Assembly: GCA_022511485.1 (NCBI GenBank)
Contig: JAFLUJ010000003.1
Span: forward strand, 1 to 34,621
Origin: Oscillospiraceae bacterium
Lineage (GTDB): Bacteria; Bacillota; Clostridia; Oscillospirales; Ruminococcaceae
Direction: 5' to 3'
Length of the DNA stretch: 34,621 nucleotides
Part shown: one piece after another, positions 1-34,621 of the stretch
Layout of the letters: every line of letters starts with the position of its first letter
How positions within the stretch are numbered: position 1 is the first letter of the stretch
Notes under the pieces: generated by a model
Databases searched by the model: none
What the model was told of the DNA's origin: nothing
Seen by the model: the letters and a program-made list of their open reading frames with translations, nothing else
Position numbers and translations under genes: made by a program

Positions 1-267
1 GGTTTCAATGGTCGTTGTTTCTTCCGGTGTTGTTTGGGTCGTTTCCTCGGTTGTGATTTCAGATGTTGTTGTCGCTTCGGTTGTGGCTGCAGGAGTTGTA
101 GTTTCTTCTGTTGTTTCTTCGGTTACTTTTTCTGTTGTGGTGGTGGTTGGCTCAGTGGTGGTTTCGTCGACCAAGGCTTCATCACCCACACCACAGCAGG
201 ACAATGACAGCACTATGGCAAACGCCAGTGCAAGGGTTATTGATTTTTTAATTAATGTTTTCATCAT
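1..267 (-). CDS. Putative secreted protein/lipoprotein with Thr/Glu-rich linker (partial, runs off window start)
   Basis: Reverse strand reads M(M)KTLIKKSITLALAFAIVLSLSCCGVGDEALVDETTTEPTTTTTEKVTEETTEETTTPAATTEATTTSEITTEETTQ...; AGGAGG upstream at about 274-279; signal peptide with Cys, then T/E-rich linker. The + ORF 8..298 is its antisense shadow. Confidence 0.75.
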   Translation of the reverse strand, partial: MMKTLIKKSITLALAFAIVLSLSCCGVGDEALVDETTTEPTTTTTEKVTEETTEETTTPAATTEATTTSEITTEETTQTTPEETTTIET

Positions 268-628
268 AGCATACCTCCTCATTATAATTATGTTATAATA
301 TAGCTGACTTGTTCAAGTAATTTTTAGTAAAAGGGGCAATTTTTATAGTAGAGTGTTTTTTGACAATATTAACAAAAATGTCCCTTTGACAAATTTATGT
401 CAAAGGACAGCGATTTATAAACCATGGTTTTCCTTGTGTTATTTTATTTCACATATTGTAGCATATCATAATAGCTTTGTCAAGGAAGCAAATATTTCTT
501 TACTTCAAAAAACAGTATTTTCAGGTGTTTCCGAAAGCTTCATTCTCTTTGCGGAACTGCGTAAAATCGTCATGAAAACCACTTTTACCGTTAGGATTAT
601 GATCTTTCCCATTCCACATAAGAACAAA

Positions 629-662
629 ACCACCGAAAGAATGAACTCTCTCGGTGGTTTTA
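629..662. terminator. Bidirectional terminator-like hairpin after the ABC operon
   Basis: aaaaccaccgaaagaatgaactctctcggtggtttt hairpin just past the stop at 691. Confidence 0.7.
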
Positions 663-690
663 AATTCAGTTAATATAGAATATGAACCCC

Positions 691-1776
691 TTACATACCG
701 GTAAGACCCGAACGAGCAATACCTTCTGTGAAGTTCTTTTGCAGCAGGATATACAGCACCAGGATCGGAGTGATCGAGATAAGGCAGGCAGCCTCCATCC
801 AGACAATGATCTCACGTGTATTTACCTGAGCATTTGCATCGCCGAACAAAAGTACCTTGATGTTTGCACTCAGGTTTTTCAGCGTCAGCGCCAGAGTCTT
901 ATAGTTCATAAAGAACGATGTACTTACATAGTAGTCATTCCAGTACCAAACTACTGAAAGCAGGAATACTGTAAGGAACGTAGAACCTGCATTAGGTATC
1001 ATAACACGTGCAAAAGTCGTAAGCGGAGAGCATCCGTCCAGTGCAGCAGCGTCCTCAAGCTCCTTAGGAAGACCTCTGAATGACTGTCTGAACAGGTAAA
1101 TGAATAGACCTGCACGCAATCCGTTAGCTGTCAGAGCAGGGAGGTACATCGCTGCTGCCTTATCAATAAGGCTGTAGTAATCTCCCTTGATCATATAGTA
1201 AATGCCAAGGGGATTGAAGTAACGGAAGAACATATACAGCGGGATAAGTATGATCTGCGGAGGTACAATGATCATCATGATAACGATAAAGAACAAAATA
1301 TTCTTGCCCTTGAAATTATACCGTGCAAATCCATAGCCTGTTACCGCACAGGTAAGAACCTGGAGTACTGAGCAAACTATGTTCAGTTTAAGAGTATTTC
1401 CCAATGTTTTGCCAAACTCCATTGCCTTTACTACGTCCTTGATATTTGATGTTGTAAAGTGTCTTGGTATCCACATGATCGTAGGATCATTCATGTCAGC
1501 TCTTGTACGGAAAGCAGCTGTGATCATATAAAGCAAGGGATAAATGATGATGAAGCACAAACCGAAAACGATAAGACCTCTGAAAATAGGCCACATAGCC
1601 TCTACAAACTGCTTACGTCTGAGATAGGCTTGCTCCTCAGGAGTGAGACACTCCATTCTCTTCTTATAGCGTTCTCTTTTTTCCATGCGGGAGAGCTTCT
1701 CCAGCTTGGGTTTTTTCTGAGGTTTATTTTTGTCAATGAAGTCAGAGATAACGTCTTTAATACCACTCATAGCCAT
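691..1776 (-). CDS. Carbohydrate ABC transporter permease (MalG/ABC2-type inner membrane family)
   Basis: Multi-TM protein with EAA loop (ELEDAAALDGCSPLTTFARVMIPNAGS); GGAGGGGGAG upstream of start. Confidence 0.92.
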   Translation of the reverse strand: MAMSGIKDVISDFIDKNKPQKKPKLEKLSRMEKRERYKKRMECLTPEEQAYLRRKQFVEAMWPIFRGLIVFGLCFIIIYPLLYMITAAFRTRADMNDPTIMWIPRHFTTSNIKDVVKAMEFGKTLGNTLKLNIVCSVLQVLTCAVTGYGFARYNFKGKNILFFIVIMMIIVPPQIILIPLYMFFRYFNPLGIYYMIKGDYYSLIDKAAAMYLPALTANGLRAGLFIYLFRQSFRGLPKELEDAAALDGCSPLTTFARVMIPNAGSTFLTVFLLSVVWYWNDYYVSTSFFMNYKTLALTLKNLSANIKVLLFGDANAQVNTREIIVWMEAACLISITPILVLYILLQKNFTEGIARSGLTGM

Positions 1777-1790
1777 TTTTCTCCCCCTCC

Positions 1791-2717
1791 TTAATCATCA
1801 TACCATACAAGCTTGTTTATGATCGCGAATATGATTCCGAGAACTACAAGGATTATTCCGAAGTAGCTCCACGCCATTGCCGCCGACAAACCGTATTTCC
1901 ATTCGGTCTGAACACTCAGCAATCGTTCCATTACCTGATTGGTAGGATCCGTAAAGGCATCGATGATCGTATAAACTATGTTTACAAGGATCATTGGGGA
2001 AATATAAGGCAGTGTGATTTTCCAGAAGAACTCCCATGAGGTAGCACCCTCAATTCCGGCTGCTTCTCTTGCGGAAGTAGGTATACCCTGCAATGCAGAC
2101 AGGAAAATGATTATCTGGATACCGCATTTCCATACCAGATTAAGTATGTCAGAGGTTATTTCCGTAAGCATATCCGTAAATGTCGCGCTGAATCCGTAGA
2201 TACCCACGAACTCCAGCAGCTGGTCTACCATGTCTGCCTCAAACATTGTTGAGAACTGAGCTGCCTCATTGTTTCCGCTGGTTTCCAGGTCGCCGGTGAT
2301 GATAGCATATACCGGACCGGTCGCAATGATTACCGGCAGGAAGAATACTGCTCTTGCAAAGGTTCTTCCGCGGAAATTCTGATTGATTACGATCGCAACG
2401 AAAAGGGAGAAAACAACGATTACCGGCAGGTCAAGCGCCATATCCTTTAATGAAGCAACCAGATACTGTCTGAAGTTCGGGTCGGTCATAAATGCGTTTT
2501 TGTAGTTCAGGAAAATATTCACCTTTCCCGTACTGTTATCGATCAGATCTTTTATCGCCGGAGCTCCTACCTCAGGAGCAACGTCATGGAACGAGTAGTA
2601 AAAGGACTGAAGCAGCGGAATGATAAAGAACATCAGCGCACCGACAAACCATAACGCAATAAAGCCATAGCCATAAAGACCTTTTTTCCTTTCATAGGAC
2701 ATATAAAGCTTTTTCAT
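1791..2717 (-). CDS. Sugar ABC transporter permease (MalF-like)
   Basis: Multi-TM protein with EAA-loop-like AREAAGIEGATSWEFFWKITLPYISPMILV. Confidence 0.92.
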   Translation of the reverse strand: MKKLYMSYERKKGLYGYGFIALWFVGALMFFIIPLLQSFYYSFHDVAPEVGAPAIKDLIDNSTGKVNIFLNYKNAFMTDPNFRQYLVASLKDMALDLPVIVVFSLFVAIVINQNFRGRTFARAVFFLPVIIATGPVYAIITGDLETSGNNEAAQFSTMFEADMVDQLLEFVGIYGFSATFTDMLTEITSDILNLVWKCGIQIIIFLSALQGIPTSAREAAGIEGATSWEFFWKITLPYISPMILVNIVYTIIDAFTDPTNQVMERLLSVQTEWKYGLSAAMAWSYFGIILVVLGIIFAIINKLVWYDD

Positions 2718-4993
2718 CAGCCGATTACCTCCTTTCCGATATAATCATAAAGACTGATCTTATTTCCGTTCTTAGTAACGGTCTTGTCTGCAAAGTTTAC
2801 AACAGTCTTTGTGCCGTTTGCGTAAACTGTTTCGACCTCATTATCCGACAAAATATTATATTCTGTGATCTGATTTCCTGCAACATCTGAGAGAACCTCA
2901 TTAGCAAACTTATAGCAGCCTGCTGCGTCTTCAACCCAGTATCTGTAATCAGCATAATAATATTTGTCGTATTTTGTATCCTTAAGCTCGTTAGCTTCGT
3001 CAGCAACAAAGTCAAATCTTACGTTAGTTCCTGATGCTACAGCGCTGAGAACCAGATCAGCTATCTGAGCGTCACCGTTTACCGCTGTACTGGAAACAGG
3101 CTTCAAACCGCTCATAACTATCTGATAGAATGGTATCTCCACATCAAACAGGTCATATTTGCTGGAGTTAAGAGGAACATTTGAAACATGATCCACATAT
3201 TTCAGTACGTAAGCGTTTGCTCCGTCTGCAAGTATCGAGCCAACTGAGCTTTGCAGGTCTGCCATATATTCCTGGAGATTGTTCTTGAACATCTCTCTGG
3301 AAATGGTAGTTCTGCCATAGTCTCCATAAATCACAGTTGTCGCGCTGCCCACCGATATGGTGCTCAGTCCTTGCTTTTTATAGCTGTCTGCAAGGTTATC
3401 AAATACCTTTGCATATTTTCTCGGACTCAGCAATGACATAGCCTTATAGTATTTGTTTTCAACGCCGTGTGCAAGGTCGTATTCTATCTGTCTGGAATAT
3501 GCGTTGGAAACTCTTATGGCTGTATCTGTTGCAGTCCAGTATCCTTTACCGGTCTTGAATGTCAGATTGTCTACCGCAGGATAAATAGTAATATCATTTA
3601 TCTTGGCATAATCCATAAGATCCTCAAAAGCGCCGTTGCCGCCCAGCTTTGAAGCAGCCTTTGCTTTGTCGGAAACCTGTTCCTTTATATCCGCAGTAGT
3701 CCATTGATTGTACTGAACTACTATGCTGTCTACGTCCATATTCTTGAGCTGTCCGAGAATATTTTTCGCATCCTTAAAGGAGGTGGTTTTATGCTGCATT
3801 GTTACCGGCAGACCAAGAACAGTTTCAGTTTTAAGAGTACCGCCGTAGAAATCAACATAAAGAGCAGTTTTATCCGCAGCAGCAGACTTTGTAACTCCCT
3901 CTGAATCCGTGAGATAATTTCTGTAGGCGTCTGCTATATCAATATAGTCCACCTTGCCGGTATCAGAAACCGGATAATATCTTACTTCTATCTCAGGAAC
4001 TTTAATGCCTCTCTTTTCAAAAACCTTAAGCGGGTTGGACTCGCCGCCCATAAGGTATTCATCAGATGTTCTGATCTCGAAATCGAAGTAGCAGGAGTTG
4101 TAGCTTGTTTTATTCTGTGCTCCCACGTAGGTGTTTATCGTAGCACAGGTATCGCCCTTGTCAGCAACGACCAGTAATCCGCCGTCATTCTTTACGATGC
4201 CGAACATCGGAAGGTAGATAGGCTGTGATGTAGTTGGCTTAGTCGTCTTTACAGCAGTAATATCATTACCGTAGACCTTGCCCTGATAGATCTTGTATCC
4301 TGCCTTGCCGTTGTTGAAGTTTATAAGAGCACCGCTTCCGTCCGGGATTACGAAGTATCCTTCCTCTTCACTGTCAGCCGCACCGAATGTCGTAAGAAGC
4401 GAAATATCGGTGGCGATCTTATCGCCGTTTCTCTCGATGATCTCTTTGGTATCAACACTTACTGCAAGATAGTTGTCATTCAGCGTATATTTGACCGGAA
4501 CGAGTATCTCTGCATCTCCGAAATCAAATGTTGCTTCCACGCCTGTATCAGTTACCTTCATTTGATATTTACTCTTTGTTCTGGCAACCTGTGTAAGAGT
4601 ACGACGTCTTGAAACCTCTGCATAAACCAGTGACATTCCGGATTTAAGCTCTTCCTTCTGAGCTTTTTTTCCTGCGGAAGCATCCGCATTTATCGGATTT
4701 GACCACCAGATCTTGCCGTTCTTTTTGTCTTTGAGCGCGAACTGTACTTCGCTTTCATTGTAGTAGAACGCAAGATTGCTGTTCTCGACAGCGAGCTTCA
4801 TGTTTTTCATTGCGTCGTCTTCGGTAATGAGCTTATCCTCATTGATGTCATATTCATCAGCGTCAATAGCCTCGCTCTCCTCAGAACTGCTGCTTTCCGC
4901 CTCATCATCCGAGCTTGCGGGAACTGCAAACAGCGGAACCATAAGCGCCATACAGCAGATACCGGCAAGAAACTTTTTCATAGCTTTTCGCAT
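2717..4993 (-). CDS. Secreted DUF5696-domain-like protein
   Basis: 758 aa with signal peptide; Ser/Glu-rich N-terminal linker; stop overlaps start of the permease at 2717; overall style of DUF5696 proteins found beside ABC permeases (recalled, not searched). Confidence 0.7.
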   Translation of the reverse strand: MRKAMKKFLAGICCMALMVPLFAVPASSDDEAESSSSEESEAIDADEYDINEDKLITEDDAMKNMKLAVENSNLAFYYNESEVQFALKDKKNGKIWWSNPINADASAGKKAQKEELKSGMSLVYAEVSRRRTLTQVARTKSKYQMKVTDTGVEATFDFGDAEILVPVKYTLNDNYLAVSVDTKEIIERNGDKIATDISLLTTFGAADSEEEGYFVIPDGSGALINFNNGKAGYKIYQGKVYGNDITAVKTTKPTTSQPIYLPMFGIVKNDGGLLVVADKGDTCATINTYVGAQNKTSYNSCYFDFEIRTSDEYLMGGESNPLKVFEKRGIKVPEIEVRYYPVSDTGKVDYIDIADAYRNYLTDSEGVTKSAAADKTALYVDFYGGTLKTETVLGLPVTMQHKTTSFKDAKNILGQLKNMDVDSIVVQYNQWTTADIKEQVSDKAKAASKLGGNGAFEDLMDYAKINDITIYPAVDNLTFKTGKGYWTATDTAIRVSNAYSRQIEYDLAHGVENKYYKAMSLLSPRKYAKVFDNLADSYKKQGLSTISVGSATTVIYGDYGRTTISREMFKNNLQEYMADLQSSVGSILADGANAYVLKYVDHVSNVPLNSSKYDLFDVEIPFYQIVMSGLKPVSSTAVNGDAQIADLVLSAVASGTNVRFDFVADEANELKDTKYDKYYYADYRYWVEDAAGCYKFANEVLSDVAGNQITEYNILSDNEVETVYANGTKTVVNFADKTVTKNGNKISLYDYIGKEVIG

Positions 4994-5023
4994 TAATTAT
5001 TTCACCACTTTTCGTTTATAGTA

Positions 5024-5653
5024 TTAAACTCTGAATCTGTAAGAAAGCTCCGTATAGATCGAAAGGACAAATATTATTACCTGCTGGAACAGTGTAAGAA
5101 GAAGTACGAGCAGGAACAGGATCGCAACCATTGCCACCAGCGTCAGCAGCATAAGCGCTATAGTCTTTCCGAAGGTGAACTGGTGTACTGCTTTTATTCC
5201 CGATATAAATAGTACGAAGCTCCAGCATAATCCGAGGATCTCGACTGCCTGGATAAATACATATTCATCCTGGATCAGGAAGTGGGACATTACCGTACCT
5301 ATCAGATAGCAGGCAATAAACGGTATCAATGCATAAGCGGAATTGATGAAAATGTTTCTCATGCTTCCCTCGCCGTCAAAAAGCGTACACATCGCCCAGT
5401 TTGCCACTACCCAGGTTATGAACAGTATGAAGCTTTTGAATATGTAAGGAACGATGTTGAATGTCTTGTCATAATCAGAGTAATACTGAAAACCGTAAAG
5501 TCTGTTGTAAGCGATCTGCTGTACAAACAGCAGGCACACGACCAAAATAGCTATACGCATAGAGCCTGCTTTTTTCCAGCGAAGATCCTCGAAGCCCTCG
5601 AAAGGGTGGAAGATCACGTGTTTTACAAACTGAGGTCTGCTCAGATCCAACAT
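5024..5653 (-). CDS. YIP1-family-like multi-TM membrane protein
   Basis: ORF track begins at 5734, but MLDLSRPQFVKHVIFHPFEGFEDLRWKK at 5653 is a better start (abuts previous stop at 5655); 5-6 TM segments typical of YIP1. Confidence 0.75.
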   Translation of the reverse strand: MLDLSRPQFVKHVIFHPFEGFEDLRWKKAGSMRIAILVVCLLFVQQIAYNRLYGFQYYSDYDKTFNIVPYIFKSFILFITWVVANWAMCTLFDGEGSMRNIFINSAYALIPFIACYLIGTVMSHFLIQDEYVFIQAVEILGLCWSFVLFISGIKAVHQFTFGKTIALMLLTLVAMVAILFLLVLLLTLFQQVIIFVLSIYTELSYRFRV

Positions 5654-5654
5654 A

Positions 5655-7157
5655 TTACAGCACACCGCCCTTTCTTCTTCTCTTCTCCCAAGGATATATG
5701 ATCTTTCTGCGCTTGCGCAGCTGCTTGTAAACAATGATGAGAGCGATCACCGCAATAATTACCAACAGACACATCTGATAGTTTGCTTTTATCCATATGT
5801 CTCTGTAGCCCTCAAAAGCCTTGTTATAACGTATGCGGCTTATTGCTACTTCAAAGTATTCCATTGCTTCTTCATACTCATATCTGTTATAGAGCGCATT
5901 GCCTATACCGATATAAGCTCTGCGGTAGTTTCCGTCATACTTAAGAACGTTCTTCCAGGGTTCAAGGGATTCCTCATAATAACCTGCGTTATAGAGGTTC
6001 GCTGCCTCTGTAACGATCTCTCCGAAAACTGTTCTTGTAAATAACGTGATGTTATTTTTTCTTGAATCCAGTACGTAGATATGATTATCGTGACTTTCAA
6101 TAGCAGCTGCCGACTGGAAAAGACCAAGCTGATCGCCTGTGCCGCCCATTATGAACATCAGCCAGCATTCCTTATCATACTGGAAGATACGTCCATGCTG
6201 GAAGTCCAGTATATTGAGCTCTCCGTTGGGACCGAGATCAATATCCGTAAGGCTTGAATTCTTTGAGTAGATCGAGTAGTATGTAGGAGGCATATCACCG
6301 AAGGTCATATCCGCTGCGCCTACGGAGTCAAGAATGTTATCGCCTCTTGGGTTAAGCTTTTTAACCAGGTCTGTAGTTACTGTCTGGGAATCTGTAACTG
6401 TATAGATAAAGCCCATGTCGTCAATATCAAAGTTTGTGAAGCCGATAGGCGTCTGCTTTGCACTACGCTCTCTCTGTGCTTCTGTACCGATCATGTTCCA
6501 GAAAGCGTTTGCAATAACCTCTGCTGTTGCCTCAACGCGGTTCGCACCGTAGAATCTGAGGAAGTTTCCCTCGGAATCAAACATTATCGCACCCTTTGTA
6601 ACAGATCTTACTACTACGTAAACATTTCCTGCCTTGTCAACAAGTACCTTGTTGGGATTATAGGTAAGGTTTTCATCGTAGAGCTCTGTCTGCGGCCTTC
6701 CGAAGATCATATCAACGTTGCCCTCTGTATCACATTTTATGACACGGTCATTTTCTGTATCACATATGTAGATATATCCGGTGTACTGGTCAACGTATAC
6801 ACCCGTAGGCTTTTTCAGTGTAAGTGTTTCTCCGTTATAATGGAACTCCTTCATTTCCTTCTTGAAGTTGAAATCCAGATCCGTTATAACTATTCTGTTA
6901 TTACCCTTATCAGCTATATACAAAAGTTCATCGTGGGATATGAACAGGTCTGACGGTTCATAGAAGTTTCCGCAGCCCATCATCTCGCCGTCTACGTATT
7001 TCTCAGCGGTGTATCCCGCCTGGGAAGCTACCGGGTCTCCCCACCTGTCATAGCTGTAGGGGTCATATGCTTCCAGCGCGGAGACATTTACAGCCAAAGC
7101 TGAAACAGTCACAGCCGCTGCTGATACTATTGAAAGTAGCTTTTTCAAGCCTGACAT
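5655..7157 (-). CDS. NHL-repeat beta-propeller protein with TPR-like segment and C-terminal TM anchor
   Basis: Signal peptide; NHL-like repeats (EPSDLFISHDELLYIADKGNNRIVITD, KPTGVYVDQYTGYIYICDTENDRVIKCD); TPR-like AYIGIGNALYNRYEYEEAMEYFEVAI; TM then RKRRKIIYPWEKRRRK. Confidence 0.82.
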   Translation of the reverse strand: MSGLKKLLSIVSAAAVTVSALAVNVSALEAYDPYSYDRWGDPVASQAGYTAEKYVDGEMMGCGNFYEPSDLFISHDELLYIADKGNNRIVITDLDFNFKKEMKEFHYNGETLTLKKPTGVYVDQYTGYIYICDTENDRVIKCDTEGNVDMIFGRPQTELYDENLTYNPNKVLVDKAGNVYVVVRSVTKGAIMFDSEGNFLRFYGANRVEATAEVIANAFWNMIGTEAQRERSAKQTPIGFTNFDIDDMGFIYTVTDSQTVTTDLVKKLNPRGDNILDSVGAADMTFGDMPPTYYSIYSKNSSLTDIDLGPNGELNILDFQHGRIFQYDKECWLMFIMGGTGDQLGLFQSAAAIESHDNHIYVLDSRKNNITLFTRTVFGEIVTEAANLYNAGYYEESLEPWKNVLKYDGNYRRAYIGIGNALYNRYEYEEAMEYFEVAISRIRYNKAFEGYRDIWIKANYQMCLLVIIAVIALIIVYKQLRKRRKIIYPWEKRRRKGGVL

Positions 7158-7226
7158 ATTATCCCTCCATATCGTATTCTATTTCCCCGGGAATTTTTTC
7201 ATTGTCCCGGCGGATATATGCATCCC

Positions 7227-8189
7227 TTAATCCTTCATGCCGGCGTGAGCCATCGTTTCCATAACGTTGCTCTGTGCGGCTATGAATATTGCCAGCGGCG
7301 GGATCATCAGAACTACTGCGGAAGCCGCTATAGCTCCCTGTCTCGCGATACCTGCAGCTGCTATCTGCTGTACTACCGTCGGTATCGTTTTCAGCGCCTC
7401 ATCGTATACCAGCGAGCCGCCGTTTGAGTTCCATGCCGCCTGGAACTGGAAGATGATAATTGTCATTAATGCAGGCTTTGAGTTTGGCATTACTATTCCC
7501 CAGCATATGCGCATAAGTCCTGCACCGTCGATCTTTGCTGCTTCTATCATTGCGTCCGGGATCTGTCCGACGCTCTGGATCATAAGGTAAAGTCCCATTG
7601 AGCTTGCGATCAGCGGGAATATCAGCGCTGAGTATGTGTTGATCATGCCAAGCTTAGCCATTACCATATACTGCATGATGTATGTTACCTGGCTGTTGAA
7701 CAGCAGCGCGATTACTACGATCTTGTTTATTATCTTTACTCCCGGAAATCTGCACTTCGCAAGGATAAAGCCTGCTGTACACGCAAACAGCACGTGAAGC
7801 ACTGTTGCTACTACTGTTACGAAAATACTGTTGAACACGTTCCTGGAAAATGGTACCCAGGAGTTATTTGCTACTACAAACAGATCCTTGAAGTTGTCTG
7901 TTGTAGGATCTATCGCGTAAAGTCTCGGCGGCATGAGGAAGATCTCATTTACCGGCTTCAGAGATGTTACTATCGCGATATAGATAGGCGCCAGCATGAA
8001 CAATCCCAGTATGAACAGAAACAGGAAAATTCCTATATCGTTTGTCCAGCTCTTTCCTACCTGCTTGTTCGTTCCTTTGGATTTCTCCATTTTCTTATGC
8101 TGCTTCTCACGTCTTTTTCTAAGCGCTTCCAGCGCGGCGGCGTTCTCAGCCTCCTGCTGTTCCTTTATTGATTTTTCTTTCGTAGCCAT
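7227..8189 (-). CDS. Carbohydrate ABC transporter permease (second MalG-like)
   Basis: Multi-TM, EAA loop MIEAAKIDGAGLMRICWGIVMPNSKPAL. Confidence 0.92.
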   Translation of the reverse strand: MATKEKSIKEQQEAENAAALEALRKRREKQHKKMEKSKGTNKQVGKSWTNDIGIFLFLFILGLFMLAPIYIAIVTSLKPVNEIFLMPPRLYAIDPTTDNFKDLFVVANNSWVPFSRNVFNSIFVTVVATVLHVLFACTAGFILAKCRFPGVKIINKIVVIALLFNSQVTYIMQYMVMAKLGMINTYSALIFPLIASSMGLYLMIQSVGQIPDAMIEAAKIDGAGLMRICWGIVMPNSKPALMTIIIFQFQAAWNSNGGSLVYDEALKTIPTVVQQIAAAGIARQGAIAASAVVLMIPPLAIFIAAQSNVMETMAHAGMKD

Positions 8190-8210
8190 TATGTGATCTC
8201 ACCTCGTTTC

Positions 8211-9176
8211 TCAGTTCATATATTTGCCGAGCAGCTTGGATACTCCCTCGTTACATAGGTACATAACCAGGAACAGCACGAAACATACTGCTGAGGAATA
8301 TCCCATCTCGTAACGGATCCAGCCGTAGTCAAATGCGTGGGTCATAATGGTATGCGCTTTATAATCTGTTGACGGGAAGCCGCAGAGCATTCTTCCTACC
8401 ATATCTACTGTGAAGGAGGATACAATCTGCATTACTGCTGCGAACATCAGCTGAGGTCCCATGGATGGGATAGTTATGTAGATAAGCTCCTGCCATCTGT
8501 TGCTGATACCCTCGATAGCTCCTGCCTCGTACATGGACTTGTCGATACCCTGGAAGCCGGCACGCATCGCAAGGAAGCCGGCGCCCATTGATACCCACAG
8601 CTGTACTATTATAACACAGGGGAGGATATAGTTTGCGTCTGTCAGCCACTGGATAGCAGCTGTTGTGACACCCAGTGTATTGAGAGCTGAGTTGAGATAG
8701 CCGTACACGTCGCCGGAGAAGATCAGGTTCCATACGAAGTAGATGTTTCCTGCCATGGACGGCGCATAGAAGATCAATGTGAATATAGTTTTCAGTACAG
8801 GGTGAAGCTCATTGATAAGCCATGCAAGGAAGAAGCTGAGCGCATAGCTGAGCGGTCCTGTAAATATCGCAAAGATAAGCGTTGTTCTGATCGCGCCGAT
8901 AAATACATCGTCCTCAAGGAACAGGGTATAGAAGTTATCCAGTCCCACGAATTTCGGCGGGAAGTGCGCCATATCAAAGTTTGTAAATCCCATAGGGAGA
9001 GCCATAACAACCGGTATTATCGTGAACACCAGAAAGAAGATCATAAACGGAGCCAGCATTGCGTAGCAGTTCCAGTTACGCTTCATTTCGTGGGTCGTAT
9101 AAGCCCATCTTTCCTTAAAGTCCATTTTGCGTTCATTGGGAAGCAAAATTTCCTTCTTCTGAATTTCAGCAGCCAA
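8211..9176 (-). CDS. Sugar ABC transporter permease (second MalF-like)
   Basis: Multi-TM, EAA loop MYEAGAIEGISNRWQELIYITIPSMGPQL. Confidence 0.92.
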   Translation of the reverse strand: MAAEIQKKEILLPNERKMDFKERWAYTTHEMKRNWNCYAMLAPFMIFFLVFTIIPVVMALPMGFTNFDMAHFPPKFVGLDNFYTLFLEDDVFIGAIRTTLIFAIFTGPLSYALSFFLAWLINELHPVLKTIFTLIFYAPSMAGNIYFVWNLIFSGDVYGYLNSALNTLGVTTAAIQWLTDANYILPCVIIVQLWVSMGAGFLAMRAGFQGIDKSMYEAGAIEGISNRWQELIYITIPSMGPQLMFAAVMQIVSSFTVDMVGRMLCGFPSTDYKAHTIMTHAFDYGWIRYEMGYSSAVCFVLFLVMYLCNEGVSKLLGKYMN

Positions 9177-9199
9177 AGGTTATCCCTCCTTATTATTCA

Positions 9200-12127
9200 T
9201 CAGGAATCAAGTCCGAGATTCTCTCGTTTTCTTGTGATCTCTCTGTTGATGTCTATATTGTACCACCGCAGTGTTTCTCTTGGATTTTCCTTGTCGTTTA
9301 CAACCGCTCTGAATGCGTTCATGATACTTCTTGTTACAACGTATGCGGAAGGAACTACAGGGATCTCCTCCAGCTGATCCATCTGATAAAGTATCTTATC
9401 AAGATCCTTATTGGACCAGTTAAGCTGCTTGAGAGCTTCAACGTTTGCGCTGTCGAAACGTCCGAGAGGACCCATTACGCCTTCTACGTTCTGACCGTAT
9501 TCTATCATTGTATCCGTATCGGTAAACCACTTGATGAACTCCCAGGCTGTCTGGGTGTCCTTGCAGCTTGAAAGTATTACAGCACCTGAGCCGTTTGAGT
9601 TAGCGGCGTTGGAGATGCTTCCGTCTGCCTGAAGTGTTCCGGGTATCGGACAGAAGTCCCACAGTCCCTTTATTTCAGGAGCAGCCATATTAAGCTGATT
9701 GTAGAATGTGCAGTAGTTCTGAATAACTATAGGAGCTTCACCTGTTCTGAAACGTGTGAATGCGTCGTATGTCTGGTCGAACTTATAGATATTATAGAAG
9801 TCGGTCCATGTAGCGAATGCGTCAACTGCTGCATTGGAATCGAAATTCGTTGCTGTCTGGTCGTCGTTGTAATAGTTGGTGCCCGACTGGAGCATCAGAA
9901 GTGCGAATGTGTGTCCTGCTTCTGTTGCCGGCGAGATGGAAACACCGCCCGATACTACACCAGGCAGGATAAGTCCCGGCTGGAGATATTTTCTCTGCAT
10001 AGCGGGAAGCATATCTATCAGCTCATCCCATGTTGCCGGTGCGGTATCCATACCGACCTCGGAAAGTATATCCTTACGGTAGAACATCATTGGGAAGCTT
10101 CTGTTGATAGGTATTGCATAAACGTTTCCGTCGTATGTATACTGTACCATAGCATTTCTCTGGAAACGTTTTGCCACATCGTCAAAGCCGTCCATATCAT
10201 TAAGAGGAATTACCAGATCTCGCAGGGCAAGGTTTACAGGGAACTCGCCTCCTACAAACAGCGAGGCATCCGGACCTTTGCCTGCAAGGACGGCTTCCAT
10301 GATAGCGCCCTGTACAAGGTTGATGGCTACCTGTGTGCTGTGCTCGGGATTGAACTCGGCGTCAACAAGCTGTTTGATAACGTTTGTCTGGTCACGTCCG
10401 AGACCTACCCACACGTTTATGGAATCTCTTGTAGTATCGGAAAGCTGTGTATAATCCTCAAAGAATGAATTTATAAATCCTTGGAGACCGAAGATAAAGC
10501 TCTTCCAGAGGTTTGGTTTTACCTTTGTGAAATCTCCGCTGGCAGGAACGAGCTCGATAAAGTCGATAACAAGGGGCTGCTCACGGTACTGTCTCATCCA
10601 TGATGAAACAGAGGAAACGTTATCCTTGATCGAGCCGTTAGAGATCATATCCGGGATCTTATGGGGCTTTTCCGAGCCTCTTTCAAGGACTGTTGCAAGT
10701 CTTTCAAGAGCGGCAGCCTCAGTACCCTTCTGATTTGCCAGCTTTTCGATGTTGTCCTCAACGCCGAGAAGCTGTGCTGACATTTCAGCGAACACTGTTG
10801 TCAGCTCTGGGATCTCCTTGTGAACATAGTAGTCGGTATATTTATCCGGAGAAGGTCCTGTTATCATCAGGATCTGCATATAATACTGGTTTGCGGTATA
10901 AACGATCTCGTCGAGATAGCGCATTGCCTCGCCGATCTCTCCCGGGATAACTTCAAGAGCCAGCTCATGCTTGCCTGCGTCGAGGTAAACATATATCGGA
11001 TCTCCGTTTTCGTCCTCGGGAACTACTAGGATCCAGTCGTCGTCGTACTCAAACTTGATCTGAGCAAGTTTTTCGTTGGGAACTTTTCCGTCGATATAAA
11101 GTCTGCGGTTTGTATAAAGACCTCTCAGAACGTTCTGCTTTGCCTTTATGCCGATCTTGTAGTATCCCGCAGTATCAACGGTCATTTCCCAGGTAATCAT
11201 CTGACCCGCGTTATCCCATGTGCCGTCACCCACTGTATTATAGCGCTGTTTGGAGGGGTGATTCAGATTGCCCGAATTATCCTCGGTGAGGTAGGAGCTT
11301 CTGTCATATGTAGGGAAAAGGGTCTGGGAATTTGTATAAATATACTGTTCGCCCTGTATCTTTATACTTGATGCGCCGGAATTCTGTGCAAGGTCAGAAT
11401 CCGAAGGCTTCACATAAGCATCGTAGTCTCCAATATTGCAGAGCTTGATATATTCAATGGCTACGCCTGCCCGCTCCGATTCAAAGGAGATGGTATGCTG
11501 ACCCGCTTCAAGATTGAAATAAAGCGGTTCGTTGAAAAGACCGTCCACGTCGTATGCCATACGTGTCACCCATTTAGGTGTTTGTATCTGAGGCGGACGT
11601 ATTTCATTATCCTTGCTGTCCAGCTTTATGGGATATGCGCTGTTCCAGACATGATCCAGCGTTAAACGGGTGGCTGTATCATAGGGAGACTCGCCGTCCA
11701 GCAGGACTGAAAGCTCTGTGATGGTAGTGACCTCAAGAGGGTAGTAGCTTATCTCCATCTGGTATGCTCCGGATTCGGGAACGTCCACGGTATAATCGAC
11801 CCGTCCCTCATCGTTTGACCAGACGAGGACGTTATCTCTGCCCTCGAATGTTGTTACTTCCGCATCTGCGAGATTATCCTTTCCGGAGTAGCTCAGCACA
11901 GCTTCCTTATCCGGACGTTTTGCATCTGCGATCTCGTCATAGTACTCGCTGTAGGTTTTCTGCTTGAATGAAGCACTCACCTCACCGAGACTGACCCCGG
12001 TCTCCGCGGCGGGAGGTTCGCCCGCGCTGTCTTCGGCGGCGGCGGGAAAAGCAGGAAGCATAGGAATACAAACAAGAACTGCCAGCGCTGCCGAAAGCAG
12101 ACGCTTAAAATTCGTTTTCCTTGACAA
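9200..12127 (-). CDS. Large extracellular solute-binding protein with N-terminal carbohydrate-binding-like modules
   Basis: C-terminal half has family 1 SBP features (VYAIPINRSFPMMFYRKDILSEVGMDTAPATWDELIDML; ...TQTAWEFIKWFTDTDTMIEYGQ). N-terminal half has two beta-sandwich-like modules. Likely TTG start at 12127 (LSRKTNFKRLL) with AAAGGTGG upstream; ORF track start is 12139. Confidence 0.85.
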   Translation of the reverse strand: MSRKTNFKRLLSAALAVLVCIPMLPAFPAAAEDSAGEPPAAETGVSLGEVSASFKQKTYSEYYDEIADAKRPDKEAVLSYSGKDNLADAEVTTFEGRDNVLVWSNDEGRVDYTVDVPESGAYQMEISYYPLEVTTITELSVLLDGESPYDTATRLTLDHVWNSAYPIKLDSKDNEIRPPQIQTPKWVTRMAYDVDGLFNEPLYFNLEAGQHTISFESERAGVAIEYIKLCNIGDYDAYVKPSDSDLAQNSGASSIKIQGEQYIYTNSQTLFPTYDRSSYLTEDNSGNLNHPSKQRYNTVGDGTWDNAGQMITWEMTVDTAGYYKIGIKAKQNVLRGLYTNRRLYIDGKVPNEKLAQIKFEYDDDWILVVPEDENGDPIYVYLDAGKHELALEVIPGEIGEAMRYLDEIVYTANQYYMQILMITGPSPDKYTDYYVHKEIPELTTVFAEMSAQLLGVEDNIEKLANQKGTEAAALERLATVLERGSEKPHKIPDMISNGSIKDNVSSVSSWMRQYREQPLVIDFIELVPASGDFTKVKPNLWKSFIFGLQGFINSFFEDYTQLSDTTRDSINVWVGLGRDQTNVIKQLVDAEFNPEHSTQVAINLVQGAIMEAVLAGKGPDASLFVGGEFPVNLALRDLVIPLNDMDGFDDVAKRFQRNAMVQYTYDGNVYAIPINRSFPMMFYRKDILSEVGMDTAPATWDELIDMLPAMQRKYLQPGLILPGVVSGGVSISPATEAGHTFALLMLQSGTNYYNDDQTATNFDSNAAVDAFATWTDFYNIYKFDQTYDAFTRFRTGEAPIVIQNYCTFYNQLNMAAPEIKGLWDFCPIPGTLQADGSISNAANSNGSGAVILSSCKDTQTAWEFIKWFTDTDTMIEYGQNVEGVMGPLGRFDSANVEALKQLNWSNKDLDKILYQMDQLEEIPVVPSAYVVTRSIMNAFRAVVNDKENPRETLRWYNIDINREITRKRENLGLDS

Positions 12128-12155
12128 CAGATAGACCACCTTTCATATAACTTAA

Positions 12156-12276
12156 CCTGTCCCAAGGCTGAGCCTTGACCCATGCCGTTGCACACTTTTT
12201 TCAGCAGAGTAAAATACAACACGGATATTTCATTTGCTCTCAAAAGCTACAAAATCATAAGCCGAGCCTTGACAGG
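12156..12276 (-). repeat. Structured element copy A in operon leader, closed by CCTGTC/GACAGG
   Basis: Contains AAGGCTGAGCCTTGACCCATGCCGTTGCACACTTTTTTCAGCAGAGTAAAATACAACACGGA, clearly similar to 23210-23272. Confidence 0.65.
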
Positions 12277-12349
12277 ATAAAGTGTTAGTTTTGTGTCAAT
12301 TGCAAAAAATTTAGTTGTTCGTGTGGAAAAAATTCAGCGTTATATAATT

Positions 12350-12378
12350 ATTATACCAATCCGGCGATTATTTGTCAA
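12350..12378 (-). promoter_or_regulatory. Sigma-A-type promoter of the ABC operon
   Basis: Reverse strand TTGACA (12378-12373), 17-nt spacer, TATAAT (12355-12350); about 200-nt leader before the SBP gene. Confidence 0.8.
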
Positions 12379-12534
12379 GTATTTTTAGTGAATTTTGTTC
12401 AGAAAATCTCATTTTTTATGCCAGAAAATTATGGTTTTTTAATAGTTTTACCTTCATTGTCTATGGTTTTACTATATGATGTGATTGTGTGGTGTTATGC
12501 ATATCATATATTGATGTTTTGTCCGCAGATGAAA

Positions 12535-12562
12535 AAAGCTCCCCTGTTCGGAGGAGCTTTTT
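12535..12562. terminator. Terminator-like hairpin of a possible short minus-strand RNA
   Basis: aaaagctcccctgttcggaggagctttt. Confidence 0.6.
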
Positions 12563-12642
12563 TGTCTGACAATCAGCACAAAAATCCAAATAGCAAACAG
12601 AATCCCCGGGGTCACACCCTCAGGATACTGCATTTCAAGTAT

Positions 12643-12671
12643 ATTGTACACCATGATTTTACATTTGTCAA
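12643..12671 (-). promoter_or_regulatory. Consensus-type promoter firing left into a short RNA
   Basis: Reverse strand TTGACA, 17 nt, TACAAT; begins CTTGACAAATG as do the antisense promoters at 13238 and 31153. Confidence 0.6.
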
Positions 12672-12678
12672 GTGCTTT

Positions 12679-12892
12679 TTACCTCATGCGGATAAGTTCC
12701 CTTGTGCGTTCATCTGCGCTCATTTTATATACTGGCCTGTATGCCCTTCTGAATCCCTGCTATATTTGTAGTTTCCAACATATCGAACTCCTCCTTGCTA
12801 TCCGCTTTTATGAACCGGAGCCATAGCTCCTTACGTTTGCTTTTTTCAATATCCCCGGGGATCTTGTTAAGCTCAAAGAAGTGTATAGACAT
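12679..12892 (-). pseudogene. C-terminal remnant of Rpn/PDDEXK-type transposase family protein
   Basis: Reverse strand reads MSIHFFELNKIPGDIEKSKRKELWLRFIKADSKEEFDMLETTNIAGIQKGIQASI* then, in another frame, KMSADERTRELIRMR*; matches the recalled style of the Rpn/PD-(D/E)XK transposase C-terminus; frameshifted and truncated. Confidence 0.7.
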
Positions 12893-12911
12893 TTTGTCTG
12901 AGAGTTTTTTG

Positions 12912-12940
12912 TTGACTTATGGCAAAACATATGTTATACT
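12912..12940 (+). promoter_or_regulatory. Promoter of toxin-like module 1
   Basis: TTGACT, 17 nt, TATACT. Confidence 0.75.
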
Positions 12941-12998
12941 ATAAACAGAGCACACCTAACGGTGGACGGTTGCTCCTGAAAAGGAGGTGATAACCGAG

Positions 12999-13091
12999 AT
13001 GATCACATTGGCGGAGATTCTCCAGTTCATGTCACTCATTGTAGACGTTATCTCGCTATGCTTTCTTGTCTCAAAAAACAAGAAAAAGTAG
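12999..13091 (+). CDS. Type I toxin-like hydrophobic peptide 1 (30 aa)
   Basis: MITLAEILQFMSLIVDVISLCFLVSKNKKK*; AAAAGGAGGTGA upstream; TM plus poly-Lys tail; resembles the TxpA/BsrG holin-like toxin style. Missing from ORF track due to size. Confidence 0.75.
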   Translation: MITLAEILQFMSLIVDVISLCFLVSKNKKK

Positions 13092-13115
13092 TCGTTTTTA
13101 TATTTTATACATATA

Positions 13116-13155
13116 AAAATAGCCGCCCAGCTCCGACAAGTTGGCGGCTATTTTT
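13116..13155. terminator. Shared bidirectional terminator of module 1
   Basis: aaaaatAGCCGCCcagctccgacaagttGGCGGCTattttt. Confidence 0.8.
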
Positions 13156-13203
13156 ATAACCAATAACTAAAGGAGCAGCCGTTCATCGGTGTGCTCTTTT
13201 TAT
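13116..13203 (-). ncRNA. Putative antitoxin RNA 1, convergent with toxin 1
   Basis: Promoter TTGACA (13238-13233), 17 nt, TATAAT (13215-13210); transcript starts near AGAGCACACCGATGAACGGCTGCTCC and ends in the shared hairpin 13116-13155. Confidence 0.7.
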
Positions 13204-13319
13204 GTTTTCATTATACACCACACTTCCGCATTTGTCAAGTGTTTTCATAAAAATAGCGGGTAGGGCATAGAAAAAATGATCTATCCTCTATTTTCTATCT
13301 CTCTATCCTCTAATAAAAG

Positions 13320-13355
13320 CGGCGCTGCCCGTTCTGCATCCGGACAGCGCCTATT
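13320..13355 (-). terminator. Terminator of the 698-aa surface-protein gene
   Basis: Reverse strand GGCGCTGTCCGGATGCAGAACGGGCAGCGCC followed by a T-rich tail. Confidence 0.65.
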
Positions 13356-13437
13356 GATGTTAGAATAACGTACAATTACTCAAAGTAACCGTTGTTATAC
13401 TTTCATGAAATTCAAGACATTTATATCTGTCTTTAAA

Positions 13438-15534
13438 TTAGCCTCTCTTCTTAGCAACTACTGCTGCTGCTGCGAGAGCTACAGGGATAACTGCGAGAGC
13501 TACGGAAGCATTACCTGTCTTAGGGTTCTCTGCTACTGCAGGAGCTGCCTCTGTTACTACAGGAGCCTCTGTCTCAGGAGTTACGTCTACTTCTTCATCT
13601 TCATCGCCGCCGAGGTCGATGTCCTCGTCCATGTCGATATCCTCGTCGAGTGTATCTAACTCACCTTCTACGCCAGCGTCAGCGGATACATCCTCTTCCT
13701 CACGGAGAGCAAGAACTACATCGAGAGAATCCCAGAACCATGTCTGTGATGTAGCAAGACCCATTGTGCTGATGTAGAGAGCTCTGTCGTTTGTGATACC
13801 CTTCTCAGCAGCTGCGTCAACAATGTCATCCCAGCTGAAGGAGATGGATGTCTGAGCCCAGTCAAAGTACTCTGTGTTGGAGAGGCTCATTGTGAGACCG
13901 CCGTTAACTACGAGAGCGCCAGCGAAGAGGTTAACGCCTGCCCAATCCATACCTGTGAATGTGGAGAGCTCGAAGTCATAGAGAGGATAGAGGTGCTGAC
14001 CGAATGCCATGTACTGGCTGGATACCCAATCCTTCCATGTATCGCTTGTGTATGTGCCGTAGAGATCATTATTAAAATCATCTGCACCGCCGTTAGTAGG
14101 TGAGCAGAGGTTTACAGGCTGTGTAGCTGTGTTGAACTTAAATGTTACATCGTAGTTCTGTACAGCGTCGTTAAGTACTGCGCCTACGTTGGAGTAAGAA
14201 CCGTAGTTACCGCTGAGACCAAGACCCTTGAAGATGTTCTTGTTTACAGAAGCTGCACCAGCATTTACTGCCTGTGTCTCAAGGTATCTGATGATATCGC
14301 CGTCGAACCAGTCATCAGCGTCAGCGCCCCATACGCCAAGGTATGTTCTGCCAACACCTGTTGTTGTATCGGTCATGTAAGGAGCGAATGCGTAAGAACC
14401 AGCTGTGAAGCCAGCAGCAACGCCGTCAAAACCTGTCTTTACGCCAGCACCAGCACCAATCTTAACAGTGAAGTTGTCGCCTACAGCTACAGTACCCCAA
14501 ACGCCAGCAGTACCGCCTAAGTCATTATCTACTGTAGGATCTACAGCAGGAACTTCTGCACTTCCGAGGTTTACTATAATTGTCTCTGCTGCAGTGTAAG
14601 GACCTGCATCTATTGTAAGACCCCATTCACCGAAATCTACGCCGAGATCAGTAGTACCAGCATCCTTAACTACCCAGTTGCCTTCGTTATTTACTACGAA
14701 TGTAATTGTTGTTTCACCAGTAGCTGCTGCATATGCCCAAGCCTTCTTATTAAGAGTTGACTGACGAGCAATAGTTGCAGTTCCGCTATATGTTCCGGCT
14801 CCAAGTGTAGCATCAACAGCAGGTACTGCAGGTGAGCCAGCACTAGTTACTGTGATTGTAACTTCCTGACCAGCTACATAACCATCAGGAACGCCTACGA
14901 GGTTGCACCAGCCGCCTGCTGCAGCACCAGCATCAAAATCGCTTGCGATGATCTGTGCAGCACCGCCAGCAACAGGAGTGCTGATCTCAACACCGAGTTC
15001 GCCCTTTGCAATAGCACCGTTTATATCAGCGAGGCTGCCGTATTTCTTAGCGTCAAGACCATTGTAGCTAACTGTTACCTTAAGGTCAACCTTGCTGGAT
15101 GCAATAAGAACGGGCTTGCCATCCTTCTGTGTTACTGTATCAGCAGCAACTACAGGGATTGTAAGTGTATCGCCTGTGTTATCGAGGAGCTTCTCACCAG
15201 CTACGCTGTACTCAGAACCCCAAGTAGCGTGTGTAGCGAGCATTTCCTGAATAATGCCTACACCGCCTGTGGATGTTGTGTAAGTACCGGATACCTTGAA
15301 TACATCGCCCCAAGCATTACCCTGAATAACCTTAAGAGTAACATTCGTGTCTGCTGCAAGAGCAAGGTTCTGGAATGTAGCAGTAACTGTTACCTTAGCA
15401 TCAGCCTTGGACTGCTTTTCTCTTACGAGACTATAAGTAAGTGTTTTAGCTTCGAGAGCGGAAGCTGTTGTAGCCATTGCAGATACGGCTACGGATGCTG
15501 CTGCAACTGCAGCGATTGTCTTTTTCATGTTCAT
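13438..15534 (-). CDS. Large secreted cell-surface protein with acidic linker and NPKTGN-TM-KKRG anchor
   Basis: Signal peptide MNMKKTIAAVAAASVAVSAMATTASA; acidic linker LDEDIDMDEDIDLGGDEDEEVDV; C-term NPKTGNASVALAVIPVALAAAAVVAKKRG; GGAGGATTTTTTC upstream. Confidence 0.85.
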   Translation of the reverse strand: MNMKKTIAAVAAASVAVSAMATTASALEAKTLTYSLVREKQSKADAKVTVTATFQNLALAADTNVTLKVIQGNAWGDVFKVSGTYTTSTGGVGIIQEMLATHATWGSEYSVAGEKLLDNTGDTLTIPVVAADTVTQKDGKPVLIASSKVDLKVTVSYNGLDAKKYGSLADINGAIAKGELGVEISTPVAGGAAQIIASDFDAGAAAGGWCNLVGVPDGYVAGQEVTITVTSAGSPAVPAVDATLGAGTYSGTATIARQSTLNKKAWAYAAATGETTITFVVNNEGNWVVKDAGTTDLGVDFGEWGLTIDAGPYTAAETIIVNLGSAEVPAVDPTVDNDLGGTAGVWGTVAVGDNFTVKIGAGAGVKTGFDGVAAGFTAGSYAFAPYMTDTTTGVGRTYLGVWGADADDWFDGDIIRYLETQAVNAGAASVNKNIFKGLGLSGNYGSYSNVGAVLNDAVQNYDVTFKFNTATQPVNLCSPTNGGADDFNNDLYGTYTSDTWKDWVSSQYMAFGQHLYPLYDFELSTFTGMDWAGVNLFAGALVVNGGLTMSLSNTEYFDWAQTSISFSWDDIVDAAAEKGITNDRALYISTMGLATSQTWFWDSLDVVLALREEEDVSADAGVEGELDTLDEDIDMDEDIDLGGDEDEEVDVTPETEAPVVTEAAPAVAENPKTGNASVALAVIPVALAAAAVVAKKRG

Positions 15535-15955
15535 GAAAAAATCCTCCTTGTTTTGTTTTAATTTTTTTCTTTATATTTATTTCCAAAATAAAATGGAAAT
15601 CAATATTAGTTGGACAGGCTGTCCGGAGTGACCGTTTTGGATAACCCGGGAGTTTTGCCTATCACGCTTATAATTCTAACATTTTGTTTTGAAAGTGTCA
15701 ATGTACAGTATAAACAAAAATTTAAATCAAAAATAATGACAAGCGCACAGATTTCAACAAAAAATTAAAGGATGGCAAAAATCTGCACAAAATTTTAGTA
15801 ACCAAAATGCAATAATTGTAACACTTTTGTAACCTTGTCCGTATCCGGGACGGGATGCATATACATATAAATCGTATGGGGGGATGGGGTCAATATGATC
15901 TTTTTGCTATTCGGGGGATATACATATTATATATTTGTGCTTTTTTTAAAAATGC

Positions 15956-15984
15956 TTGACAAAAGAAATTTTATGATGTATAAT
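15956..15984 (+). promoter_or_regulatory. Promoter of putative antitoxin RNA 2
   Basis: TTGACA, 17 nt, TATAAT. Confidence 0.75.
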
Positions 15985-15990
15985 ATTAAC

Positions 15991-16081
15991 ATAAAGGGCA
16001 CGCCGATGAACGGCTGCTCCCTTTATATTAGTTGTTTAATGAAAAAACAGCCGCACGTTGGGAACTGGGCGGCTGTTTTTT
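15991..16081 (+). ncRNA. Putative antitoxin RNA 2
   Basis: Starts ...AAAGGGCACGCCGATGAACGGCTGCTCCCTTT (same 5' motif as RNAs 1 and 3); ends in hairpin AAACAGCCGCacgttgggaactGGGCGGCTGTTTTTT. Confidence 0.7.
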
Positions 16082-16088
16082 GTCTGCC

Positions 16089-16193
16089 TTACTTTTTCTT
16101 GTTGCCTTTAATAATAGCAACAGTAAGGGAGATAACAGAGAGAAGCACTGTCGTATACAGAAATAAACATTCGTATGTAACATAAGCATCCAT
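16089..16193 (-). CDS. Type I toxin-like hydrophobic peptide 2 (34 aa)
   Basis: MDAYVTYECLFLYTTVLLSVISLTVAIIKGNKKK*; GAAAGGGGG upstream; promoter TTGACA (16288-16283), 17 nt, TATAAT (16265-16260). Confidence 0.78.
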   Translation of the reverse strand: MDAYVTYECLFLYTTVLLSVISLTVAIIKGNKKK

Positions 16194-16259
16194 GCTACCA
16201 ACCCCCTTTCTGTAATGAAAGGGAGCAGCCATCCACCGTTTTAGGCGTGTCCAGATAAT

Positions 16260-16288
16260 ATTATAACATATGTTCTGCCAAATGTCAA
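16260..16288 (-). promoter_or_regulatory. Promoter of toxin-like module 2
   Basis: Perfect TTGACA-N17-TATAAT on the reverse strand. Confidence 0.8.
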
Positions 16289-16315
16289 CAAAAAATCCCC
16301 TGAACGGGGATTTTT

Positions 16316-16555
16316 TCAGCTTAATTTTATTGTATGATCCAATACTGTAATACTTGTACCATCCTCTGTTTTGTCAAGATCAAATACCACCATTTTTTCC
16401 TCGTGCATTATATTGTATGTGTTTACATACACCGTGATAAATCCTGCCGTAAACGCTGCCATGAGAAGCACTGCCGTGATACCGTATTTCAAATATCCCT
16501 TTTTGTGGCGTCTTTTATTTTTCCTGCGAAATTTATATATCCTGCCTATCTTTAT
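16316..16555 (-). CDS. Small basic single-TM protein downstream of spoIIP, non-standard start
   Basis: Open frame IKIGRIYKFRRKNKRRHKKGYLKYGITAVLLMAAFTAGFITVYVNTYNIMHEEKMVVFDLDKTEDGTSITVLDHTIKLS*; GGAGGGG 4 nt upstream of an AUA codon; no ATG/GTG/TTG at that position; hairpin after the stop. Confidence 0.5.
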   Translation of the reverse strand: MKIGRIYKFRRKNKRRHKKGYLKYGITAVLLMAAFTAGFITVYVNTYNIMHEEKMVVFDLDKTEDGTSITVLDHTIKLS

Positions 16556-16596
16556 TACTCCCCTCCGTTTTTATGTACATATTATCCGGGGAAGCT

Positions 16597-17805
16597 TCAT
16601 TCAAAGCAGTCCGCCAGAGCCTTTCCTATAAGCTCTCCGCTGTAGACAGCCTGATCTATGCTGTTTGCATGACCTCCCACTTCTATCAGTATTGAGCCTG
16701 TGGTAAGATCCTGATTGTATTTCCGGTAATCAAAAAGTATGGGACGGGTCAGTCCGGGAAATTCGCTCTCCATTTTTTGCTGGAGCATACTCGAAAACCG
16801 GAAGTTTTTAAGGTAGTCCGGCATATCCATAGTTCCGTCGTCACATCCGTTTATTATCATTACCTGAGCGGCGTTTCTTCCGTTTATTTCAGCTACGGGA
16901 GCGATGCGTTCGCCGTCGCTTCGTTCTATTGCGTCCCGGTGAATATCCAGAACTATTTTTATGGAGGGATACTCTTTAAGAATTTCCGATACCGTCACAC
17001 GGCTTCTGTCATAGCTGTCATTATAGGAGGGATAATCATGCTTTGTAGTATCATGTATGACCCCTATCCCTGCTGCTTCGAGCTGCTCTGCTATCGCGTC
17101 TCCCACAGCCACCATGTTCATTTTTTCGTCCGTAGTTCTGGAACCCCAGCTGCTGTCGTAAAAATCCCTCTCGTATGGCTCGTAGCTTTCGGTGGTATGG
17201 GTGTGCATTATCAGGATCTGAGGCTCGCCGTTTTTTTCTATTGTAAATTCAGGAGCAAGTCTGCTTTCCGCAAGCAGAGTTCCGTTTGATACGGAGGTGA
17301 TATTTCTCACCTGACCTGCCAGATCAAGGTTGATATAATTATCTCCGTTAAAGCTTCCGTAATTAAGGGAGGTTATTATGCCGTCCCGGCTTTCAAGGCT
17401 TTCAGGATATGGTTCAGGTCCGACATCGTAGCTTTTGTCGGTAACGACGCGTTCTTCGTCTGTACTATTCGGAAATTCAAGCACTCCATAGGAAAGCATT
17501 TCGCTGTCGTCAACAGAAAATGCCATTGGTGCGGCAAAGGACTTGTCCGCATTTTTTTCTCCGGAATAAATTTCTTCGGAAATTTGATTTTCATTATTTT
17601 CATCGGAAATATTTTCGCTGTTTTTTTCGTAGGGGAAAATATCTCCTGCTGTCAGAAAAGCGGAGGTGCTTGCTGCAAAAAACACCGCAGTCTCCGCAGA
17701 GGTCACAGACGCTGCGGCAGCGATCATAAACGGCAGGAGTAAAATAAATCCCCCGCCTGCTGCAATTATCCGGAGACGGTCTTTTCTTTTTCTCGATAAA
17801 GCCAC
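16597..17805 (-). CDS. spoIIP: Stage II sporulation protein P (SpoIIP) family, amidase/endopeptidase
   Basis: ILIMHTHTTESYEPY..., DIHRDAIER..., ILIEVGGHANSIDQA are SpoIIP motifs; GTG start at 17805 preceded by AAAGGAGGAGC (ORF track starts at 17823). Confidence 0.85.
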   Translation of the reverse strand: MALSRKRKDRLRIIAAGGGFILLLPFMIAAAASVTSAETAVFFAASTSAFLTAGDIFPYEKNSENISDENNENQISEEIYSGEKNADKSFAAPMAFSVDDSEMLSYGVLEFPNSTDEERVVTDKSYDVGPEPYPESLESRDGIITSLNYGSFNGDNYINLDLAGQVRNITSVSNGTLLAESRLAPEFTIEKNGEPQILIMHTHTTESYEPYERDFYDSSWGSRTTDEKMNMVAVGDAIAEQLEAAGIGVIHDTTKHDYPSYNDSYDRSRVTVSEILKEYPSIKIVLDIHRDAIERSDGERIAPVAEINGRNAAQVMIINGCDDGTMDMPDYLKNFRFSSMLQQKMESEFPGLTRPILFDYRKYNQDLTTGSILIEVGGHANSIDQAVYSGELIGKALADCFE

Positions 17806-17970
17806 GGAAGCTCCTCCTTTCATTTATGCTTACTAATATTATGCCATAAGGGAGGGAATTTATACCCGACGATTTATCTAAATCGTCCCCTTGATAGGGG
17901 GCTTTGTAATCTGAATCTTTTGAATTTACTAAGGGTGGGGGTAGATAATCGTGCAGGGCTTCGCCTTGCT

Positions 17971-18183
17971 TTATCTTACCAATCCTTTTTTATATTCTGC
18001 ATTAATTTCCGAAATTTCTTTTTCTCCGTCAATATAAGGCTGATAATATGATTCAATTCTTCCCCCTCCGAGATTGTCACAGCCGTTGCAGAATTCGCAG
18101 GATTGTCCGCATACATTAAGGGACTGATTTACTATTTTTATTCTTTCCTCTCTGGTGGTATCCTTTATCAGAATTGATCTCAT
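17971..18183 (-). CDS. Small Cys-rich protein, C-x3-C-x2-C-x2-C
   Basis: MRSILIKDTTREERIKIVNQSLNVCGQSCEFCNGCDNLGGGRIESYYQPYIDGEKEISEINAEYKKGLVR; GGAGGT upstream of 18183. Confidence 0.75.
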   Translation of the reverse strand: MRSILIKDTTREERIKIVNQSLNVCGQSCEFCNGCDNLGGGRIESYYQPYIDGEKEISEINAEYKKGLVR

Positions 18184-18257
18184 AAAAGACCTCCTTTTTG
18201 ATACAATTTTTTTATTAAATATAAAATTTATTCTGCATTTTATTTCTTGCAAAAAAA

Positions 18258-18965
18258 TCAATTATAATTGTCACAATATATATTTATTCTGGCATTTCCT
18301 TTTAAATATATTACCTCTGCAATTATTATTTTTTCTCCAAGGATACAATCAATATAATCCGATAACAAGCTTAAAAGTCTTTTATCAATGCGGTCATAAT
18401 TTATATCGGGATATAAATAATTAATATCAAATTGTACTGCATCGTTTTCATCATCGCTGAAAATTTCCTCAGCAAGTGACCGGATCTTTATTTCAAGAAG
18501 ATCTAAAATATTTTCTGATTTTCTTATTTCCTTAAATGTTTTTATTTGTTTTTTTATTTCATTATATTTTTCCATATTGCCTGAGATGTATTTTTCAATT
18601 GCCGATTTTAATTGTATGCAATTAAAATATATGCTATTATATTGGTTCATTTTATTATATTTCCATGGCAAAGATATGCGATAAAAAAATACTTTATTTT
18701 CATCGCCGGATAAAATACTGTAGACGTAATTTATTTCGCTGTCGAAAAATTTCGTTTTGATATTTTCTTCTTCCCGGTCATTTTCAAACGCAGTATACAG
18801 ACGGCTCAAAAGCGGGTAAATACAAAGACTTTTTAATTCCAAAAATCCATTTAATAAAAAATCAGAATACACTGATCTTAACCATTCAATTAATTCTTTT
18901 TGAGTTATTTTTTGATCGAAATAATCCTCAATTTTATTTTTTAAAATTTTAAGATCATATTCCAT
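18258..18965 (-). CDS. Hypothetical protein, very AT-rich gene
   Basis: Start MEYDLKILKNKIEDYF at 18965 with GAGGT upstream; no recognised domain. Confidence 0.7.
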   Translation of the reverse strand: MEYDLKILKNKIEDYFDQKITQKELIEWLRSVYSDFLLNGFLELKSLCIYPLLSRLYTAFENDREEENIKTKFFDSEINYVYSILSGDENKVFFYRISLPWKYNKMNQYNSIYFNCIQLKSAIEKYISGNMEKYNEIKKQIKTFKEIRKSENILDLLEIKIRSLAEEIFSDDENDAVQFDINYLYPDINYDRIDKRLLSLLSDYIDCILGEKIIIAEVIYLKGNARINIYCDNYN

Positions 18966-19049
18966 AATCAATACCTCTTGCAATTAAAATATTAATTTAT
19001 CAATATGATTTGTCTTCTTTTGAAATAAAAAATAATATAAATTCAGACC

Positions 19050-19769
19050 TCACATATTTCCCGTAAGATTCATAATTATCGCCGTCACAGCAATGGGACA
19101 GGTCTCACATCGGAGTATCCTTTCTCCCAGCCAGATGGGGACAGCTCCCGCATTTATCGCCCTGTCCGTTTCGGAGCGTTCAAAGCCGCCTTCCGAACCT
19201 ATCATAACTCCGATATTTTTCTTTTCCGAAAAAGAAATACCGGATAATTTTTCCCCTCCGTTTTCATAGCAAACAAGTGACAGATCATTTTTTTTCATAT
19301 CCTCTATTGCTTCATTAATTGTCATAAGGGAAGTTATTTCCGGAATTATTCCTCTGCCAGATTGCTTTGCAGCTTCCTCCGAAATTTTTTTAAGTCGGGG
19401 AAGCTTTTTTTCATAGGAAGCTTTATCCGGTCTTGCCACACATCGGGACGAAATAAACGGAACTATTCTCGTTACACCAAGCTCGGTAGTTTTCTGAATT
19501 ATTAATTCAAGCTTGTCCTTTTTCGGATATGCCTGATAGACCGTGAGCTGCACTGTCGGCTCGGAAAGAGTGGGGGAGATGTTTTCCACCCGGCAGATGA
19601 CCTCATCCTCTGTGATCTTTTCAATTATGCAATTGTGATCCATTCCTCCGTGGCAGAATGTGATCCTTTCCCCGGGTTTCATTCTCAGTGAAAAACGGAT
19701 ATGATCCGCGTCACTTCCTTTTACGATAATAACATCCTCTGCGGGAGAATCGGTAAAAAATCTTGGCAT
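19050..19769 (-). CDS. rsmE: 16S rRNA (uracil1498-N3)-methyltransferase RsmE
   Basis: SPOUT motifs: LIIQKTTELGVTRIVPFISSRCV, AAKQSGRGIIPEI, GVMIGSEGGFERSE, LGERILRCETCPIAV. Confidence 0.93.
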   Translation of the reverse strand: MPRFFTDSPAEDVIIVKGSDADHIRFSLRMKPGERITFCHGGMDHNCIIEKITEDEVICRVENISPTLSEPTVQLTVYQAYPKKDKLELIIQKTTELGVTRIVPFISSRCVARPDKASYEKKLPRLKKISEEAAKQSGRGIIPEITSLMTINEAIEDMKKNDLSLVCYENGGEKLSGISFSEKKNIGVMIGSEGGFERSETDRAINAGAVPIWLGERILRCETCPIAVTAIIMNLTGNM

Positions 19770-19791
19770 AAAAAAATACAGCTCCTATCAA

Positions 19792-19822
19792 AAATCCCCC
19801 CTACAAAGGCAGGGGGGAAATA
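19792..19822 (-). terminator. Terminator of the chemotaxis protein gene
   Basis: Reverse strand CCCCCCTGCCTTTGTAGGGGGGATTTTT. Confidence 0.7.
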
Positions 19823-19845
19823 TCTTTGTGCGGTATTGCATCAAT

Positions 19846-21540
19846 TTAATCGTAATATCTGTTCTCTCTGAGCTTGAACTGTCCTGTAAGCTCGTTGAGC
19901 ACCTGGGACTGTCCCGAAAGCTGCTCTGACGCTGCTGCTGACTGTTCAGCTGTAGCAGAGTTGGTCTGAACAACAGAGGCTATCTGATCCACGCTTACGG
20001 TTATCTGATCTACAGACTGCGCCGCATCGTTTGAAGCCTTGGTAATTTCATTGCTTATATTTTCTACCTCTCTTGAAGCGTCCGCTGTAGCATCTACATC
20101 TGCAACTACCTTGGCTGCCATTGCACTTGCCTTTTCAATTGACGCCACGGTGTTTTCAATGAGCTCGGTAGTGTTCTGTGCTGCCTCCGCTGATTTTCCT
20201 GCAAGATTACGGACCTCGTCTGCAACCACTGCAAAACCTTTTCCGGCAGCTCCCGCACGTGCAGCCTCGACAGCCGCATTAAGTGCAAGGATATTTGTCT
20301 GGAATGCAATATCGTCTATAGTCTTGATGATCTTCTTTATATCCTCTGAGATAGCGCTTATATCCATGATCGCATCCGCTAGCTGATCCATTTCGTCCTT
20401 GGACGCCATCATCTTGGATACAACATCGTTTGTAGCCGTACCTGCACGCGTTGCACTTTCTGCACTGCTCCGTACTATGCCGGCAACGATATTTATCTCC
20501 GCAGCCAGCTCCTGTATGGAGGACGCCTGCTCTGTAGCTCCCTGAGCCAGAGACTGAGCTCCCATAGATACCTGCTCCGAGCCGGCAGCTACCTGATCGG
20601 AGGATACATTGATCTTCTGCATTACTTCGTTGATCTCATCAATAAATTTTCTCATTGATTCCAGGATGTTGTAGAACATTCCGATATAAAGGCTCTTGTC
20701 CTTTGAGGACACTCTCAGATTTCCATCTGCCAGCTCAGCCAGAATATAATCCAGATCCTTGATGACCATCCTCGTTCTGCCTGAAAGACCTCTCATACTG
20801 TCTGCAAGAGCGCCTATCTCATCTCTGGAATTGTAGCCTATATTGATATCGAAATCTCCCTCAGCCATTTTCGCAGCTGCCTCTGTGACTTCGCTTACTC
20901 CGCTTACTATCATTTTTGTTATGTACATTGCCATAAACATAGCAATCAGTGCAGCGACCACGCCGTCAAAAATAACGCTTATAATAAGGACTGAGGAAAG
21001 ATGATTTGCACTGATGTAATCATTGTCACATTCCTGAATGACCCTGTCCCTCATGCCGGAGGCTTCGGTATAAGCGGTCACAATAGTTCCCATCATCTGT
21101 GTATCATAAAAATCAATAGAGGCGTCCATGTCACCGCTTCGGACTTTTTCCTTAAATTCTAAATAGTCCGATTCAATGTCATCACACAGCGCTTTCAGAT
21201 CCGTAAAATCCGAGAGATTACCCATATATACGTCGTCCAGTGCCTCCAGAGCGGTGTTTACATCATTAAAGCAAAGCTCCGCTTGTTCAAGGTAATATTC
21301 TGCTGCTGACTGTTGTCTTGCATCTGCCGCAGCATGGAGTACATTTTTTGCCCCCTCCTGCATTTTGGCGTTTACGCTGTCAATGTACATGACCGAGAGA
21401 ACATTCTGGTTGTAAAATTCCCTGATCGCAGATTTCAGCCTTGTAATAGACGACAGACTTATGATTATCAGAACGACCATAAGCACCAGCACTATTCCAA
21501 AAGCTGTGATCAGTTTTTTGGATACGCTTAAATTTTTCAT
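19846..21540 (-). CDS. Methyl-accepting chemotaxis protein
   Basis: Two TMs with 4-helix-bundle-like sensor, HAMP, and hairpin-tip motif [43 protein letters not shown]. Confidence 0.95.
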
Positions 21541-21717
21541 ACGATCCCGCGTACCGTACAGCTTGTTATTACTTGTACGGAAGCATAGCTCCCCTTTCTC
21601 TTTATTTCATTTCCGCGATGCACACCTGCTTAAAGGGCATACGCAGCTAAATTAAGTATACTTTAATATGAGAATTTTGTCAATTAACAAATTGTTTCAA
21701 ACACATGAACAAAGCAA

Positions 21718-21774
21718 GGCTGCTGCATAGAACTGTTTCATAAATGTATTATGAAACAGTTCTATGCAGCAGCC
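21718..21774. repeat. Perfect 26-bp inverted repeat with 5-nt loop
   Basis: GGCTGCTGCATAGAACTGTTTCATAA-atgta-TTATGAAACAGTTCTATGCAGCAGCC. Confidence 0.9.
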
Positions 21775-21842
21775 CCGTTTTGTTTTTATCATGCACGCTC
21801 CCTCGGGGAACGTCATTTCTTCCGCGATATTATGTACACAGT

Positions 21843-22022
21843 TCAGCTCCGAAGCTGCTCGTTCAGCCATTTGGTATACTCTTTCTCCGAGCTTTTTTTT
21901 GCAGCTATTGCAAACTGGAAATCATGCGCCTTTGCAATAAAGGAATTGAATGCCTGAAGATCACCATCCATTTTGTACTGCTCCTGCTTCTTGCGATAAA
22001 CCATCTCGTACAATAAATTCAT
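21843..22022 (-). CDS. Small hypothetical protein
   Basis: MNLLYEMVYRKKQEQYKMDGDLQAFNSFIAKAHDFQFAIAAKKSSEKEYTKWLNEQLRS; AAAAAGGAGAATCCGCTT upstream of 22022. Confidence 0.6.
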   Translation of the reverse strand: MNLLYEMVYRKKQEQYKMDGDLQAFNSFIAKAHDFQFAIAAKKSSEKEYTKWLNEQLRS

Positions 22023-22260
22023 AAGCGGATTCTCCTTTTTGAATATCAATAATGTTGTAATTATATCACAAATCCGGACAGGTTTCTATAGTATAATTGC
22101 ACAAAAGAAAAATAAAATACTGTCAATTGCAACAAAAATAAAAAAATTTTCTATACACTCTTGAAAAAAGATTTTGACTATGATATAATAAGCGGTACTG
22201 ACTAAACACGGGGGTGTCCTCATAAAGTCGGTACTACATATAGAATACAGGAGAAAAATT

Positions 22261-23178
22261 ATGAAAAAAATTATTGCGTCCGTTGCCGCTCTTTCTATGT
22301 GTGCATTTATGCTCGCAGCCTGCGGCGATAAGACAACCGGAGACAGCACTCTGACAGAAAGCATTACTGCTGGACAAACAGCAGGAGAAAATAACGCAGC
22401 AGCAGATGACAGCTCGGACAGCGACGAAACAAAGGCGAAAACAGAATCCTCCGACGATGCAGCAGAAAATGATGCCGCTCAGGAAACAGAAGCAGAAAAG
22501 AGTGACAGCGGCGACGCTGCGGCGTCCTATGCTTCTCTTGATGAATTTATCAACTCAGATGACATTTTCGACCGCGAGGGAGAGCTTATTGACAGCGAAA
22601 ACACAAATACATACAAATTCATGAGCAGCCTTGATATCGAAAACGGCAACGGATTCTACATGGACGTTGAAGCTACGGACGGCAGCATGAAGGCAACAAT
22701 GGCAGCAGCAGAAGATCAGGTCTCCATAAATATGTCCGGTGATGGCGTGGATGTATCGTTCATCATAAAAGACAACACGATGTATTTGCTGGAATCCAGA
22801 TCCAAAAAAGCTGTTTACATGGAGCTTGACGAAGAGGCTATTGCTTCAAACATAGAACAGTACAGCGCCGGTAACATCCTTGGAAACGCAGTTGATGCTG
22901 ACATCTCAGATATTCCCGGAGCGGAGTGCTATGAAGTCAGCATCGGCGGCGATATCTATGCTTTTGAGATGGTGGATGATGCCGGTTTTCTTTATGATCC
23001 AAGCGGAGATCTCTGCGCAATGGTAAGCAGTCAGGCAGGCACAACTTATGCATTCATCATCAATGAATTTACTCTTAATGTTCCTGCAAATGCTTTTGAC
23101 ATCCCTTCCGATTATGAACTGGTCGATGCGAAATCATTGGATACGTCAGAGTTTTTTGAATTATTTGGTGCTTTTTAA
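22261..23178 (+). CDS. Secreted lipoprotein, tandem paralogue 1 (acidic Ser/Asp/Glu linker)
   Basis: Lipobox MLAACG; promoter TTGAAA-N17-TATAAT about 22162-22190; AGGAG before the ATG. Confidence 0.85.
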   Translation: MKKIIASVAALSMCAFMLAACGDKTTGDSTLTESITAGQTAGENNAAADDSSDSDETKAKTESSDDAAENDAAQETEAEKSDSGDAAASYASLDEFINSDDIFDREGELIDSENTNTYKFMSSLDIENGNGFYMDVEATDGSMKATMAAAEDQVSINMSGDGVDVSFIIKDNTMYLLESRSKKAVYMELDEEAIASNIEQYSAGNILGNAVDADISDIPGAECYEVSIGGDIYAFEMVDDAGFLYDPSGDLCAMVSSQAGTTYAFIINEFTLNVPANAFDIPSDYELVDAKSLDTSEFFELFGAF

Positions 23179-23203
23179 TAATTTATCTATTTTAAAATCA
23201 TCA

Positions 23204-23314
23204 GGACGGCAAAGGCTGAGCCTTTACCCATTCCGTTAGACACTCTTTTCGGAACGGGTAAAATACGACACGGAAGCTTAAAACTTCTGTACCGTTACCA
23301 GCTCAATGCCGTCC
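23204..23314 (+). repeat. Structured element copy B within the lipoprotein-1 terminator
   Basis: GGACGGCA ... TGCCGTCC-TTTTTT enclosing AAAGGCtgaGCCTTT, TTACCCATTCCG...CGGAACGGGTAA and ACGGAAG...CTTCTGT hairpins. Confidence 0.7.
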
Positions 23315-23476
23315 TTTTTTATATATATTATATAAGAAATCCCCCATTTTGTAATGTAATTTATTGAAAATATTATTTATCCATTGCAATTTATATTTAA
23401 AAATGCTATAATATTAAATATCTTAACATAATTTTTTGTTAATTTGTCACAATTTAATTTGATAGGAGTACACTAT
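23308..23476 (+). repeat. Direct repeat copy 1 (terminator tail + fusA-like promoter + RBS)
   Basis: Nearly identical to 24394-24565; includes TTGCAA (23384) N17 TATAAT (23407) and GATAGGAG. Confidence 0.85.
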
Positions 23477-23606
23477 AACAAAAATAAAAAATTTTTCTAT
23501 ACGCTCTTGAAAAAAGATTTTGACTATGATATAATAAGCGGTGCTGACTAAACACAGGGGTGTCTCCGTAAGGTCGGTACTACATATAGAACATAGGAGA
23601 AAAATT

Positions 23607-24368
23607 ATGAAAAAAATTATCGCGTCTATTGCTGCGCTTTCTATGTGCGCATTTATGCTCACAGCCTGCGGCAGTGACCCTGTAAATGACAGTCCGGCTG
23701 AAAACATTGTCGAAGCAGCAGCATCCTACGCTTCAATTGAAGAATTCATAAAAGCAGGCGACGCTTTTGACCATGATGGCAAGCTTATTAACGGAAAGGA
23801 CACCAATACATATACTTTTCTGAACAGTATGTATTCTGAGAACAAAAACAAATTTTATTTTGACGCTGAATTATCCGACGGCTCCACGAATATTATCATG
23901 GCAGCATCGGAAAATGCGATCTATGCGAATATGACATACGGCGATGACGTTATAATCAGCGTTATAAATCTGGAAGAAAAAAAGATGTATATGTTTGAGC
24001 CCGATTTAAAAATAGCTGTTTCTATGGAGATCAGTGATGAAGAAATTGCAGGATATGCAAAGCCGTTCAGCGTCGGGGATATGCTGGGAGAGAAATTTGA
24101 TACCAAAGTCTCCGATCTTTCAGATATGGTAAGATATAATGTGGATATCGGCGGTGAGATGCATACATTTGAAATGATAGACGGGGATGGGTTTCTTTTT
24201 GACAGCAGCGGAAAGATTCGCACTTTTTTGAGCAAAAATGCAAGCGCAGATACCCCTACATACATCTTCAACGAGTTCACTCTCAATATCCCGGACGGCA
24301 TTTTTGATATCCCATCCGATTATGAGATTGTAGATAAGGATGCATTAAAACAGTACCTTAGCAAATAA
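23607..24368 (+). CDS. Secreted lipoprotein, tandem paralogue 2
   Basis: Start MKKIIASIAALSMCAFMLTACGS at 23607 after AGGAG (ORF track starts at 23541); same ending INEFTLN.P...FDIPSDYE.VD as paralogue 1. Confidence 0.85.
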   Translation: MKKIIASIAALSMCAFMLTACGSDPVNDSPAENIVEAAASYASIEEFIKAGDAFDHDGKLINGKDTNTYTFLNSMYSENKNKFYFDAELSDGSTNIIMAASENAIYANMTYGDDVIISVINLEEKKMYMFEPDLKIAVSMEISDEEIAGYAKPFSVGDMLGEKFDTKVSDLSDMVRYNVDIGGEMHTFEMIDGDGFLFDSSGKIRTFLSKNASADTPTYIFNEFTLNIPDGIFDIPSDYEIVDKDALKQYLSK

Positions 24369-24385
24369 ATCTGTAAATCAAGGAC

Positions 24386-24406
24386 GGTACAACGCCGTCC
24401 TTTTTT
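24386..24406 (+). terminator. Rho-independent terminator of lipoprotein 2
   Basis: GGACGGtacaacGCCGTCCTTTTTT. Confidence 0.8.
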
Positions 24407-24565
24407 GTATATATTATATAAGAAATTCCCCATTTTGTAATGTAATTTGTTGAAAATATTATTTATCCATTGCAATTTATATTTAAAAGTGCTATAATAT
24501 TAAATATCTTAACATAATTTTTTTGTTAATTTGTCACAATTTAATTTGATAGGAGAGTACACTAT
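24394..24565 (+). repeat. Direct repeat copy 2, containing the EF-G paralogue promoter and RBS
   Basis: TTGCAA (24470) N17 TATAAT (24493); GATAGGAGAG before ATG 24564. Confidence 0.85.
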
Positions 24566-26651
24566 GAAAAATTACAGCCCGGACAAAATAAAGAATATCG
24601 CTATTGCAGGTCATGCAGGCGCAGGAAAGACCTCTCTGGCGGAAGCTCTGCTCTTTAAGGCAGGCGTTACTGACAGACTTGGCAAAACTGCTGACGGAAA
24701 CACAGTATGCGATTTCGACCCGGAGGAGATAAAGCGCAAGGCATCCCTTAACACCGCTCTTGCTTCCTTTGAGCACGGAGATATAAAGGTAAATCTGCTT
24801 GACATTCCCGGTCTTTTTGATTTTGAGGGAGGTCTCTACGAGGGCGTTACCGCCGCAGGAACGGTTATGATCGCTGTATCTGCAAAATCCGGTGTGCAGG
24901 TCGGTACTGAAAAGGCTTACGAGCTTGCCTGCAAGCAGGGCAAGCCGACTATGTTCGTCATTACCAAGGTAGACGATCCGGACGCTAATTTCTATAATGT
25001 CCTTACCGATCTTAAAACAAAATTCGGTCCTACTGTGTGTCCTGTTGTTGTTCCCGTTATCAAGGACAGAAAAGTAGTTTCCTTTGTAAATCTTATTGAA
25101 ATGAAAGCATATACCTACGACGACAAGGGCAATGCTGTAGAAACAGAAATGCCTACTGCCGAGGTCTCCGAAAAGATGGAGTACCGTATGGACGGTCTTG
25201 TTGCTGCTTTCTCCGAGGCTGTTGCTGAAACAGACGACGACCTTATGGAGAAATTCTTCGAGGGTGAACCTTTCACTCAGAAGGAGCTTGTACATGGTAT
25301 CCACAAGGGCATGAACACCGGTGTTATTACTCCTGTTGTATGCTGTTCCTCAACTACAACTGCCGGAATAGATATGCTCCTGAAAGAGATCGAGCTGCTG
25401 CTTCCCGCACCTGTGGACAACAAGCCTGCATTTGCTGTTGACGGCAATGACGAGCCTGTTGAGGTCGCTTATGATGATAAAGCTCCTGTGTCAGCATTTG
25501 TATTTAAGACTGTTGCTGATCCCTTTGTTGGCAAGATGTCCTATATCAAGGTTATCAGCGGCGTGCTGAAAGCTAACTCCGATTATACAAACACTGTTTC
25601 CGGACAGCAGGAAAAGGTGGGTAAGCTTTATTCCCTCTGCGGAAAGAAACAGACGGAGGTTGACCAGGCTTCCGCAGGAGACATTGTAGTCGCTGTCAAG
25701 ATCGGTGCTGCTACATCCGATACAATTTGCGGTGCAGGTCTCAATGTAAAATTCCCTGAAATAGAATTTCCGAAGCCTTGCTATAAAATGGCGGTATCCG
25801 CTAAGACGCAGGGAGACGAAAGCAAGATCGGAACAGGCTTGCAGCGTCTTACCGAGGAGGACAGAACTCTTTCCTTTGGTCTGGACGAATTTACAAAAGA
25901 GCAGATCCTTGCAGGCTTAGGCGAGCAGCATCTTGACGCCGCAGTCGCAAAGCTGAAAACCAAATTCGGTGCGGACGTTGTTCTTAATGAACCTAAGATC
26001 GCTTATCGTGAGACTATCCGTAAAAAGGTCAAGGTTGAAGGCAAGCACAAGAAGCAGAGCGGCGGTCACGGTCAGTATGGTCATGTATGGATCGAATTTG
26101 AACCCTGTCTTTCCGATGAGCTTGTTTTTGAGGAAAAGGTATTCGGCGGAGCAGTTCCGAAGAATTTCTTCCCTGCTGTTGAAAAGGGCTTGCAGGAAAG
26201 CATGAAGAAAGGCGTTCTTGCCGGCTGTCCCGTAACCGGTCTTAAGGCTGTTCTTGTGGACGGTTCATATCACCCGGTAGACAGCTCCGAAATGGCGTTC
26301 AAGACAGCAGCTTCCATCGCTTATAAGGAGGGTCTGAAACAGGCTGATCCTACTATCCTCGAGCCGATAGGAAAGCTGGTTGTTACCGCTCCGGACGAAA
26401 ATACCGGAGACATAATGGGCGATCTGAACAAGCGCCGCGGCAGAGTAATAGGGATGAATCCTGCTGATAAAAAGGGTATGACCATCATTGAAGCGGAGGT
26501 TCCCACTCGTGAAATGCAGAGCTTTACGATGCAGCTCCGGCAAATAACAAGAGGCAAGGGAAGCTTTACTCTGGAGCATCTCAGATATGAACAGCTTCCG
26601 GGAAATCTTGTGAGTGAAGTAATTCTCAGTGTGGATAACAATAATGAGTAA
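24564..26651 (+). CDS. Elongation factor G-like GTPase (EF-G paralogue)
   Basis: GHAGAGKTSL P-loop, DIPG, ITKVDD, domain IV GGHGQYGHVWIEFEP, C-term LRQITRGKGSFTLEHLRYEQLP; start corrected to MKNYSPDK. Confidence 0.92.
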   Translation: MKNYSPDKIKNIAIAGHAGAGKTSLAEALLFKAGVTDRLGKTADGNTVCDFDPEEIKRKASLNTALASFEHGDIKVNLLDIPGLFDFEGGLYEGVTAAGTVMIAVSAKSGVQVGTEKAYELACKQGKPTMFVITKVDDPDANFYNVLTDLKTKFGPTVCPVVVPVIKDRKVVSFVNLIEMKAYTYDDKGNAVETEMPTAEVSEKMEYRMDGLVAAFSEAVAETDDDLMEKFFEGEPFTQKELVHGIHKGMNTGVITPVVCCSSTTTAGIDMLLKEIELLLPAPVDNKPAFAVDGNDEPVEVAYDDKAPVSAFVFKTVADPFVGKMSYIKVISGVLKANSDYTNTVSGQQEKVGKLYSLCGKKQTEVDQASAGDIVVAVKIGAATSDTICGAGLNVKFPEIEFPKPCYKMAVSAKTQGDESKIGTGLQRLTEEDRTLSFGLDEFTKEQILAGLGEQHLDAAVAKLKTKFGADVVLNEPKIAYRETIRKKVKVEGKHKKQSGGHGQYGHVWIEFEPCLSDELVFEEKVFGGAVPKNFFPAVEKGLQESMKKGVLAGCPVTGLKAVLVDGSYHPVDSSEMAFKTAASIAYKEGLKQADPTILEPIGKLVVTAPDENTGDIMGDLNKRRGRVIGMNPADKKGMTIIEAEVPTREMQSFTMQLRQITRGKGSFTLEHLRYEQLPGNLVSEVILSVDNNNE

Positions 26652-26697
26652 TTTGTGGGGGAGTTGAAAAACTCCCCTAATAATTTCCCTAAACGTA

Positions 26698-26726
26698 TTG
26701 ACAAATCCCTTTTTCTATAATAAAAT
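26698..26726 (+). promoter_or_regulatory. Promoter upstream of the 26784 secreted protein gene
   Basis: TTGACA, 17 nt, TAAAAT. Confidence 0.6.
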
Positions 26727-26783
26727 AATAGTAGTATGTATTTTTTTACTGTGCAGAACATATCTGGAAAGGATTGAATCATA

Positions 26784-27524
26784 ATGAAAATTAAAAAACT
26801 TTTTGCGGCTTTTATCGCCGCAGCCACTGTTATGGGAACTGCTGCTCTGACTTCTTTTGCTGACGAAAGCAGCAATAGCAGAGAAGCTACTTATTGTTTC
26901 GATACGGCAAGCAATGTCTCCGACTGGCAAACCTATGGCTCTGTCTCGGAAACAGGCTTTAAATTTTCACAGACAACTAAAGAGTCCAAAAGCGGAAACG
27001 GCTGTTTAATTGTTTCTGAGGACGTTTCAGGCGAGGTCGAGGACGCTTTCGGAGGTGCTTTTGTTACTGCGGATACTTTCGGTCTTGCAGATTTCAGAGG
27101 CTGTACGATCTCAATGAGCGTCATGCTTTCAGATAATGCTGATAACCACCATGAAAATCTCTTTCTTTACAGTGATGGCATGATCTGGATCCAGACCGCT
27201 CCTGAAACACTGAGCTCCACCGAATGGTCAGGCGTTACACTTATGATCCCTGAGGATGCTGCCAATACAAAAGTAGGCTTCACCATCCCAACCTTTGATG
27301 TTTATTCCGGTGATGTAATGTATATTGATGATTTTGCTATCATTGATTCCAACGGAAATCCAATTGCAAATGTAGGAGATTATCAGGCTAAGTCCAAAAG
27401 CATCATAAACGCTGTTCCCGGTTGGGTCAACATCGTGCTTATCGTTGTGCTTGTTATCCTCGTAGTTGCAATTATCGCCGGTATCGGTATGCTTATTTCC
27501 TCCAACGTCGGAAAATTCCACTAA
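26784..27524 (+). CDS. Secreted CBM-like beta-sandwich protein with C-terminal TM anchor
   Basis: Signal peptide MKIKKLFAAFIAAATVMGTAALTSFA; CBM-like WQTYGSVSETGFKFSQ...MYIDDFAIID; C-term TM GWVNIVLIVVLVILVVAIIAGIGMLI. Confidence 0.78.
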   Translation: MKIKKLFAAFIAAATVMGTAALTSFADESSNSREATYCFDTASNVSDWQTYGSVSETGFKFSQTTKESKSGNGCLIVSEDVSGEVEDAFGGAFVTADTFGLADFRGCTISMSVMLSDNADNHHENLFLYSDGMIWIQTAPETLSSTEWSGVTLMIPEDAANTKVGFTIPTFDVYSGDVMYIDDFAIIDSNGNPIANVGDYQAKSKSIINAVPGWVNIVLIVVLVILVVAIIAGIGMLISSNVGKFH

Positions 27525-27556
27525 TGGATCATTAATTACGGAGCTTAAAATATTAT

Positions 27557-28489
27557 ATGGAAAAATTAAAAGCGGTGTTTACAAACAAATGGTTTATCCT
27601 CGTGATAAGCCTGCTGTGTTCTGCATATACAATTTGCCTTTGCTATTTCGCATATGCCGTATTCTTCTATAACATTGCCTATATTGACAAGACAAAATTT
27701 GCCATTATCTATACGATAATATCCCTGCTTGCGGGACTGCTGTATTTCTACACCAGACGTTCCTTTATCACCTGCATTATCAGTATGGTAAATATGGCAG
27801 TGTTTTTCCCGACGCTGCTCCTTGACTGGGGAAACTGGCCCTTGCTTGTCCCTGCGGCTATGGTGACCCTTTTTGGTTTCTTCTGCTGTAAAATGAATGA
27901 CACTATGAAAACTATTTTCGGAACTATTTTTCTGCTCCTGTATATTCTGGGCGGCATTGCATTTTTCCTTGTTATGAACGTGTTCAGGGTAACTACTGTT
28001 GATACCCTGCTTACTCCCCGGGGCGGGATCATTTCTCCTTCGGGAAATTTCCGCTGCTATGCTCTGGATGTGCAGAATAAATCCTCCGGAAAGATCTCTG
28101 TATATGTGGAGCCAAACAAGCTTGACACTGATGTGTTAGGCTGCATACGTCTCGAAACCACCATCAAAAAGCTTGTCAAGCAAGCCAATAAGGAAAATAA
28201 GGACGACGCTCTGCGTTATGACATCCACTGGGACGGCGATCTCCTCTTCATAAACGGCGAGGAATATTTTGCCGAACCCGATTTTCTGACGGAAACCGAT
28301 GACGGTGAAATGACTTATAACTTTACTGATGATGTCTGGACGCACACATATTTTGACTTTGATTACCCCATATTTGAACTTATTGATATGATCACCAAGA
28401 TCGTTTCGGAGAAGCTTCTCAGTAATGACGATGCGGAAACGGACCCGGTCAATGCTGCGGAAACATTGGTCTCCGCCGTGTCAGAATAA
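27557..28489 (+). CDS. Multi-TM membrane protein of unknown function with extracytoplasmic C-terminal domain
   Basis: About 5 hydrophobic segments in the first 140 aa, then a soluble domain. Confidence 0.7.
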   Translation: MEKLKAVFTNKWFILVISLLCSAYTICLCYFAYAVFFYNIAYIDKTKFAIIYTIISLLAGLLYFYTRRSFITCIISMVNMAVFFPTLLLDWGNWPLLVPAAMVTLFGFFCCKMNDTMKTIFGTIFLLLYILGGIAFFLVMNVFRVTTVDTLLTPRGGIISPSGNFRCYALDVQNKSSGKISVYVEPNKLDTDVLGCIRLETTIKKLVKQANKENKDDALRYDIHWDGDLLFINGEEYFAEPDFLTETDDGEMTYNFTDDVWTHTYFDFDYPIFELIDMITKIVSEKLLSNDDAETDPVNAAETLVSAVSE

Positions 28490-28550
28490 TTATGACAAAA
28501 TACGGCTGTTATGTCCAAGGTATGGTATAACAGCCGTATAATAGTATCTA

Positions 28551-28655
28551 ATACTAATCTCTGGTAAAAGTGTAGACAAAAAATCTTCGCAAAACTATAT
28601 ATACGCAAGCTTTTGCTCGATTTTTTTTGTACACTTTTAAATCAGGGATTAGTAT
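28551..28655. mobile_element. Foldback MITE-like element (about 105 bp)
   Basis: Near-complete hairpin: ATACTAATCTCTGGTAAAAGTGTAGACAAAAAATC ... GATTTTTTTTGTACACTTTTAAATCAGGGATTAGTAT. Confidence 0.6.
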
Positions 28656-28790
28656 GTGCAAAAAATTGTGTAAATTTATAATTTTTTTCAAAAAAAGCAA
28701 GACAAATAGGATTATTTATGGTATAATTGTACTAAGGATTGAAATATGGATCGTATATCTTGCGATCCGGAAAGGAACGGTACATAGCCT

Positions 28791-29198
28791 ATGACCCATG
28801 AAAAATCCTGTGGTGCGATCGTCTATCGAAGATACCACGGAAATATTGAAATATTGCTCATTAAGCATATCAACAGCGGACACTGGTCATTTCCTAAGGG
28901 ACACGTAGAGGACGGCGAAACCGAAACAGAGACTGCTCACCGTGAAATACTGGAGGAAACAGGCGTTGATGTAATTATTGACCCGACCTTCCGGGAAACT
29001 GTACAGTACTTCCCCCGTAAGGACACTCAAAAAACCGTTGTATACTTTATTGCAAAGGCAAAAAATTATGATTTCACTCCCCAGGCAGAGGAGATCGCAG
29101 AAATAAAATGGGTGGATGTGGGACACGCTACTGCGGTGCTGACTTACGAAAATGACAAATCTATCGTCAACAAAGCTAAAAAAGCTATCAGAGACTAA
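28791..29198 (+). CDS. Nudix hydrolase (bis(5'-nucleosyl)-tetraphosphatase-like)
   Basis: Nudix box GHVEDGETETETAHREILEETGV. Confidence 0.93.
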   Translation: MTHEKSCGAIVYRRYHGNIEILLIKHINSGHWSFPKGHVEDGETETETAHREILEETGVDVIIDPTFRETVQYFPRKDTQKTVVYFIAKAKNYDFTPQAEEIAEIKWVDVGHATAVLTYENDKSIVNKAKKAIRD

Positions 29199-29201
29199 AA
29201 T

Positions 29202-29230
29202 AATCCCGGATACAAACAGTATCCGGGATT
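29202..29230. terminator. Terminator after the Nudix gene
   Basis: AATCCCGGATACaaacaGTATCCGGGATT. Confidence 0.75.
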
Positions 29231-29262
29231 TGAACATCCTATTCGATAAATCCGCTTTTTTG

Positions 29263-29291
29263 TTGACTTATGGCAGAAAATATGTTAAAAT
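29263..29291 (+). promoter_or_regulatory. Orphan copy of the toxin-module promoter
   Basis: TTGACTTATGGCAGAAAATATGTTAAAAT, near-identical to TTGACTTATGGCAAAACATATGTTATACT at 12912. Confidence 0.7.
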
Positions 29292-29297
29292 GTAAAT

Positions 29298-29450
29298 AAG
29301 GACACACTAAAAACGGTGTCCTCGTTCCATGGCAAATGCTAACGCATTAGTGTAATAGTGATATAGAAGTTTTCACCAAATTAAGCTATAAGACCAATAC
29401 AGCGGATTATGTCAACCGGCTTTCTGTCATCAGGAAGTCGGTTTGTTTTA
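29298..29450 (+). ncRNA. Possible orphan small RNA or toxin-module relic
   Basis: 5' hairpin GGACACactaaaaacgGTGTCC after the promoter; 3' hairpin AACCGGCTT...AAGTCGGTT then TGTTTTA; no hydrophobic ORF. Confidence 0.45.
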
Positions 29451-29634
29451 TCTGCATGATTGTTGATGTGCTTCCCCTTGATTTTCATGTGTTTTTGGGC
29501 GTATGTTATTTTCCGTAGGAGCATTTCTGCGAATGATAACTCCCGCAAGTCCGGCTGACCTGCGGGAGGTTTGCTGTATATTCAAAATTTTCCAATTACA
29601 ATATACCATGATGTTCCATAGTCTATCCTCAATA

Positions 29635-30678
29635 TCAACACACCTGCTGGTTGATATATCTCACCACAACTTTTCCGTCCGGTTCTATAACAAACTTTGA
29701 AACCGACCCGCCGACGCCGATAAACCGTCTTTTAGCGATGTCCTCAAAGGAATCACCCATGAGCATGGATTGTAAAAAGCTCAATGTAGTGCCGTGAGAA
29801 ACGATGAGTATTCTTTCCCGATCGTTTGAAATTATCTCCCGATAAAACGGATATAACCGATCCCAAAGCTCTCGGTCGGACTCGGCATCTTCAAAGGGCT
29901 TGTAGTCGGGATCATAGCCGCCGCCTTTGGACTTTTTGTTGCGGTCGTACCATTCGCGTGGCTGACCGTTCCCCCTGCCTGCGCTGACCTCACGGATAGC
30001 GGCGGTCACTGTCGGCATTATCCCGAGAGTCTTGTTGATCTCCTCGGCGGTCTGCAACGCTCTTTTCAGGTCGGATACATACATCTCAAAGCACTTGTCG
30101 CAGTCCTCGTACAAGAGCCATTTCCCGATCTCAAACGCCTGATCTCTCCCACGTTCGGTAAGCTCCCAATCGCCCCATGCCCCTATCATTCCGTTAACAT
30201 GGTGCTGCGACTCGGTGTGCTGAACCATAATAATGGTCTTACGCTTCTTTTTATTGAAAAACTCCCTTATTATCTCCTCCGCACACTCACGCCCGAACCA
30301 GCCCTCGCCCACGTCCTCGCGGGGATAAAGGCGGTGAAGATCTTCCTTTTCCGTCTCGCTCAATTCCGAAAAGTCGTCTATACCCCTGTCAAGCGGAACG
30401 CCCACAAGCTTATGGTCGCTGTCATTCCGTTTAAAGACACCGACGATCTTCACGCTGTCCTCGTCGCCCAGCTCGTACTCCTTATCCGTCATGACTATAA
30501 CGTCCAGATGCTCGCAGGGCGGCGTTCCCGACTCCTTTATCCAACCATAGGGCTGACGGACATTTCTCTCGTAAGATAGACTTATCAGCTCCTTTTCAAC
30601 AAAGGAATCCGTTTGGGGAATATATTTCATTCGCTTATGATAATGATATGTCTGCTCGATTTTAACTGTGTAGATCAT
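29635..30678 (-). CDS. Histidine phosphatase (phosphoglycerate-mutase-like) family protein with extra N-terminal domain
   Basis: TIIMVQHTESQHHVNGMIGAWGDWELTERGRDQAFEIGKWL ... ILIVSHGTTLSFLQ; start corrected to MIYTVKIEQTYHYHKRM (30678) with AAAAAGGAGG upstream. Confidence 0.82.
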   Translation of the reverse strand: MIYTVKIEQTYHYHKRMKYIPQTDSFVEKELISLSYERNVRQPYGWIKESGTPPCEHLDVIVMTDKEYELGDEDSVKIVGVFKRNDSDHKLVGVPLDRGIDDFSELSETEKEDLHRLYPREDVGEGWFGRECAEEIIREFFNKKKRKTIIMVQHTESQHHVNGMIGAWGDWELTERGRDQAFEIGKWLLYEDCDKCFEMYVSDLKRALQTAEEINKTLGIMPTVTAAIREVSAGRGNGQPREWYDRNKKSKGGGYDPDYKPFEDAESDRELWDRLYPFYREIISNDRERILIVSHGTTLSFLQSMLMGDSFEDIAKRRFIGVGGSVSKFVIEPDGKVVVRYINQQVC

Positions 30679-30924
30679 GCACAGCGCCTCCTTTTTCTGA
30701 TTTATATTATTGTATCGCACTTTAAAAGGAATGTCTTGATGATTTGAGTATTTTTTGATCTGTATTCCGATACTATCAGCCTTTTGCCTGCGAGTTTTGC
30801 TTTCCTCGCTGCCGCTCGGAATTTTGCTAACGCAAAACCACAAAACATCGCCCCTTGTGTTATTGACATCTCAGGCTTCAGACATAATAAGCATTATCCA
30901 AATAACACAAAGGGGGTGGGTAAT

Positions 30925-31014
30925 ATGAAATTGAGTTTTGCAGATTTATGTCTGCTCATAAACACTATTTTAAATATTATCTCCCTTACATATACGGTAA
31001 AACGTAAAAAGTAA
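30925..31014 (+). CDS. Type I toxin-like hydrophobic peptide 3 (29 aa)
   Basis: MKLSFADLCLLINTILNIISLTYTVKRKK*; AAAGGGGGTGGG upstream; shares IISLT-TV and basic tail with peptide 2, and 3' UTR GTAAGGCAGACAAA with module 2. Confidence 0.75.
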   Translation: MKLSFADLCLLINTILNIISLTYTVKRKK

Positions 31015-31025
31015 GGCAGACAAAC

Positions 31026-31118
31026 AAAAATAACCGCCCAGCTCTTCCCCAAGTTTGACGGTTATTTTTGCAATCAGTCACAAGGGAGCAAACCGTTCAT
31101 CGGTGTGCCCTTTTTTAT
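31026..31118 (-). ncRNA. Putative antitoxin RNA 3
   Basis: Promoter TTGACA (31153-31148), 17 nt, TATAAT (31130-31125); 5' GGGCACACCGATGAACGGTTTGCTCCC; ends in shared hairpin TAACCGCCCAG...TTGACGGTTA. Confidence 0.7.
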
Positions 31119-31183
31119 GCTTTTATTATACACCCTTATTATCCATTTGTCAAGCGGTTTTTGCAAAATTAAGCCAACCATAA

Positions 31184-31217
31184 AAAACGGGTATCGGAAA
31201 TTCCGATACCCGTTTAA
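31184..31217. terminator. Terminator of the 31254 surface-protein gene
   Basis: AAACGGGTATCGGAAATTCCGATACCCGTTT palindrome. Confidence 0.75.
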
Positions 31218-31253
31218 TATTATCCTTTAAGAGATCCGGTTTTATGTACCGAA

Positions 31254-31892
31254 TTACTTTCTCTTCCTGGAAGCGATCGCAGCAGCGCCGGCAACAGCCA
31301 TTACAGCAACAACAGATGCAACAGCAACGTTGCCTGTAGCAGGAGCTGTAGTTGTTGTTTCAGCAGCGGGAGCAGGAGCATCTTCGGAAGATGTGTCCTC
31401 TGCGGGAGCAGCAGCTCCACCGCCAAGACCGGAAACTGTAAATGTGATCTTAAGGCTGGAAGAAATAGCTGTAGCGTTATCTACAGGTGAATCGTTCTTA
31501 GTATCACCGTACTGGTTGTAAATTTCAATTCTGAAATTTCCCTTGTCCTCTACATCACCGTAGATGATCTTACCTGCGTCAAAGGAAAGAGCAGAACCAT
31601 CAACCTCAATGCTGTCAAGAACAGCTGTAGCATCAGGAGATCCGGCATACATACCCTCAATATCAATTACAAATACGCCGAAATCAACAGCGCCTGCAAC
31701 AGCAGTGGTCTCCAGTGTGTACTGACCATCGCCGTTAACTGTTACAGATGTATCCCAGTCCTGAGCAGCCCATGCTGTATCAGCAAAGCCGATCTTAGCG
31801 GTATACTCATCAGCTGCAAATGCATTCACAGCCATTGTAGAGAGAGCTACAGCAGCAGCTGCAACAGCAGCAACTATCTTTTTGATTTTCAT
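31254..31892 (-). CDS. Secreted surface protein, APATGN-TM-KRK anchor
   Basis: Start MKIKKIVAAVAAAAVALSTMAVNAFA at 31892; C-term TTTTAPATGNVAVASVVAVMAVAGAAAIASRKRK. Confidence 0.8.
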   Translation of the reverse strand: MKIKKIVAAVAAAAVALSTMAVNAFAADEYTAKIGFADTAWAAQDWDTSVTVNGDGQYTLETTAVAGAVDFGVFVIDIEGMYAGSPDATAVLDSIEVDGSALSFDAGKIIYGDVEDKGNFRIEIYNQYGDTKNDSPVDNATAISSSLKITFTVSGLGGGAAAPAEDTSSEDAPAPAAETTTTAPATGNVAVASVVAVMAVAGAAAIASRKRK

Positions 31893-31936
31893 TATGCTTA
31901 CCTCCATACTTTATTAGAGTCAATGTTTAATGAAAA

Positions 31937-32890
31937 TTACTTTCTCTTCTTGGAAACGAGTGCAGCAGCACCAGCAACAGCCATTACAGCAGCGATAGAT
32001 GCAACAGCAACGTTACCTGTAGCAGGAGCAGCAGTTGCAGCCTCAGCAGCAGCCTGTGTCTCTGCGGGTGCAGGAGCAGCCTCTGTCTCAGCAGGAGCAG
32101 GAGCTACTTCATCATCAACGTCAACATCAATGTCGATGTCTTCGTCCTCGTCAACATCAAGGTCAACGTCAACTGCCTCATCAGCAACCTCAGCTTCTGT
32201 AGCTTCGGGCTCAGCCTCTGTAGCCTCAGGCTCTGTCTCTTCAACAACAGGTGCAAAACCAACAGTAATAGCATTTCCGCTAGCATCCTTAAATTCGATG
32301 TTGTCAATGTACATTACATAATCATCAGCATCCGCAGCAACAGCCCATCTCATAAGCCCGAAGAAAGGACTTTCACTTTCTTCTTTGTACTGCTCAGCTG
32401 CTAATATGAACTTTCTTTCAACCTTGACTGTAGCAACCTCACCAGGATTGTAAGCTCCGCCGTCCCATGCCTTATCGGACCAACTGGGGTTTTTCTGTGT
32501 ACCGTAGCTGCCTGCTGTACCAACAGCACCGCCTGCCCATCCAACGATACCTTCTTCTGTCTTAGGAACGATAGAAAGATCAAATGTAATGCTCTTGATC
32601 TTAACTACGTTTTCTTTCTCCATCATTTTGTAGAGATCAAACCAAACCTTAGGAACAGCAGTCTTATCAGCAACGTCAACCTTGAGCTGCTTGGAACCAT
32701 TGTAGTCCTCAACGCTGAGAACAGCATCAGAAGAACCGCTGTCTAAGTTCATATAAACGAAAGAGCAGTCGCCATCTTCAAAGTCAACAACTGTTGCACC
32801 TGATGTAACAGCAGATGCAGAAACAGCAGTCATAGCAGAAACAGCCATAGAAGCTGCAGCAATTCCTGCAAAGATTTTTTTAAGTTTCAT
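31937..32890 (-). CDS. Secreted surface protein with acidic linker, APATGN-TM-KKRK anchor
   Basis: Start MKLKKIFAGIAAASMAVSAMTAVSASA at 32890; CBM-like domain; DVDLDVDEDEDIDIDVDVDDE linker; C-term TAAPATGNVAVASIAAVMAVAGAAALVSKKRK. Confidence 0.82.
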   Translation of the reverse strand: MKLKKIFAGIAAASMAVSAMTAVSASAVTSGATVVDFEDGDCSFVYMNLDSGSSDAVLSVEDYNGSKQLKVDVADKTAVPKVWFDLYKMMEKENVVKIKSITFDLSIVPKTEEGIVGWAGGAVGTAGSYGTQKNPSWSDKAWDGGAYNPGEVATVKVERKFILAAEQYKEESESPFFGLMRWAVAADADDYVMYIDNIEFKDASGNAITVGFAPVVEETEPEATEAEPEATEAEVADEAVDVDLDVDEDEDIDIDVDVDDEVAPAPAETEAAPAPAETQAAAEAATAAPATGNVAVASIAAVMAVAGAAALVSKKRK

Positions 32891-32936
32891 TGTAAATTCC
32901 TCCAAAAATTTTTTGTTTTTTATAGTAATTATAAAA

Positions 32937-33644
32937 TTACTTTCTTTTCTTAGTTGCTACAGCAGCAACACCAGCAACAGCCATTACAGAGATCATAACA
33001 GCAGCAGGAACATTTCCGGTTGCAGGAGCTGTAGTTGTAGTAGTTGTTGTTTCTCCAGCATCAGCAGCGGGAGCAGGAGCAGCTTCTTCTGATGTGTCCT
33101 CAGCAGGAGCAGCAGAGCCTCCATCAGGAGTAAATGTACCATTACTATAATCCCAGATCTGCTCTTCCTCAAGGGTATTAACAGAAGCACCGCTGAATGT
33201 ACCGGGCTCAAGATCAGCAGACTTAACGATTACGTTCTGAACCTGAAAACCGATACCGGAATCGCCAAGAGAAGCAATAGTATCAGCAGATACAACGAAA
33301 GTAAGAGTTGGCTCATTGGGAGAGATACCGATAAATCCGTCGCCCTTAGCGTAAACCTTATCACCCTGGATCTGATCGGTGATACGCAGCCAGCCGTTGT
33401 CAAAATCCATAGGAGCAATAATGTGCTGATCCTCTATGATAGATGATCTCCACTCAACAGTAAGTGTTACCTGAACGTCTCCACCTACAGCCTCAAGGTC
33501 AGCCTTAGGGATAGTTTTTCCTGCACCCCATGCACCAACATAATCTGAGTCCAGCTCAATTGTAGTAGCAAATGCGTTTACTGCCATCATAGAAACTGCA
33601 ACAGCAGCCGCAGCGATTCCTGCAACGATTTTTTTAAGTTTCAT
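32937..33644 (-). CDS. Secreted surface protein, APATGN-TM-KKRK anchor
   Basis: Start MKLKKIVAGIAAAAVAVSMMAVNAFA at 33644; C-term TTTTTTAPATGNVPAAVMISVMAVAGVAAVATKKRK. Confidence 0.82.
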   Translation of the reverse strand: MKLKKIVAGIAAAAVAVSMMAVNAFATTIELDSDYVGAWGAGKTIPKADLEAVGGDVQVTLTVEWRSSIIEDQHIIAPMDFDNGWLRITDQIQGDKVYAKGDGFIGISPNEPTLTFVVSADTIASLGDSGIGFQVQNVIVKSADLEPGTFSGASVNTLEEEQIWDYSNGTFTPDGGSAAPAEDTSEEAAPAPAADAGETTTTTTTAPATGNVPAAVMISVMAVAGVAAVATKKRK

Positions 33645-33957
33645 TGCAAATTCCTCCATTCTTTTTCCTTTTAGCTGATATGCCGGGATACATCACCTAC
33701 CATACCGCTATTATTACGTATAATCATTATAGCATTAATATTTCAAATTAGCAACATCATTTTTAAATAATTATTTCTCATTTTTTTTGTTCAAAATAGC
33801 GAAAATGACTATAAGTGCCTTCAAATTTGCCATTTGATACGTTTTTCGGGATATTCGCATATATCGCCTGTTAATTTTATGTGAACGAAAAACAAAAAGC
33901 CCATCCAAAAGCTGAACCTTTTCCATTGCCGCCTTAACAAGCATCGTGCAAAACAAA

Positions 33958-33986
33958 AAGCCCGCCCAAAGGGACGAGCTTCTTTA
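33958..33986 (-). terminator. Terminator of the 33999 gene
   Basis: Reverse strand AAGCTCGTCCCTTTGGGCGGGCTTTTTG. Confidence 0.7.
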
Positions 33987-33998
33987 AGAAAAAATAAA

Positions 33999-34310
33999 TT
34001 ACTTAGCCTTCTTAGCAACAACAGCAGCTGCAGCGAGAGCTACAGGGATAACTGCGAGTGCGATAGGTGAGTTGCCTGTAACAGGGTTGGGAGCAACAGC
34101 GGGAGCTTCTGTAACAGCTTCTGTTACAACGGGAGCAGGCTCTGTCTCCTCTTCCTCTTCCTCTTCACCGAAATCGATCTCCTCGCCCTCAACTTCCTCG
34201 TCGAGAACGTCTACTTCAGCCTCAATGCCTGCTGCGGAAGCAGTCATGCCAACCATAGCTACAGACATTGCGCAAGCTGCGATTGCAGCAAGGATCTTTT
34301 TAATTTTCAT
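33999..34310 (-). CDS. Minimal secreted protein: signal peptide + acidic linker + NPVTGN-TM-KKAK anchor, no globular domain
   Basis: MKIKKILAAIAACAMSVAMVGMTASAAGIEAEVDVLDEEVEGEEIDFGEEEEEEETEPAPVVTEAVTEAPAVAPNPVTGNSPIALAVIPVALAAAAVVAKKAK. Confidence 0.82.
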   Translation of the reverse strand: MKIKKILAAIAACAMSVAMVGMTASAAGIEAEVDVLDEEVEGEEIDFGEEEEEEETEPAPVVTEAVTEAPAVAPNPVTGNSPIALAVIPVALAAAAVVAKKAK

Positions 34311-34621
34311 TGTTTTTTCCTCCATTCAATTGTTTTATCATAGTTTATCCTAACTACAGTGTAATTATAACACAATTAACTCATAAATCCAAGTAGCAAC
34401 CTAACAATTTTTAAGTTCATTATTTGGTGGAAATTAAGCAACATCCACAAAAAAGCAGAAATTTTTCACCGTAAAGTGAAATTTTGGTTACAATTTTTGT
34501 TACCTTTTTCCCTTTTTGTAATTTATTGTATAGATTGCTCCCGTATAAATGACGGAAAAGGACGCGGGGGTCAGGAAACCAAAGGGAAATGGAAAAAAAA
34601 AACCAAAAAAAATAAGCAATT

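What the first reader, a model, noticed from the sequence alone, without database searches (positions are those of the whole stretch)
30851..31153. Type-I-TA-like module 3 with a replaced toxin-side arm
MKLSFADLCLLINTILNIISLTYTVKRKK* with the same antisense arm (TTGACA-N17-TATAAT, 5' GGGCACACCGATGAACGGTTTGCTCCC) and shared terminator. The toxin side lacks the family promoter/hairpin and instead has an imperfect 14-bp inverted repeat CCCCTTGTGTTATT (30851-30864) / AATAACACAAAGGGG (30901-30915) flanking a TTGACA-N16-TAATAA promoter. The right arm covers the SD. This is either a new regulatory arm or a recombination footprint.
Basis: partly seen in the sequence, partly recalled or inferred. Interest (0 to 1): 0.7.

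Follow-up and report, generated by a model that had tools for sequence, protein, structure and literature searches.

The report
Small-toxin module with displaced promoter
This is one copy of a common bacterial peptide-toxin/antisense-RNA module whose toxin promoter has been lost where a dispersed leader repeat now sits, while the 'new inverted repeat' is the family's ordinary hairpin that hides the ribosome-binding site, so the copy is probably silenced or rewired rather than a new system.

Summary
The sequence features are real, but two were misread. Module 3 belongs to a genus-wide, multi-copy, type I toxin-antitoxin-like family: I extracted 43 modules from the window and other genus contigs. 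All 43 are predicted to hide the toxin's Shine-Dalgarno (SD) sequence in a leader hairpin. The '14-bp inverted repeat' is that hairpin in a long-stem form shared with paralogs, not a new arm; its interior aligns significantly with one paralog from the same genome. The TTGACA-N16/17-(TAATAA/AATAAG) 'promoter' lies in that hairpin's arm and loop. Its score is reached by 37 of 400 shuffles, and it is placed unlike the family promoter.

What is really absent is the family promoter plus first leader hairpin. Directly upstream of the SD hairpin (junction 30850/30851) lies a ~63-nt dispersed structured leader repeat, with about 35-40 copies in this genome. A second module, in another genome of the genus, carries the same repeat at the same position but keeps its promoter. 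An orthologous neighbour-gene locus in another genome lacks both repeat and module.

Best reading: a recombination footprint that removed the toxin promoter and left the antisense arm, terminator, ORF and SD hairpin. Transcription and toxicity are untested.

The parts
30788..30850 (+). Core of a dispersed structured 5'-leader repeat (called LE here), occupying the place of the family promoter and first hairpin; its usual 5' hairpin and its own SD are missing in this copy
   Evidence: Query 9-71 of the module DNA matches many places across the genus; copies listed with flanks; 40 model matches in this genome, this one at 30761-30865, E 8e-16; consensus structure with compensatory pairs
30851..30915 (+).
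   Evidence: 13/14 complementary; fold; 0/200 shuffles; interior aligns with paralog L047; SD sequestered in 43/43 modules
30863..30891 (+).
   Evidence: 10/12, 37 of 400 shuffles as good, 33 nt from ATG; not listed
30912..30919 (+). Shine-Dalgarno sequence of the toxin ORF (GGGGGTGG)
   Evidence: Sequence; mean pairing probability of its G residues 0.94
30925..31014 (+). Toxin-like 29-aa hydrophobic peptide MKLSFADLCLLINTILNIISLTYTVKRKK
   Evidence: 52-59% identical relatives in 5 other genomes of the genus; family alignment
31025..31070 (.). Shared bidirectional terminator hairpin
   Evidence: 19-nt arms, 84% complementary, A- and T-rich tracts on both sides; same position in paralogs
31025..31118 (-). 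Predicted antisense RNA; 5' part GGGCACACCGATGAACGGTTTGCTCCCTTGTG carries an anti-SD stretch
   Evidence: (pairing with the SD region possible, -16.1 kcal/mol, but not cognate-specific)
31125..31153 (-). Antisense promoter TTGACA-N17-TATAAT, 12/12
   Evidence: 10-12/12 in all 43 modules

Best explanation
Module 3 is a rearranged member of a genus-wide type I toxin-antitoxin-like family. In the intact design (inferred from 43 modules), a toxin mRNA and a short antisense RNA are made from facing promoters and end at one shared two-way terminator. The mRNA leader folds so that the Shine-Dalgarno (SD) sequence is hidden in a hairpin, and the antisense RNA pairs with the terminator region to keep the message off and mark it for decay. 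In module 3 the toxin's own promoter and first leader hairpin are missing. At 30850/30851 the SD hairpin abuts the core of a dispersed structured leader repeat. The long inverted repeat is simply a long-stem form of the SD hairpin, and the TTGACA inside it is most likely coincidental. The toxin arm is therefore probably silent, or expressed only from weak read-in transcription with its SD hidden, while the antisense promoter remains intact. Shown by sequence: family membership, hairpin homology, promoter absence, repeat identity and an ortholog locus without repeat or module. Inferred: transcription state, toxicity and antisense action.
For: SD hairpin predicted in 43/43 modules. The long-stem form with the same interior occurs in paralog L047 (0/500 shuffles), with weaker support from L048 (8/500); L045 has a similar long stem but its interior gives no signal (239/500). 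Stem sequences change together: TTGTGTTATT/AATAACACAA, TTGCGTTAT/ATAACGTAAG, TTGCATTA/TAATGCAA. A family promoter with spacing 17 (16 in one module) is visible in 41/43 modules, mostly 55-118 nt from the ATG; the exceptions are module 3 and L055:722. The candidate inside the hairpin is at chance level. The repeat upstream is one of about 35-40 copies with compensatory base pairs; 17 of 19 inspected copies sit just before a start codon. L051 (another genome) has the repeat core fused to the SD hairpin of a different module at the equivalent point, with its promoter kept. The orthologous phosphatase locus in G001 lacks repeat and module; homology ends near 30762.
Against: No transcript data. The in-hairpin TTGACA is a perfect -35 hexamer, and one extra T relative to the paralogs creates it, so a secondarily acquired promoter is not excluded. 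The ORF, SD hairpin and terminator are all intact, with no obvious decay, which fits recent loss or continued use. Only one genome per species could be examined.
Confidence: 0.7

Rival explanations
1. The TTGACA-N16/17-(TAATAA/AATAAG) site is a real, newly acquired promoter. The toxin mRNA starts at about 30898, lacks the left arm, and so has an exposed SD; control rests on the antisense RNA alone.
For: Perfect -35 hexamer and best-scoring site in the interval (10/12). The leader from 30897 leaves the SD largely unpaired in the predicted fold. The one-base difference from the paralogs creates TTGACA.
Against: 37/400 shuffles contain an equally good site. The -10 is poor (AATAAG or TAATAA), and the stricter scan misses it. 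The distance to the ATG (33 nt) is unlike the 55-118 nt usual in the family. The -35 overlaps a hairpin arm shared with paralogs that use an upstream promoter.
Confidence: 0.14
2. The dispersed leader repeat is a functional replacement: read-in or weak upstream transcription passes through it, and its folded RNA together with the SD hairpin sets toxin expression.
For: The repeat core is intact and foldable; elsewhere it normally forms the leader just before a start codon. L051 has it in the same leader position with a promoter upstream.
Against: No good + strand promoter between 30680 and 30788, and the upstream gene is divergent. This copy lacks the repeat's 5' hairpin and its own SD.
Confidence: 0.12
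3. The inverted repeat is a DNA operator or an invertible segment that switches the promoter between its arms.
For: Near-perfect 14-bp arms 36 nt apart flank a promoter-like site.
Against: The arms are the stem of a hairpin predicted in every module, and the right arm is the SD itself. The interior aligns in the same orientation with paralogs. No invertase gene was looked for or noticed beside the module.
Confidence: 0.03

Closest known systems
par of plasmid pAD1 (RNA I/RNA II, Fst) and its chromosomal relatives
   Same: Facing promoters, shared bidirectional terminator, ~30-aa hydrophobic peptide, SD hidden in a leader stem-loop (description: PMC7472228).
   Different: The peptide is not Fst-like (no proline motif). 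The two 5' arms share an inverted, not a direct, repeat, and SD pairing by the antisense shows no cognate preference. Module 3 lacks the toxin promoter.
TxpA/RatA and BsrG/SR4 (Bacillus subtilis), Pfam Hol_Tox PF16935
   Same: Small membrane-type peptide with a lysine-rich tail. Six of 17 family peptides match Hol_Tox weakly (best E 1.5e-5). Antisense overlap at the mRNA 3' end with RNase III decay is the known mechanism for TxpA/RatA (PMC3531473).
   Different: The module 3 peptide itself has no Pfam match. txpA and RatA overlap by about 120 nt (PMC3531473), whereas here the two RNAs share one compact terminator.
TD-1/TD-2 RNA (Rfam clan CL00124), for the upstream repeat only
   Same: Several copies of the repeat give weak matches to TD-1/TD-2.
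   Different: All scores are below the Rfam gathering score, and most matches are on the strand opposite to the downstream gene; not a member on this evidence.

Membership tests
Genus-wide type I TA-like module family (defined here) | Short hydrophobic peptide of the family | tested here: met
   52-59% identical relatives; alignment A1
Genus-wide type I TA-like module family (defined here) | Antisense promoter and shared terminator | tested here: met
Genus-wide type I TA-like module family (defined here) | SD-sequestering leader hairpin | tested here: met
   homologous interior with L047
Genus-wide type I TA-like module family (defined here) | Toxin promoter with N17 spacing, mostly 55-118 nt upstream of the ATG, plus first hairpin | tested here: not met
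   replaced by the dispersed repeat
Type I toxin-antitoxin system | Peptide is toxic and the antisense RNA neutralises it | not testable with these tools
   Needs expression experiments
par/Fst family | Fst-like peptide with proline-containing motif | tested here: not met
   No proline in the module 3 peptide or in the aligned relatives; motif description
par/Fst family | Direct repeats giving a second pairing region over the start site | tested here: inconclusive
   The antisense carries an anti-SD stretch, but cognate pairs are no better than non-cognate ones (permutation p 0.59)
par/Fst family | Convergent transcripts sharing a bidirectional terminator | tested here: inconclusive
   Shared terminator and antisense promoter present by sequence, but module 3 has no recognisable toxin promoter; no transcripts seen
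Hol_Tox PF16935 (TxpA/BsrG type) | Match to the Pfam model at its curated cut-off | tested here: not met
   Module 3 has no match; relatives match weakly, 6 of 17
TD-1/TD-2 RNA (for the upstream repeat) | Rfam gathering score on the sense strand | tested here: not met
   best 38.1 bits against 48.7, opposite strand

The most novel reading that the evidence does not exclude
The dispersed element is an undescribed structured leader RNA that spreads as a unit to positions just before start codons, and it has captured toxin modules of this family at the same point (module 3 and L051), placing a toxin under the control of a genome-wide leader element.
Probability: 0.12. Interest if true: 0.65.

Novelty: new variant of a known kind. 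Interest (0 to 1): 0.4.

Why it matters
It shows how type I-like modules in this genus break and recombine: the antisense arm, terminator and SD hairpin persist while the toxin promoter is lost at a repeat junction. The comparison also exposes a multi-copy, structured, pre-start-codon leader repeat with compensatory base changes that has no Rfam match at threshold, which can be tested directly with reporters and RNA sequencing.

Tried and rejected
Invertible switch: rejected, because the interior aligns in the same orientation in paralogs. Cognate-specific SD pairing by the antisense RNA: tested on 43 modules, no specificity (p 0.59). Pfam, NCBIfam and PADLOC for the peptide: no match for module 3. 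Phage relatives of the peptide: none. Rfam at threshold for the window: none. Ten-base direct repeats ATTCCGATAC at 30764-30773 and 31200-31209 flank the repeat plus module but could be chance. Papers on TD-1/TD-2 were not found in the held library.

Full report
Observation. The antisense arm is a 12/12 promoter on the minus strand (31153-31125). The stem 31025-31070 has A/T tracts on both sides and can end both transcripts. The inverted repeat 30851-30864 / 30901-30914 is 13/14 complementary; 0 of 200 dinucleotide shuffles of the region hold one as good. The right arm covers the SD, and the RNA from 30849 folds at -22.9 kcal/mol (z -2.95). The promoter-like site between the arms is not above chance: 37 of 400 shuffles of 30680-30904 hold a site of equal score, and the stricter scan does not list it.

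The family. Searches of this genome and 20 others of the genus with the peptide and with the module DNA gave loci from which a script extracted 43 distinct modules. Each has a 26-35 aa hydrophobic ORF with a basic tail, a leader with an SD hairpin, and an antisense promoter (10-12 of 12 matches in every module); terminators were read by eye in those printed. In 41 of 43 a toxin promoter with spacing 17 (16 in one) is visible, mostly 55-118 nt before the ATG; the exceptions are module 3 and L055:722. A profile of the peptides finds relatives in 18 of 120 genomes of the family. Six of 17 aligned peptides match Pfam Hol_Tox weakly, best E 1.5e-5; module 3 itself does not.

What the inverted repeat is. 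In all 43 modules the SD G residues are predicted to pair with upstream sequence (mean probability above 0.5; 0.94 in module 3). Most have a short stem (CTCCC...GGGAG). A few have a long one: L047:692 (CTCCCTTGCGTTAT...ATAACGTAAGAAAGGAG), L045:376 and L048:860 (CCTTGCATTA...TAATGCAAAGG or similar). Module 3 (CCCCTTGTGTTATT...AATAACACAAAGGGG) belongs with these. The stem differences compensate each other, and the interior of module 3 aligns with that of L047 better than any of 500 shuffles of it (L048 8/500; L045 239/500, no signal). So the inverted repeat is inherited, not a replaced arm.

What was replaced. The family promoter and the first leader hairpin are missing. Directly upstream of the SD hairpin, ending at 30850, lies a ~63-nt sequence present in many copies across the genus. 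Its copies have a 5' palindrome, a three-way-junction core (CGAGTTTTG...CAAAACATCG), an SD and a further hairpin, then a start codon. An alignment of 19 copies gives 28 pairs, 10 with compensatory changes. A model of it finds 40 matches in this genome, the weakest few doubtful. Seventeen of 19 inspected copies lie 73-119 nt before an ORF of at least 60 codons, usually with another ORF ending shortly upstream. Outside the genus it is rare: 3 of 60 other genera. In module 3 the core is fused directly to the SD hairpin; the 5' palindrome and the repeat's own SD are absent. L051, in another genome, shows the same core fused to the SD hairpin of a different module at the equivalent point, but there the family promoter remains upstream.

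Locus history. The gene upstream (divergent, histidine-phosphatase-like by its sequence; not tested against families) has a 75% identical ortholog in G001. Its upstream region is alike up to about 30762 and then unrelated, with neither repeat nor module. Repeat and module therefore arrived, or were lost there, as a block or in steps; this comparison cannot tell which.

Mechanism. By analogy with par of pAD1 (PMC7472228) and TxpA/RatA (PMC3531473), intact modules should hold toxin translation down by SD sequestration and by antisense pairing at the 3' end. The antisense RNAs also carry an anti-SD stretch, but cognate pairs are not favoured over non-cognate ones (p 0.59), so any specificity must lie in the terminator overlap. 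For module 3 the most likely state is an intact antisense with a promoterless, SD-masked toxin. None of this is shown by experiment.

Limits. One genome per species, no strain comparison, no transcripts; scans of the named collection failed. The module set was drawn from sequence matches to this window and filtered for an SD and a basic tail, so it is not a census. The hairpin comparison rests on a few paralogs.

Noticed in passing
window 30788-30850; L098:805-937, L099:812-944, L089:2751-2885 and others: Dispersed structured leader repeat just before start codons, about 35-40 copies in this genome, compensatory base pairs, no Rfam match at threshold (weak TD-1/TD-2 resemblance, mostly on the other strand).
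   Followed up: partly
window 29256-29310: A solo family-type promoter followed by hairpin GGACACACTAAAAACGGTGTCC and CGTTCCATGGCAAATGC, with no toxin ORF after it; the same sequence type forms the leader of L051.
   Followed up: partly
window 30764-30773 and 31200-31209: 10-bp direct repeat ATTCCGATAC flanks the leader repeat plus module; could be chance or an insertion mark.
   Followed up: no
L055 (G015:C73), minus strand, ORF MSRNDIFTFALVICNVILIMQNNKKK: A second module without a recognisable toxin promoter but with a perfect antisense promoter.
   Followed up: no
window 12905-13245 and 15948-16295 (minus): Two further members of the module family in the same window, both with intact promoters on both sides.
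   Followed up: yes
L045, L054, L062, L071, L075: Modules often lie in tandem or pairs within a few hundred bases, some with identical peptides (L062 twice MNVSFTDLILLADLIINIISLTYNLIKKK).
   Followed up: no
window 29365-29411; contig ends of G007:C158, C53, C5: A ~47-nt stretch recurs near contig ends in a related genome, suggesting another dispersed repeat that breaks assemblies.
   Followed up: no
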